A program made the position numbers and the translations under genes. From Pseudotabrizicola formosa (lineage in GTDB: Bacteria > Pseudomonadota > Alphaproteobacteria > Rhodobacterales > Rhodobacteraceae): a stretch of 64,000 nt of DNA. The DNA is taken from positions 310,001 through 374,000 of the forward strand of contig NZ_PJOM01000003.1 in assembly GCF_002900965.1 (NCBI RefSeq), in the 5' to 3' direction. How positions within the stretch are numbered: position 1 is the first letter of the stretch; each line of letters opens with the position of its first letter. The notes under the pieces were generated by a model. That model ran no database searches, had not been told where the DNA came from, and saw only the letters and a list, made by a program, of their open reading frames with translations. Below, piece by piece: positions 1 through 64,000 of this stretch.

Positions 1-613
1 AAGGGCGGTGGGGGAAACGCTGGCCCCCCTGTTCGCGGGAACGGAGGAAGGCATCACCGAAGAGAACATCCAAAGCCGGTTGCGCGGCGTGATGCTGATG
101 GCGATTTCCAACAAATATGGCGAGATGCTGCTGACCACCGGCAACAAGTCGGAAATGGCGGTGGGGTATTGCACGATTTATGGCGACATGAACGGCGGCT
201 ACAACCCGGTCAAGGACATGTACAAGACCCGCATGTTCCTGACCGCCCGCTGGCGCAATGAAAACCACCGGGACTGGATGATGGGGCCGGGCGGTGAGGT
301 GATCCCCGAACGGATCATCACCAAGCCACCCTCAGCCGAACTGCGCGCCAACCAGACAGATCAGGACAGCCTGCCCCCCTATGAGGTGCTGGATGCCATC
401 CTTGAAGGGTTGGTGGAGCGGGAGGCTTCGGTGGCAGAATTGGTGGCCGAGGGGTTTGACCGCGTGACGGTCAAGAAGATCGAACATTTGCTCTACATCG
501 CGGAATACAAACGCTTCCAATCTGCCCCGGGCACGAGGTTGACACAAAAGGCGTTCTGGCTCGACCGTCGCTATCCGATTGCCAACCGTTTCCGCGATCA
601 AAGCGCCGGGTGA
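1..613 (+). CDS. nadE: NAD+ synthase, C-terminal part (5' end outside window)
   Basis: The reading frame is open from the first bases of the window and ends at 613, so only the last ~200 residues are present. The visible part matches the synthetase domain of glutamine-dependent NAD+ synthase, which amidates deamido-NAD with ATP as the last step of NAD synthesis. It contains LLTTGNKSEMAVGYCTIYGD, followed by a segment with YKTR and the RIITKPPSAEL segment typical of the family. The N-terminal glutaminase half, if present, lies upstream. No terminator is obvious before the next gene. Confidence 0.93.
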   Translation, partial: RAVGETLAPLFAGTEEGITEENIQSRLRGVMLMAISNKYGEMLLTTGNKSEMAVGYCTIYGDMNGGYNPVKDMYKTRMFLTARWRNENHRDWMMGPGGEVIPERIITKPPSAELRANQTDQDSLPPYEVLDAILEGLVEREASVAELVAEGFDRVTVKKIEHLLYIAEYKRFQSAPGTRLTQKAFWLDRRYPIANRFRDQSAG

Positions 614-752
614 GGGTTTTCGTCAGACCTGCCGTGTCAGGATGTGCGGATCTGCACTGGTTATGCGCGAAATATTGTAATTCGCGCAGGGGAGGCACAG
701 GTTTAGGCTGCGCTTGAAGATATCAGATCACCATCAGCCCGGAGGACCCTAC

Positions 753-1346
753 ATGTCTGTCAAACTCGCCATCCTGTTCTATTCCACCTATGGCACCAAT
801 CACCAGATGGCTGAAATCGCTGCCGAGGCCGCCCGCGCTGCCGGGGCAGAGGTCAAACTGCTGCGCATCGCCGAAACCGCGCCGGAGTCTGTGGTGAACG
901 GTCAGGATGCCTGGAAGGCGCAGGTCGAAAAGGTGGCCGATATTCCGGTTGCAACCCCGCAAGACATGGAATGGGCTGATGCCTACCTGTTTTCTGCGCC
1001 AACCCGCTTCGGGGCGGCCCCCAGCCAGTTGCGCGCCTTCATCGACACGCTGGGCGGGCAATGGGGCAGCGGCAAGCTGGCCAACAAGGCGGTCAGCGCC
1101 ATGACCTCTGCGCAGAACCCGCATGGTGGGCAAGAGGCCACCATTCTGGGGCTTTACACCACCTTCATGCACTGGGGGTCGGTCATCGTTGCCCCCGGCT
1201 ATACCGACAAGGCCTTGTTCGAAACCGGCGGCAACCCCTATGGCTACAGCCACACCCAAGGGGCGGAGTTTGACGACAAGGCGAAAGCATCGATCGGCCA
1301 TCAGGCGCGGCGCACGGTGGAAATCGCGGCCAAGCTGACAGCCTGA
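753..1346 (+). CDS. wrbA: WrbA-type NAD(P)H:quinone oxidoreductase
   Basis: This is a 197-residue flavodoxin-fold protein. WrbA enzymes bind FMN and reduce quinones by two electrons, protecting against redox cycling. The N-terminal [13 protein letters not shown] is the FMN phosphate-binding loop. The mid-protein [19 protein letters not shown] and the C-terminal [25 protein letters not shown] are WrbA signatures, and the length matches the family (~200). Start 753 is preferred over an upstream in-frame ATG at 714 because GGAGGA lies 6 nt before it and homology begins there. A strong hairpin terminator follows directly. Confidence 0.93.
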
Positions 1347-1355
1347 CAGCAAAAA

Positions 1356-1374
1356 GGGGCGGTTGAACCGCCCC
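1356..1374. terminator. Bidirectional rho-independent terminator
   Basis: GGGGCGG and CCGCCCC pair around a TTGAA loop. The stem is flanked by A5 on the left and a short T run on the right, so it can serve wrbA (+) and the converging hydrolase gene (-). Confidence 0.8.
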
Positions 1375-1417
1375 TTCTGTGGGTCTTGCGGGGCGGGGAA
1401 ACCCGCCCCTTTGCAGA

Positions 1418-2350
1418 TCAGCCGTTCAGCATCATCTGATAGCTGACCGGCACAAAGCGGAAGCCGTCGCCCATCGCCTCGACATAGCCTACGCCGGGGA
1501 ACGGCATGTGATAGCCGACAAAGGGCACCCGGTCAGCGGCCAGCATGCCAAAGACCGCGCGGCGTGTGGCAGCTGCGGTGGCTTTGTCCATGTCAAAGCG
1601 CACTTCCCAATCCGGCTTTTGCAGCGACCAGACGTAATGGTTCGCGGTATCGGCCGCGAGCACCAGCTGTTGCCCCTCGCTTTCCAGCATATAGGCCATA
1701 TGGCCGGGGCTATGGCCAAAGGCGGCCATCGCGGTCACGCCCGACACGACCGATCCGCCATCATCGAGCATGGTCATCTGATCGGACAACGGGGCAACCT
1801 TGGCATCAAACCCTTCATTCCCGGCACCCGCCCAGTGGTTGTGCTCGACAGATCCGGTCACATAGCGGGCGTTGGGGAAGGTTACGCCGGCGTCGCCCGC
1901 GATGCCGCCGATGTGGTCGCCGTGCATATGGGTCAGGACCACCACATCAATCTGATCGGGCGTGTAGCCCGCTGCCGCCAGCACCCCGGTGATCGCCTCG
2001 GGGGCAAGCCCGGTGTCAAACAGCACCAGTTCGGAGCCGGTGTTCACAATGGTCGGGGTGAAGAAATTCTGGCTCATGTCGGCCGGAATGAAATTCGCCT
2101 CGGACAGGGCGGCGAACTCTTCGGGTGAGGCATTGAGTCCGAAGGTCTCCTGCGGGTTTTCCAGGGGACGGCTGCCCACCAGCAGGGTGGTCACCTCGAA
2201 GCCGCCCAGCTTGAAGCGGTTGAAGCTTGGCATGGTTGCCCCCATCATCTCGGCGGCCGCATGGGCGGGGCGGGTCAACAGGGCCGGGGCGAAGGGCGCG
2301 GCGGCGGCGGCAAACAGGGCCGAGCGGCGGGTCAGTCTGGGCGTCGTCAT
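1418..2350 (-). CDS. Tat-exported MBL-fold metallohydrolase
   Basis: The protein has 310 residues. The N-terminus has a twin-arginine signal (TRRSALFAA, R8/R9), a hydrophobic stretch and a likely cleavage after the A-H-A near residue 31, so a folded periplasmic enzyme is expected. LTHMHGDHIGG (H141, H143, D145, H146) is the metallo-beta-lactamase metal-binding motif, and GHSPGHMAYML supplies a further histidine. The fold is clear, but the substrate cannot be told; lactonase-like or other hydrolases share it. The start at 2350 has GGAGGA six bases upstream and begins exactly at the signal peptide; a longer in-frame start at 2413 is less likely. Confidence 0.85.
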   Translation of the reverse strand: MTTPRLTRRSALFAAAAAPFAPALLTRPAHAAAEMMGATMPSFNRFKLGGFEVTTLLVGSRPLENPQETFGLNASPEEFAALSEANFIPADMSQNFFTPTIVNTGSELVLFDTGLAPEAITGVLAAAGYTPDQIDVVVLTHMHGDHIGGIAGDAGVTFPNARYVTGSVEHNHWAGAGNEGFDAKVAPLSDQMTMLDDGGSVVSGVTAMAAFGHSPGHMAYMLESEGQQLVLAADTANHYVWSLQKPDWEVRFDMDKATAAATRRAVFGMLAADRVPFVGYHMPFPGVGYVEAMGDGFRFVPVSYQMMLNG

Positions 2351-2473
2351 GGGAATCCTCCGGTGTTGCACTCTGGCCGGTAGGTAGCCCTGATCTCGAC
2401 GCCTGCCATTCACGGACCTGTCATGTGCCGTGCACTGGCGCGCAAAGACCAGTGCGCAGGCGCGCGAAACGCC

Positions 2474-2884
2474 CTATTCCCACCATTGATCAATTCGGGC
2501 GATCTCGGCGTCACTCCACCCGAAATGATGCGCCAGTTCGTGCACCAGCACATGGCTGACCAGATCCTGCAGCGACACATTCCCACGATCCAGCCATTCA
2601 TCCAGGATGGGCCGGCGGAACAGCCAGATCACATCAGGCTGCAGGGGCGGGTCGCTGATCGATTTTTCGGTCAGGGGGATGCCTTCATACAGGCCTGTCA
2701 GATCAAACGGATCTTCAATCTGCATCGAGTCCAATATCTCGTCCGGCGCGAAATCCTCGATCCGCAGGCGGATTGCCATGGCCGCTGCCCGAAACGGTGC
2801 GGGCAGGGCGGCGATGGCGTCCTGCGCCAGTTGTTCGATCTGGGCAAGGTCGGGGGCGGTTGCGCCTGGCGGGGTCTGGGTCAT
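2474..2884 (-). CDS. Zincin-type metallopeptidase (PF06262-like)
   Basis: A 136-residue cytoplasmic protein ending in HVLVHELAHHFGWSDAEI, a zinc-binding HExxH motif (H115, E116, H119) near the C-terminus. This is the layout of the small minimal-gluzincin family common in alphaproteobacteria and actinobacteria. The central IRLRIEDFAPDEILDSM and the LTGLYEGIPL segment fit that family. Its peptide substrate is unknown. The start at 2884 is chosen because a longer in-frame start (3049) would overlap gltX. It lies head to head with gltX, about 110 bp apart. Confidence 0.82.
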   Translation of the reverse strand: MTQTPPGATAPDLAQIEQLAQDAIAALPAPFRAAAMAIRLRIEDFAPDEILDSMQIEDPFDLTGLYEGIPLTEKSISDPPLQPDVIWLFRRPILDEWLDRGNVSLQDLVSHVLVHELAHHFGWSDAEIARIDQWWE

Positions 2885-2995
2885 GTCGCTGATATAGGCG
2901 CGCGGGTATGGCGGGGGAAGATGCGGCCCACAGTTGCGCAAACTGGACAATCCGCGGGCGCTGTGACAGGGAGAAGCGGTTGCAGGAGATGCCCG

Positions 2996-4327
2996 ATGAC
3001 CCGCCCCACCATTACCCGTTTTGCCCCGTCGCCCACCGGCTATATCCATGTCGGCAATCTGCGCACGGCGCTGATGAACTACATGATTGCCCGCAAAACG
3101 GGTGGCCAGTTCATTCTGCGGCTGGATGACACCGATCAGGAGCGGTCAAAGCAGGAATATGCCGATGCGATCATGGCAGACCTGGAATGGCTGGGCCTGC
3201 ATTGGGACCGGGTGGAAAAGCAGTCCTTGCGCATGGACCGCTACCGTGAGGCGGCGGAAGACCTGAAGGCCAAGGGCCGGTTCTATGAGGTGTTTGAATC
3301 GCCGGTTGAACTGGATCTGAAGCGCAAGAAGCAGCTGAACATGGGTAAGCCGCCGGTTTATGACCGCGCGGGGCTGAATTTGTCGGACGACGACAAGGCG
3401 AAGCTGCGCGCCGAGGGGCGGGATGGCTACTGGCGGTTCTTGCTGAACCAGAACCGGATCGAATGGACCGATGGCATTCTTGGCCCGGTGTCGATCGATG
3501 CGGCCTCGGTCAGTGACCCGGTGCTGATCCGTGCCGATGGGCAGGTGCTGTATACCTTTGCCTCTTCGGTCGATGATATTGACATGGGCGTGACCTTCAT
3601 CGTGCGCGGCGCAGACCATGTGACCAATACCGCGACGCAGATCCAGATCATGGAGGCCATGGGCGGCACCCCGCCCGATTTTGCTCACCACTCGCTGCTG
3701 ACCGGTGCGAAGGGGGAGGAATTGTCCAAACGCCTCGGCACGCTTTCGTTGCGTGATCTGCGCGCGCGGGGGGTGGAACCCCTGGCGCTGCTGAGCCTGA
3801 TGGCGCGGCTGGGGTCGTCCAAGCCGGTGGAACTGGTCGGCTCGATGGACGAGTTGATTGATGGGTTTGAGGTCGGCAGTTTCGGCTCTGCCCCCACCAA
3901 ATTCGACGCCGAAGACCTGTTCCCGCTGACTCGGCACTATGTACAGGGCCTGCCCTTTGATGCGGTGCAGCAGCGGATCGCGGATCTGGGCGTGCCGGCA
4001 GACAAGGCCGAGGGTTTCTGGTCGGTTGCGCGTGGCAATATCACCGTTCTGGCCGATCTGGAGGGGTGGTGGACGCTGTTCCGCGATGGGGCCGTGCCGC
4101 TGGTGGCCGACGAGGACCGGGAGTTCATCGCGCAGGCGTTTGACCTGTTGCCGCCCCAGCCCTGGACCCGCGACACCTGGGGTCAGTGGACTGCATCGGT
4201 GAAAGAGGCGACGGGGCGTAAGGGCAAGGGCCTGTTCATGCCGCTGCGCAAGGCGCTGACCGGGCAGGAACATGGGCCGGAAATGGCAGATGTCATGCCA
4301 TTGCTGGCCAAACGGCCCAGCCTTTGA
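2996..4327 (+). CDS. gltX: Glutamyl-tRNA synthetase
   Basis: A 443-residue class I aminoacyl-tRNA synthetase that charges tRNA-Glu. The HIGH-box variant is PSPTGYIHVGN (residues 11-21), and the KMSKS-like loop is KGEELSKRLG near residue 240. LRLDDTDQERS and VLYTFASSVDDIDMGVT are GltX landmarks. Alphaproteobacteria often carry two gltX copies, one with relaxed tRNA-Gln charging; the sequence here does not settle which this is. A weak AGGAG lies before the 2996 ATG. The frame is open upstream, but homology starts at MTRPTITRFAPSPTG. A bidirectional terminator follows. Confidence 0.95.
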   Translation: MTRPTITRFAPSPTGYIHVGNLRTALMNYMIARKTGGQFILRLDDTDQERSKQEYADAIMADLEWLGLHWDRVEKQSLRMDRYREAAEDLKAKGRFYEVFESPVELDLKRKKQLNMGKPPVYDRAGLNLSDDDKAKLRAEGRDGYWRFLLNQNRIEWTDGILGPVSIDAASVSDPVLIRADGQVLYTFASSVDDIDMGVTFIVRGADHVTNTATQIQIMEAMGGTPPDFAHHSLLTGAKGEELSKRLGTLSLRDLRARGVEPLALLSLMARLGSSKPVELVGSMDELIDGFEVGSFGSAPTKFDAEDLFPLTRHYVQGLPFDAVQQRIADLGVPADKAEGFWSVARGNITVLADLEGWWTLFRDGAVPLVADEDREFIAQAFDLLPPQPWTRDTWGQWTASVKEATGRKGKGLFMPLRKALTGQEHGPEMADVMPLLAKRPSL

Positions 4328-4405
4328 TCTGTTGAGGCTTTGACAGGCGAGACCGAGGGCGGGTCCATGTGACGGTCCTTCTGTTTTTTGAAGGCCCGCC
4401 GACAA

Positions 4406-4435
4406 AAAAGGCCCCTGCTTTCGCAGGGGCCTTTT
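4406..4435. terminator. Bidirectional rho-independent terminator
   Basis: A perfect stem AAAAGGCCCCTGC / GCAGGGGCCTTTT with a short loop lies between the converging gltX (+) and clpA (-). The A and T runs on both flanks make it usable in both directions. Confidence 0.9.
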
Positions 4436-4453
4436 CACATCACGAGGGCCGGA

Positions 4454-6772
<2,319 letters not shown>

Positions 6773-6901
6773 TTGCTGCGTGCTCCTGTTCCTCGGGGTG
6801 GGTTCGGGTGACGCATCGCCCTTACCAACCGTTGCCTCATGCTCTTAAAGTTCGGTTTTATTTCCCATACTTCAAGAAGAATATTTACGCTTTGGGCCTT
6901 G

Positions 6902-6925
6902 GTGACAGTTGTCACATCAAATGTG
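6902..6925. promoter_or_regulatory. Palindromes in the clpA upstream region
   Basis: The 187-bp gap between clpA and gloB holds a perfect palindrome GTGACAGTTGTCAC (6902-6915), overlapped by CACATCAAATGTG (6913-6925). Neither has a following T run in either direction, so an operator fits better than a terminator. The region nearer clpA is AT-rich and probably holds its promoter, but no convincing -35/-10 pair was found. Confidence 0.4.
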
Positions 6926-6959
6926 ATCGGCCCGTGCGCGTTTCAGTCGCGTTTCGGTG

Positions 6960-7727
6960 TCAGAACCTGTCCTTGCGCTTGCGGATTTCTGCGAAAGCAT
7001 CCGCGTCGGATGATCCGGCCATCCCGATTGCGGCCTTAACCTCGGGCAAGGCTGCACGCAGGAAGGGGTTTGTGGCCAGTTCTTCGGACAGGGTCGAAGG
7101 CACTGTGGGGCGAACATCCTCGCGCGCCAGAGCAACCTGCGATGCACGAGAGATAAGCGCAGGATTGTCGGGTTCAAGGGACAGGGCGAAACGGATGTTC
7201 GATGTGGTGTATTCATGGCCGGAACAGACCAGGGTTTCTGAGGGCAGGGCGGCGAGTTTCGACAGGCTGGCCCACATGGTTTGAGGGCTGCCCTCGAACA
7301 GGCGCCCACAGCCGGCGGCCATCAGGCTGTCGGCGGTGAACACCAGCGCCGATTGCGGAAAGTGAAACGCGATATGGCCCATGGTATGGCCGGAGACGTC
7401 CATGACCCTCCCGGTTTCCTGCCCGATGGTGACGCTGTCGCCTTCGGCCAAAGCGTGGTCCAGAGGGGGCAGGCGGTGCGCATCGGCGTGTGCCCCCCAG
7501 ACCCGGGCCCCCGTCGCCTCGCGCAGCGCAGGAACGCCCGCGATATGGTCATCATGGTGATGGGTGATCAGGATGTCGGACAGCTGCCAGCCGCGGCTTT
7601 CCAGCGCGGCGATGATGGGTGCCGCCTCGGGGACGTCGATCACCCCGGTGGCACCGGTGACCGGATCGTGGATCAGAAAGGCATAGTTGTCTTTCAGGCA
7701 AGGGATCGTCACAAGATCAAGGGGCAT
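6960..7727 (-). CDS. gloB: Hydroxyacylglutathione hydrolase (glyoxalase II)
   Basis: A 255-residue metallo-beta-lactamase-fold enzyme that hydrolyses S-D-lactoylglutathione, the second step of methylglyoxal removal. THHHDDH (residues 55-61) is the glyoxalase II metal motif. [30 protein letters not shown] and [16 protein letters not shown] complete the signature, and the length matches the family. The start at [19 protein letters not shown] is the usual N-terminus. It is divergent from the methyltransferase gene, with 64 bp between start codons. Confidence 0.95.
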
Positions 7728-7791
7728 GGTTGTCCTGTCGGATGACTGCGTCGAGGATGGCCAGCATGGCCCGGAACAAGGATGGTCCGCA

Positions 7792-8562
7792 ATGCATCTT
7801 GATGTGCTCGATCTGCGCAACTTTTATTATCGCACCCAGCTTGGGCGCGTGGCGCAGCGGGCCATCCGGGATCAGGTGGTACAATTCTGGCCCCCCGCGG
7901 CGGGGCAAACGGTGGCGGGCTTCGGCTTTGCGGTGCCCCTGTTGCGGCCCTATCTGGCAAAATCGCGCCGGGTGATCGGGCTGATGCCGGGGCCACAGGG
8001 GGTGATGCCCTGGCCTGCCGGGATGCTGAACGTATCGGTTCTGTGCGAGGAAACCGCCTGGCCGCTGTCCACCGGCCTGGTGGACCGGCTGGTGCTGATG
8101 CATGGGCTGGAAACCTCTGAACATCCGACCGCGGTGCTGGAAGAGGCGCACCGGGTGCTGGGGCCGGGGGGGCGGGCGCTGTTCATTGTGCCAAACCGGT
8201 CGGGCCTTTGGGCGCGGCGCGATGGGACGCCATTCGGCTTCGGGCGACCCTATAGCGTCAGCCAGCTGGAGGCGCAGCTCAAACGCCATGGCTTTACGCC
8301 AGACCGTGCGGTGGCGGCCCTGTTCGCGCCACCGTCGACCGGACGGTTCTGGCTGCGCACCGCCGAGTTCTGGGAGCGGATCGGCAAGCGCGCGCCCTGG
8401 CTGGTGGGCGGGGTACTGATGGTGGAGGCGACCAAGCAGGTCTATGCGCCGACGCGGGGTGGCTTGGCAGCGGCGGTACGCCGCCCGCTTCGGGTGCTGG
8501 AGGGGGTGGGGCAGCCGGTGCCCACACCCTGCGGCGCCGAGCCCGACCGCGCAGGCCAGTAA
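7792..8562 (+). CDS. Class I SAM-dependent methyltransferase-like protein
   Basis: A 256-residue protein with a methyltransferase (type 11) pattern. [26 protein letters not shown] takes the place of the SAM-binding GxGxG strand-turn, and [10 protein letters not shown] and [21 protein letters not shown] are the later strands of the fold. The usual E/DxGxGxG glycine loop is weak (VAGFGFAVP), so activity and substrate are uncertain. It is often seen beside gloB in Rhodobacteraceae, which suggests co-inheritance but not a function. The start at 7792 ([13 protein letters not shown]) is preferred to an ORF extension inside gloB. Confidence 0.75.
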
Positions 8563-8896
8563 ACCGACATGTGCCGCGGCGCAGCACGCAGGCAAAGGAG
8601 ATTCGGGGGCCGTTCCCGACCCGCGGCTGATCGCGTCATCCGGACATCCGAAAGGGCGCGATATCACCCGGCGAACGCCCGGTCCGGGGTGCCAAAGAGT
8701 CGCAGCTGTGCAGGTGCAGCGTAAACATATTGGAAACCTGCGCCGATGGATCACAAACTGGCGACCAACACGGTTGCGGGGTGACAAAGGCTCTGCTAGA
8801 GACGCGCAAAATCAAGACGCACACGCCTAGTGTGCGCCATTGGCGGCCTCTGACCTGCCTTCGTGCAGGGTGGGCCAAGACAACGGAAGGGATGAC
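8563..8896 (+). promoter_or_regulatory. Upstream region of the atp operon with candidate promoter
   Basis: A 334-bp gap without a credible gene. The best sigma-70-like pair is TTGCGG (8774-8779) and TAGAGA (8797-8802) with 17-bp spacing, about 95 bp before atpH. Nothing else identifiable was seen in the gap. Confidence 0.35.
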
Positions 8897-9457
8897 GTGT
8901 CCGAACCAGCTTCGATCTCCTCCGGCATCGCCGCGCGCTACGCCACCGCTCTGTTTGAGCTGGCAAAGGAAACGGGGGCCATGTCGGCCCTTGAATCTGA
9001 CGCAGACGCGCTGACTGCCGCACTGTCCAGCAGCGCCGATTTCGGGACGTTGATTTCCTCGCCCGTCATTACCCGTGACGAGCAGGCCCGGTCGATCGCT
9101 GCGATTGCGGCCAAGATGGGCCTGTCGGGTCTGACCGCCAATACGCTGCAGCTGATGGCGACCAAGCGCCGGCTGTTCGTCTTGCCGCATGTGCTGACGC
9201 GGCTGGCGGCCATGATCGCGGAAGAAAAGGGTGAAGTGACGGCAGAGGTCACTTCGGCCACCGCCCTGTCCGCAGACCAGGCGCAAACTCTTGCCGCGAC
9301 GCTCAAAGCGCGCGTGGGCAAGGATGTGAAATTGAAAACCGCCGTCGATGAAAGCCTCATCGGCGGTCTTGTCGTCAAGCTCGGCTCCACCATGATCGAC
9401 ACCTCGGTCAAGGCAAAGCTCGCAGCTCTCCAGAATGCAATGAAAGAGGTTGGGTGA
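8897..9457 (+). CDS. atpH: F1 ATP synthase delta subunit
   Basis: A 186-residue stalk protein (OSCP family) that ties the F1 head to the peripheral stalk. [18 protein letters not shown] is the conserved N-terminus, and the C-terminal [32 protein letters not shown] is the family signature. The start is taken as GTG at 8897 with GGAAGGG upstream; the in-frame ATG at 8840 adds a tail unlike the family. The stop overlaps the atpA start by one base, indicating translational coupling. It is the first gene of atpHAGDC. Confidence 0.95.
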
Positions 9458-10995
9458 TGGGAATTCAGGCTGCTGAGATCTCTGCGATCCTGAAAGAGCA
9501 GATCAAGAACTTCGGCATGGATGCTGAAGTGGCCGAAGTGGGCCGGGTTCTTTCGGTGGGTGACGGGATCGCCCGTGTGCACGGGCTGGACAATGTCCAG
9601 GCTGGCGAAATGGTGGAATTCCCCGGCGGTATCCGCGGGATGGCGCTGAACCTCGAAATCGACAACGTCGGCGTTGTGATCTTCGGGTCCGACCAGGACA
9701 TCAAGGAAGGCGATACCGTCAAGCGCACCAAGTCCATCGTGGACGTGCCTGCGGGCAACGCCCTGCTGGGCCGCGTTGTGGATGGTCTGGGCAACCCGAT
9801 TGACGGCAAGGGCCCGATCGCCGCGACCGAACGCCGGATCGCCGATGTGAAAGCCCCCGGCATCATTCCGCGCCAGTCGGTGCATGAGCCGATGGCAACC
9901 GGCCTGAAGGCCGTTGACGCCATGATCCCGGTGGGTCGGGGTCAGCGCGAGCTGATCATTGGTGACCGTCAGACCGGCAAGACCGCTGTGGCACTGGACA
10001 CCATTCTGAACCAGAAGTCCTATAACGAGGCGGCTGGCGACGACGAGTCGAAGAAGCTGTACTGCATCTATGTCGCCATCGGGCAGAAGCGTTCGACCGT
10101 GGCGCAGCTGGTGAAGAAGCTGGAAGAAACCGGCGCGATTGACTACACCATCGTGGTGGCAGCAACCGCATCCGACCCGGCCCCGATGCAATTCCTTGCC
10201 CCCTATGCGGCTACCGCAATGGCAGAATTCTTCCGCGACAACGGCCGCCATGCTCTGATCATCTATGATGATCTGTCCAAGCAGGCCGTTGCCTACCGTC
10301 AGATGTCGCTCTTGCTGCGCCGTCCGCCAGGCCGCGAAGCCTATCCGGGCGACGTGTTCTACCTGCACTCGCGTCTGCTGGAACGCTCGTCGAAGCTGAA
10401 CGCCGATTTCGGTTCGGGTTCGCTGACGGCGCTGCCGATCATCGAAACGCAAGGTGGCGACGTGTCGGCCTTCATTCCGACAAACGTGATTTCGATCACC
10501 GATGGCCAGATCTTCCTGGAAACCGAATTGTTCTATCAGGGCATCCGTCCGGCGGTGAACACCGGTCTGTCGGTGTCGCGCGTTGGCTCGTCCGCGCAGA
10601 CCAACTCGATGAAAACCGTGGCTGGCCCGGTGAAACTGTCGCTGGCCCAGTACCGCGAAATGGCGGCCTTCGCGCAGTTCGGCTCTGACCTGGACGCCTC
10701 GACCCAGCAGCTGCTGGCCCGGGGTGCGCGCCTGACCGAGCTGATGAAGCAGAACCAGTATTCGCCACTGACCAATGCGGAAATCGTCTGCGTGATCTAT
10801 GCAGGCACCGCAGGCTTCCTTGACAAGGTTGCGGTGAAGGATGTGGGCCGGTTTGAAGCCAGCCTGCTGTCCTTCCTGCGCAACCAGCGCAAGGATATTC
10901 TGGACTGGATCACCACCGCAGACCCGAAAATCAAAGGCGCAGATGAGCAAAAGCTGAAAGACGCTATCGCTGAATTCGCCAAAACCTTCGCTTAA
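9457..10995 (+). CDS. atpA: F1 ATP synthase alpha subunit
   Basis: A 512-residue subunit with non-catalytic nucleotide sites, acting at the inner membrane in oxidative and photosynthetic ATP synthesis. Walker A is GDRQTGKT near residue 170. The family signature ([20 protein letters not shown]) and the early [19 protein letters not shown] are intact. The ATG at 9457 overlaps the atpH stop codon. It is 20 bp from atpG in the same operon. Confidence 0.98.
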
Positions 10996-11015
10996 GCGTC
11001 TGAAAGGACAGGGAT

Positions 11016-13342
<2,327 letters not shown>

Positions 13343-13352
13343 GGAGGGGATC

Positions 13353-13739
13353 ATGGCATTTCAGTTCGACCTCGTCAGCCCGGAGCGGCGCCTTGCGTCG
13401 GCTTCGGCCACCGAGGTGCAGATTCCGGGTGCCGAAGGCGACCTGACGGCGATGGAGGGGCATGCCCCCACCATCACCACCCTGCGCCCCGGTATCCTGA
13501 AAGCGGTCGCCGCTGATGGAACCAAGGCTTTTGTGGTGACCGGTGGCTTCGCCGAAATCACCGCGACAGGCGTTTCGGTTCTGGCCGAACGCGCTGTTCC
13601 GGTGGAAGAGGCAACGCCCGCCCTGATGGAAAGCCTGCTTGCCGAAGTCCGCGTGGCCGCTGGTGCCTCTGAGGACAAGGACGCCGTTGATAAGGCGGTC
13701 GCTGATATGATGGCGGCGCGCAGCGCGATCGGGCAATAG
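13353..13739 (+). CDS. atpC: F1 ATP synthase epsilon subunit
   Basis: A 128-residue regulatory subunit that couples and inhibits F1. [26 protein letters not shown] is the conserved N-terminal beta-barrel, with LRPGILKA and VTGGFAEI following. AAGGAGGGG lies just before the ATG at 13353; the upstream in-frame ATG at 13323 lies inside atpD. It is the last gene of the operon and is followed by a hairpin terminator. Confidence 0.96.
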
Positions 13740-13764
13740 GCGCATCGATCCTCGTTGAATTGTG

Positions 13765-13794
13765 AACAGGCCCGGGCGTAAGCTGGGGCCTGTT
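13765..13794 (+). terminator. Terminator of the atp operon
   Basis: AACAGGCCC pairs with GGGCCTGTT across a 12-nt loop and is followed by a T-rich stretch (TTTCGTTTT). It lies 25 bp after the atpC stop. Confidence 0.8.
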
Positions 13795-13847
13795 TCGTTT
13801 TAGCGCGCCTGTCGTCAAGAGTGCGAAGTGTCAGAAAGGCCATGTGC

Positions 13848-14198
13848 ATGAAGCGGATTCCCTCCGGCAGTCTTGGCATCGCGCAAGGGTCTTGCATGCT
13901 TTTCTCGGATTTTGCCGATGGTGGCGTGATGTGGACGGGTGAGGGAGATCGGGAAAGCCGTCACGCGGTTGCATTTGCGCAAGGGTTTCGTCTGCCGCCC
14001 GCCGTTCACGTCAGCATTTCAATGTGGGACATTGATCATCAGACCAACTCCCGTGCCGATCTGACCGCCGAAAACATCAGCCCCGCAGGCTTTGATCTGG
14101 TGTTCAAAACCTGGGGAAACACGCGGGTGGCGCGGATCAGGGCAGATTGGATGGCGATTGGTCAGGTGCCGGATGAGGATGACTGGGAAGTTGACTGA
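13848..14198 (+). CDS. H-type lectin domain-like protein
   Basis: A 116-residue protein. The C-terminal half (VHVSISMWDIDHQTNSRADL, then FDLVFKTWGNTRVARIRADWMAIG) resembles the H-type lectin domain found in discoidins and snail agglutinins, which bind sugars such as GalNAc. No signal peptide or membrane segment is seen, so where it would meet glycans is unclear. The start at 13848 is favoured over ATG 13842 because AAAGG sits about nine bases before it. It follows the atpC terminator and converges with the chemotaxis gene. The role is unknown; the fold assignment is by eye. Confidence 0.7.
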   Translation: MKRIPSGSLGIAQGSCMLFSDFADGGVMWTGEGDRESRHAVAFAQGFRLPPAVHVSISMWDIDHQTNSRADLTAENISPAGFDLVFKTWGNTRVARIRADWMAIGQVPDEDDWEVD

Positions 14199-14207
14199 CA
14201 GATGGGC

Positions 14208-15647
14208 CTAGAACCGATAGGCCAGCCGCAGCCCGCCCCAATGTCTGCCCTTGACCCTGATCGGGGCAGAAACATCCTTCATCATCACGAAATTCCCGCC
14301 GCCCATGTCGCGCCGGTAGATTTGCATCAGGAAAGGGGCTGTGGATTTGCCCGCCCCCAGCCCGACGCGATCATCAAAGATGCGACGGTTGCGGCAGTTC
14401 GCGGCATTCCAGACCGGATCATTGCCCTGTGGTGCCGAAAACTTGCGGTTATGCGTGGGCAGATAGCCATCACGGGTCACGGCGGCGCAAAAGACGACCC
14501 TTGGGTCAAGCGCCAGCATCTGCTCTTGCACGGGGGGAAACAGCCGGTCGGTCAGGGTGGTGAAGGGGGCCATAACCTGGGGCGGTGTGCTGCCGGGAAT
14601 GGGGCGATAGTCGGACGAAAACAGCAGGTGCTGGCTGATCTGGCCGCCATCGATTGCCTGTTCGAGGATCTCGCCCAGTTGGGCGGCAGCCGTCATCACG
14701 GCATCGATCAGCGGTCGGTCTTCTGATGCGCCGCCAAGCTCGAACATGTGCTGGACCATGCGCTCGCTGAGCGTGATCAGATCGGACACGCGGTGGCGCG
14801 CATCGTTTATCATCTGGGTCTGGTCGATGACCCCTTTGTAAAGGGACAGGAAGGTTGGGCCAAAGCCTTGCATGACGCTGCGCATCTGTTGCGCATCATG
14901 GCCCATTGCGGCCAGTTCCGATCCCGCTGCTGTTGCCTGTGTCCCCAGGTGTTGCAAGGCTGATCCGGCCGAGGCCAGGTCACGCAGACCCGTCTCGGTC
15001 TGGCCGACGACGCCGTCCGCTTCGGTGCGCAAGGTGCCAATCTCATTGGCCAGAGATCCCACGGTTTCCGAGATCACCCGCGCCGCACTTGTCGTTTGGG
15101 CCGACAGCGCATTGACCGCATCCGCCACCACGGCAAAGCCGCGCCCCCGGTCGCCCGCGCGGGCGGCTTCGATTTTGGCGTTCATTGCGAGCATGTTCAC
15201 TTCGCGCGCGATGTCGAGAATGCGGGAGTTTGACGCCTGCACGGCGCGCATGGCTTCATCAATCCGGGCGAGCTGGCCGCCCACGCCGCTGACCCAGCCC
15301 ATGATCTGCTGGCTGGCCCCGATCGCATGGTGCAGTTGCGCGGTGGAGGCCGCAAGCACCTCAATCAGGCCGCCCATGACCGTGGACAGGCGTTCGGTGG
15401 TGCCGACCATGGAAGCGGATGCCTGCGATACGCTGCGGGCGCTGTCGCGCACCTCTGTCAGCCGGGTGACCTGATGGGCTGCGGCATCATCGACACCATC
15501 GAAAAACCCCACCACATCGACAATGTCGTGCCCAAGCTGCATGGAGGCGGCAACCATTTCCTCCATGATCTTGTCAGAACTGCTCCGCGCCGGTGGGCCG
15601 GGGGGCGGCTGCAGAGGACGGTCCTTGATAAGCGCGGCAGTTTCCAT
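14208..15647 (-). CDS. Soluble methyl-accepting chemotaxis protein
   Basis: A 479-residue receptor without membrane segments. Residues ~60-270 form a short coiled-coil signalling region with the conserved hairpin tip IEAARAGDRGRGFAVVADAV (159-178). The C-terminal ~100 residues (DGYLPTHNRKFSAPQGN, NRRIFDDRVGLGAG, GRHWGGLRLAYRF) match a sensor module seen at the C-terminus of many proteobacterial receptors. The receptor would signal to CheA/CheW in the cytoplasm. Ligand unknown. METAALIK at 15647 with a GAGGACA site is taken as the start. It lies 58 bp downstream of prs on the same strand. Confidence 0.85.
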   Translation of the reverse strand: METAALIKDRPLQPPPGPPARSSSDKIMEEMVAASMQLGHDIVDVVGFFDGVDDAAAHQVTRLTEVRDSARSVSQASASMVGTTERLSTVMGGLIEVLAASTAQLHHAIGASQQIMGWVSGVGGQLARIDEAMRAVQASNSRILDIAREVNMLAMNAKIEAARAGDRGRGFAVVADAVNALSAQTTSAARVISETVGSLANEIGTLRTEADGVVGQTETGLRDLASAGSALQHLGTQATAAGSELAAMGHDAQQMRSVMQGFGPTFLSLYKGVIDQTQMINDARHRVSDLITLSERMVQHMFELGGASEDRPLIDAVMTAAAQLGEILEQAIDGGQISQHLLFSSDYRPIPGSTPPQVMAPFTTLTDRLFPPVQEQMLALDPRVVFCAAVTRDGYLPTHNRKFSAPQGNDPVWNAANCRNRRIFDDRVGLGAGKSTAPFLMQIYRRDMGGGNFVMMKDVSAPIRVKGRHWGGLRLAYRF

Positions 15648-15705
15648 CGTGTCCTCGCGGCCAGGGGGCAGATGCCACTCTGGCCTGAGGCCGGTTTCGA
15701 CGAAG

Positions 15706-16725
15706 TTAACCGCGCTGGTACATTCCCTCATAGATCGGGACAAGGGTTTCGGTTTCGAACAGACTGGACACGCTGGTGCCGTTCCAGATGTTCAGGATCG
15801 CCTGCGCAAACATGGGTGCGGTCGGAACGATGCGGATGTTGGAGGCGGCTGTCGCAGCGGCGCTTTGTTCGATCGAATCGGTGATGACCAGTGATTTCAT
15901 GACCGAATTCCTGATCCGGTCGACTGCGGGGCCCGACAATACGCCGTGGGTGATGTAGCTGTGCACTTCGGTCGCGCCGTTTTCCATCAGGACTTCGGCG
16001 GCTTTGCACAGGGTGCCGGCGGTGTCGCAGATGTCATCGACGATGATGCATTTCTTGCCGCTTACATCGCCGATCACGGTCATCTCGGCGATTTCACCGG
16101 CCTTTTCGCGACGCTTGTCGACAATGGCCAGCGGGGCACCGATCCGCTTGGCCAGTTCGCGGGCGCGGGCCACGCCGCCCACGTCGGGAGAGACGACCAT
16201 CAGCTGATCAAGCTGGCCCTTGAAATGGTGCTCGATGTCCAGTGCAAAAACCGGGCTGGCGTAGAGGTTGTCGACCGGAATGTCGAAGAAGCCCTGAATC
16301 TGGGCGGCATGCAGATCAAGCGTCAGCACCCGGTCCACACCGGCGCTTTCGATCAGGTTGGCCACCAGCTTGGCGGAAATCGGGGTGCGGGCCTTGGCGC
16401 GGCGGTCTTGCCGCGCATAGCCGAAATAGGGGATCACGGCGGTGATCCGGCTGGCCGAAGACCGGCGCAGCGCATCAACCATGATCAGAAGTTCCATCAG
16501 GTTGTCATTGGCAGGGTTCGAGGTCGGCTGGATGACGTACATATCCTCGCCGCGCACATTCTCGAACACCTCGACAAAGATTTCCTGATCGTTGAAACGT
16601 TCGATCCGGGCGTCGACCAGCCCGACGGACATGCCGCGATGCACCGACATGCGGCGGGCTATGGATTTGGCAAGCGGCATGTTTGCATTGCCGGAAATCA
16701 GTTTCGGTTCGGTGATGGCGGGCAT
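15706..16725 (-). CDS. prs: Ribose-phosphate pyrophosphokinase
   Basis: A 339-residue enzyme that makes PRPP from ribose 5-phosphate and ATP for nucleotide, histidine, tryptophan and NAD synthesis. [36 protein letters not shown] and the PRPP loop [13 protein letters not shown] are all intact. The length is slightly above the usual ~315, mainly at the C-terminus ([28 protein letters not shown]), as in other Rhodobacterales. [19 protein letters not shown] is the start. It is divergent from the isomerase gene at 16818. Confidence 0.96.
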
Positions 16726-16817
16726 GTCTGGTCTCCGGGGCCACGGAATCGGATCGTTGACACCGCTTATCACCCGACTAGGGTCTTGCAAACCGATGCA
16801 GGGGAAGACTTCGTCAA

Positions 16818-17411
16818 ATGACACAAATCGATTACTTTTTTGCGACCATGTCGCCGTATTGCTATCTTGCGGGCACCCGTCTGGAAGAGATTGCCGCGCG
16901 TCATGGCGCAACGATCACCTACAAGCCCCTCAACCCGATGGCCCTGATGCCGCGGACGGGCGGTCAGGTGCTGGCCGACCGGCATGAAAGCCGCCGGGCT
17001 TATCGCCTGCAGGAGCTGCGGCGGCTGCCGTTGAAGTTGGGCATGCCGCTCAACCTGAAGCCCGCGTATTTTCCGACCAATGCCGCGCCGTCATCTTATG
17101 CCATCATTGCCGCTGCCGCCACCGGCGCGGAAGTGGGGGCACTGGTGCATGCGTTTTGCCGGGCGGTCTGGGCCGAAGACCGCGACATCGGCGATGATGA
17201 CGTGGTCAAGGATATCCTGGCTGCCAACGGGTTTGACCCCAAACTGGCCGATAGCGGCTTGCTGGTGGGTGCCGAAACCTATGCCGCCAATCTGGAAGAG
17301 GCGGTCGCCCGCGGGGTCTTCGGCGTGCCGTTCTATCTGGTGGGGGAAGAGGCGTTCTGGGGGCAGGACCGGTTGGCCGATCTGGATCTGTATCTGGCCG
17401 GCAAGCTCTGA
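16818..17411 (+). CDS. 2-hydroxychromene-2-carboxylate isomerase family (DsbA-like)
   Basis: A 197-residue thioredoxin-fold protein related to kappa-class glutathione transferases. The founding enzyme (NahD) isomerises a naphthalene-pathway intermediate using glutathione. The catalytic-serine region is [19 protein letters not shown], and [16 protein letters not shown] plus [20 protein letters not shown] (cis-Pro loop) match. No aromatic catabolic genes are nearby, so a general glutathione-dependent role is as likely. It converges with ltaE, 4 bp apart. Confidence 0.88.
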
Positions 17412-17415
17412 CGCC

Positions 17416-18432
17416 TCAGCCCCGGAACGCGGCGAGCAGGGCATCAACATCCTCTGCCGTCGTGGACCACCCGCAGACAAGGCGGCACAGGCTTTCGTCG
17501 CTTTGGCTGTAGACCGCCCCTGCCGCCTTGGCGCGGGCATGGGCGGCTGCGGGCAGGCGGGCGAAGATCATGTTGGCGGGGGTCGGGTGCAGGATCTCTG
17601 CCCCGGGGATCTGCGCCAGACCGGTGGCCAGCCGGGCAGACAGTGTGTTGGCATGCTGTGCCATTTCCAGCCACAGGTCATTTTCAAACCATGCGTCGAA
17701 CTGGGCCGCAACAAAGCGCAGCTTTGAATTCAGATGGCCCGCGCGTTTGCGGCGCAGCTCGGCCTCCCAGGCGTGGGTTGGCTGGAACAGCACCACCGCT
17801 TCGGCTGCCAGCAGCCCGTTCTTGGTGCCGCCAAGGCTGAGAACATCAACGCCAGCCCGCCAGGACAGCTCTGCCGGGCTGGCCCCCGTGGTGGCCAGGG
17901 CATTGGCAAAGCGCGCGCCATCCAGATGGACGGGCAGGCCATGCGCCTTTGCAATCTTGCACAGTGCCGCGAGTTCGGTCGCGCTGTAGACGGTGCCGGC
18001 CTCTGTCACATTGGTCAGGCTGAGCGCGCCGCGTTGCGCCACATGGACCGAGCCCCCGGTCTGCGCAATGGCTTGTTCCAGCATGTCCGGGCTGATCTTG
18101 CCATTCGTTCCGTCGATCAGGGTCAGCTTGGCCCCGCCGGAAAAGAACTCGGGCGCGCCGCATTCGTCTTCGGCAATATGGGCGTGGCGATGGCAGAAGG
18201 TGGTGCCCCAGGGCGGGGTCAGCAGCGACAGGGCCAGAGCATTGGCGGCTGTGCCTGTGGTCAGCAGCAGCACCTCGGCTTCGGGGGCTTCAAACACCCC
18301 GCGAATCCGGTCGCGCAAGGCATGGGTGGCGGCGTCATTGCCGTAAGACAGCGCAGAGCCCGCATTTGCCCGCTCCATCGCGGCAAAGACCGACGGGTGA
18401 ACGGGCGCGCCGTTGTCTGAGGCAAAGAACAT
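17416..18432 (-). CDS. ltaE: Low-specificity L-threonine aldolase
   Basis: A 338-residue PLP enzyme of the beta-eliminating lyase family that splits threonine or allo-threonine to glycine and acetaldehyde. FASDNGAPVHPSVFAAM is the typical N-terminus, VHLDGARFANAL carries the PLP-binding Asp, and the Schiff-base lysine is K204 in SLGGTKNGLL. The start codon overlaps the stop of the upstream ycgN-like gene by one base, so the two are probably cotranslated. Confidence 0.92.
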   Translation of the reverse strand: MFFASDNGAPVHPSVFAAMERANAGSALSYGNDAATHALRDRIRGVFEAPEAEVLLLTTGTAANALALSLLTPPWGTTFCHRHAHIAEDECGAPEFFSGGAKLTLIDGTNGKISPDMLEQAIAQTGGSVHVAQRGALSLTNVTEAGTVYSATELAALCKIAKAHGLPVHLDGARFANALATTGASPAELSWRAGVDVLSLGGTKNGLLAAEAVVLFQPTHAWEAELRRKRAGHLNSKLRFVAAQFDAWFENDLWLEMAQHANTLSARLATGLAQIPGAEILHPTPANMIFARLPAAAHARAKAAGAVYSQSDESLCRLVCGWSTTAEDVDALLAAFRG

Positions 18433-18875
18433 CAGGGCGTTTCCTCGATGGTATAATCTTCCCAATCGTCTTCCGACACCTCGAACTCCGGGATCGTCCA
18501 GCCCCGGACCGAGGCCCCCGCGGTGTGGGTGCTCTCAGCGTCGCCAGTGATCAGCGGGTGCCAGTCCGGCAGATTTTTCCCTTCATACAGAAGGCGATAG
18601 GCGCAGGTGCGGGGCATCCAATAGGCAATTTTCGGCAGGGTCTTGGGGGAAAGCTGAACGCAATCGGGCACATATTGCTTGCGGGTCGGGTAATGCTTGC
18701 AGCGGCAGGTTTCCCCGTCCAGCAGGCGGCAGGCGACGCGGGTGTATTCGACCTCACCCGTGTCTTCATACTCGATCTTGTTCAGACAGCACTTGCCGCA
18801 GCCGTCGCACAGCGCCTCCCATTCCTGGGGCGTCAGTTTTGTCAGCGGGATGGTTTCCCAGAACTTCGGACGCAT
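18432..18875 (-). CDS. YcgN-family cysteine cluster protein
   Basis: A 147-residue UPF0260-type protein. Eight cysteines lie in LCDGCGKCCLNKIEYEDT, RVACRLLDGETCRCKHY, VPDCVQL and RTCAYRLLYEG, a metal-binding (probably Fe-S or zinc) pattern. The function is unknown. FWETIPLTKLTPQEWEALCD is the family N-terminus, so the start is put at 18875. It sits between ribF and ltaE. Confidence 0.9.
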   Translation of the reverse strand: MRPKFWETIPLTKLTPQEWEALCDGCGKCCLNKIEYEDTGEVEYTRVACRLLDGETCRCKHYPTRKQYVPDCVQLSPKTLPKIAYWMPRTCAYRLLYEGKNLPDWHPLITGDAESTHTAGASVRGWTIPEFEVSEDDWEDYTIEETP

Positions 18876-18897
18876 GAAGAGGCCTGATGGCAAAGGG

Positions 18898-19821
18898 TTA
18901 CAGGGCAGCAAGGATGGTGCGGGCGCGGTCGCAATCGGCGGCCATCTGGGTGATCAGGGCAGGCAGACCGTCAAATTTCAGCTCGGGGCGCAGGTAATCG
19001 ACAAAGGCGATCGACAGGTGCGTGCCGTAAAGATCGCCTTTGAAATCAAACAGAAAGGTTTCAAGATTGGGCTGGTTCACCCCGAACATCGGGCGGATGC
19101 CAAGGCTGGCAGCGCCATTGTAGCTGCCTTTGTGCGGGCCTTCCAGCACATCGGCCTTGACGGCATAGACCCCGTGCTTGGGCAAGTGCAGCCCTGCCAC
19201 AGACATGTTGGCGGTGGGATAGCCCAGCTCGCGCCCGCGCTTTTCGCCATGGATCACCTCGCCCTCGATCCGGTGCCAGTGGCCCAGCATCGCCGCAGCA
19301 TCGCGCGGGCGACCGTCAGACAGGGCGGTGCGGATGGCGGAGGAGGAGATCGGCTGATCGGCGCTGGTGATCAGATCGGCGATGGTGGTCTGGAAACCAT
19401 GAGCGTTGCCAAGGCGTTGCAGGTCAGCCGCCTTGCCGGCACGGCCCCGGCCAAAGCAGAAATCCGCGCCGACGACCACATGGCGGATGCCAAGGCCGTT
19501 CGCCAGCACGTCGCGCGCGAACGCTTCGGGGGTAAGCGCGGCCAGGGTTTGATCAAAGGGCAGTTCGTACAGATGCTGCACGCCCAGCTTGGCCAGCCGG
19601 TTCAGCCGGGCCTCGGCATTCATCAGGCGGAAGGGGGGGGCGTCGGGGGCGAAGTGTTCGCGCGGGTGCGGCTCAAACGTGACGATGCCAAGGGGCGCAG
19701 AGCCACGGGCAAGGTTGATCACCGCCTGATGCCCCAGATGTACGCCATCGAAATTGCCCATGGCACAAGATGCGCCACGGGCGGATGGGGGAAGCCCCTG
19801 CCAGGAATGGTGGATCTGCAT
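18898..19821 (-). CDS. ribF: Bifunctional riboflavin kinase / FAD synthetase
   Basis: A 307-residue enzyme that phosphorylates riboflavin to FMN and adenylylates FMN to FAD. The N-terminal FAD synthetase half has GNFDGVHLGHQ (nucleotidyltransferase HxGH) and VVGADFCFGRGRAG. The C-terminal kinase half begins near residue 180 with GEVIHGEKRGRELGYPTAN and has NGAASLGIRPMFG. The length is that of the family. It is 22 bp from the ycgN-like gene on the same strand. Confidence 0.96.
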   Translation of the reverse strand: MQIHHSWQGLPPSARGASCAMGNFDGVHLGHQAVINLARGSAPLGIVTFEPHPREHFAPDAPPFRLMNAEARLNRLAKLGVQHLYELPFDQTLAALTPEAFARDVLANGLGIRHVVVGADFCFGRGRAGKAADLQRLGNAHGFQTTIADLITSADQPISSSAIRTALSDGRPRDAAAMLGHWHRIEGEVIHGEKRGRELGYPTANMSVAGLHLPKHGVYAVKADVLEGPHKGSYNGAASLGIRPMFGVNQPNLETFLFDFKGDLYGTHLSIAFVDYLRPELKFDGLPALITQMAADCDRARTILAAL

Positions 19822-19849
19822 TCTACCCCGGTCTGGGGCAGCTGCCCCG

Positions 19850-20293
19850 TCAGTCGAACTTGCGGCTTGGTGCCAGTACCAGCGCCTCGCCCTTCAGCAC
19901 CAGTGTTTTACCCACAGAGCACTGGGTTTCAAGGGTCACCCGGCGTTTTGCATGGTCGATTGCCGTGACCGTGACCACGGCATTGACCACATCGCCGGGG
20001 CGGACCGGGGCCAGAAAGCGCAGCGACTGGCCCAGATACACCGTGCCATGACCGGGAAGCTGTTCGCCGATGACGGCAGAGATCAGCCCGGCGGTCAGCA
20101 TGCCATGGGCGATGCGACCCGCAAATATGGTGTCTTGTGCATAGGATTCGTCAAGATGTACCGGGTTGCGGTCGGTTGACACCTCGGCAAACAGCTCGAT
20201 GTCACGGTCGGTGACCTGTTTTGACAGGCCGCGGGTCATGCCGATTTCAAGGTCTTCGATGCAGATGGTGCCGCGGGGCATATTGTCCAACAT
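19850..20293 (-). CDS. MaoC-family (R)-specific enoyl-CoA hydratase
   Basis: A 147-residue hot-dog-fold protein. FAEVSTDRNPVHLDESYAQDT and FAGRIAHGMLTAGLISAVIG hold the hydratase 2 motif with the catalytic Asp and His. Such enzymes hydrate crotonyl-CoA or related enoyl-CoAs, in PHA or fatty-acid metabolism. MLDNMPRGTICIEDL at 20293 is used; GGGAA lies eight bases upstream. No PHA genes are in the window, so the pathway is open. Confidence 0.88.
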   Translation of the reverse strand: MLDNMPRGTICIEDLEIGMTRGLSKQVTDRDIELFAEVSTDRNPVHLDESYAQDTIFAGRIAHGMLTAGLISAVIGEQLPGHGTVYLGQSLRFLAPVRPGDVVNAVVTVTAIDHAKRRVTLETQCSVGKTLVLKGEALVLAPSRKFD

Positions 20294-20419
20294 CTTGCGA
20301 TTCCCGTGCTTGTGCTGGTGCAAGCTTAGCAAATGCCGCAGTGCAGCGCAATTCGGTTGCGCAAGTTATTTGCGATTTTGTGACAATAGACGCAATTTTG
20401 TTACCCTGTCACTTGCCCC

Positions 20420-21295
20420 TTAGCGCAGATAGCCGATGGCATAGGTGGCCGAAAGCTGGTGCCCGTCCAGCCATTTCAGCAGCAAGTCATTGTCTGGATT
20501 GTGAAAATCTGGACCAAACTCTTGCGCGGCGATGCCGCCGGTGATGAACAGCGTGTCCAGCCCTTCGCCGATGCCACCCTGCACATCGGTATGGACCCCG
20601 TCGCCAACACAGAGGATGCGGGCGTCATCCATCCCCAGACGGCGGCGGGCCAGATCGTAGATCGGCGGGTGGGGTTTGCCGTAATACAGCGCTTCGCCGC
20701 CCATGTCTTCGTAAGCCTTGGCCAAGGCCCCGGCGCAGTAGAGCCGCTTGTCGCCCATATCGACGATGATATCAGGGTTGGCGCAGAGCATTTTCAGACC
20801 TTTTGTCTTTGCCATCAACAGCTTGGCCCGGTAATCCTCGGGCGTTTCGGTCAGGTCGTCGGCGAGGCCGGTGCAGATCACGCCGGTGGCTTGATCAAGG
20901 GGGACGCGGGTGATGGTGATGTTGGCTGCCATGTCGGCCAGATCATCTTCGAAATCGGTAAAGAAGGGTTCATCCTTGGGCGCGCCGATGTGGTGGACTT
21001 TGGTGCCCGCAGCGCCCGAGAGCATGGCCGCCTGGGTGGCATCGCCGGACGAGGCGATGTCATCCCAGGTGTCGCGGGGCAGGCCCATGGCATCCAACTG
21101 TCTGACAATGCTGGATTTCGGGCGGGGGGCGTTGGTGACAAGGATGACCTTGCCCCCCTTCGCGCGGAAGGTTTGCAAGGCTGCCACCGCCGCTGGAAAC
21201 GGGGCCACGCCGTTGTGCAGGCAGCCCCAGAGGTCGCAGAACAGGGCGTCGTAGCGGCCCGACAGATCGTTGAGCGAGCGGATGATTTGGGTCAT
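20420..21295 (-). CDS. HAD-superfamily class IIA hydrolase (TIGR01459-like)
   Basis: A 291-residue phosphatase-like protein. The nucleophile motif is YDALFCDLWGCLHNG (D21), the second motif is LVTNAPRPKS, and the distal motif is ILCVGDGVHTDVQGG with GKPHPPIYDLARRRL before it. This is the NagD-like branch often found in alphaproteobacteria; the substrate is unknown. It is separated from the maoC-like gene by 126 bp and may have its own promoter. Confidence 0.9.
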   Translation of the reverse strand: MTQIIRSLNDLSGRYDALFCDLWGCLHNGVAPFPAAVAALQTFRAKGGKVILVTNAPRPKSSIVRQLDAMGLPRDTWDDIASSGDATQAAMLSGAAGTKVHHIGAPKDEPFFTDFEDDLADMAANITITRVPLDQATGVICTGLADDLTETPEDYRAKLLMAKTKGLKMLCANPDIIVDMGDKRLYCAGALAKAYEDMGGEALYYGKPHPPIYDLARRRLGMDDARILCVGDGVHTDVQGGIGEGLDTLFITGGIAAQEFGPDFHNPDNDLLLKWLDGHQLSATYAIGYLR

Positions 21296-21404
21296 TCGGC
21301 GGGCCTTTCCGGCGGAATTTCAGGTCTGGTCTGCGTCTGGTTTACGTATGGCTTGCGTATGGCAAACGTCGGGCCCTGTGTGCGCAACGTTTGCCTGCCG
21401 TTTT

Positions 21405-22325
21405 TCAGAGTTTCAGCGCCGGGATGATCTGCTTTTTGCGGCTCATCACGCCGGGCAGAACCACGGTGTCGCCATGGACGGTGCAGCCGAAGGAGGCTTC
21501 GGCCATCTGGCGGACCAGATCATTGGGCACGAGGAGTGTTGCCTCTTCGCGCAGGATGTCGACCACGAACAGCAGCACCTGATCGGCGCCGTCTTCTTTG
21601 GCCACGGCGTCCATCGAGGCCATCAGGCTGGCCTTGCGGTCGAGCACGATTTTGGGCGCGGTGGTTTCCAGCACCGAGACGCGCAGCTCTTTGCCCGCAA
21701 CGGTGTATTCTTTCGAATCCATCCGCAGCAGCTGGGCATCGGTGAAGGCGGAGACATCGGATTTCGCCTCGAACATGGCGGTGGCAAGCTCGGGAATCGA
21801 CACGACCAGATCGGCGGCCAGCGCCTCGGCCACGGCGCGGTCATGGGCGGTGGTGGTGGGCGAGCGGAATTCCAGCGTGTCGGACAGGATGCAGGACAGC
21901 ATGGCGCCCTTGATCTCGCGCGGGGCGGAGGCCGCCGCGTCGCCCATCAGATCGTGCATGATCGTGGCGGTGCAGGCCAGCGGGCGGATGGTGATGTCGA
22001 TGGGGCCTTTGGTCTTGAGCCCGCCGACCAGCATGTGGTGGTCGATGATGGCGGTGATCTGCGCGTCATTGATCGAGGGGGGCAGTTCGGCGGGGTTGTT
22101 GGTGTCGACGATCACCACTTTGTCCGAGGCCGTGACATCCGCGATGATCTCGGGCTTGGGCAGGTTCCAATGCGTCAGCATGAAGGCGGCTTCGGTATTG
22201 GGTTCGCCCAGCAGCACGGCTTTGGCCGGAGTGTTGAGGACGTTGGACAGATACCAGGCCCAGATGATGGGCGAGCCGGTGGAATCGGTGTCGGGGGATT
22301 TGTGGCCGAAGACGAGGGTGGTCAT
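21405..22325 (-). CDS. ppaC: Manganese-dependent inorganic pyrophosphatase (family II)
   Basis: A 306-residue DHH-family enzyme that hydrolyses pyrophosphate. VFGHKSPDTDS supplies metal ligands H8, D12 and D14, and IIDHH (D95-H97) is the DHH motif. The C-terminal SRKKQIIPAL contains the substrate-binding Arg-Lys-Lys. The length is typical. MTTLVFGHKSPDTDS at 22325 is chosen over the ATG three codons upstream. Confidence 0.95.
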   Translation of the reverse strand: MTTLVFGHKSPDTDSTGSPIIWAWYLSNVLNTPAKAVLLGEPNTEAAFMLTHWNLPKPEIIADVTASDKVVIVDTNNPAELPPSINDAQITAIIDHHMLVGGLKTKGPIDITIRPLACTATIMHDLMGDAAASAPREIKGAMLSCILSDTLEFRSPTTTAHDRAVAEALAADLVVSIPELATAMFEAKSDVSAFTDAQLLRMDSKEYTVAGKELRVSVLETTAPKIVLDRKASLMASMDAVAKEDGADQVLLFVVDILREEATLLVPNDLVRQMAEASFGCTVHGDTVVLPGVMSRKKQIIPALKL

Positions 22326-22537
22326 GGAGGGCACCTATGGGCAGGGGGTTTGACGCGGCTTATAGGCGTGCGGCCGGGCTTTGTCACCCGCCGGGACAGG
22401 CTGCCTTTGACAAAACCGGGGCGGGGTCTGCAGGGCTTGCCATGCAGCGGACACATGGCGGGGTTGCGGGATTGCTGCGTTGCGGCATGGCCGGGCGCGC
22501 CTATATTGCAGGCATAGAAACACAAGGAAAAAAAGCC

Positions 22538-22729
22538 ATGATGTCCGCCAAAGTCCTGAAGTCCGGTTCCATGCCGCTGCAGGGGCTGTTTGCGTCGATT
22601 GCCTCTGGGTTCAAGGTGTTCTTCGCCGCTGCTTTGGTTGCGAATGCGTTTGAGAACCGTCGCAAGCCGGCCGCCGAAGACCTGCGCGTGCTGGGGATTG
22701 ACCCGGCCCGGTTCGACGTTCGCGTCTGA
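22538..22729 (+). CDS. Small conserved-looking protein, unknown function
   Basis: A 63-residue basic protein. It has a hydrophobic middle (ASGFKVFFAAALVANAF) that could be an amphipathic or single membrane helix, then NRRKPAAEDLRVLGIDPARF. The tail loosely recalls the end of DUF1127 proteins, but I cannot assign it. AAGGAA lies about ten bases before the double ATG (22538 or 22541). It is divergent from ppaC with about 210 bp between starts and is followed by a palindromic repeat. Confidence 0.6.
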   Translation: MMSAKVLKSGSMPLQGLFASIASGFKVFFAAALVANAFENRRKPAAEDLRVLGIDPARFDVRV

Positions 22730-22784
22730 GGCCGGTTTCGGCCTGGCCGCGTCAGGCCGGGTGATCCACGTTTCGATGCAATGG

Positions 22785-22846
22785 GTAGGGCGGGGTTTAC
22801 CCCGCCTTGTGTGCCGCCGGAATGGCGGGGTGAACCCCCGCCCTAC
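22785..22846. repeat. REP-like palindromic repeat pair (locus 1)
   Basis: Two ~22-bp arms in opposite orientation, each itself palindromic: GTAGGGCGGGGT..ACCCCGCC (22785-22806) and GGCGGGGTGAA..CGCCCTAC (22824-22846). The same arms occur at 56474-56538. It sits between converging genes and could also stop transcription. Confidence 0.75.
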
Positions 22847-22848
22847 GC

Positions 22849-23841
22849 TTATTCGAGGGGCGTGACGGTCCAGCCCTGTTGGTCCAGCAGGTACGGGATG
22901 CCATGGTCGCCCGGCAGGTGCAGCGCGCCGAAGGCCGCCACGACGGGGCCCTTGGCCGCAGCGGCCTCGATCACCGGAATCCAGGCCCGGTTGCGGGTCA
23001 CCAGCAGCGCCTGTTCCATCTTTTCCAGATCTTGCTCGACCTGTTCGGGGGTATAGCCCGGCATCTGCAACGAGATGTCGCGCATCAGCTCCCAGATCAG
23101 CTGCGAGTCGCCCGCGAAATAACTGTCGGCGAGGGTGGTGATGTAATCTTCGGCCTGATCTTCGATGGCGAGCGAGGCGCGCAGCATCGCGATCTGGTCG
23201 GCGCGTGAAAAGCTGTCGAACAGGGTAAACACCGTGTCATAGGGCTCCAGCGCCTGCACCGGAATGTCCCGGTCTTGAGCGGCGTCGATGATCCTGTGGT
23301 CGAGGCCTTGGCTGGCCTGGGCCTGGACCTCGGCCATCATGCAGGGGGGCACGGCCAGAAGGACGCTGATGTACCAGGGCTGAAACTTGGCGGCCATGAA
23401 GCCGGGCATGCCGCGGGCGGTCATGGCGGTGGAGAGGGTCTGCCATTCGGCGGGTTCCATCAGTTCGGGCAGGGTGGTGTCGGGCATGATGAAGAGGTTG
23501 GGGTCCTGCGCCACCGCGGCCATCAGGGCGGCCTCTTCCTCGGGTCCGGCCTCGACCAGAAGGGTGGTGGCGCTGTCAAGGTGCGGGGTGACGGCGGCAA
23601 GCATCTGGTCATGGCGCGGGTCGCCCAGGTGATAGGTGCCGACGAGGGTGATCTGCTGGTCGCCCTTGGTGGCGCGGAACAGATTGCCCTGATGGAAGGG
23701 TTGTTCAGCAGCGGCCTGTTCCAGACGGCTGCGGTCTTCGGCGGCCATTTGCGCAAACAGATTGGTGCCGTTGCAGGCGGCATGGGCGGCCGAGGCCAAG
23801 GGGGCGGCCAGAAGGCACAACGAGGTCAGCAGGATACGCAT
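22849..23841 (-). CDS. TraB/GumN family secreted protein
   Basis: A 330-residue protein with a Sec signal peptide (MRILLTSLCLLAAPLASAAHA). ITLVGTYHLGDPRH carries the GTxHxxD element, and VVAAFGALHLPGDHGIPYLL the C-terminal GxxHL element, of the TraB/GumN superfamily, which is related to metal-dependent Tiki-type proteases. A paired-cysteine pattern is weak. The cellular role is unknown. The start at 23841 begins exactly at the signal peptide. It is divergent from groESL. Confidence 0.88.
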   Translation of the reverse strand: MRILLTSLCLLAAPLASAAHAACNGTNLFAQMAAEDRSRLEQAAAEQPFHQGNLFRATKGDQQITLVGTYHLGDPRHDQMLAAVTPHLDSATTLLVEAGPEEEAALMAAVAQDPNLFIMPDTTLPELMEPAEWQTLSTAMTARGMPGFMAAKFQPWYISVLLAVPPCMMAEVQAQASQGLDHRIIDAAQDRDIPVQALEPYDTVFTLFDSFSRADQIAMLRASLAIEDQAEDYITTLADSYFAGDSQLIWELMRDISLQMPGYTPEQVEQDLEKMEQALLVTRNRAWIPVIEAAAAKGPVVAAFGALHLPGDHGIPYLLDQQGWTVTPLE

Positions 23842-23928
23842 GATCTTTCCTTCGGATATGCCCGGAGGGTGGCAGGCAGGGGCGGGGATGCCAAGTAAAA
23901 ATCCGGGCATCTGCGGGGGGTGGCGTGG

Positions 23929-23957
23929 TTGACAGCGCGGGCGGTTCCTCCTAGATA
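23929..23957 (+). promoter_or_regulatory. groESL promoter
   Basis: TTGACA (23929-23934) and TAGATA (23952-23957) are separated by exactly 17 bp, a good sigma-70-type promoter ahead of groS. The CIRCE operator begins eight bases after the -10. Confidence 0.85.
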
Positions 23958-23964
23958 AGCGTCG

Positions 23965-23991
23965 TTAGCACTCGCCTTGGGTGAGTGCTAA
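23965..23991 (+). promoter_or_regulatory. CIRCE operator (HrcA site)
   Basis: TTAGCACTC - 9 bp - GAGTGCTAA is a perfect match to the CIRCE inverted repeat bound by the HrcA repressor. It overlaps the expected transcription start of groESL, so repression by HrcA in the absence of heat stress is expected. hrcA is not in the window. Confidence 0.98.
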
Positions 23992-24027
23992 AAGACTTAA
24001 CCTGGAACCTAAAGGGAGTGTTACCAG

Positions 24028-24315
24028 ATGGCTTTCAAACCGCTGCATGACCGCGTGCTCGTCCGTCGCATCCAAGGCGAAGACAAGACCAAGGGCGGCC
24101 TGATCATCCCGGACACCGCCAAGGAAAAACCAGCCGAGGGCGAAATCGTCTCGGTCGGTGAAGGCGCGCGCAAGGATTCGGGCGAGCTGATCGCACCTGC
24201 CGTCAAGGCCGGCGACCGCATCCTGTTCGGCAAATGGTCGGGCACCGAAGTGACGCTGAACGGCGAAGAACTGCTGATCATGAAAGAAAGCGACATCCTC
24301 GGCATCATCGCCTGA
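24028..24315 (+). CDS. groS: Co-chaperonin GroES
   Basis: A 95-residue heptameric lid of the GroEL chamber. [13 protein letters not shown] is the standard N-terminus, and the mobile loop lies in [18 protein letters not shown]. The length is normal. AAAGGGAG lies before the start. It is controlled by the CIRCE operator and promoter just upstream and is 40 bp from groL. Confidence 0.98.
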
Positions 24316-24343
24316 GCTTGACGTTTTCGTAACCCAGATTTGA

Positions 24344-26002
<1,659 letters not shown>

Positions 26003-26046
26003 GCTGCGGCTTGCACATCTGAACAGTCGTTTCCGCAAGGAAATTG

Positions 26047-26075
26047 GGGGCGGTCCGCAAGGGCCGCCCCTTTTC
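26047..26075 (+). terminator. groESL terminator
   Basis: GGGGCGGTCC and GGGCCGCCCC pair (one G-U) around a GCAA tetraloop, followed by TTTTCCTTT. It lies 45 bp after groL. Confidence 0.88.
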
Positions 26076-26137
26076 CTTTGTCCGGCCTTGATCTGGCCGG
26101 AAAGGCACGGGATGACGGCGATGATGCCGGAGGTCTT

Positions 26138-27289
26138 ATGCCCCATTTGCTGATGCTTGCGCCTGCGCCCGTGATCCGCTTGCCTGATGGGCGGCTGCGG
26201 CTGGATGTGAAATATGTCGAGGGCATGCGGGCGCATGCTGCGCTGTGGGACGGGGCGCTGTCTGCCGTGCTGTGGGAGGGGGCGGGGGCGGTGCCCTTTG
26301 GCGCGGCGTATGCGCCGGGCGATCTGGGGTTTGCGCTGACCGTGCTGCCGGCGGGTGCGGCGCTGCCTGCCGTGCCGGCCGACTTGATTGCCGCGCCGGC
26401 CGATATGGCCGAGGCGCTGGCGTTGGCAGGCGGGCCGGTGCCGGTGGTGTTTGTGGTGGAGTACACGATTGGCACGCGGCTGCGCATCGTGGCGCTGGAC
26501 CGCGACCGGGGGCTGATGCGCAAGGGCTGGTCTGCGCTGTGGAATCTGCGGATGGAGGCCCGGCGCCGGGCCGCGTTCCGGCGGGCGGCGGGACTGCAGT
26601 GCAATGGCTATCCGGCCTTTGACGCCTATGCGGGGCTGAACGCACGGCCCTTGCTGTATCTGGACGGGCGGATGCGCCGGGCGATGATGGCCACGCCGGA
26701 GGAGATGGCGGCCAAGGCGGCGTATGCCGGGCCGCTGCGCTTGGTGCATTCGGGGCGGCTGGAGCCGATGAAGGGCGCGCAGGATCTGGTGCCGGTGGCG
26801 CGCGCGCTGCTGGACACGGGGGTGGCGTTCACGCTGGATGTCTTTGGCACCGGCGGGCTGGAGGCCGAGCTGCGCGCGGGGGTTCCGGCTTTGGGCGGGC
26901 GGCTGCGCCTGCATGCGCCGGTGGAGTTTGAAACCGGTCTGGTGCCCTGGATGCGGGCCAAGGCGGATGTGTTCCTGAGCTGTCACCGGCAAGCGGACCC
27001 GTCCTGCACCTATCTGGAAAGCCTGGGCTGCGGGGTGCCGGTGCTGGGCTATGCCAATGCGATGTGGGGGCGGCTGGCGGCGCAAAGCGGCGGCGGCTGG
27101 GCGGTGCCTTTGGGCGACCGGCGCGCGTTGGCAGAGGGGATCATGCGGCTGGCGGGCGAACGGACGGCGGTGACCGCTGCCGCCAAAGCCGGGCTGCGTT
27201 TTGCGCAAGCCCATGGTTTCGAAGCGGAATTCGCGCGCCGCATGGCGCATTTCGCCGCCTGCCTGCCGCCCCAGCGTACGGTGGTCTGA
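26138..27289 (+). CDS. Glycosyltransferase (GT4-like)
   Basis: A 383-residue GT-B fold protein. The C-terminal half has the family-1/4 pattern: LVHSGRLEPMKGAQDLVPVARAL, then VFLSCHRQADPSCTYLESLG, then GVPVLGYANAMW, where the acidic residue near ESLG binds the sugar nucleotide. Donor and acceptor are unknown. The N-terminal half is poorly conserved. GGAGG lies before the ATG at 26138. It is followed on the same strand by the beta-helix protein, so a shared role in a surface glycan is possible. Confidence 0.82.
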   Translation: MPHLLMLAPAPVIRLPDGRLRLDVKYVEGMRAHAALWDGALSAVLWEGAGAVPFGAAYAPGDLGFALTVLPAGAALPAVPADLIAAPADMAEALALAGGPVPVVFVVEYTIGTRLRIVALDRDRGLMRKGWSALWNLRMEARRRAAFRRAAGLQCNGYPAFDAYAGLNARPLLYLDGRMRRAMMATPEEMAAKAAYAGPLRLVHSGRLEPMKGAQDLVPVARALLDTGVAFTLDVFGTGGLEAELRAGVPALGGRLRLHAPVEFETGLVPWMRAKADVFLSCHRQADPSCTYLESLGCGVPVLGYANAMWGRLAAQSGGGWAVPLGDRRALAEGIMRLAGERTAVTAAAKAGLRFAQAHGFEAEFARRMAHFAACLPPQRTVV

Positions 27290-27375
27290 GATGGCATTAA
27301 CCTGATGTTGATAGCCCTGTCCCTCGCATGGCCGGGGGCAACCGCTGGCCGCTGGGACCAAGCGAGGGTGATGAC

Positions 27376-29664
27376 ATGAACAAGGCGATTACCGACGGGC
27401 TGGCGCTGATGCCGCCGCCGTTCTCTGCGGGGCTGAACCTGTGGTCGCGCGAGGATGGGCTGCCGGGGCAGGGGTCTTATGCGGGGCAATCCAATGCGGC
27501 CTTCGTTCCGGCGGATCAGGATTTCGGCGGGGCGCTGGAATTGCAAAAGACCCAGGCAACCCAGAAGCTGCGGTGCTTTCAGCAGATCCCGATGCAGCCG
27601 GGGCTGTATCTGCTGGTGCGGGTGCGGGTGAAGTGCATTTCGGGGGCCTTTCCCTCGGTGCGGATCGCGGCCTGGGCCGGGCGGTCGAACGGCACCAATG
27701 TGCCGGGCGTGGTGCAGTCGGGCCCGTCGCAGACGCTGACGCAATACGGGCAGGTGGTGGAAATCGCCGCGATTGTCGGCACCGGCTGGCGCAGCGGGGT
27801 GACCATGGCCTGGGGCGCGAGCGCGGCCTATAGCCATATCGGGGTGGATCTGACCGGGCCGAATGGCGGTGTGGTGCGGATTGACGATATCGAGATCGAG
27901 GATGTCACCGGGTTCTATCTGCGCGACATCTTTGACGCGGTGGATGTGCGCGATTATGGCGCGCGCGGGGATGCCGCAACCGATGACACGGCAGCCTTTG
28001 CGGCCGCCGATGCGGCGGCGCAGGGCCGCACGATCACGGTGCCTGCCGGGGTGTACCGGATTGCCGGCAACCTGACGATCAACAATCCGATCCGGTTTCA
28101 GGGCACGCTGAGCCAGCCCGATACGGTGCGGCTGGCACTGACACGGAATTATGATCTGGACACCTATACCAGTGCCTTTGGCAATGAATTGCTGGGCTTT
28201 CGCAAGGCGTTGCAGGCGCTGTTCTATTTTACCGATCATGTGGCGCTGGATCTGTCGGATCGCCGGATTGATCTGGTGGAGCCGCTGGATGTGGCGGCCA
28301 TATCCGGGCTGACCACCTTTGCGCAGCGCCGGTTCCTGACCAACGGGCAGCTGAACGCGGTGGCCGGGCCGGGATGGGACACGGTGGAGGTGACATCTGG
28401 GGCGACCTACAGCCCGGCCAATCCGAATGCGCTGACGGCGGTGGCCAATGTGGCCGCCATTCCGGTGGGGTCACGCGTGAGCGGCCCGGGCGTCGGGCGT
28501 GAGGTCTATGTGACCGAGCGGAACATCGGCACCGGGACGCTGACGCTCAGCCAGCCGCTGTGGGGCGGGGCGGGCACGCGGGTGCTGACCTTTACCCGCT
28601 ACAAGTATCTGCTGGATTTTTCCGGCTTTGAGGATCTGTCGCGGTTCGAGCTGGACCGGCTGGATCTGAACTGCAACGGGCTGTGTTCAGCGGTGATGCT
28701 GCCCCGCGTCGGGCTGACCCTGCGGATCGGGGATTGTGTGTTCAACCGGCCCAAGGATCGCGGCATCACCTCGACTGGCACCGGGTGTCAGGGGCTGATC
28801 GTGGAGGGCTGCCAGTTCTGGTCGAACGAGCAGGCCCTGCTGGCGCAGGACCGGACCACGATTGCGCTGAATGTGAACGCCAATGACTGCAAGATCCGGT
28901 CGAACCGGGTGGTGCGCTTTGCGCATTTCATGGTGGCGAATGGCGGGGGCCATCTGATCAGCGGCAACCATTTCTTTCAGGGCGACAACGCGCCTTCGGG
29001 CATCCGGCGCGCGGGGCTGATCATCACCCAGACCAATCCGCGGCTGACATTCACCGGGAATTACGTCGACAACTGCTTTATCGAATGGTCGAACGAACAT
29101 GATGCGGACCCGAATTTCACCACCGGGCTGGGCTATGGCAATCTGTCGATCGCGGCCAATCATTTCTATGCCAGCGGCGTGGCGCCCTGGTTCCGCTGGA
29201 TCGTGATTGCGCCCAAGGGATCGGGGCATTTCGTGCAGGGGCTGACCGTATCGGACAATACGTTCCGGGCGATCAACGGGGCTATAGACCGGGTTGACGT
29301 GGTGGACACAACCCATGGCACGCTAGATTACAGCCGGTTCCGCAATGTGAATTTCGGGTCGAATGCCTTCAATGGCGTCAGTCAGATTGCGATGAATCCT
29401 TTGCCGATTCTGCACACGCAGAACACCGAAGCTGCGACCTGGGTGGTGGATGGCGGGCCGTTCATGCCGTTCGGGGCCAGGGTGCGCAACACGCAAAGCC
29501 TGGTGGCGGACGGCGCGATCACCAATGCCTCGGGCGTGGTGCAGTATGTGATGCCCTTTGTGCAGAATGAGCAGGGGACAGACCGCAATCTGGTGCATGT
29601 GCGCTGGCCGGTGGCGGTGAAGGGCAAGGTGCTGGCCACGCTGCGCTGTGATGTGCCGACCTGA
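27376..29664 (+). CDS. Large right-handed beta-helix protein (pectate-lyase/GH28-related)
   Basis: A 762-residue protein. DVRDYGARGDAATDDTAAFAAADAAAQGRTITVPAGVY (residues ~190-230, described by its motifs VRDYGARGD and VPAGVY) is the classic start of a pectate-lyase-3 beta-helix, as in phage tailspikes and polysaccharide lyases. Repeated short strands (ISGNHFF, FTGNYVD, VSDNTF) run to about residue 680. The N-terminal ~180 residues look like a carbohydrate-binding jelly roll (GVVRIDDIEIEDVTG). There is no signal peptide. Phage-like or gene-transfer-agent spike proteins share this plan; enzyme activity is not shown. Confidence 0.78.
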   Translation: MNKAITDGLALMPPPFSAGLNLWSREDGLPGQGSYAGQSNAAFVPADQDFGGALELQKTQATQKLRCFQQIPMQPGLYLLVRVRVKCISGAFPSVRIAAWAGRSNGTNVPGVVQSGPSQTLTQYGQVVEIAAIVGTGWRSGVTMAWGASAAYSHIGVDLTGPNGGVVRIDDIEIEDVTGFYLRDIFDAVDVRDYGARGDAATDDTAAFAAADAAAQGRTITVPAGVYRIAGNLTINNPIRFQGTLSQPDTVRLALTRNYDLDTYTSAFGNELLGFRKALQALFYFTDHVALDLSDRRIDLVEPLDVAAISGLTTFAQRRFLTNGQLNAVAGPGWDTVEVTSGATYSPANPNALTAVANVAAIPVGSRVSGPGVGREVYVTERNIGTGTLTLSQPLWGGAGTRVLTFTRYKYLLDFSGFEDLSRFELDRLDLNCNGLCSAVMLPRVGLTLRIGDCVFNRPKDRGITSTGTGCQGLIVEGCQFWSNEQALLAQDRTTIALNVNANDCKIRSNRVVRFAHFMVANGGGHLISGNHFFQGDNAPSGIRRAGLIITQTNPRLTFTGNYVDNCFIEWSNEHDADPNFTTGLGYGNLSIAANHFYASGVAPWFRWIVIAPKGSGHFVQGLTVSDNTFRAINGAIDRVDVVDTTHGTLDYSRFRNVNFGSNAFNGVSQIAMNPLPILHTQNTEAATWVVDGGPFMPFGARVRNTQSLVADGAITNASGVVQYVMPFVQNEQGTDRNLVHVRWPVAVKGKVLATLRCDVPT

Positions 29665-29675
29665 GTCGTTTCAAG

Positions 29676-29698
29676 GGGGTGGCCCGCCGGGCCGCCCC
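29676..29698. terminator. Hairpin between converging genes
   Basis: A 10-bp stem GGGGTGGCCC / GGGCCGCCCC (one G-U pair) with a GCC loop lies between the beta-helix gene (+) and the heme-utilisation-like gene (-). There is no long T run. Confidence 0.6.
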
Positions 29699-29700
29699 TG

Positions 29701-30186
29701 TTACGTCAGATCGGCGGGGGAGAGCCGGAAGGCCCGGCCGAAGCCGCCGTTCAGCAGGGCCGAGACCGGATGCAGGCGGACAAGGGAGAAATCGGCAAAG
29801 TCGATGTAGAGCTTTGATTTCGGGTGATGCGCCAGCCAGTGATCGCGCAGTGTGGGGCGGTTCGGGTCGTCTGGCGCGATGAATTGCGCGCGGGCCTGAA
29901 GCATCAGGCGCGGGTGGGTCAGCGGGTCACCCTTCGGCCCCGGTTCGCCCAGCAAGAGCGCGCAGGCGGGGTTTGCGCGCAAGGCGGCGCTGTGCGGGGC
30001 CAGGGCCGAGATCAGCGTCATCGGCACGCCAGCCGGGTCTAGGCCAAAGGCGATGCGGCTGATGGCGGGCAGCGCCGTCTCTGGCTCCAGATAGGACAGG
30101 GCGGCATGGGTGGCGGCCAGAAGATCGCGCGACAGCGCGCGGGCCGCATCATCTGCTGGCAGGACGGGATCGGGTCTTGTGGCCAT
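29701..30186 (-). CDS. HugZ/pyridoxamine 5'-phosphate oxidase-like protein
   Basis: A 161-residue split-barrel flavin-binding-fold protein. ATHAALSYLEPETALPAISRIAFGLDP, LISALAPHSAALRANPACALLLGEPGPKGDPLTHPRL and the C-terminal FGRAFRLSPADL match HugZ-type PNPOx relatives, which bind heme or FMN. Activity is not provable from sequence, and no heme-uptake genes are nearby. MATRPDPVLPADDAARAL at 30186 is the start. It is divergent from the SulP gene. Confidence 0.85.
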   Translation of the reverse strand: MATRPDPVLPADDAARALSRDLLAATHAALSYLEPETALPAISRIAFGLDPAGVPMTLISALAPHSAALRANPACALLLGEPGPKGDPLTHPRLMLQARAQFIAPDDPNRPTLRDHWLAHHPKSKLYIDFADFSLVRLHPVSALLNGGFGRAFRLSPADLT

Positions 30187-30260
30187 TTTCAGCTCCAACG
30201 CGATTGACAGGGTGGGTTGTGAGGCGCTTGCATGCGGCACGCAAGGGACCGGACCAGAAA

Positions 30261-31922
30261 ATGACTGACAAGGCGACTGAGACTGCGATGGCGGGGGGGA
30301 CTTCCGCCGAATTCATGCCAAAACTGATGACGGTGCTGCGCGAAGGCTATACGGGCCGCGATTTCCGCGCCGATGTGCTGGCAGGTCTGACGGTGGCGAT
30401 CGTGGCCTTGCCCTTGTCGATGGCGATTGCCATTGCCAGCGGGGTGGGGCCGGAGCGTGGGCTTTACACCACCATCATCGGCGGCTTTCTGGTCTCGGCG
30501 CTGGGGGGCAGCCGGTTTCAGATCGGCGGGCCGGCGGGGGCCTTCATTGTGCTGGTTTCGGCCTGTGTGATGCAGATCGGGATTGAGGGGCTGATTCTGG
30601 CCACCTTCCTGTCGGGCCTTTTGCTGATGGTTGCGGGGGCGCTGCGCCTTGGCACCTATATCAAGTTCATCCCCTATCCGGTGACAGTGGGGTTCACGGC
30701 CGGGATTGCGGTGATCATCTTTGCCAGCCAGATGAAGGATCTGTTCGGATTGCAGCTTGCCGGGCCAGAGCCTGCCGAGATTGTGCACAAGGTGGGGGCA
30801 CTGTGGGAGGCGCGCGGCACGGTGACGCCGATGGCTCTGGTGGTGGCACTGGCCACCATCGGGATGATCCTGGGGATAAAGCGGCTGAGGCCAGGATGGC
30901 CCAACCTGTTGATTGCCATTGTGGCAGCGGCAGCGGGTGTGGCCATGCTGGGCCTGCCGGTGGAAACCATCGGGTCGCGCTTTGGCGATCTGCCGCGCTT
31001 GCCGCCCCTTCCGGCCTTGCCGCAGATGAGCGCCGAGGCCGTGCTGGCGGCCTTGCCCTATGCGGTCAGTTTCACGCTGCTGGGGGCGATTGAATCGCTG
31101 CTGTCGGCGGTGGTGGCCGACGGGATGAGCGGGCGGCAGCACCGCAGCAATATTGAACTGGTGGCGCAAGGCGTGGCCAATCTCGGGTCGGCGCTGTTTG
31201 GCGGGTTCTGTGTGACCGGCACCATCGCGCGCACGGCGACCAATGTGCGCGCCGGCAGCCGCGGCCCGGTGTCGGGCATGCTGCATGCGCTGTTCGTGCT
31301 GGGATTCATGCTGGTGGCGGCCCCGCTGGCGGCGTTCATCCCGCTGGCAGCCCTTGCCGGCTTGCTGGCGGTGGTGGCCTGGAACATGGCCGAGAAGGAA
31401 GAATTCTGGGCGCTGGTGAAATCGTCCAAGGGCGATGCGATGGTGGTGATCGTCACCTTCCTGCTGGTGGTGTTCCGTGACCTGACCGAGGGCATCGTGG
31501 TCGGCTTTGCCCTGGGTGGGCTGGTGTTCATCCGGCGGATGTCGGAGGCGGCGCAGGTGGAAGCGGCGGTTGTGCCCGACCGGCCAGAGCGTGGCGGCGC
31601 AGATCGGGACAGGGTGGTCTACCGTCTGCACGGGCCTTATTTCTTTGGGGCAGCGGCGCGGCTTGGGGCGGTGCTGGACCGGATCGCCGATCACCCGCGC
31701 GCCTTTGTGGTTGATTTCAGCGATGTGCCCTTCATCGATTCCAGCGGGGCCCGGTCGTTCGAGCTTCTGGCCCACAAGATTGCGCGCAAGGGGGGGCAGC
31801 TGTACCTGACCGGTGCCCGGCCCGAGGTGCGCCTGGCGCTGCTTGCACAGGGGGCGCGTGACCCTTTGGTGCGGTTTGCCGCGGATCTGGACGGTGTCGA
31901 TGCGGCCGAGGCTGCACGTTAG
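30261..31922 (+). CDS. SulP family inorganic anion transporter with STAS domain
   Basis: A 553-residue membrane protein with about 10-12 transmembrane segments from residue ~28 to ~430 and a C-terminal STAS domain (~445-545) containing VVDFSDVPFIDSSGARSFELL. GLTVAIVALPLSMAIAIASGVGPERGLYTTII is the SulP signature region (given here as its parts GLTVAIVALPLSMAIA and GPERGLYT). The substrate may be sulfate, bicarbonate or dicarboxylates. The ATG at 30261 is used; GGACC precedes it weakly, and MAGGTSAEF is an alternative start. Confidence 0.9.
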   Translation: MTDKATETAMAGGTSAEFMPKLMTVLREGYTGRDFRADVLAGLTVAIVALPLSMAIAIASGVGPERGLYTTIIGGFLVSALGGSRFQIGGPAGAFIVLVSACVMQIGIEGLILATFLSGLLLMVAGALRLGTYIKFIPYPVTVGFTAGIAVIIFASQMKDLFGLQLAGPEPAEIVHKVGALWEARGTVTPMALVVALATIGMILGIKRLRPGWPNLLIAIVAAAAGVAMLGLPVETIGSRFGDLPRLPPLPALPQMSAEAVLAALPYAVSFTLLGAIESLLSAVVADGMSGRQHRSNIELVAQGVANLGSALFGGFCVTGTIARTATNVRAGSRGPVSGMLHALFVLGFMLVAAPLAAFIPLAALAGLLAVVAWNMAEKEEFWALVKSSKGDAMVVIVTFLLVVFRDLTEGIVVGFALGGLVFIRRMSEAAQVEAAVVPDRPERGGADRDRVVYRLHGPYFFGAAARLGAVLDRIADHPRAFVVDFSDVPFIDSSGARSFELLAHKIARKGGQLYLTGARPEVRLALLAQGARDPLVRFAADLDGVDAAEAAR

Positions 31923-32277
31923 CGCAAGCATGATTCGCGGCGGGTTCCTGTGAGTCTGGCCCTGTGACATCTGCCTTGGAGCCGGGTTGACGGCCCCCGC
32001 TTTCCCTTGGGTCATCCGGCCTGCTGTGATCACCGGTCCGTGAACGGGCATGCGGTTGAAAAACCTTGTCAAATTTTGGGCGGTTTTCGGAAGTTTTCAG
32101 AATTAACAGATGATCTGAAAATTTCTTCACAAAATAATCCATTTATAAAAAGGGGTTACATTAAAATTATCCACGCGTTACACTCTGTCTTGGGTTGGAG
32201 ATGTCTTTGCGGCGGCGGGGTCGCCATCAAAGTGCAGGAAGCGGGCATTGGCCTGTCCGCATTGGAGGAAAAGCCAC
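31923..32277 (+). promoter_or_regulatory. acs upstream region with inverted repeat
   Basis: A 355-bp gap without a gene. It is strikingly AT-rich from 32040 to 32180. It holds an inverted repeat TTTTCAGA (32094-32101) / TCTGAAAA (32114-32121) with a 12-bp spacer, a candidate operator. TTATAAAA follows at about 32143. No confident -35/-10 pair was picked. Confidence 0.5.
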
Positions 32278-34242
32278 ATGTCAGATCAGGGTTCAGCACC
32301 GGGCGTCTATCACGCATCCGCTGATTTCATTGCCAATGCACATATTGATGCGGAGGGGTATGCGCGGATGTATGACGCATCTGTTGCCGACCCGGATGCC
32401 TTCTGGGCCGAGCAGGCGCAGCGCATTGACTGGATCAAGCCCTTCACCAAGGTCAAGAACAGCTCGTTCGACTATGGCAATGTGTCGATCAAATGGTTTG
32501 AGGATGGCGCGCTGAACGTCAGTGCCAATTGCATTGACCGCCACATGCTGACCCGTGCCGACCAGACCGCGATCATCTGGGAGCCGGACAATCCGGCAAC
32601 GCCTGCGCTGCACATCACCTACCGGCAGTTGCTGGAAAACACGTCGCGCATGGCGAATGTGCTCAAAGCCCATGGTGTGGGCAAGGGCGACCGGGTGGTG
32701 CTTTATCTGCCGATGATCCCGGAGGCTGCCTATGCCATGCTGGCCTGCGCGCGGATCGGGGCGATTCATTCGGTGGTGTTTGCGGGCTTCTCGCCCGACG
32801 CTCTTGCCAACCGGATCAACGATTCCGAGGCCAAGGTGGTGATCACCGCCGATTTCGCGCCGCGTGGTGGCAAGAAGACGGCGCTGAAATCCAACACCGA
32901 CAAGGCGCTGTTTGATTGTTCGGACCGGGTGAAATGCCTGGTGGTCAAGCACACCGGCGACCAGACCACCTGGATCGAGGGGCGCGATGTGGATGTGAAG
33001 GCCGAGATGGCCGCCGCAAAACCCTATTGTCCCTATGTCGAGGTGGGGGCCGAAGACCCGCTGTTCATCCTGTACACCTCTGGCTCCACCGGGCGGCCGA
33101 AGGGGGTGGTGCATACCTCGGGCGGTTACCTTGTTTATGCGTCGATGACGCATCAGTATACCTTCGACTATCATGATGGCGATGTGTTCTGGTGCACCGC
33201 CGATGTGGGTTGGGTGACGGGGCACAGCTATATCATCTATGGCCCGCTGGCGAATGGCGCGACCACGATCATGTTCGAGGGTGTGCCAACCTATCCTGAT
33301 GCCGGACGGTTCTGGGAGGTCTGCGCCAAACATCGCGTGACCCAGTTCTACACCGCGCCGACGGCGATCCGGTCGCTGATGGGGATGGGCGCGGAGTGGG
33401 TGGAAAAGCATGATCTGTCGTCGCTCAAGTTGTTGGGCACGGTGGGCGAGCCGATCAACCCCGAGGCATGGAACTGGTACAACACCCATGTCGGCAAGGG
33501 AAATTGCCCGATTGTCGATACCTTCTGGCAGACCGAGACCGGCGGCCATCTGATCACGCCGCTGCCCGGCGCGATCCCGCAGAAACCGGGGGCGGCCACC
33601 AAGCCGTTCTTTGGCATCAAGCCGCTGGTGCTGGACCCGGCCAATGCCGAGGTGCAGACCGAAACCGCCGCCACCGGGGTGCTTTGCATCACCGACAGCT
33701 GGCCCGGCATGATGCGCACCCTCTGGGGCGATCATGCGCGGTTTGAAGAGGCGTATTTCAGCCAGTACCGGGGGTATTATTTCACCGGTGACGGCTGCCG
33801 CCGGGACGAGGATGGTGACTACTGGATCACCGGCCGCGTGGATGACGTGATCAACGTGAGCGGTCACCGGATGGGCACGGCGGAGGTGGAATCGGCGCTG
33901 GTGGCGCATGAGGCGGTGGCCGAGGCGGCCGTGGTCGGCTATCCGCATGACATCAAGGGGCAGGGCATCTATGCCTATGTCACGCTGATGAACGGGGTCG
34001 AGCCCACGGACGCCCTGCGCAAGGAGCTGGAAGTCTGGGTCCGCACCGAGATTGGCCCGATTGCCAAGCCCGATCTGATCCAATGGGCGCCGGGCCTGCC
34101 GAAAACCCGGTCGGGCAAGATCATGCGCCGCATCCTGCGCAAGATTGCCGAGAACGACTTTGCAGCGCTTGGCGATACTTCGACCCTTGCCGATCCTTCG
34201 GTGGTCGATGATCTGATCGACAACCGGATGAACCGGGGCTGA
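32278..34242 (+). CDS. acs: Acetyl-CoA synthetase
   Basis: A 654-residue AMP-forming acetate-CoA ligase that activates acetate in two steps through acetyl-AMP. The ATP/AMP loop is [20 protein letters not shown] (~264-283), [16 protein letters not shown] is the acyl-pocket region, and [11 protein letters not shown] follows. The C-terminal [11 protein letters not shown] holds the lysine whose acetylation normally switches the enzyme off. GGAGGA sits before 32278. It heads a run containing adk, a symporter pair and regulators, all consistent with acetate uptake and use. Confidence 0.97.
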
Positions 34243-34256
34243 CGGGGGTGCGCGAC

Positions 34257-34928
34257 ATGACACCCCCGACCGTTCTGATCCTGCTGGGGCCGCCGGGTGC
34301 CGGCAAGGGCACGCAGGCCCGGATTCTGGAAGAGGACTTCGGTCTGGTCCAGCTGTCCACCGGCGATCTGTTGCGTTCTGCCGTGGCCTCGGGCAGTGCG
34401 GCGGGTCAGCAGGCCCGTGCGGTGATGGAAGCGGGCGGGCTGGTCGGGGACGAGATTGTTCTGGCCATCCTGAAAGACCGGATGCAACAACCCGATGTGG
34501 CACGCGGCATCATCCTTGACGGTTTTCCGCGGACCGACCGCCAGGCCGCCGATCTGGACGCGTTGCTGGCGGCATCAGGTCAGCGGGTTGACGCGGCCAT
34601 CAGCCTGGAGGTGGATGACGAGGCGATGGTGGGCCGCGTGGCGGGCCGCTACACCTGCGGCAGCTGCGGTGAAGGCTATCATGACACATTCAAGCAGCCC
34701 GCAGCCGCGGGTGTTTGCGACAAATGCGGCGGCACCGGCTTCAAGCGCCGGGCTGACGACACGGCCGAAACTGTGCGGGAACGGCTGAAAGCCTACCACG
34801 CACAGACGGCACCGCTGATCAGCTATTACGAGGGCAAAGGTGTTCTGCAACGGATCGACGCGATGGGTGACATCGCGGCCATCCGGCAGACATTGGGCGG
34901 CATCGTGGCAGGGGTCTCGGCACAGTGA
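34257..34928 (+). CDS. adk: Adenylate kinase with zinc-type lid
   Basis: A 223-residue enzyme that converts AMP + ATP to 2 ADP. The P-loop is GPPGAGKGTQ (11-20), and STGDLLR plus LDGFPRTDRQ are the AMP-site motifs. The lid has four cysteines, C134, C137, C154 and C157 (YTCGSCGEGY, CDKCGG), which is a structural zinc site. It lies 14 bp after acs. Acs releases AMP, so an Adk coded next to it would recycle that product; this link is an inference. Another adk in the genome near ribosomal genes is likely but outside the window. Confidence 0.95.
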   Translation: MTPPTVLILLGPPGAGKGTQARILEEDFGLVQLSTGDLLRSAVASGSAAGQQARAVMEAGGLVGDEIVLAILKDRMQQPDVARGIILDGFPRTDRQAADLDALLAASGQRVDAAISLEVDDEAMVGRVAGRYTCGSCGEGYHDTFKQPAAAGVCDKCGGTGFKRRADDTAETVRERLKAYHAQTAPLISYYEGKGVLQRIDAMGDIAAIRQTLGGIVAGVSAQ

Positions 34929-34990
34929 GGGGGGCCCGTATCCCCAAGGGGGTGCGGGTGTGGAGACGTAAAAAACAGGGAGTAACACTC

Positions 34991-35248
34991 ATGGCGGACA
35001 AATCTTCGTCCAGTGCCTATTGGGCAGCAAACCTGCGGGTGATCTGGATATCACTTGCGATCTGGTTCATCTGCTCGTTCGGTATTGGCATTCTATTGCG
35101 GCCCGCGCTGTCGGGCATTTCGATCGGCGGCGCCGACCTTGGGTTCTGGTTCGCCCAGAACGGATCGATCTACGTGTTCCTCGTGTTGATTTTTGTCTAT
35201 GCGGCAAAAATGAACAAGATCGACCGCGACCACGGCGTCGAAGAGTAA
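34991..35248 (+). CDS. DUF4212 sodium/solute symporter small subunit
   Basis: An 85-residue membrane protein with two transmembrane helices (WISLAIWFICSFGIGILL and FWFAQNGSIYVFLVLIFVYA). It matches the small subunit found directly before VC_2705-type sodium/solute symporters, as here (10 bp gap). The start is taken at MADKSSSSAYWAANLRV, with AGGGAG upstream; a longer frame overlaps the adk end. It probably assists the symporter in acetate or related organic-acid uptake. Confidence 0.92.
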   Translation: MADKSSSSAYWAANLRVIWISLAIWFICSFGIGILLRPALSGISIGGADLGFWFAQNGSIYVFLVLIFVYAAKMNKIDRDHGVEE

Positions 35249-35258
35249 GGGGGGGCAA

Positions 35259-37208
35259 ATGGATCAGTTTACACTCAACCTTATCGTCATCGGCCTGTCC
35301 TTCGCGCTGTACTTCGGGATTGCGTTCTGGGCGCGCGCCGGATCGACGGCGGAATTCTATGCCGCTGGTCAGGGCGTTGGCCCGGTGGTCAACGGCATGG
35401 CAACTGCGGCTGACTGGATGTCGGCGGCGTCGTTCATCTCGATGGCCGGTCTGATCGCCTTTGGCGGCTACAACAACTCGGTCTTCCTGATGGGCTGGAC
35501 CGGCGGCTACGTGCTGCTGGCGCTGTTGCTGGCCCCTTATCTGCGCAAGTTCGGCAAGTTCACCGTGCCGGAATTCGTGGGTGACCGGTTCTATTCCACA
35601 TCGGCCCGCATGGTGGCTGTGGTCTGCCTTCTGGTGATCTCGATCACTTACGTTATCGGCCAGATGGTCGGCGTGGGCGTGACCTTTGCGCGCTTTCTGG
35701 AAGTGTCGACCACGACCGGCCTGTTGATCGGCTCGGCTGTGGTGTTCGTCTATGCGGTGTTCGGCGGCATGAAGGGCATCACCTATACGCAGGTGGCGCA
35801 ATATGTGGTGCTGATTTCGGCCTATACGGTGCCGGCGCTGTTCATCTCGCTGGCCGTGACGGGCAACTTCGTGCCGCAGCTTGGCCTGATCGGTGGCTAT
35901 GCGCCCAGCGGTGGCGATGTCTACTTCCTGGACAAGCTTGACCAGGTGGTGACGGATCTTGGGTTTGCCGCCTATACGGCTGATACCACCAATATGCTGA
36001 ACATGTTCCTTGTGACCATGTCGCTGATGATCGGCACCGCGGGTCTGCCGCATGTGATCATCCGCTTCTTTACCGTGGCCAAAGTGTCCGATGCCCGCAT
36101 TTCCGCTGGCTGGGCGCTGGTGTTCATCGCGCTTCTCTACACGGTTGCTCCGGCAGTCGGGTCGATGGCGCGTCTGAACATCACGACCACGTTCTGGCCG
36201 GGCGCCATTCAGGGCGAGACCTTCAGCGCGCCTGCCTTGTCGATTGCCGAGATCGACAGCAATCCTGATCTGGTCTGGATCCGGAACTGGGAAAAGACCG
36301 GCCTGCTGGCGTTTTCGGACCGGAACGGCGATGGCCTGATCCAGTACTTCAACGAACCCGCAGCGCTGGTTGCCGCCAACAAGGCTGTTACCGACGCAGA
36401 GGCTGCTCTTGCTGCCGCTGCCACCGATGCTGCCAACCGGGCGGATCTGGAAGCCGCCGTTGCCACAGCCATCACCGCACGCGACGCGGTTCTGGCCGAA
36501 GCCACGCTGGGGGGCCGCACTTTGGCCGAACAGGGCCTTGTCGGCAACGAACTGACCACGATGAACCCCGATATGACGGTTCTTGCGAACCCTGAAATCG
36601 CGGCTTTGCCGGGTTGGGTGATTGCCCTTGTGGCGGCAGGTGGTCTTGCGGCCGCGCTGTCCACCGCTGCGGGCCTGCTGCTGGCGATTTCTTCCGCCAT
36701 CAGCCATGACCTGATCAAGGGCGCCCTGCGTCCGGACATCAGCGAAAAAGGCGAGTTGCTGGCTGCCCGCGTCTCGATGGGCTTTGCCATCGTGCTGGCG
36801 ACCTGGCTTGGTCTTGACCCACCCGGCTTTGCGGCACAAGTGGTGGCTCTGGCCTTCGGTCTGGCGGCTGCGACGATCTTCCCGGTGCTGATGATGGGGA
36901 TCTTCTCGACCTTCGTGACCAAGGAAGGCGCGATTGTGGGGATGCTGGTCGGTCTGGTTTCGACCGCCGTCTATATCTTCATCTACCTGGGTTGGTTCTT
37001 TGTGCCCGGCACCAACTGGTTGCCAAACACGCCGGCGGCCCACTTCCTGGGCATCTCTCCGGCGGCCTTCGGTCCGATCGGTGCGCTGCTGAACTTCGGG
37101 GCGGCCTATCTGGTCTCGATGATGACCAAAGCACCGCCGCAGGACGTGCAGGATCTGATCCAGTCGATCCGCGTGCCCAAGGGTGCAGGCGCGGCACAGA
37201 GCCACTGA
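35259..37208 (+). CDS. Sodium/solute symporter (VC_2705 type, acetate-related)
   Basis: A 649-residue SSS-family transporter with about 13 membrane helices. GQGVGPVVNGMATAADWMSA and the GLAAALSTAAGLLLAISSAISHD block are SSS hallmarks related to ActP. Residues ~365-425 form an Ala-rich, probably helical insertion between membrane segments, larger than in ActP. The DUF4212 partner lies just upstream. The position after acs-adk points to acetate or another short organic acid, but the substrate is inferred. A GC-rich hairpin follows. Confidence 0.9.
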   Translation: MDQFTLNLIVIGLSFALYFGIAFWARAGSTAEFYAAGQGVGPVVNGMATAADWMSAASFISMAGLIAFGGYNNSVFLMGWTGGYVLLALLLAPYLRKFGKFTVPEFVGDRFYSTSARMVAVVCLLVISITYVIGQMVGVGVTFARFLEVSTTTGLLIGSAVVFVYAVFGGMKGITYTQVAQYVVLISAYTVPALFISLAVTGNFVPQLGLIGGYAPSGGDVYFLDKLDQVVTDLGFAAYTADTTNMLNMFLVTMSLMIGTAGLPHVIIRFFTVAKVSDARISAGWALVFIALLYTVAPAVGSMARLNITTTFWPGAIQGETFSAPALSIAEIDSNPDLVWIRNWEKTGLLAFSDRNGDGLIQYFNEPAALVAANKAVTDAEAALAAAATDAANRADLEAAVATAITARDAVLAEATLGGRTLAEQGLVGNELTTMNPDMTVLANPEIAALPGWVIALVAAGGLAAALSTAAGLLLAISSAISHDLIKGALRPDISEKGELLAARVSMGFAIVLATWLGLDPPGFAAQVVALAFGLAAATIFPVLMMGIFSTFVTKEGAIVGMLVGLVSTAVYIFIYLGWFFVPGTNWLPNTPAAHFLGISPAAFGPIGALLNFGAAYLVSMMTKAPPQDVQDLIQSIRVPKGAGAAQSH

Positions 37209-37215
37209 GTCAAAC

Positions 37216-37243
37216 ACGCGCCCCCGGATCATCCGGGGGCGCG
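37216..37243. terminator. GC-rich hairpin after the symporter gene
   Basis: ACGCGCCCCCGGAT and ATCCGGGGGCGCGT pair almost without a loop. There is no T run, so it may attenuate or stabilise the mRNA rather than terminate, since the next gene follows at 37274. Confidence 0.5.
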
Positions 37244-37273
37244 TGCCTTCCCAAGGACCAAGGGGCGCATGTG

Positions 37274-39097
37274 ATGGATCATCCCGTTGCGACGATCATC
37301 GGCTTTCTGGAAACGGTCCATCCTTACGATACCCTGCCGCGGGACGAATTGGCGCGAGTCGCCACTTCCTTCAGCCGCAGGGACTATGGGGCCGGCGAAG
37401 AGGTGTATCACGCCGGCGAACCGCTTCGCGGTCTTTACCTGATCAAGCGCGGCTCGGTCGAGGTGCAGGAGCCGTCGGGGCAGGTGATTTCGCTGCTGGG
37501 GCCGCGCAACAGCTTTGGCGAACGGGGGCTGGCCCGCGACGGTCTGGCGGTGACGACCGCGCGGGTGACCGAGGACTCGGTGCTGCTGTTGCTGCCGGTG
37601 CCGGAGTTCCGCTGGCTGATCGCAACCTATCCCGCCTTTGAACGCTTTTTCAGCCGCGGGCGCGGGCATGACACGCGTGGTGGCGATCTGACCACCCAGA
37701 AGGTGGGCGACCTGATGGCGCGAAAGCCGGTGATCATCGGGCCGCAGGACAGCGTCCGGCTGGCGGCGCAAAAGATGCGCGATGCCAGGGTGTCTTCGCT
37801 GGGGGTGGTGGAGGACGGGCAGTTTCTGGGCATCGTCACCACCCGCGACATGACCCACAGGGTGCTGGCCGATGGGCTGGACCCGTCAACCCGGGTGGCC
37901 GAGGTCATGACTCCCGACCCGATCAGCCTGCGGCCCGAGTCGCTGGGATCGGATATCCTGCATATCATGCTGGAACACCGCATCGGGCATTTGCCCGTGG
38001 TCGAGGGGACCGCATTGGTGGGCATGATCACCCAGACCGATCTGACCCGGTTTCAGGCCGTCAGTTCGGCGCAGCTGGTGCGCGATGCCGCCACCGCCGA
38101 TTCTGTGGCCGAGATGGCGGCGGTCACCGCCCGCATCCCGCGGCTTTTGCTGCAGCTGATGGGCGGCCACAATGCGCATGAGGTGGTGACCCGGCTGATC
38201 ACCGACATCGCCGATACCGTCACCCGCCGCCTGTTGGCGATGGCCGAGGCCCAGCTTGGCCCCGCGCCGGTGCCCTATCTCTGGCTGGCCTGCGGAAGCC
38301 AGGGGCGGCAGGAACAGACCGGGGTGTCGGATCAGGACAATTGCCTGATGATCGACGATTCCGCGACAGATGCCGACATGGCCTATTTCCAGGCTCTGGC
38401 GCGGATCGTGTCGGACGGGCTGGATGCCTGCGGCTATGTCTATTGCCCCGGTGACATGATGGCGACCAACCCGCAATGGTGCCAAAGGGTGGGGGTCTGG
38501 CGCAGCTATTTCCGCAGATGGGTGCAGACCCCGGACCCGATGGCGCAGATGCTGTCATCCGTGATGTTCGACCTGCGCCCGATTGGCGGGCAGGCCAGCC
38601 TGTTCAAGGACTTGCAGCATGAGACGCTGGAGTTGGCGTCGCGCAATTCCATCTTTGTCGCCCATATGATCAGCAACAGCCTGAAGCACACGCCCCCCCT
38701 TGGCCTGTTGCGCGGCTTTGCCACCGTGCGGTCGGGTGAGCACAAGAACCATATCGACATGAAGCTGAACGGGGTGGTGCCGGTGGTGGACCTTGGCCGC
38801 ATCTATGCGCTGATCGGGCAGCTGGAGCCGGTGAACACCCGGGCCCGGCTGGAGGCGGCAGAGGGCGCGGGCGTGATCAGCCTGTCTGGCGCGCGCGACC
38901 TGATCGAGGCCTATGATCTGATCGCGCAGACCCGGCTGGAAAATCAGGCCCGGCTGGTGCGGTCGGGGCGCAAGCCCGACAATTTCCTCGCCCCGTCCGA
39001 CATGTCCGATTTCGAACGAAGCCACCTGCGCGATGCTTTCGTCGTGGTGCGCACCATGCAATCAGCCGTGGGACAATCCCGCGGTGCCCGGAGTTGA
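37274..39097 (+). CDS. cNMP-binding / CBS / DUF294 nucleotidyltransferase-like protein
   Basis: A 607-residue cytosolic regulator. Residues ~10-125 form a cyclic-nucleotide-binding domain (LRGLYLIKRGSVEV, NSFGERGLA). Two CBS domains follow (~143-265: VGDLMARKPVIIGPQDSVRL and VAEVMTPDPISLRPESL). A DUF294 nucleotidyltransferase-like core has GSQGRQEQTGVSDQDN (341-356, GS...D.D), then the DUF294 C-terminal domain. The plan is that of GlnD-like proteins of unknown target that travel with acetate symporters. ATG 37274 is used; GTG 37271 is possible. Confidence 0.9.
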   Translation: MDHPVATIIGFLETVHPYDTLPRDELARVATSFSRRDYGAGEEVYHAGEPLRGLYLIKRGSVEVQEPSGQVISLLGPRNSFGERGLARDGLAVTTARVTEDSVLLLLPVPEFRWLIATYPAFERFFSRGRGHDTRGGDLTTQKVGDLMARKPVIIGPQDSVRLAAQKMRDARVSSLGVVEDGQFLGIVTTRDMTHRVLADGLDPSTRVAEVMTPDPISLRPESLGSDILHIMLEHRIGHLPVVEGTALVGMITQTDLTRFQAVSSAQLVRDAATADSVAEMAAVTARIPRLLLQLMGGHNAHEVVTRLITDIADTVTRRLLAMAEAQLGPAPVPYLWLACGSQGRQEQTGVSDQDNCLMIDDSATDADMAYFQALARIVSDGLDACGYVYCPGDMMATNPQWCQRVGVWRSYFRRWVQTPDPMAQMLSSVMFDLRPIGGQASLFKDLQHETLELASRNSIFVAHMISNSLKHTPPLGLLRGFATVRSGEHKNHIDMKLNGVVPVVDLGRIYALIGQLEPVNTRARLEAAEGAGVISLSGARDLIEAYDLIAQTRLENQARLVRSGRKPDNFLAPSDMSDFERSHLRDAFVVVRTMQSAVGQSRGARS

Positions 39098-39100
39098 CGA

Positions 39101-39622
39101 ATGACTTTTGAACTTCTTGCCGCCCTGATTGCGGCTGTTGCCTTTGGTGCCATCGTGCATCTGTTGCGCCGGGTGACCGTGCTTGGCCTGCCGCGCTGGA
39201 CGGTGCCGGCGGCGGGGGCTGTGGGATTGATCGGAACGACGATCTGGCTGGAATATGACTGGTTCAACCGCGTCAGCGCGGAACTTCCCGAAGGTGTCGA
39301 AGTGGTCTGGCAGGCCGAAGAGGTGATGGCGCTGCGCCCCTGGACGATGATTGCCCCGATCACCACCCGCTTTGTCGCGATGGACACCCGGTCCATGGCC
39401 CAGCACCCGAACAACGATGCGCTGCGCATGGCCAAGATCTTCAACTTCGGACGCTGGCAGCCGGTGACGGACGGGCTGATGCTGATCGACTGCGCTCAGA
39501 CCCGTCATGTGCTGCTGAGAGAGGGTGTGGAAGTGTCTGACGAAGGTGTTCTGCAAGGCGCTGACTGGGTCACTGCGGCTGAAGGCGATGGGTTTCAGGC
39601 TGCCGCCTGCCTGTCTGCCTGA
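39101..39622 (+). CDS. Conserved-looking inner membrane protein, unknown function
   Basis: A 173-residue protein, 3 bp after the DUF294 gene. It has two N-terminal membrane helices (FELLAALIAAVAFGAIVHLL and WTVPAAGAVGLIGTTIWL), then a ~115-residue domain. EVVWQAEEVMALRPWTM and the NNDALRMAKIFNFGRW region look conserved, but I do not recognise a family. The tight spacing ties it to the acetate cluster. Confidence 0.75.
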   Translation: MTFELLAALIAAVAFGAIVHLLRRVTVLGLPRWTVPAAGAVGLIGTTIWLEYDWFNRVSAELPEGVEVVWQAEEVMALRPWTMIAPITTRFVAMDTRSMAQHPNNDALRMAKIFNFGRWQPVTDGLMLIDCAQTRHVLLREGVEVSDEGVLQGADWVTAAEGDGFQAAACLSA

Positions 39623-39640
39623 CTGACAAGGGAGGGGATG

Positions 39641-40030
39641 ATGGCGGAAGGGCAAAGACGGCACCGCATCCTCGTGGTCGAGGATGAGGACAATATTGCC
39701 ATCGCGCTGGATTACCTGATGACACGCGAAGGTTATGACCATGACCGCATCGCCAACGGGGCCGATGCGCTGACCCGTATCCGCGAGACGCATCCTGATC
39801 TGGTGTTGCTGGATGTGATGCTGCCAGAGGTATCGGGCTATGAGATCTGCCAGACTGTGCGGCAGGACCCGGCGCTTGCCGATGTGAAGATCCTGATGAT
39901 GACCGCGCGCGGATCGGCGATCGAACGGCGCAAGGGGCTGGCCTTGGGGGCGGATGGGTTTATCTCGAAACCCTTCGAGCTCAAGGAGTTGCGTGAAGAG
40001 GTGCGCCGTCTTCTGACTGCGGAGGGCTAG
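39641..40030 (+). CDS. Receiver-only response regulator
   Basis: A 129-residue CheY-like protein with no output domain. ILVVEDEDN is the acidic pocket, the phosphoacceptor is D58 in LVLLDVMLPEVSGYEI, and FISKPFELKEL gives the conserved Lys. ATG 39641 lies five bases after GGAGG; ATG 39638 is the alternative. It ends 2 bp before the sensor-exonuclease gene. Its partner kinase is not obvious, because that neighbour lacks the phospho-histidine. Confidence 0.92.
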   Translation: MAEGQRRHRILVVEDEDNIAIALDYLMTREGYDHDRIANGADALTRIRETHPDLVLLDVMLPEVSGYEICQTVRQDPALADVKILMMTARGSAIERRKGLALGADGFISKPFELKELREEVRRLLTAEG

Positions 40031-40031
40031 A

Positions 40032-42104
40032 ATGCTGATGCGCCTGTCCCTGCGGCTGCGGATCTTTTTGCTGTTTGCCGGGCTGGCGGCCGCGTGTCTT
40101 GTGGCGGTGGCGTCCGGGCTCTGGCTGGGCTACCGCCGTCTTGGGGATGCGGACACGCTGAACGCCTTTGTGCAGGCCGCTGTGCTGGCTGGCTTTGCCT
40201 GTCTGGGCGTGGTGGCCTGGGTCTGGTATCTGTTTGATGTGAATGTGGCGCGGCCCATCGACTCTTTGGCGGGGGCGTTGCGGGCGCGGGCGCATGCTGA
40301 TGTGACCGGCGGCATGGATGGCACCATCGCCGCCTATCTGGGGGATCTTGCCCCCGCCGCGACCGCGGCCGCGGCGTCTTTGGCGGAAACCCGCAATGCC
40401 CTGGCCGAAGCGGTGGCGCGCGAAACCACCCGGCTGACGGTTGAAAAATCGCGGCTGGAGGCGCTGTTGTCGGATGTCGATGCCGGGGTCATCCTGTGTT
40501 CGGGGGATCATACGCTTGCCTTCTACAACGGGCAGGCAGTGGATCTGATCGGGGCCGGAATGGCCGCGCCGGGGTTGGACCGCCGGTTGTTTGACTATCT
40601 GCGCGAAGGCCCGATCCTGCTGGCGCATGAGCGGTTGATCGCCACGGGGGACAAGGATGCCGCCTCTGACCTGCTGTGTGCCACTCTGACCGGCAGTCGG
40701 GTGCTGTCGGCCCGGATGCGCCTGATGGCGGCGCAGGATGGCACGGTGCCCGGCTATGTGCTGACCCTGCGCGATGTGACCGCCGACCAGGCCACCCATG
40801 CCCGGCGCGAGGCGTTGTTGGCCGAGGTGTTTGACCGTGTGCGCCGCCCGGCGGCCAACCTCACCACGCTGATGGCGGCCATCCCCGACGGGGCGTCGGC
40901 CCCCGGCAAGCTGGACAGCGCGCTGCGCGAAGAAGTGGCGGCCCTTGCCGCCGCCGTCACCGACCTGAGCCAGCGGCATGACGCGGGACGGGAGGGCTGG
41001 TCGCTGAACATGACCCGCGCCTCTGACCTGCTGGATGGCCTGCGCGCGCGGATGGAGAGTGAGGGACTTGCCGCCGAGACACAGGCCGACGCCCTGCTGC
41101 TGCGCTGCAACGGGTTTGAGGTGATTGCACTGCTGGCGGGCCTGACCGAGGCCATGGCGCGGGACGGTGTGGCCTGCAGCTTCCGGCTGCAGATCGAGGA
41201 GGAGGGCAGCGGCGCGCTGATCCGGCTGGGTTGGCAAGGTGCGGCCCTGCCTGTGGCGCAGCTGGAGCGTTGGCTGGATGCGCCGCTGGAGCCAGGAATC
41301 ACGGCGGCCCCGCGCCGGTCGGTGCTGGCGACGCATGGCACCGATATCTGGCCCGAAGCGGTGGGGCGGGGGGCGCACAGCCTGTGCATGCCGATTCCGC
41401 AGGCCCGCCGTGTGGTGCGCCGCCCGGCCCCGATCGCGCGGCCCGTGGTCTATGATTTCGACCTTTTGTCCAAGGCGCGCGGTGCCGCGGTTCAGGATGC
41501 GCGGCTGCTGGACCTGACCTATGTGGTGTTTGACACCGAGACCACCGGGCTGTTGCCGGGGCAGGGCGACGAGATCGTACAGATCGCCGCCGTGCGGATC
41601 GTCAATGGTCGCCGGGTGGAGGGCGAGGTGTTCAACACGCTGGTCAATCCGCGCCGCCCGATCCCGCCCAGTTCGACCGAGGTGCATGGCATCACCGACG
41701 CCATGGTGCAGGATGCGCCCTATGTTGAAGAGATTGCCATCCGGTTCCACAAATTTGCCGAAGGTGCCGTGCTGGTGGCACATAACGCGCCGTTCGACAT
41801 GGCCTTCCTGCGCCGGCTGGAGCCGGTGATCGGCCTGAAGTTCGACAATCCGGTGTTTGACACGGTCCTGTTGTCAGCGGTGGTTTATGGCCAGCATGAG
41901 GTGCACAGCCTTGATGCGCTGTCGCACCGGCTTGGCATCACCATTCCCGAAGAGGCGCGGCACACGGCCATCGGCGACACCATCGCCACGGCTGAGGCCT
42001 TCCTGAAATTGCTGCCGATGGTGCAAGGCCGGGGCTTTGCAACCTTCGGCGCGGTCCTGTCGGAAGTGCGCCGCCATGGGCGCTTGCTCAGGGATCTGAA
42101 CTGA
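40032..42104 (+). CDS. Membrane sensor fused to DnaQ-like 3'-5' exonuclease
   Basis: A 690-residue fusion. Two N-terminal membrane helices (~11-33 and ~47-66) with a short loop are followed by a HAMP-like segment, a coiled coil, a PAS-like domain (~140-250) and a decayed histidine-kinase-like stretch. The H-box position holds D268 (FDRVRRPAAN), and no ATP-binding N/G boxes are seen. Residues ~495-670 are a DEDDh exonuclease with all acidic residues present: D501/E503 in FDTETTG, D589 in NAPFDMAFL, H644 and D649. Its nucleic-acid substrate is unknown. GGAGGG precedes the start. Confidence 0.88.
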   Translation: MLMRLSLRLRIFLLFAGLAAACLVAVASGLWLGYRRLGDADTLNAFVQAAVLAGFACLGVVAWVWYLFDVNVARPIDSLAGALRARAHADVTGGMDGTIAAYLGDLAPAATAAAASLAETRNALAEAVARETTRLTVEKSRLEALLSDVDAGVILCSGDHTLAFYNGQAVDLIGAGMAAPGLDRRLFDYLREGPILLAHERLIATGDKDAASDLLCATLTGSRVLSARMRLMAAQDGTVPGYVLTLRDVTADQATHARREALLAEVFDRVRRPAANLTTLMAAIPDGASAPGKLDSALREEVAALAAAVTDLSQRHDAGREGWSLNMTRASDLLDGLRARMESEGLAAETQADALLLRCNGFEVIALLAGLTEAMARDGVACSFRLQIEEEGSGALIRLGWQGAALPVAQLERWLDAPLEPGITAAPRRSVLATHGTDIWPEAVGRGAHSLCMPIPQARRVVRRPAPIARPVVYDFDLLSKARGAAVQDARLLDLTYVVFDTETTGLLPGQGDEIVQIAAVRIVNGRRVEGEVFNTLVNPRRPIPPSSTEVHGITDAMVQDAPYVEEIAIRFHKFAEGAVLVAHNAPFDMAFLRRLEPVIGLKFDNPVFDTVLLSAVVYGQHEVHSLDALSHRLGITIPEEARHTAIGDTIATAEAFLKLLPMVQGRGFATFGAVLSEVRRHGRLLRDLN

Positions 42105-42114
42105 GCGCAAACAA

Positions 42115-42136
42115 AAAGCCGCCCGAAGGCGGCTTT
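42115..42136. terminator. Terminator at the left edge of the element
   Basis: AAAGCCGCC and GGCGGCTTT pair around a CGAA loop, with A and T runs on both sides. It ends the exonuclease operon. Read on the minus strand it lies directly after the tRNA-Ala 3' fragment at 42144-42160, so it was probably the tRNA terminator before the element inserted. Confidence 0.85.
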
Positions 42137-42143
42137 GTTAAAG

Positions 42144-42160
42144 TGGTGGAGCCACGCGGG
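42144..42160. repeat. Left attachment site (tRNA-Ala 3' fragment)
   Basis: TGGTGGAGCCACGCGGG is identical to the right copy. It is followed by CACTCCACCA, so the site also reads as an inverted repeat TGGTGGAG/CTCCACCA. Confidence 0.9.
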
Positions 42161-42470
42161 CACTCCACCACATTTTCAAGCCATTGATACGCAAAGATAA
42201 TCAAGTGCGGGGTTAAGTCCTGTGTCGCCCTCTTGTGTCACACTTAGCGACAGCATAGAGGGATTTGCAAGGCTCAAGTCCTTAGCTCACTGGAATTGCT
42301 GACGCGGGTTTCGAGTAGGGAATGGCACAGCGGCTTCTCGTTTCCTGTCTTTCTAGTAACAGGAAGGAGTGCTGCCAGCATTGTGCACTGAGTGGTCCGA
42401 GGCACTGCATTCTCCATAATGGGTACTATCGTCCGTGGACTAATCGTCCACATCTAGCTTCTTGGTCGCC
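42161..42470. promoter_or_regulatory. Left-end noncoding region with tandem C-box-like operator
   Basis: About 310 bp without a gene. At 42422-42451 two related elements lie in tandem: GTACTATCGTCC, then the perfect inverted repeat GTGGAC-TAATC-GTCCAC (42435-42451). Their position 20-50 bp before the controller gene matches C-box operators of restriction-modification systems. CATAAT at 42415-42420 could be a -10. A separate inverted repeat TTCCTGT/ACAGGAA lies at 42342-42365. Confidence 0.6.
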
Positions 42471-42704
42471 ATGACAAATGAAGAGAGCCTTAAGGAGCTG
42501 GGCAGCCGCATCCGAGATAAGCGCAAGCAACTCGGAATGACGCAGGAACAGCTTGCACACCATGCTGAGCTGGACCGGTCTTATGTTGGTGGTATCGAAA
42601 GAGGTGAGCGCAATATCTCCTTTACCGTCCTTTGTCAGGTTGCTCGCGCACTAGCTGCTGATGTTGCGACGCTCACTATCGGCTTGCCTGGGCCGCACGC
42701 ATGA
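42471..42704 (+). CDS. HTH_XRE controller protein of the R-M module
   Basis: A 77-residue single-domain DNA-binding protein. LGSRIRDKRKQLGMTQEQLAHHAELDRSYVGGIERGERNIS is a canonical XRE helix-turn-helix (parts: RKQLGMTQEQLA, DRSYVGGIERGERN). The size and motif match C proteins, which activate the endonuclease gene late after entry into a new host so the methylase can act first. Its stop codon overlaps the endonuclease start by 4 bp. The ATG at 42471 is preferred to an upstream TTG at 42462. Confidence 0.88.
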   Translation: MTNEESLKELGSRIRDKRKQLGMTQEQLAHHAELDRSYVGGIERGERNISFTVLCQVARALAADVATLTIGLPGPHA

Positions 42705-43420
42705 AGTGGCTAAGGACATTGATACTGTTCGAGCGCGGCGGGGTTTTGGAAAGCCCTGACTGGGGAGACCTGCACCAGAGCTATCTTCGGGCCATTGCGA
42801 AAATAGATAATCCGAGGGGCAGTGGAAGGCTTAAGTTAAGGGAGAAAGTAAGGCAGCCGAATGGCCAGTGGAGCCGTAATGGCGTCAATTACCTCAAGGC
42901 GCGCTTTCTTGAACACATGAAGGGTGATGAAGGGTGGTTGCCCGAAGGCCTAGTGCAACTCAAGAGTGAAGCTATTTCACCAGAGCTGCGCCTCTACCCT
43001 TCTATGATGCCCCACAGGGAGCCAGTGACTTCGACCTTCGGTGGCTTCGACTTTGTAACGAGTGGCACACAAGGGGCTAAAGTTGCAATCGAATGGGAGA
43101 CTGGCAATATCTCGTCATCACATCGAAGCATGAACAAGCTAGCGATTGCGCTCCAGTTGGGGATCATCCAGGTTGGTGTTCTGATTGTGCCAAGTCGGTC
43201 CCTCTATCAACATTTGACGGATAGGGTCGGCAACATCAGCGAGTTGTCAGGCTATCTTAACATGTGGGCGGGCATGGCCACTGGGATAGAGCGCGGTTTG
43301 CTGGCTGTGACAGTTGTTGAGCATGATGATCTGACCGTAGATGAAGCCTTTCCGTACCTAACAGTTGGCATGGACGGCAGAGCGGAACAGGGAAGGAAGA
43401 AGGGTCGGCTAGCTGAATAG
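42701..43420 (+). CDS. BamHI-like type II restriction endonuclease
   Basis: A 239-residue protein. IEWETGNISSSHRSMNKLAI and the following LTDRVGNISEL closely match my memory of BamHI (EFETGNISSAHRSMNKLLLG and LTDRVTNFEEL). The PD-(D/E)xK-like catalytic residues of BamHI (D94, E111, E113) have counterparts D117 (GGFDF), E131 and E133 (EWETGN). BamHI cuts GGATCC; the same or a related site is likely but not shown. It is translated with the controller gene (4-bp overlap), and its 3' end overlaps the converging methylase gene by 12 bp. Confidence 0.88.
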   Translation: MKWLRTLILFERGGVLESPDWGDLHQSYLRAIAKIDNPRGSGRLKLREKVRQPNGQWSRNGVNYLKARFLEHMKGDEGWLPEGLVQLKSEAISPELRLYPSMMPHREPVTSTFGGFDFVTSGTQGAKVAIEWETGNISSSHRSMNKLAIALQLGIIQVGVLIVPSRSLYQHLTDRVGNISELSGYLNMWAGMATGIERGLLAVTVVEHDDLTVDEAFPYLTVGMDGRAEQGRKKGRLAE

Positions 43421-44362
43421 CTGACCCTGTACGCCCGAAGAACAGCTTGTGCACGTACACTCCGGGTTATCGGCTGCGCTAGTAGGGACTTGGACACGGT
43501 ACTTGTCCGATAGAGGCTTCCCGTTCTTCTTCCTCGCTTTTAGGCTAGCTTCGGTAAACAGCACATTCTTGTTGGCATGGATTTCACTGAGGTGGGCTTT
43601 GTCAGGTTCTAGATCCTCGAAGCGAGAAATTGCGTCAGCGCAGTCCAATTCAGATCCGACCCAGCGTCTACCGTTAAGCTCAGCCGCAACAAAGGTTGTG
43701 CCGGAACCCCCGAACGGGTCAAGCACGAGTGAGCCTGGGTCACTCGCCATGCTAACAATGCGGTCCATCAGTTTCAGAGGCAGTGCGTTCGCGGCCCTCT
43801 TCTTGTACTTAGCATGGCGAACGGGGGGTATATCGGTCCAGACATCAGTCAGGCTTACCCCTTTTGGGTTCATCTTGTCCTTGTAGCCGCCGTAGTCGCG
43901 CTGCTCCCCACCACAATGGCGACAGGAGGGCACTGGAAGTCTGTCCGGATGGAAGATCGAAGGCCTATCTCCCTTGACGAGGTAAAGCAGAGAGTAGTGG
44001 GCCGGATACAGCCGGTTCTGTATGGGTAAGCTGTACTTCATGTCCACCGTGATCCAATGGCGGAAGGTTAGGCTCCTTGAGGCATATGCACCAAGCTGCA
44101 GGTTCCACTTCGGCAGGTTGTACAAGAAGACAGACCCACCCGGCTTCACGGTGCGAATAATCTCATCCAACCACTGGCGGCACCAAGCAAGGTAGTCCTC
44201 TTCATGGAGCGCGTCGTTGATCTTGGAGCTATAGGCCTTGCCGAGGTTGAAGGGGGGATCTGCAAATGCAAGATCTACAGTTTCAGACGCAACATCCGAC
44301 AGCATCGACATGCAGTCGCCTTCGTACAGTGAGCCAAGAGGCGTTTCCATTTTGGGTATCAT
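43409..44362 (-). CDS. Site-specific DNA amino-methyltransferase (beta class)
   Basis: A 317-residue protein. Motif IV is FADPPFNLG (DPPF at 35-38) near the N-terminus, and the SAM-binding motif I, LDPFGGSGTT (215-223), is near the C-terminus; this order is that of beta-class N6-adenine or N4-cytosine enzymes. Which base it modifies cannot be told by eye. A CxxC (SCRHCGG) and a C-terminal CTCTSC could bind metal. It is convergent with the BamHI-like gene and is presumably its protective partner. Start uncertain: 44362 is chosen with GGTGA upstream; 44350, 44437 and 44461 are possible. Confidence 0.88.
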   Translation of the reverse strand: MIPKMETPLGSLYEGDCMSMLSDVASETVDLAFADPPFNLGKAYSSKINDALHEEDYLAWCRQWLDEIIRTVKPGGSVFLYNLPKWNLQLGAYASRSLTFRHWITVDMKYSLPIQNRLYPAHYSLLYLVKGDRPSIFHPDRLPVPSCRHCGGEQRDYGGYKDKMNPKGVSLTDVWTDIPPVRHAKYKKRAANALPLKLMDRIVSMASDPGSLVLDPFGGSGTTFVAAELNGRRWVGSELDCADAISRFEDLEPDKAHLSEIHANKNVLFTEASLKARKKNGKPLSDKYRVQVPTSAADNPECTCTSCSSGVQGQLFS

Positions 44363-45216
44363 AGTCACCAATATTGCTTGTCGCTGGCCTGACTGCAAGG
44401 CGAAAGTGTCCGAATTCGTGCAAAGGTCTGCTACCATAATTCGACTATTTGTGGTATCCATCCCCGCTTAGGCTGCTAGCCTTGGAAGGCCCCGTCGTCA
44501 AGGATAGCGCAGTAGTGCGCTCTCTAAGGAAAACTGACACATTTTTGTGTGCCCCTATCTACTCACCTCAAACTTTCCATTTGTCCCATACCCCCCTGAA
44601 TTGACGCTTGAGTGGCCTTGCCCGCATCTCGGCGGGGCCGAGGCATGCCAACATGGCGGATGAACCTTGGCAGCTTTGTTCTAGGCGGCAGTGCGATCAG
44701 GGTTTTCCCCACTAGACCTTGCCTTAGCGGGTTGTCTCAACCATGGCCGACAACATCACCCCTGGTCTTGCTGTTGCCTCATTGAAGCAAATGTCATTGG
44801 ATCAGCAGGACAAGTGCGTTCTCGGTGTGCGGCACGAATGGCAGGAATTTCCGACACATTTTTGTGTGGGGGGATATACAGTACTCCCGTGCGTCAATGC
44901 CCCCGTGCCGGGTCGTCTCTGTAGCGTTGGCCGAGCGTGCCTATAGCTACGGCTAAAGCATGCGTGACGATAGCCGCTAGCAGGAGCAAGGGCATCAAGC
45001 CTTGAGGTGCAGTAGCATCTGCAAGGGGCGGACATGGCGCAGCGCGGGCATGCGAACCATCAGCCAAGCACCAGCGCCATGGGCAGGATTGGTGCGGTGC
45101 CATTTGAGTATGCCTCAATAGGACCAGCTACAGGCCGGTCTGATAAGTGCCTATTGACAACCCATACCGAACCGATCATCAGCGAACCATCCAAAACGAA
45201 CCGATGGGTTTCCGCC
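44363..45216. other. Gene-poor region with short repeats
   Basis: About 850 bp without a convincing gene; small open frames lack ribosome sites and recognisable sequence. It holds two copies of the 16-bp hairpin-forming word GACACATTTTTGTGTG (44536-44551 and 44853-44868). Before the recombinase it holds three CGAACC(G)AT words about 15 bp apart (45168, 45183, 45197). These could be recombination or regulatory sites. Confidence 0.55.
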
Positions 45217-45834
45217 ATGTTCATCCGTGCCTACCTTCGCGCCTCAACCTCTGATCAGGATGCCAGCCGCGCCGCTGTTGATCTTGACGACTTTGCCTCC
45301 GACCGGGGGCTGACGATAGCAGCCCGATACACAGAGAACGAGAGTGGGGCCAAGCTGGAACGGCCCGAACTGTTCCGCCTTCTCGCTGACTGCCTGCCCG
45401 GTGACGTGCTGCTAGTGGAACAGGTTGACCGCCTGAGCCGCCTCAACGGGGCCGATTGGGAACGCCTCAAGGCGCAGATCGCAGCAAAGCGGGTCCGTGT
45501 TGTCGCGCTTGACTTGCCGACCTCGCACCAGTTGATGCAGCCGGAGGCCGATGAGTTCACGGCCCGGATGCTGGACGCGATTAACGGCATGATGCTGGAC
45601 ATGCTGGCTGCGATTGCCCGCAAGGACTACGTGGATAGGCGCAGGCGACAGGCGCAGGGCATCGTGAAGGCCAAGGCCGAGGGCGTCTATCGCGGACGGC
45701 CCGAAGATGTGAAGCGGAACTCCGCAATTGTCGGGATGCTACGGGGCGGACAAAGCTGGAGCAGCATCATCGCCGCGACAGGCTGTTCCCGATCTACGCT
45801 GGCGAGGCTGGCGAAGCGCGGGGCGGTGACATGA
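45217..45834 (+). CDS. Serine recombinase (resolvase family)
   Basis: A 205-residue resolvase/invertase. FIRAYLRASTSDQDASRA holds the catalytic serine (S10), and VEQVDRLSRLNGADWERL and the ARKDYVDRRRRQAQGIVKAKAEG E-helix region are conserved. A C-terminal helix-turn-helix (IIAATGCSRSTLARLAKRG) binds DNA. All active-site residues I can place are present, so it looks functional. The frame is open to 45034, but family homology starts at 45217. A decayed relative follows directly. Confidence 0.92.
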   Translation: MFIRAYLRASTSDQDASRAAVDLDDFASDRGLTIAARYTENESGAKLERPELFRLLADCLPGDVLLVEQVDRLSRLNGADWERLKAQIAAKRVRVVALDLPTSHQLMQPEADEFTARMLDAINGMMLDMLAAIARKDYVDRRRRQAQGIVKAKAEGVYRGRPEDVKRNSAIVGMLRGGQSWSSIIAATGCSRSTLARLAKRGAVT

Positions 45835-45907
45835 TGACCGAACCCCTTCGTTGGTTGGGCCTCCGCTTGCTATCGGTGTAACGGCAGGGGGGCATTTGAG
45901 GGCATAA

Positions 45908-46139
45908 TTGCTGGACGTGCTGGAAGGCATCACAGCAAAGGCGCAACGCTGCGGGCTAGGCATCGACACAGGCACGCCGACAGGCAGGCTTTTGCTCAAC
46001 ATGCTCAACATGCTCAACATGCTCAACATGCTAAGCAGAGGTCGCGGAGTTGCACAAGGCAGGCGTAGGGTCAACTGAGTTCGCCCGTCAACTCGGCATA
46101 GGTCGTGCATCGGTTTATCGGGTTTTGCCTGCCGGGTGA
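45908..46139 (+). pseudogene. Decayed serine resolvase with expanded 9-bp repeat
   Basis: In one frame, LGIDTGTPTGRLLLNML is the core resolvase motif (compare IDT.TP.GR....ML), preceded only by a short stub after a stop codon. After a repeat tract the reading continues in the next frame as AEVAELHKAGVGSTEFARQL, then GIGRASVYRVLPAG and a stop; this is the resolvase C-terminal helix-turn-helix. The first ~100 residues and the E-helix are gone. It differs from the intact resolvase upstream, so it is a second lineage. Confidence 0.8.
45993..46037 (+). repeat. 9-bp tandem repeat TGCTCAACA
   Basis: Four perfect units (45993-46028) and one changed unit TGCTAAGCA. They lie inside the decayed resolvase where LNML would occur once, coding LNM repeats, so slippage within a dead gene is the likely origin. 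Confidence 0.9.
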
Positions 46140-47044
46140 CGCGGACGGCTAATTCGGGCGCATTTGCCACAGCGCCAGCGGAGCGACCCTCACAGCGGCT
46201 CCGGCAAGAGATGCGGCATCGGTAGCCAGATCGTGCCAGCGGGTGTCTGGCGGGCTTAAATCCGGGGTTATCCGGTGCTCTAGGCCACGGCGCAACCTGC
46301 GTGGGCTTATGGGCATATCTATTCCTTTTCAACCGGCCTTTCGCCATGGCATCATCTGCCTTTCCACAGCCCTTTCCACCGGCATCCCGCCACGGGTAAT
46401 CCGGCCTTACCATAGATCAACCCGGCATCGCCGAGCCTAACGCCGCGTCCTAAGACAGAGCACTGGATCAGATACCTGGCATCAGCCAAGCCCGATCCTG
46501 CGTCCTAAGACAGCTAACCCGGCATATCGCGGGGGGGTGGGCATCTGGACGAACGGCATAGCAGGCTACAACTCCCTTTGTGCTTATCCCCGCGTCCCTA
46601 GAGGAAATGCATACACTTGCCCTCAGGGTGGTCGCCCCGCTCCTTGTCCACAAAACTTGCAGTACCCCCGCCAACACACATTCATGTGCTGTTGGATTTG
46701 TCCGCAGTTGGACTGCCATATTGTCTAACTGACACCTCTGGCGGCTATGGGAAAATGCCCTCATCGGCCTCCTTCTGGCAGCCGTCAAAACCTTGCCAAT
46801 GAGACCCTTGGACAGGTGCGGTGTCCACGGGGGGTCGCAAGGTATTGTTTTTAAATGGTAAAAATGGCCTCCGCCGTAAGAGGTTCATATGTTTTTACCT
46901 CGGGCCGTAGGCTGGTTTTCCCGGTGGCGCTCCAAGCCATTATCCCGGCATGCGCGGCAGCCAAAATATCCCGGTTATCCACTCATGCGAACAGTGCACA
47001 TCAGCACATCATCACGTCGATCACGTATCTTAGGAACATCACCC
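46140..47044. other. Noncoding stretch upstream of the helicase-like gene
   Basis: About 900 bp with no gene I can support. A 14-bp word GCGTCCTAAGACAG is repeated at 46445-46458 and 46500-46513. An AT-rich tract lies at about 46848-46865. It may hold the promoter of the helicase operon. Confidence 0.5.
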
Positions 47045-48556
47045 ATGACACATATCACCATCAAGGACCGGCCATGCGGCTGGGGCAAGAGCACAGAAAT
47101 ATTCTCCAGCTACAAGGCAGGTGAAAAGTACATCACGGTCCTGCCGCTCCTGTCGGAAGTGGACCGGGCGGTGAAACGCGCTGCCTCGGAAAGCAAGCAC
47201 ATCATGTATGCTCCGGTGGACACCCACGGCTCAAAGACAGACCATGTAACCGCCCTGATTAAAGCCGGGAAGTCAGTGGCGTGCACCCATGAACTTTTCT
47301 TTCGCCTAGGCACACTTGCCACCACCAAGACCGGCGAAACGCTGGATATTGTAGGTTCCTTGAGTGACCCTCAAAATGTAAGGGTATCGCACGCCGAGCA
47401 CTTCCTGCTGGATGACTTCCACGTCATCATTGATGAGGCCATCGACCCCTTCAATACCGTCAACACTGTGACACCGAACGACTTCCAAAAGGATTACGTC
47501 GAACTCGGGTTGGTGGAGGTTTGCCCGGATGGGAAGATTTCACCTACAGGTCTCTGGGATACCAGATACCGGGATGGTGGGCAGACGTTCGACAGGTCGC
47601 TGTACGAGCAAGCAAAATCCGGTGCGCTCTACACGGTCCAAGGCAAGCTATTTGTGCTCACCATACCCACGGAACTCATGCTCAGGCCGAAGTCTGTTAC
47701 CATCTATACCTATCTGTCGGGCGGCACTGTCCTTCTGCGGTTCATGCAAAGGCTACAGCAACAGCTAGTAGGCACGCCAGACGAGTTCACGCTGGAAATT
47801 GACCGGCTCGCTCCGGTTGACGAAGCAGCATGGCGACAGGACGTGCGCCGTGCACTGTCAATCGAGAGCATCCCGGTACTAGAAGGCTATCATTGGTCGT
47901 ATAGCAAGCAGTTGGCGACTTTCAGCAAGTCCGGTGGAAAAGTTGCAGCCCGCCGGGTGGGCATGGCGCTCAAGCATTGGTCTGGCAAGGAACTCGCAGT
48001 CACCCACAAGGGCACGGTGATGCTGACCTGTGCGCGAGACCTGTGGTGCGGAAGTTCAAACACGCAGCAGCCCATGGCCGGGCCACTCGCAAAGGATAGT
48101 CGGCTCTTCGGAAACGCAGTTCGTGAATACGATGAGGCAGGCTTTGCCGACGGCTGGAGCACAACCGGCGTGAAGTTCGTAGCCAACACCACCAGAGGCG
48201 TCAACGACTACATTCACTGTGGCACGGCAATCTACCTTTACGATCAACACCCTAATCCCAATGTCACCCTGTTCCTAGGCATGCCCAAAGGCTCAACTGC
48301 TGAGCGTGAGTTCTCGGATGCCTACGCCTTGTCTGAACTCGTGCAATGGCTTTTTCGGTCGTGCATTCGGTCTGGGGGCATGAACTCCATTCCGGACAAC
48401 ATCAGACCGCGACAGAAGGCAGTGATCTATATCCCTTCGGCCCGCATGCGGAACTTGCTGATCAATTGGCTTGCTACAGGGGAGGTGTGCTCTAGGGAGC
48501 GCAAGGCTTTCCCAACATCGCGTAAGACTTCGTTGTCGGAGAGGGTTGCAGCATGA
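47045..48556 (+). CDS. SF2-helicase-like ATPase of phage/plasmid type
   Basis: A 503-residue protein. The N-terminal RPCGWGKSTEI (GWGKST, 12-17) is a Walker A motif and FHVIIDEAIDPF (128-132) a DExx Walker B. Late in the protein TTRGVNDYIHCGTAIYL (~382) and LSELVQWLFRSCIRSGG (~430) resemble helicase motifs V and VI of DEAD-like proteins in phages and plasmids, followed by VIYIPSARMRNLLINWL. A role in replication or recombination of the element is an inference. Its stop overlaps the start of the next gene by 4 bp. Start ATG 47045 has a weak AGGA; a longer frame reaches 46889. Confidence 0.7.
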   Translation: MTHITIKDRPCGWGKSTEIFSSYKAGEKYITVLPLLSEVDRAVKRAASESKHIMYAPVDTHGSKTDHVTALIKAGKSVACTHELFFRLGTLATTKTGETLDIVGSLSDPQNVRVSHAEHFLLDDFHVIIDEAIDPFNTVNTVTPNDFQKDYVELGLVEVCPDGKISPTGLWDTRYRDGGQTFDRSLYEQAKSGALYTVQGKLFVLTIPTELMLRPKSVTIYTYLSGGTVLLRFMQRLQQQLVGTPDEFTLEIDRLAPVDEAAWRQDVRRALSIESIPVLEGYHWSYSKQLATFSKSGGKVAARRVGMALKHWSGKELAVTHKGTVMLTCARDLWCGSSNTQQPMAGPLAKDSRLFGNAVREYDEAGFADGWSTTGVKFVANTTRGVNDYIHCGTAIYLYDQHPNPNVTLFLGMPKGSTAEREFSDAYALSELVQWLFRSCIRSGGMNSIPDNIRPRQKAVIYIPSARMRNLLINWLATGEVCSRERKAFPTSRKTSLSERVAA

Positions 48557-49608
48557 ACGGTATTATCCAACCTGAGCAGTTCCCAAACGTGTCATCCTTC
48601 CTCGACCGGCACAAGAAGCTGCGCTGGAGGTATCGCAAGGACGGGCGGCAGGCGTGCCTTGGCACGGATTATGGCAGCGCGGAGTTCATCAAGAGGTACG
48701 CCGCAGCCACGAACTCCGCGCCTCTGCATCCAAGCGACATTGCCGCCCGCGTTCCGTCGCACTTCCAGCAGGGCACTTTGTCTCGGCTCATTGACGCATG
48801 GTATCGGTCCGCGCACTTCGAGGCACTGGGCAAGGGCACCCGAAAAGGCTACCGATGCCAAGCTGAAAGACTGAGGGGCAGCTACGGGGATTACATGGTG
48901 CAAGCCATGCAGCATAAGCACATCAAGGACATGATGGCCGCAAAGGCAGGGATGCCGAACGCCGCGAACAATGTCCTGCGTATTCTTCGGTTCGTCTTGG
49001 ATGTGGCAATAGAGACAGGGCTGATCGGGCATAACGTAGCACGGGACGTAAAGAAGTATGCCACGCCCGACGATGGCTTCCACACGTGGACGGAGCAGGA
49101 GATCAGCGCATTCTGTGCCGTTCACCATCCGGGGAGTGTTGCGCATACGTGCTTGACCACCATGCTTTACACTGGGGCTGCGCTTAAGGATGCCGCCAGC
49201 ATGGGGCGGGCGAACCTTTGCGACGGACGCATCTGCTACATCAAGAATGCTACAAAGACCCGCGCTGGGGTTGAGGTCAATATCCCGATCCACAGTGCCC
49301 TTGCCGCATGTTTGGCACGTCTCCCGCCTGAGTTCGAGTTCTTCCTACAAACCGCCAAGGGGACCGCACCCACTCCGGGCACCCTTGGAAACTACATGCG
49401 GAAATGGTGCGATGCAGCCGAGTTGACAGAGTGCAGCAGCCACGGTCTGCGCAAGGCTTTTGAACGTCGCTTAGGCGAGGCGGGCAGGAAAGAGCAGGAA
49501 ATTGCCGCAGTATTGGGCTTTGTTGATACCAATTCCCCGCATATGCGTTTAGGAATGGACGTGCGGAGTGAACTTGCAGACAGGGCTATTTCAAGTATTG
49601 CTGTCTAA
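48553..49608 (+). CDS. Degenerate tyrosine-recombinase-like protein (probably inactive)
   Basis: A 351-residue protein with the full integrase layout: N-terminal arm-like domain, core-binding domain (~70-170), and a catalytic-type domain. Key residues are missing. The first Arg site in LYTGAALKD is A210. HGLRK (H297, R300) is kept. The later His site is F323 (LGFVD), and the position ten residues on, where Tyr should be, is L333. It therefore probably binds DNA without cutting. It is translationally coupled to the helicase-like gene and followed by 12-bp repeats. Confidence 0.82.
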   Translation: MNGIIQPEQFPNVSSFLDRHKKLRWRYRKDGRQACLGTDYGSAEFIKRYAAATNSAPLHPSDIAARVPSHFQQGTLSRLIDAWYRSAHFEALGKGTRKGYRCQAERLRGSYGDYMVQAMQHKHIKDMMAAKAGMPNAANNVLRILRFVLDVAIETGLIGHNVARDVKKYATPDDGFHTWTEQEISAFCAVHHPGSVAHTCLTTMLYTGAALKDAASMGRANLCDGRICYIKNATKTRAGVEVNIPIHSALAACLARLPPEFEFFLQTAKGTAPTPGTLGNYMRKWCDAAELTECSSHGLRKAFERRLGEAGRKEQEIAAVLGFVDTNSPHMRLGMDVRSELADRAISSIAV

Positions 49609-49925
49609 CTTGCATTGCACTCGTAGTGAACTCAAGCAACGTACTTAGTATAAGAGTTAGTATAAGAGTTAGTATAAGAGTTGGCATCATAGTTAGCATC
49701 AGACTTGCTATATCTTGGATGCACGCAGGGCACGTATATCAACTACGATTTGAAATTATTTGATGACCGTGCTATTAATTGTCTTGCGCATTGATAAGCC
49801 GTGTGCCAAAAGGGTTGCATCCGGATGGCGGCTTGACACTATCACCGGACGGCGACTGACTGTGCGGCGCAGTTAGCTATCAATCCACTAGGGCTGTTAG
49901 TTGACTGCGCCAGCATAGTGCAATC
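49609..49925. other. Intergenic region with iteron-like repeats
   Basis: 317 bp between the two degenerate integrase genes. Besides the 12-bp repeats (49645-49704) it is AT-rich from 49690 to 49800. No gene seen. Confidence 0.6.
49645..49704. repeat. 12-bp iteron-like direct repeats
   Basis: Three perfect units of TTAGTATAAGAG (49645-49680) are followed by two diverged units TTGGCATCATAG and TTAGCATCAGAC in phase. This is like plasmid iterons or integrase arm sites. Units abut without spacers. Confidence 0.9.
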
Positions 49926-50888
49926 ATGTACAGGATCAGAGTTAATATGTCGGCATTTGTATGCTGCGGCGTTGGACTTCCCTATGTCAAGCAACACACT
50001 GGACGGGACGGAGTGAAGCATCTTTGCTTTCAACGCAGTGGCTATTCTGTGCGCCTTGCATCTGATCAGCATCAGCCCGGCTTCTTTCGCTTGTATCGAG
50101 CCGCTATGCTTCGGTCTGGCGTCACTGAACACCAAGTTCGGGGCATCTTGCAGCGCACTCCCGGAACACTCAGTCATGCCGTGCTGCAATGGAAGGTAGC
50201 TATGCAACAGGTCGGGAGGCAGGTCGCTATGTCAGCATCCGACCGGCGGCTGGCAGACGACATCAGCAGTAGGGAGGGGTGGCTGCACTTGGATGAACTC
50301 ACCGCCATTCATATTGACTTCATCTGCGGCAGAGCGACGGCGAGCACCCTTGTGCAAAACCGGCGGCTCCAGGTTCTGCGGCTGGTTGCGCGAAACGCGG
50401 GCCGTACAGCGCCGCTAGCCTTGAGCCTGCCCGTTGCTCGTAAAACCTTGCAGAGGGCTGCTCAGCCTCTCCCCTGCTGGACTGCCGATGATCTGAGGGC
50501 ATTCTGCCTGAGGCTCCCTGTTGGCACGGTCGAGTATACCGCCGCTAACCTTATGATTTGGCTCAGGCTCAGCCCTGCAGCACTCGTGCATCTTGATGCG
50601 GATGAACTCGATGCGCTCTGTGATCCACGCAGCAGGTTTGGGCTGGAAGTTCACTCTGCCTTCGTCGCTCTACCTTCCGGCCTGTATGGTGCTGTGGAAG
50701 AAATGCGCCGAAGTGGTGCAGGGCTAGCGGCGCGGATGCGGGCGGCAACTGCGCAGGCGGGTGTTCCGAACTTGACGAGGCAAAGCGTTGTGAAGTTGAA
50801 TGCGGAACTCGTCGGTGCAATGATAGCACGTCCTGCCTCAAGTGGTAGGTACGGGGTACTTGTTGATGGCCTGCTGCAACTGCAATAG
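49926..50888 (+). CDS. Second degenerate tyrosine-recombinase-like protein
   Basis: A 320-residue protein. The N-terminus (LPYVKQHTGRDGVKHLCFQR) resembles the start of Rhodobacteraceae site-specific integrases. PCWTADDLRAFCLRLPVGTV aligns with HTWTEQEISAFCAVHHPGSV of the 48553 gene, and the following strands align in order. The catalytic Arg region reads WLRLSPAAL, and no HxLR, GH or Tyr motif is left. It looks like a diverged paralogue kept as a DNA-binding protein; decay is the alternative. ATG 49926 or 49947; neither has a good ribosome site. Its end overlaps the converging integrase by 51 bp. Confidence 0.62.
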   Translation: MYRIRVNMSAFVCCGVGLPYVKQHTGRDGVKHLCFQRSGYSVRLASDQHQPGFFRLYRAAMLRSGVTEHQVRGILQRTPGTLSHAVLQWKVAMQQVGRQVAMSASDRRLADDISSREGWLHLDELTAIHIDFICGRATASTLVQNRRLQVLRLVARNAGRTAPLALSLPVARKTLQRAAQPLPCWTADDLRAFCLRLPVGTVEYTAANLMIWLRLSPAALVHLDADELDALCDPRSRFGLEVHSAFVALPSGLYGAVEEMRRSGAGLAARMRAATAQAGVPNLTRQSVVKLNAELVGAMIARPASSGRYGVLVDGLLQLQ

Positions 50889-52469
50889 CGTATAGCCTTC
50901 CCGATTATATGTGCCCTGTGTTACTCCCTTGCGTTCATGCCCGACGATAGACTGGCAAACAGGGTCTTCCACTCCAGCTTGTATAAGTCGCGTCACCATT
51001 GTGTGCCGTAAGCCATGAAAGACATGCGCCTTGGACTTGATGCCAAGTGCAGGTGTCAGAACGTCATTAAACCATCTGCCGAGTGCGCGGCCATAACCTG
51101 CCTTCGGCTCGAAGTTATAATCCGGGAACATTCTGCTAGTTGTCCGGCTGCATATGTCTCTGTGATAGTCGAGCAGTCCGAGTTCAATTAAGCGGTTGTG
51201 CACAGGAACCTTGCGGCGGGCAGCAGCAGTCTTGAACTTCTTGTTGCCCACATCGTCTTCGCTCTCGAACAGGTTGAAGTACCATATGCCGTCTTGCTGT
51301 TGCAGGTCTGCCGCTTCCATCTGGCATATCTCATTAAGTCGTGCGCCGCTGAACATGCCTATCAAGCTAGCCCACTTGTGGCTCTGCTTCTTGACAAGTC
51401 CACGGGTGTTCTGCGTGAGTTCAGCGTATACAGCTTGCAGTGCCTCGGGTTTGAACGCTTGGCGCTGTTCCCTGCTTTCCTTCCGACTGCCCAACACCCT
51501 CATGCCCTCAAACGGGTTCGTTTCAGTGTGTCCGTTCTTCTCAGCCCAATCGAAGAAACTCTGATAGATGCTGATATAGCTGTTCACTGTGACTGTGGAC
51601 ATTGGCGCGATGCCGGGAAGTGCTGCGGCCTCCCTTATGGTCAAGTGGCGGGTTGCCTGTTGCTTGTTCCTGTTCGGCGGTAACTTGGACACAACCTGCT
51701 TCACGTCCCTTGCGTGTTGCTTGGTGATGGTCCCTATCTTGGTGTCGGTGCCGAGCAATTCTGTCAGTGCGTCAAGCGCAGCCTGTTTCTTGGCGAACGT
51801 GCCAACCTCCCAACTCTTTGCGCGGCGGTTCTCTGCGATGTATTCCGCTATCGCGTCTGCCAAGCTGATGCCCTCAAGTGCCGCTGATGCTGGTTCTGTG
51901 AACGGCGCAGGGACATCGGTGCTGTTGAAGTCGTAGTGGTTGAGCGCGGAGTGATGCTTATCGAACTCCCTGAGCATGTCGCGCCAAGCCATCTGAATTT
52001 CCCGCAGCAGGCGTTCGGGCCGTTCCTCTGCCTCGGATTGGGGCAGGCCGCTGGAGGCACAGAAACGGCTCAGGAAGGGCTGCGGATCATCGGCTAGGGC
52101 AATGGCGCGGAAATCCTCCGGCGTGCCCTCTGCGAGCATCAGGGATGTCTGGAGAGGGGCGAGTGCCAGTTCTGACATCGGGCCACCCGCGCCAACGCCA
52201 TCAAGCATCTTGACCAGCCGGGCCTTGAAGGCCGCATGCACGACTTTCCGAAGTTCATCATGCCGCATGGTGCTGAGTTCTCCCGTTCGCTCTAGCGATG
52301 TGCCGAAGGCAGCTAGTTCACGGGCAAGCGTCGTGGCCTCCCTCGGGCATCGCGTCTGCAACGAGATCCGGATACACCGTCGTCCATCGTTAGCAGCAGC
52401 CGAGCGAAGCGGCCAGCGAAAGTAGAATATGCTGTGCCGGGAGCGTGTCAGGTAAGCATGTACTAGCAT
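50838..52469 (-). CDS. int: Tyrosine-type site-specific integrase
   Basis: A 543-residue integrase. The catalytic set is complete: R377 (FSGARLNEI), a Lys near 411, H485 and R488 (HGLRHT), H511 (IVGHERKG) and Y521 (QGTYN). A long N-terminal region (1-200) precedes the core-binding domain (~200-320). It lies 65 bp from the tRNA-Ala 3' end on the same strand, so it is the likely enzyme for insertion and excision at the 17-bp att core. No excisionase gene was found. No terminator separates it from the tRNA. Confidence 0.95.
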   Translation of the reverse strand: MLVHAYLTRSRHSIFYFRWPLRSAAANDGRRCIRISLQTRCPREATTLARELAAFGTSLERTGELSTMRHDELRKVVHAAFKARLVKMLDGVGAGGPMSELALAPLQTSLMLAEGTPEDFRAIALADDPQPFLSRFCASSGLPQSEAEERPERLLREIQMAWRDMLREFDKHHSALNHYDFNSTDVPAPFTEPASAALEGISLADAIAEYIAENRRAKSWEVGTFAKKQAALDALTELLGTDTKIGTITKQHARDVKQVVSKLPPNRNKQQATRHLTIREAAALPGIAPMSTVTVNSYISIYQSFFDWAEKNGHTETNPFEGMRVLGSRKESREQRQAFKPEALQAVYAELTQNTRGLVKKQSHKWASLIGMFSGARLNEICQMEAADLQQQDGIWYFNLFESEDDVGNKKFKTAAARRKVPVHNRLIELGLLDYHRDICSRTTSRMFPDYNFEPKAGYGRALGRWFNDVLTPALGIKSKAHVFHGLRHTMVTRLIQAGVEDPVCQSIVGHERKGVTQGTYNREGYTLLQLQQAINKYPVPTT

Positions 52470-52534
52470 CGTGTGTCACCCCGTGGTGCCGCACCTGCGT
52501 ATCTGCTATCCTAAGTCCTTGAAAAGTAAGAGTT

Positions 52535-52610
<76 letters not shown>

Positions 52611-52645
52611 ACCGGGTGCCGAGGCGTTGCCGCTTCGATGGGCGG

Positions 52646-52674
52646 TATTTAGGCGAGGCCGTGGGGGGGTGCAA
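52646..52674 (-). promoter_or_regulatory. Promoter of tRNA-Ala
   Basis: On the minus strand TTGCAC (52674-52669), a 17-bp spacer, then TAAATA (52651-52646). Transcription would begin near 52639, giving a leader of about 30 nt. Confidence 0.6.
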
Positions 52675-52727
52675 GTGGTTTTTTGCACGCCCGTCCGCGC
52701 CCCCGCAAATTCTTGCGGCGGGCCGAC

Positions 52728-53060
52728 TCAGGCCTCGTCCTCATCCCCGGCCACATCGGCCAGTTCGTCGAGCGAGACGTTGTCATCGGCGTCATCTTCC
52801 AGCAGATCATCATCCAGATCGGCGTCATCGGTCGCGGTTTCCAGCAGATCGTCATCGGCTTCCAGATCATCGACCAGAACCTCTTCGTCCTTTTCAGGCA
52901 CGACGCGGGCAATGACCGAGGCCGCCATCTTGCGGCGGGCAGATTCGATATCCACGACCTCGCCCGTATAGGGGCTGACAATCGGGGTGCGGTTCAGGTC
53001 ATAGAAGCGTTTGCCGGTGGTCGGGCAAATGCGCTTCGTACCCCATTCTTCCTTGGGCAT
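52728..53060 (-). CDS. TIGR02300/FYDLN acid protein
   Basis: A 110-residue protein. The N-terminus KEEWGTKRICPTTGKRFYDL is the family signature with one conserved Cys, followed by NRTPIVSPYTGE. The C-terminal half is a highly acidic low-complexity tail of Asp, Glu and Leu. It is found almost only in alphaproteobacteria; function unknown. AAGGGA lies six bases before the ATG at 53060. Confidence 0.93.
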   Translation of the reverse strand: MPKEEWGTKRICPTTGKRFYDLNRTPIVSPYTGEVVDIESARRKMAASVIARVVPEKDEEVLVDDLEADDDLLETATDDADLDDDLLEDDADDNVSLDELADVAGDEDEA

Positions 53061-53195
53061 GGTGGTTCCCTTAAGGCTGTGGAATTGCAGTAACGGCGTC
53101 GCTTGCCACAAGGGCCCGCGTCTGTCAAAGGCTTTTGGCCCCATTGCCGCCATTGTCAAGATGGCTATGCTGTAACGGCCTTGCAAGAGCGACAA

Positions 53196-53894
53196 ATGCC
53201 CCAGCTTCCCGGTTTTCCCCCCGTCGATATCACCCTGCGCCGGTCTGCCCGGACACGGCGGTTTTCCTTGCGGGTGTCGCGGCTTGATGGCCGGGTGACC
53301 CTGTCGATGCCGCTGCGCGCGCGCGAGTCGGAGGCCCTGCGATTCGCGGCGGAACAGGAAGGCTGGATCCGCCAGACGCTGGCGCAGATGCCGGGGCGTC
53401 GCGTGGTGGGTCTGGGCGATGTGATTCCGGTGGAGGGGCTGATGCGGGCGCTGCAACTAGGCAGCGGGCGGTCAGTCCGGCTGGAGGGCGAATCGCTCTT
53501 GATCCCTGGCGATCCGGCGCAGGCGGGGGTGCGGGCGGGGGCCTTTCTCAAGCTGATGGCACGCGACCGTCTGGCGGCGGCCTGTGACCGGCACGCGGCG
53601 CGGCTGGGGCGACCCTATGCCCGGTTGACGCTGCGTGATACGCGGTCCCGCTGGGGGTCTTGCGCGCATGATGGTGCCCTGATGTTTTCGTGGCGGCTGA
53701 TCATGGCCCCGCCGGCTGTGCTGGATTACGTCGCCGCGCATGAGGTGGCGCATCTGGCGCAGATGAACCACTCCCCCGCGTTCTGGGCGGTGGTCGAGCA
53801 GTTGTTTCCCCGCTGGCAAGTGCAGCGCGGCTGGCTGCATGCCGAGGGTCAGGCGCTGCACGGCTATGTCTTTGGTCCGCAGACCGGGGATTGA
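53196..53894 (+). CDS. YgjP-like M48-type metallopeptidase
   Basis: A 232-residue protein of the DUF45/YgjP group. TRSRWGSCAHDGALMFSWRL is the family's central motif, and VAAHEVAHLAQMNHSPAFWAV gives the zinc-binding HExxH plus the later His. It is presumably cytoplasmic; no signal or membrane segment is seen. Its substrate is unknown. The start MPQLPGFPPVDITLRRS at 53196 is used, divergent from the FYDLN gene. Confidence 0.9.
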   Translation: MPQLPGFPPVDITLRRSARTRRFSLRVSRLDGRVTLSMPLRARESEALRFAAEQEGWIRQTLAQMPGRRVVGLGDVIPVEGLMRALQLGSGRSVRLEGESLLIPGDPAQAGVRAGAFLKLMARDRLAAACDRHAARLGRPYARLTLRDTRSRWGSCAHDGALMFSWRLIMAPPAVLDYVAAHEVAHLAQMNHSPAFWAVVEQLFPRWQVQRGWLHAEGQALHGYVFGPQTGD

Positions 53895-53927
53895 CCCCGG
53901 GGCAAAAGCGGTGCTTGGCTGGCAATC

Positions 53928-54578
53928 ATGCCGATCACACCTCGCCTGACCGATCCGAACGCCGCCGCGCATGAACGGCTGTACCGCAGCCTGCGCCAGC
54001 AGGTGATGCATGGCGAGGTGCCGCCCGGACAGCCGATGACCCTGCGCGGGCTGGCCAAGGAGCATGGCGTCTCGATGACGCCGGCCCGCGAGGCGATCCG
54101 CCGGCTGGTGGCCGAGGGGGCGCTGACCATTTCCAGCTCGGGCCGTGTATCAACCCCGGAGCTGACGCCGGAGCGGATCGAGGAACTGGCCGCGATCCGC
54201 GCCCTGCTGGAGCCCGAGATGGCGGCCCGCGCCCTGCCGCGGGCGCATTTCGCCCTGATCGACCGGCTGGCCGCGATCAACATGTTGAATGCCGAAGCGG
54301 TGCAGAGGCAGGATGCGGTGGCCTATGTGCGCACCAATCTGGAATTCCACCGCACCCTCTATCTGCGCGCGCAGGCACCGGCGATGCTGGCAATCTGCGA
54401 GACGGTCTGGCTGCAATTGGGGCCAACGATGCGCGCGCTCTATTCCAAGCTGCGCCGCAAGGAGCCGCCGCATTACCACCGGCTGATCCTCGCCGCCCTG
54501 AAGGCAGGCGATGAGCCGGGGTTGCGGCTGGCGGTACGCACCGATGTGACGCAAGGCTTGCGGCATCTGGCGGGGTAG
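53928..54578 (+). CDS. GntR-family transcriptional regulator (FCD type)
   Basis: A 216-residue regulator. It has an N-terminal winged helix (LYRSLRQQVMHGEVPPGQPM, GVSMTPAREAIRRLVAEGAL) and a C-terminal FadR-like FCD helical domain (~75-210: RALLEPEMAARAL, NLEFHRTLYLRA, YHRLILAAL). FCD domains bind metal and organic acids. It lies beside lpd but converges with it; its target genes cannot be named. Confidence 0.92.
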   Translation: MPITPRLTDPNAAAHERLYRSLRQQVMHGEVPPGQPMTLRGLAKEHGVSMTPAREAIRRLVAEGALTISSSGRVSTPELTPERIEELAAIRALLEPEMAARALPRAHFALIDRLAAINMLNAEAVQRQDAVAYVRTNLEFHRTLYLRAQAPAMLAICETVWLQLGPTMRALYSKLRRKEPPHYHRLILAALKAGDEPGLRLAVRTDVTQGLRHLAG

Positions 54579-54588
54579 GGACCCCGCC
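54569..54588. terminator. Hairpin between GntR gene and lpd
   Basis: GGCGGGGT and ACCCCGCC pair with a 4-nt loop, overlapping the GntR stop codon. No T run follows; probably a shared stop for converging genes. Confidence 0.5.
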
Positions 54589-54596
54589 AGCAGCAC

Positions 54597-55985
54597 TCAG
54601 GCGTGGATGGCCCCGTCACCGCAGGCGAGGGCGGCTTCACGCACCGCCTCACTATATGTGGGGTGTGCGTGGCAGGTCAGTGCCAGATCTTGCGCCGAGG
54701 CCCCGAATTCCATTGCCACACAGACCTCATGAATCAGGTCGCCCGCCATTGGGCCGATAATATGGGCCCCCAGGATGCGGTCCGTTTCCTTGTCGGCGAG
54801 GATTTTCACAAAGCCTTCGGCCTGAAACACCGCCTTGGCGCGGGCATTGCCCATGAAGCTGAATTTGCCGACCTTATAGGCGCGACCCTGTTCTTTCAGC
54901 TGTTCTTCCGTGGCGCCGACAGAGGCCACCTCGGGGGTGGTGTATACCACACCGGGGATTACGTTGTAGTTAACATGGCCATGTTTTCCGGCCATGATCT
55001 CGGCCAGGGCCATGCCTTCATCTTCGGCCTTATGCGCCAGCATCGGGCCGGTGATGGCATCGCCGATGGCATACAGGCCCTTGATATTGGTGGAGAAATG
55101 GTCGTCGGTCTTGATCTGCCCGCGCGGCAGCCGCTCGACCCCCAAAGCCTCCAGCCCCAGACCGTCGACATAGGGTTTGCGGCCCGTGGCGACCAGAATG
55201 ACCTCGGCCTCGAGGTCATGCGCAGAGTCGTCCTTGCGCAGTTTATAGGTGACTTTCGCCCCTGTCCCGGTGGTTTCTGCGCCTTGCACGGCGGCACCCA
55301 GAATGAACTTAATGCCTTGTTTCGTCAGGATCTTCTGGAAGGCCTTGGCGACTTCGGCATCCATGCCGGGGGTGATGGCGTCGAGGTATTCGACCACCGT
55401 CACCTGCGTGCCAAGGCGGGCGTAGACCGAGCCCATTTCCAGCCCGATCACACCCGCGCCGATCACCACCATGGATTTTGGCACGGCGGGCAGCGCCAGA
55501 GCGCCGGTGGAGGTGACGATCACCTGTTCATCCACCGTCACGCCGGGCAGCGATGACGGCTCGGAACCCGTTGCAATCACGATGTTTTTTGCGGTGTGAA
55601 CCTCTTCCCCCACCTTGACCTGACCAGGGGCCGGGATGGTGCCCCAGCCTTTCAGCCAGGTGACCTTGTTCTTTTTGAACAGGAATTCGATGCCTTTGGT
55701 GTTGCCGGCAATCACATCATCCTTATAGGCCAGCATCTTGGCCCAATCGACGGTGGGATTTGCCCCCATCAGGCCCATTTTCTCAAAGTTTTCATGGACT
55801 TCGTGCAGGTGATGCGTGGCATTCAGCAGCGCCTTGGAGGGGATGCAGCCCACGTTCAGGCAGGTGCCGCCAAGGGTATCGCGCCCTTCGACACAGGCCA
55901 CTTTCAGCCCCAGCTGTGCCGCACGGATCGCGCAGACATAGCCGCCGGGGCCGCCGCCAATGATGATCACGTCAAACTCTGCCAC
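54597..55985 (-). CDS. lpd: Dihydrolipoyl dehydrogenase (E3)
   Basis: A 462-residue flavoenzyme that reoxidises lipoyl groups of 2-oxoacid dehydrogenases. [20 protein letters not shown] binds FAD, and the redox disulfide is [13 protein letters not shown] (C42, C47). [15 protein letters not shown] is the NAD site, and AHPTYSEAV holds the catalytic His. The start is GTG at 55985 with GAAAGGA upstream. It is in the same cluster and strand as odhB and odhA, so it is probably the E3 of that complex. Confidence 0.96.
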
Positions 55986-56059
55986 GGTCTTTCCTTTCGG
56001 CAATCGCGGGGGTCTGGCCCGCGTATGGTTCATGTATGGCTGACGTATGGCAAAGCGCC

Positions 56060-56455
56060 TTACGTCAGTGCGGCCACGATCATGGTGAGGGTGGCCACGA
56101 AACCGATGCCCCAAACGAGCGAGCGCCAGGGGCGCAGGCCGAGGGCATAGGCGGGGATATAGAGGAGGCGGGCGGCCAGATAGACCCAGGCGGCGGTCTG
56201 GGTGACCGGGCTGGATTGCTGGCCGAGGGTGACGACCACCACGGCGAGGGTGAAGAGGATCAACCCCTCGAAATGGTTGTTCAGCGCGCGCTGCAGCCGC
56301 GCGGTCCGGATGGACAGCTGCCGTGAGGGCGGCTTGTCGCGCGCGGAGGAGGTGTAGCCGGTGCCAAGCTCCTTGTTTGCCGGAACGGCGAAAAGGAGGA
56401 ACTGCACGGCTTGCAGCAGGCCCGCGAGGGCGAGGGCGGTGAGTTCGGGGGTCAT
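56060..56455 (-). CDS. MAPEG family membrane protein
   Basis: A 131-residue protein with four predicted membrane helices. [20 protein letters not shown] is the MAPEG motif (glutathione-binding RxxxAxxNxxE), and [15 protein letters not shown] the second. Bacterial members are of unknown or glutathione-transferase function. It sits between odhB and lpd on the same strand. Confidence 0.88.
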
Positions 56456-56473
56456 GGCATCGGCACTCCGAAA

Positions 56474-56538
56474 GGGGGGCGGGGTGAACCCCGCCCTACA
56501 CCCGTTGATCGCTGGGGTAGGGCGGGGTTCACCCCGCC
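56474..56538. repeat. REP-like palindromic repeat pair (locus 2)
   Basis: Arms GGCGGGGTGAA..CGCCCTAC (56478-56499) and GTAGGGCGGGGT..ACCCCGCC (56517-56538), the same words as at 22785-22846 but in opposite order. It lies just after the odhB stop. Confidence 0.75.
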
Positions 56539-56543
56539 GTTCG

Positions 56544-57761
56544 TCACAGATCCATCAACAAGCGACGCGGGTCTTCCAGCGCTTCTTTGACGCGGACGAG
56601 GAAGGTCACCGCCCCTTTGCCATCGACGATCCGGTGATCGTAGGACAGCGCAAGGTACATCATCGGGCGGATGACGATCTGGCCGTTGACCACCACGGGA
56701 CGGTCCTGGATCTTGTGCATGCCAAGGATGCCCGATTGCGGCGGGTTCAGGATGGGGGATGACATCAGTGAGCCGTAGACGCCGCCGTTGGAGATGGTGA
56801 AGCTGCCGCCCTGCATGTCGGCCATGCTCAGCTTGCCATCGCGGGCGCGGGCACCCAGTTGGGCGATGGTTTTCTCGATCTGGGCAAAGCCCATCTGATC
56901 GGCGTCACGCACCACCGGCACCACCAGACCATTGGGCGTGCCGACAGCCACGCCCATGTGGACATAGTGTTTGTAGATCACATCGCCGCCGTCGATTTCG
57001 GCGTTCACTTCGGGCACTTCTTTCAGCGCATGGGTGCAGGCTTTGACGAAGAAGGACATGAAGCCCAGCTTGGTACCGTGCTTTTTCTCGAAGGCGTCCT
57101 TGTACTCGTTGCGCAGGGCCATGATGCCCGACATGTCCACCTCGTTATAGGTGGTCAGCATGGCGGCAGTGTTCTGCGCGTCTTTCAGGCGCCGCGCGAT
57201 GGTGGCGCGCAGGCGGGTCATCTTCACCCGCTCTTCACGGCTGGCGTCATCGGTGCTGACCGGGCCGCGCGGGATGGCGGCGGGGGTCGGGGCCGGCGAG
57301 GCGGCGGGCGCGGGGGCCTTGGCCACGTCTTCCTTCATCACGCGGCCATCGCGGCCCGAGCCTTGCACCTGATCGCGGGTCAGGCCGGCTTCGGCCATGG
57401 CTTTCTTGGCGGAAGGCGCGTCTTCGACATCCTTGCGCTCGGTCATGGTTTCTGGCCCGGCGCCGGGGGAATTCACCGCCTCGGCCTTTTCGGCCTTTGG
57501 CTCGTCCTTGGTCGCTGGGGCGGCGGCGCCTTCGGAGATGATGCCAAGGCGCGCATTGGCGGCGACGGTTTCGCCTTCCTGCACCAGAATTTCTGCCAGC
57601 ACGCCGGAGGCCGGGGCCGGAACCTCGACCGAGACCTTGTCGGTTTCAAGTTCGCACAGCATCTCGTCTTGCTTGACCACATCGCCGACCTTCTTGAACC
57701 AGGTCGACACGGTGGCCTCGGAGACCGATTCACCAAGGGCGGGGACCATCACGTCTGTCAT
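56544..57761 (-). CDS. odhB: Dihydrolipoyllysine succinyltransferase (E2 of 2-oxoglutarate dehydrogenase)
   Basis: A 405-residue core of the 2-oxoglutarate dehydrogenase complex. The N-terminal lipoyl domain has [11 protein letters not shown] (lipoyl lysine K42). An Ala/Pro-rich linker and an E1/E3-binding domain ([25 protein letters not shown], seen as KKAMAEAGL and GSGRDGRV) follow. The C-terminal catalytic domain ends with [11 protein letters not shown] (H376). It is 82 bp downstream of odhA. Confidence 0.96.
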
Positions 57762-57843
57762 CTTCGTCTTCCTCCGCGCCGCTGCGGGCGCATATGTCTG
57801 TGGCGGGCTGCGGGGCCGGCTGGCCCCGCGGCGGGTGTGGGGT

Positions 57844-60804
<2,961 letters not shown>

Positions 60805-60888
60805 GGAATAACCTCGTCTGGGGTGGGACCGTGTGAAGATACGTACCGATATAAGAGGCTGCGGGCGGACCCGCAGCCGGGGAGGCGT

Positions 60889-61773
60889 TTATTTGCCGAT
60901 GGCTTTCATCACAGCCTCGCCCAGCGTGGCCGGGCTGTCAGCGACGATGATGCCAGCGGATTTCATCGCCTCGATCTTGCTTTCGGCGTCGCCCTTGCCG
61001 CCGGCCACGATGGCCCCGGCATGGCCCATGCGGCGGCCCGGAGGGGCGGTGCGGCCCGCGATGAAGCCGGCGGTCGGCTTCCAGCGGCCGCGCTTTTTCT
61101 CATCGGCGAGGAATTGTGCGGCCTCTTCTTCGGCGGAACCCCCGATTTCACCGATCATGATGATCGAATGCGTTTCGGGGTCGGCCAGGAACATTTCCAG
61201 CACGTCGATGTGTTCGGTGCCCTTGATCGGGTCGCCGCCGATGCCCACGGCGGTGGACTGGCCCAGGCCGAGATCAGAGGTCTGCTTCACAGCCTCATAG
61301 GTCAGGGTGCCGGAGCGCGAGACCACGCCGACAGAGCCGCGACGGTGGATGTGGCCCGGCATGATGCCGATCTTGCAGGCATCCGGCGTGATGACGCCCG
61401 GGCAGTTCGGCCCGATCAGCCGCGAGCTGGAGCCTTGCAGCGCGCGCTTGACCTTCATCATGTCGAGCACCGGAATGCCTTCGGTGATGCAGATGATCAG
61501 CTCGATTTCGGCATCGATCGCCTCGAGGATCGAGTCGGCGGCAAAGGGTGGCGGGACATAGATCACAGAGGCGTTCGCTTCGGTCATGGCCTTTGCTTCA
61601 TGCACCGAATTGAAGACCGGAAGGTTAAGATGGCTGGTGCCGCCTTTGCCGGGCGTCACACCGCCGACCATCTTGGTGCCGTAAGCGATGGCCTGTTCGG
61701 AATGGAACGTGCCCTGGCTTCCGGTGAAGCCCTGGCAGATCACTTTGGTGTTTTCATTGACGAGGATGGCCAT
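60889..61773 (-). CDS. sucD: Succinyl-CoA synthetase alpha subunit
   Basis: A 294-residue subunit that carries the phospho-histidine. [20 protein letters not shown] binds Co[12 protein letters not shown] is a signature, and [13 protein letters not shown] contains the active His. The start is at 61773 ([15 protein letters not shown]). Unusually, two secreted-protein genes separate it from sucC. Confidence 0.97.
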
Positions 61774-61789
61774 GGTGGTCCTTCTTTTC

Positions 61790-62350
61790 TTAGAAACGGT
61801 AGCTGCTGTAGATCCGGCTGGTGCCATCATCGACACAGCCTTGTTCGGAGGAGGCACCTACAACATGCCCGATGGGGGTGGAGGGGTCTTCATAGCTGAC
61901 GCAGAGCGCGGGTTGGCCCGAGGGGCCGACCTCGCCATTGGTGACTTTGCGCACATAGGTCGGGTGCAGTTTGGGGATAAGCTCGTCAAGCAGGTGCGAG
62001 GCGAGCGTTACGTCCAGATAGGCGCTGTGCAGGTGGCACTCTTCGGGCGTTTCCCCATAGCTGATGTCGACCACGACGGTTTGAGCCGGTGCGGTGAACC
62101 GATGGGTGATGTATTCTGCAACATCGCTCCGGTCTGACGGTTCGGAAAAGCCGGTGTTGCGGAAGGACTGGGCCCAAGCATCCAGATCGCTGGTCCGAAT
62201 CTCGCACAACTGCACCGCCACCGCCATATTGGCCCAGGCCGCCTCGGCCATGGTCTGGGCAGGGGCGGGGGACGCAGCCAGCAGGGTGAGTGCCAGACCC
62301 ATCTGCCCCGTTATCCGCCCGTTCCCTCCCATCCGCTTTACCGGGGTCAT
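61790..62350 (-). CDS. Secreted protein of unknown function (sucC-sucD insert 1)
   Basis: A 186-residue protein with a signal peptide ([15 protein letters not shown], cleavage near residue 32). The mature part has four cysteines ([29 protein letters not shown]) that could form two disulfides in the periplasm. I do not recognise the family. It shows a faint overall resemblance to the next gene (N-terminal helix, Cys before the middle). It is 16 bp from sucD, with GGAGTG before the start, so it is in the suc transcript. Confidence 0.72.
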
Positions 62351-62366
62351 CGTGCCACTCCAGCCG

Positions 62367-63005
62367 TCATGGTGCGTCGATCTGGACCTGCGTCCAGAGA
62401 TCGATGCCGATCATGCCGATATCGGAATACATGTGGAGGGTGGGCCGTTGGGCGGACCAGCCGGTGACAAAATACAGATAATTGTCGTCGCCCGAGATGT
62501 ATTCGGCATCGCCGGGGTCGCCGATGATGGAATAATGCGGCATCTTTCCCCCGACCCGGCTGGTGCCGGGCGTGGCATCGACCACCGCGCGGAACGCGGC
62601 ATCAATCGCCGGATAGTCCTGCACCGCCGGCAGGGAGCCTGCACCGCACATCACATGCATGACGCCCGGGGCGATGGCAGAGATCGTCACCTCGACAGAC
62701 AGCTCATGGATGCTGCCAGAGGTCAGGCCGCGGTCATATCCCATCATCAGGATGGTGCCATCCGGGCTGGAGACATGCCGCAGGCCGGGGATCGACGCCG
62801 AGGCCGCGACAAACCCCGCCGGATCCGAGGTTGCCGCGCCGCAGGTGGTGACAAACTCTGTCAGCACCTCCTTGGCGACGGCTTCCAGCATGGGTTGCTG
62901 CGCCATGGCGGTATTGACCGGCAGGACCATCAACGTCCCGGCGCAGAGCGCGATGCGCCCCACGCCAGTGGCGCGACTTGCAAGAGAAGGTCCTGACGGC
63001 CGCAT
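62367..63005 (-). CDS. Secreted protein of unknown function (sucC-sucD insert 2)
   Basis: A 212-residue protein with a signal peptide (GRIALCAGTLMVLPVNTAMAQ, given as its core LCAGTLMVLPVNTAMAQ). The mature part has two cysteines (FVTTCGA, HVMCGAG). No family recognised. It begins about ten bases after the sucC stop (ATG 63005; GTG 63008 also possible), so it is probably cotranscribed with sucC. Confidence 0.72.
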   Translation of the reverse strand: MRPSGPSLASRATGVGRIALCAGTLMVLPVNTAMAQQPMLEAVAKEVLTEFVTTCGAATSDPAGFVAASASIPGLRHVSSPDGTILMMGYDRGLTSGSIHELSVEVTISAIAPGVMHVMCGAGSLPAVQDYPAIDAAFRAVVDATPGTSRVGGKMPHYSIIGDPGDAEYISGDDNYLYFVTGWSAQRPTLHMYSDIGMIGIDLWTQVQIDAP

Positions 63006-63014
63006 CACCTGACC

Positions 63015-64000
63015 TCAGCCCTTGACTGCTTTGACGATCTTCTGGGCACCGTCCTTCAGGTCGTCCGCCGCGATGACGTTCAGGCCCGAGTTGCGGATGA
63101 TGTCCTTGCCCAGTTCCACATTGGTGCCTTCCAGACGGACCACCAGCGGCACCTTGAGGCCGACCTCTTTCACCGCCGCGATCACGCCTTCGGCGATGAT
63201 GTCGCAGCGCATGATGCCACCGAAGATGTTGACCAGGATGCCTTTGACGTTCGGGTCGGAGGTGATGATCTTGAACGCCTCGGTCACCTTTTCCTTGGTG
63301 GCGCCGCCGCCGACATCAAGGAAGTTGGCGGGTTCGGCCCCGTAAAGCTTGATGATGTCCATGGTGGCCATCGCCAGACCGGCGCCGTTGACCATGCAGC
63401 CGATTTCGCCATCCAGCGCGATGTAGTTCAGGTCGAATTTCGAGGCGGCCAGTTCCTTGGGGTCTTCCTCGGTCTCGTCGCGCAGGGCGGCGATGTCGGG
63501 GTGGCGGTACATGGCATTGCCGTCGAAGGCCATCTTGGCATCCAACAGCTTCATGTTGCCGTCTTTCATGACGACCAGCGGGTTGATTTCCAGCATGTCC
63601 ATGTCTTTGTCGACGAACAGCCGGTAGAGGTTCTTGACGATCTGGCCACACTGCTTGATCTGGTTGCCGGTGAGGCCCAGGGCAAAGGCGACGCGGCGGC
63701 CGTGATAGTCGGAATAGCCTGCCGCCGGGTCGATGGTGAAGGACAGGATCTTTTCGGGCGTGTCATGCGCCACGTCCTCGATGCTCATCCCGCCTTCGGT
63801 CGAGCAGACGATGGAAATGCGGCTGGACTGGCGGTCGATCAGCAAGGCGAGATAGAGCTCGCGTTCGATGTCGGAGCCGTCTTCGATGTAGATGCGGTTG
63901 ACCTGCTTGCCCTCTTCGCCGGTCTGCACCGTCACCAGGGTGCGGCCCAGCATCTGGCGGGCGAATTCGGCGGCCTCTTCGACCGAGCGGGCCAGGCGGA
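63015..64000 (-). CDS. sucC: Succinyl-CoA synthetase beta subunit, 5' part outside window
   Basis: About 328 of ~397 residues are visible; the frame runs off the window end. The ATP-grasp features [12 protein letters not shown] and [14 protein letters not shown] are present, and [36 protein letters not shown] and [15 protein letters not shown] are the CoA-ligase half. It pairs with sucD at 60889 to convert succinyl-CoA to succinate with formation of ATP or GTP. Confidence 0.97.

What the first reader, a model, noticed from the sequence alone, without database searches (positions are those of the whole stretch)
47045..50888. Possible new module: SF2-like helicase, two catalytically dead integrase paralogues and iterons
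The helicase-like gene is translationally coupled (4-bp overlap) to an integrase-like gene lacking the first Arg (A210), the late His (F323) and the Tyr (L333). Five 12-bp repeats follow, then a second integrase-like gene lacking all catalytic motifs. Preserved open frames of 351 and 320 codons argue for function without strand cleavage. Hypothesis: the dead integrases bind the repeats and work with the helicase in replication, copy control or control of excision.
Basis: partly seen in the sequence, partly recalled or inferred. Interest (0 to 1): 0.82.

Follow-up and report, generated by a model that had tools for sequence, protein, structure and literature searches.

The report
Conserved dead integrases in mobile element
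A 10-kb mobile element inserted in a tRNA gene carries two relatives of DNA-cutting integrases that have lost the cutting residues yet are kept by selection, one made together with a helicase and one downstream of a short repeat array, so they probably work as DNA-binding control proteins rather than being dying genes.

Summary
The locus lies in a 10.4-kb integrative element (42144-52551) in tRNA-Ala(GGC), bounded by a 17-bp att repeat; five same-genus genomes have the exact empty site. Gene 1 is an SF2 helicase of an unnamed family (phrog_2467; fold confirmed) that recurs in many tRNA-bounded elements, phages and plasmids. Gene 2 (dead integrase 1) overlaps it by 4 bp and lacks the catalytic Lys, late His/Trp and Tyr that almost all of 85 relatives keep; A210 is ancestral, not a loss. 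Gene 3 (dead integrase 2) is truncated after the HxxR position. Neither is decaying: dN/dS is 0.33 and 0.14, below every neutral simulation. They are not one module. Element L012 has helicase + dead integrase 1 without gene 3 or repeats. A 5.9-kb element (L261) has the 12-bp arrays + dead integrase 2 without the helicase pair. A third gene-3 homologue sits by the same type of integrase at tRNA-Cys in another genus. Best reading: repeat-binding regulatory or architectural proteins like SPbeta MrpR. DNA binding and any replication role remain untested.

The parts
42144..42160 (.). attL: 17-bp copy of the tRNA-Ala 3' end, TGGTGGAGCCACGCGGG
   Evidence: empty sites with exactly this 17-bp overlap in same-genus genomes
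52535..52551 (.). attR: same 17 bp inside tRNA-Ala(GGC), 52535-52610 (-)
42701..43420 (+). cargo: BamHI-like restriction endonuclease
   Evidence: Pfam BamHI 3e-28; PADLOC REase_II
43409..44461 (-). cargo: type II DNA methyltransferase
   Evidence: Pfam N6_N4_Mtase 1.5e-38; PADLOC MTase_II
45217..45834 (+). serine resolvase; backbone gene shared by all three elements at this tRNA-Ala
   Evidence: Pfam Resolvase 1.8e-21; 94.6-97.5% identity in L012 and L261
45993..46032 (.). 9-bp tandem array TGCTCAACA, 4.4 copies (10.6 in L261, none in L012)
46830..47044 (+). conserved leader upstream of the helicase, 97% identical to L012 against 86% at third codon positions; candidate control or origin region
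47045..48556 (+). P0001: SF2 helicase, phrog_2467 family
48553..49608 (+). P0002: dead tyrosine recombinase 1 (R211L, K233A, H323F, Y332R; H297 and R300 kept), overlapping the helicase stop by 4 bp
49644..49715 (+). 12-bp tandem array (about six units, three perfect TTAGTATAAGA-type)
   Evidence: related arrays in L261
49926..50888 (+). P0003: dead tyrosine recombinase 2, ending shortly after the HxxR position; conserved in L261 and L271
50838..52469 (-). P0004: catalytically complete tyrosine integrase of the element, convergent with P0003 (51-bp overlap)

Best explanation
The locus is part of a tRNA-Ala-inserted integrative element. P0001 is an SF2 helicase that processes the element's DNA, most likely after excision (inferred). 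P0002 and P0003 are tyrosine recombinases that have lost catalysis but are maintained as DNA-binding proteins (loss and selection shown; binding inferred). P0003 most likely binds the 12-bp array upstream of its gene through its lambda-Int-like N-terminal and core-binding domains, and acts as an MrpR-like repressor or architectural factor controlling the element's excised or replicating state. P0002 is co-translated with the helicase and most likely targets or regulates it, possibly through the conserved leader upstream of the operon. The two dead integrases belong to two separable units on one resolvase + integrase backbone; this window carries both.
For: Element boundaries and empty sites. 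P0002: H297 and R300 in all relatives, Tyr and Lys in nearly all; P0002 and L012 alone share K233A, H323F, Y332R; 58 amino-acid changes against 82.5 expected under neutrality, minimum 67 in 2000 simulations. P0003: dN/dS 0.14, 33 changes against 74.4 expected, minimum 60; dN/dS 0.26-0.37 against a 71-74% identical homologue in another genus. Same convergent P0003/P0004-type pair at tRNA-Ala (window, L261) and tRNA-Cys (L271). 12-bp periodicity in window and L261, absent from L012, which also lacks P0003. P0002 model matches lambda Int bound to DNA, and also the dead-recombinase repressors MrpR (8a0a) and phi3T SroF (9rd5). MrpR binds a 15-bp repeated element and has no recombinase activity (PMC10516654). 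Helicase family in five other tRNA-bounded elements besides the window and L012, next to parAB in an Acinetobacter plasmid and in a Macrococcus plasmid without a Pfam Rep protein.
Against: No binding or expression data. The P0003-array pairing rests on two elements of one genus; in L271 no clear array was found, though the contig ends about 700 bp upstream. Most P0004-family integrases have no P0003 within about 1.5 kb. P0002 is about twice as relaxed (dN/dS 0.33) as its neighbours (0.12-0.19). L261 has no helicase, so the helicase is dispensable for that element's persistence. The conserved leader has only chance-level DnaA-box matches.
Confidence: 0.45

Rival explanations
1. Replication reading: the element replicates after excision like a plasmid; a dead integrase binds the 12-bp iterons as initiator or copy-control protein and brings in the helicase.
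For: AT-rich 12-bp arrays (42-45% GC segments); a resolvase gene in the backbone; helicase homologues in plasmids next to parAB or without a Pfam Rep; profile of the helicase family weakly resembles herpesvirus origin-binding proteins.
Against: Arrays + P0003 (L261) and helicase + P0002 (L012) occur apart; most helicase elements have no dead integrase; no Rep family match; the origin-binding resemblance is not significant (E 0.5) and is not among the Foldseek hits shown.
Confidence: 0.2
2. Recombination-control reading: the dead integrases act in the excision/integration complex as directionality factors or dominant-negative partners of the active integrase P0004.
For: P0003 is convergent with a P0004-type integrase at two different tRNA targets in two genera; no recognisable excisionase was seen in the 5.9-kb element L261; lambda-Int-like arm-binding domain in the P0002 model.
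Against: P0002 and P0003 belong to a different recombinase family from P0004; the arrays lie near P0003, not at the att ends; most P0004-family integrases do without P0003.
Confidence: 0.2
3. Decay: both integrase-like genes are passenger pseudogenes from earlier insertions.
For: Active relatives of P0002 are integrases beside other tRNA genes, so it is a captured integrase; further loss of R211 in this window; P0003 lacks a C-terminus.
Against: Purifying selection on both, below all 2000 neutral simulations each; dead state shared before the split of two elements; a 40-residue in-frame deletion in L271 without frameshift.
Confidence: 0.1

Closest known systems
MrpR (YopR) of Bacillus prophage SPbeta (PDB 8A0A, PMC10516654)
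   Same: Tyrosine-recombinase fold without recombinase activity, in a mobile element that excises with another recombinase; binds a short repeated DNA element (15-bp SPBRE).
   Different: MrpR keeps Tyr and Lys and lost Arg, His and late His/Trp; P0002 keeps HxxR and lost Lys, late His and Tyr. MrpR sites are dispersed operators, here a tandem 12-bp array. Only fold-level similarity was found; binding here untested.
SroF of phage phi3T (PDB 9rd5, 9rgl)
   Same: Tyrosine-recombinase-fold repressor by its PDB title, matched by the P0002 model.
   Different: Only the PDB titles were available; no paper was found.
Active tRNA-targeting integrases of Rhodobacterales islands (e.g. L016-L029)
   Same: 40-45% identical to P0002, same three-domain layout, TGAAR motif.
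   Different: They keep Lys, HxxR, late His and Tyr and sit beside tRNA genes.
phrog_2467 proteins of SPbeta-like and Acinetobacter phages
   Same: Same SF2 helicase family as P0001 (E 4e-25).
   Different: Function undescribed; in about ten viral contigs the gene lies upstream of a YonO/QDE-1-like RNA polymerase family, absent here.
Small tRNA-inserted, defence-carrying integrative elements
   Same: Integrase beside the tRNA, att repeat of the tRNA end, restriction-modification cargo, 6-15 kb.
   Different: Defined here by an SF2 helicase; no relaxase or conjugation genes were recognised.

Membership tests
Dead tyrosine-recombinase regulators (MrpR/SroF type) | tyrosine-recombinase fold | tested here: met
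   P0002: lambda Int 1z1g E 2e-12, MrpR 8a0a E 4e-4, SroF 9rd5 E 4e-5; P0003 by hhalign to the P0002 family
Dead tyrosine-recombinase regulators (MrpR/SroF type) | loss of catalytic residues | tested here: met
   P0002 lacks Lys, late His/Trp and Tyr against 85 relatives; P0003 lacks His of HxxR and the C-terminal part
Dead tyrosine-recombinase regulators (MrpR/SroF type) | maintained by selection | tested here: met
   dN/dS 0.33 (P0002) and 0.14 (P0003), below all neutral simulations
Dead tyrosine-recombinase regulators (MrpR/SroF type) | binds a repeated DNA element and represses the mobile element | not testable with these tools
   12-bp arrays co-occur with P0003 in the two elements at this tRNA-Ala that have it; no binding data
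Catalytically active tyrosine integrase | complete R-K-HxxR-H/W-Y set | tested here: not met
   P0002 and P0003 fail; P0004 has the R, HxxR, late His and Tyr
SF2 helicase | two RecA-like domains with Walker A/B and motif VI arginines | tested here: met
   invariant K15, D130-E131, Q434, R438, R442; SF2 folds in Foldseek; activity not tested
Herpes UL9-type origin-binding helicase | sequence or fold similarity to origin-binding proteins | tested here: inconclusive
   E 0.5 in a profile search of PDB sequences, Pfam Herpes_ori_bp E 0.15 in one family member, not among the listed Foldseek hits
Iteron plasmid replicon | known Rep initiator domain | tested here: not met
   no Pfam Rep match in P0001-P0004
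Iteron plasmid replicon | direct repeats at an origin | tested here: inconclusive
   12-bp arrays present; origin function untested
Pseudogene | neutral substitution pattern, stops or frameshifts | tested here: not met

The most novel reading that the evidence does not exclude
Small alphaproteobacterial tRNA elements have repeatedly turned dead integrases into repeat-binding initiator or copy-control proteins of a plasmid-like stage, in this window with a co-translated SF2 helicase: a type of replication control built from recombinases.
Probability: 0.15. Interest if true: 0.8.

Novelty: new variant of a known kind. Interest (0 to 1): 0.52.

Why it matters
It indicates that domestication of integrases as non-cutting DNA-binding proteins, shown in Bacillus phages (MrpR), also happened in Alphaproteobacteria, for two different proteins in one small element family, one of them downstream of a tandem repeat array. 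It gives a concrete test of whether such proteins control excision, transcription or replication, and it points to an unnamed SF2 helicase family that recurs across tRNA-inserted defence-carrying elements, phages and plasmids.

Tried and rejected
Reading P0003 as a fresh truncation at the cargo junction: suggested by the window/L012 comparison, rejected when L261 showed the same C-terminus and strong purifying selection. Remnant of the ancestral tRNA att site of P0002's relatives in the element: none found. The repeat elsewhere in the genome: none. Rfam: only the tRNA and one sub-threshold hit. DnaA boxes: chance level. P0003 relatives in plasmids or viral contigs: none. Helicase as a known defence protein: no PADLOC or NCBIfam match. 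Genes near the helicase in viral contigs were scanned for a replication signature: YonO-like polymerase, integrases and HNH genes, no clear replication set.
Full report
Observation. The helicase ORF 47045-48556 and the integrase-like ORF 48553-49608 share ATGA; the same 4-bp overlap is in the relative L012. The 12-bp array is not chance and spans about six units, 49644-49715.

The element. The island is an integrative element of 10,408 bp between two copies of TGGTGGAGCCACGCGGG, the 3' end of tRNA-Ala(GGC). In five genomes of the same genus the two flanks meet at this repeat, i.e. the site is empty (L262-L266). The active integrase P0004 lies beside the tRNA. Cargo includes a BamHI-like endonuclease and a methyltransferase. 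Two other genomes of the genus carry the same backbone (resolvase + P0004) at the same tRNA-Ala: L012/L260 (10.7 kb) and L261 (5.9 kb).

Helicase. P0001 matches phrog_2467 (4e-25), a family of unknown function, and no Pfam, NCBIfam or PADLOC family. Family alignments show invariant helicase motifs, and the predicted structure matches SF2 helicases. Relatives are in Acinetobacter, Vibrio, Fusobacterium and SPbeta-type phages, Acinetobacter plasmids (next to parAB in the one examined), and a Macrococcus plasmid. In the same order the gene recurs in tRNA-bounded elements of 9.4 to 14.7 kb with restriction or other cargo (L064, L067, L068, L069, L071), without a dead integrase beside it. In L064, the next closest relative (52%), the directly following downstream gene is an HNH-like gene instead. 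So the helicase belongs to a wider element family and its downstream partner varies.

Dead integrase 1 (P0002). Its relatives, 40-45% identical, are integrases beside tRNA-Lys, -Ser, -Arg or -Met genes. In 85 viral-contig relatives H297 and R300 are always kept, and Tyr and Lys nearly always; P0002 and its L012 orthologue alone share K233A, H323F and Y332R. Alanine at 210 is common in the clade, with Arg at 211; L012 keeps R211, the window has Leu. The three shared losses therefore came before the split of these two elements. Since the split dN/dS is 0.33 over 350 codons, with no stop; 58 amino-acid changes are fewer than in any of 2000 neutral simulations (mean 82.5, minimum 67). The other genes give 0.12-0.19, so constraint is real but weaker. 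The model (pLDDT 89) has the arm-binding, core-binding and catalytic domains of lambda Int, and also matches MrpR and SroF.

Dead integrase 2 (P0003). It aligns with the P0002 family from residue 19 to just past the HxxR position and has no segment for the late His and Tyr. In L261 an 89.6% identical, intact gene sits in the same convergent position with P0004; dN/dS is 0.14, and 33 changes are far fewer than in any neutral simulation (mean 74.4, minimum 60). In another genus (G757, L271) an intact homologue with a 40-residue in-frame deletion (71% identical over aligned codons, dN/dS 0.26-0.37) is convergent with a P0004-type integrase at tRNA-Cys. Thus P0003 is a maintained gene. It is not obligatory: most other P0004-family integrases have no such neighbour within about 1.5 kb.

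Repeats. L012 lacks both P0003 and the 12-bp repeats. L261 has P0003 and AT-rich tracts with 12-bp periodicity upstream of it, with units such as CCTAGTATAAGA that resemble the window's TTAGTATAAGA. A 9-bp array, TGCTCAACA, shows the same pattern (4.4 copies, 10.6 copies, none). No clear array was seen in L271, whose contig ends about 700 bp upstream.

Interpretation. Two units assort independently on one backbone: helicase + dead integrase 1, and arrays + dead integrase 2; this window has both. Shown: loss of catalytic residues by sequence, purifying selection, element boundaries, separability. Inferred: that P0003 binds the array, that P0002 acts with or on the helicase, and that either controls the excised state. 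MrpR of SPbeta, a recombinase-fold protein without recombinase activity that binds a 15-bp repeated element and represses the prophage (PMC10516654), is the closest characterised parallel, and its authors suggest that such recruitment is more widespread. I therefore place this as a new variant of a known kind. The replication and recombination-control readings remain open at lower probability; plain decay is contradicted by the selection tests.

Limits. The dN/dS estimates rest on pairs of sequences with a simple counting method and a simple neutral simulation. The array association rests on two elements. Genomes were sampled, not exhausted. The one scan of the public genome collection found no close relative of P0001 besides L012.

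Noticed in passing
L079, L083, L085, L095, L102, L107, L112, L134, L143, L147: In these viral contigs a member of one protein cluster (10 proteins; 8 of all scanned neighbours match the PF05183 YonO/QDE-1-like RNA polymerase model) lies downstream of the P0001-family helicase, and in five of them an integrase-like gene of one cluster lies upstream.
   Followed up: partly
window 45993-46032; L261 14113-14207: 9-bp tandem array TGCTCAACA downstream of the resolvase, varying from 4.4 to 10.6 copies and absent from L012.
   Followed up: partly
window 46830-47044: Non-coding leader of the helicase is more conserved (97%) than third codon positions of the gene (86%); the helicase frame is also open upstream to an ATG at 46889.
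   Followed up: partly
L013 8680-18943: A broken P0001-family helicase beside an integrase and a run of genes resembling a defence cluster (HATPase, large ATPase, AIPR-like); assigned by eye only.
   Followed up: no
L069 1-11343: An 11.3-kb contig that begins and ends with the same tRNA-Leu sequence and carries integrase, restriction-modification-like genes and the helicase; could be a circular form or an assembly edge.
   Followed up: no
L016-L029, between tRNA and integrase: Most active relatives of P0002 carry a dyad of the type GGCGAACC...GGTTCGCC between the tRNA and the 3' end of the integrase gene.
   Followed up: no
L261 12142-12375: Left of the small element's attL the chromosomal flank is replaced by other DNA with a tRNA-Arg gene, suggesting tandem insertion at this tRNA-Ala.
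   Followed up: no
L065 8353-8769 and L068 7395-7784: Similar small ORFs directly downstream of the helicase in two other elements, where this window has the dead integrase.
   Followed up: no
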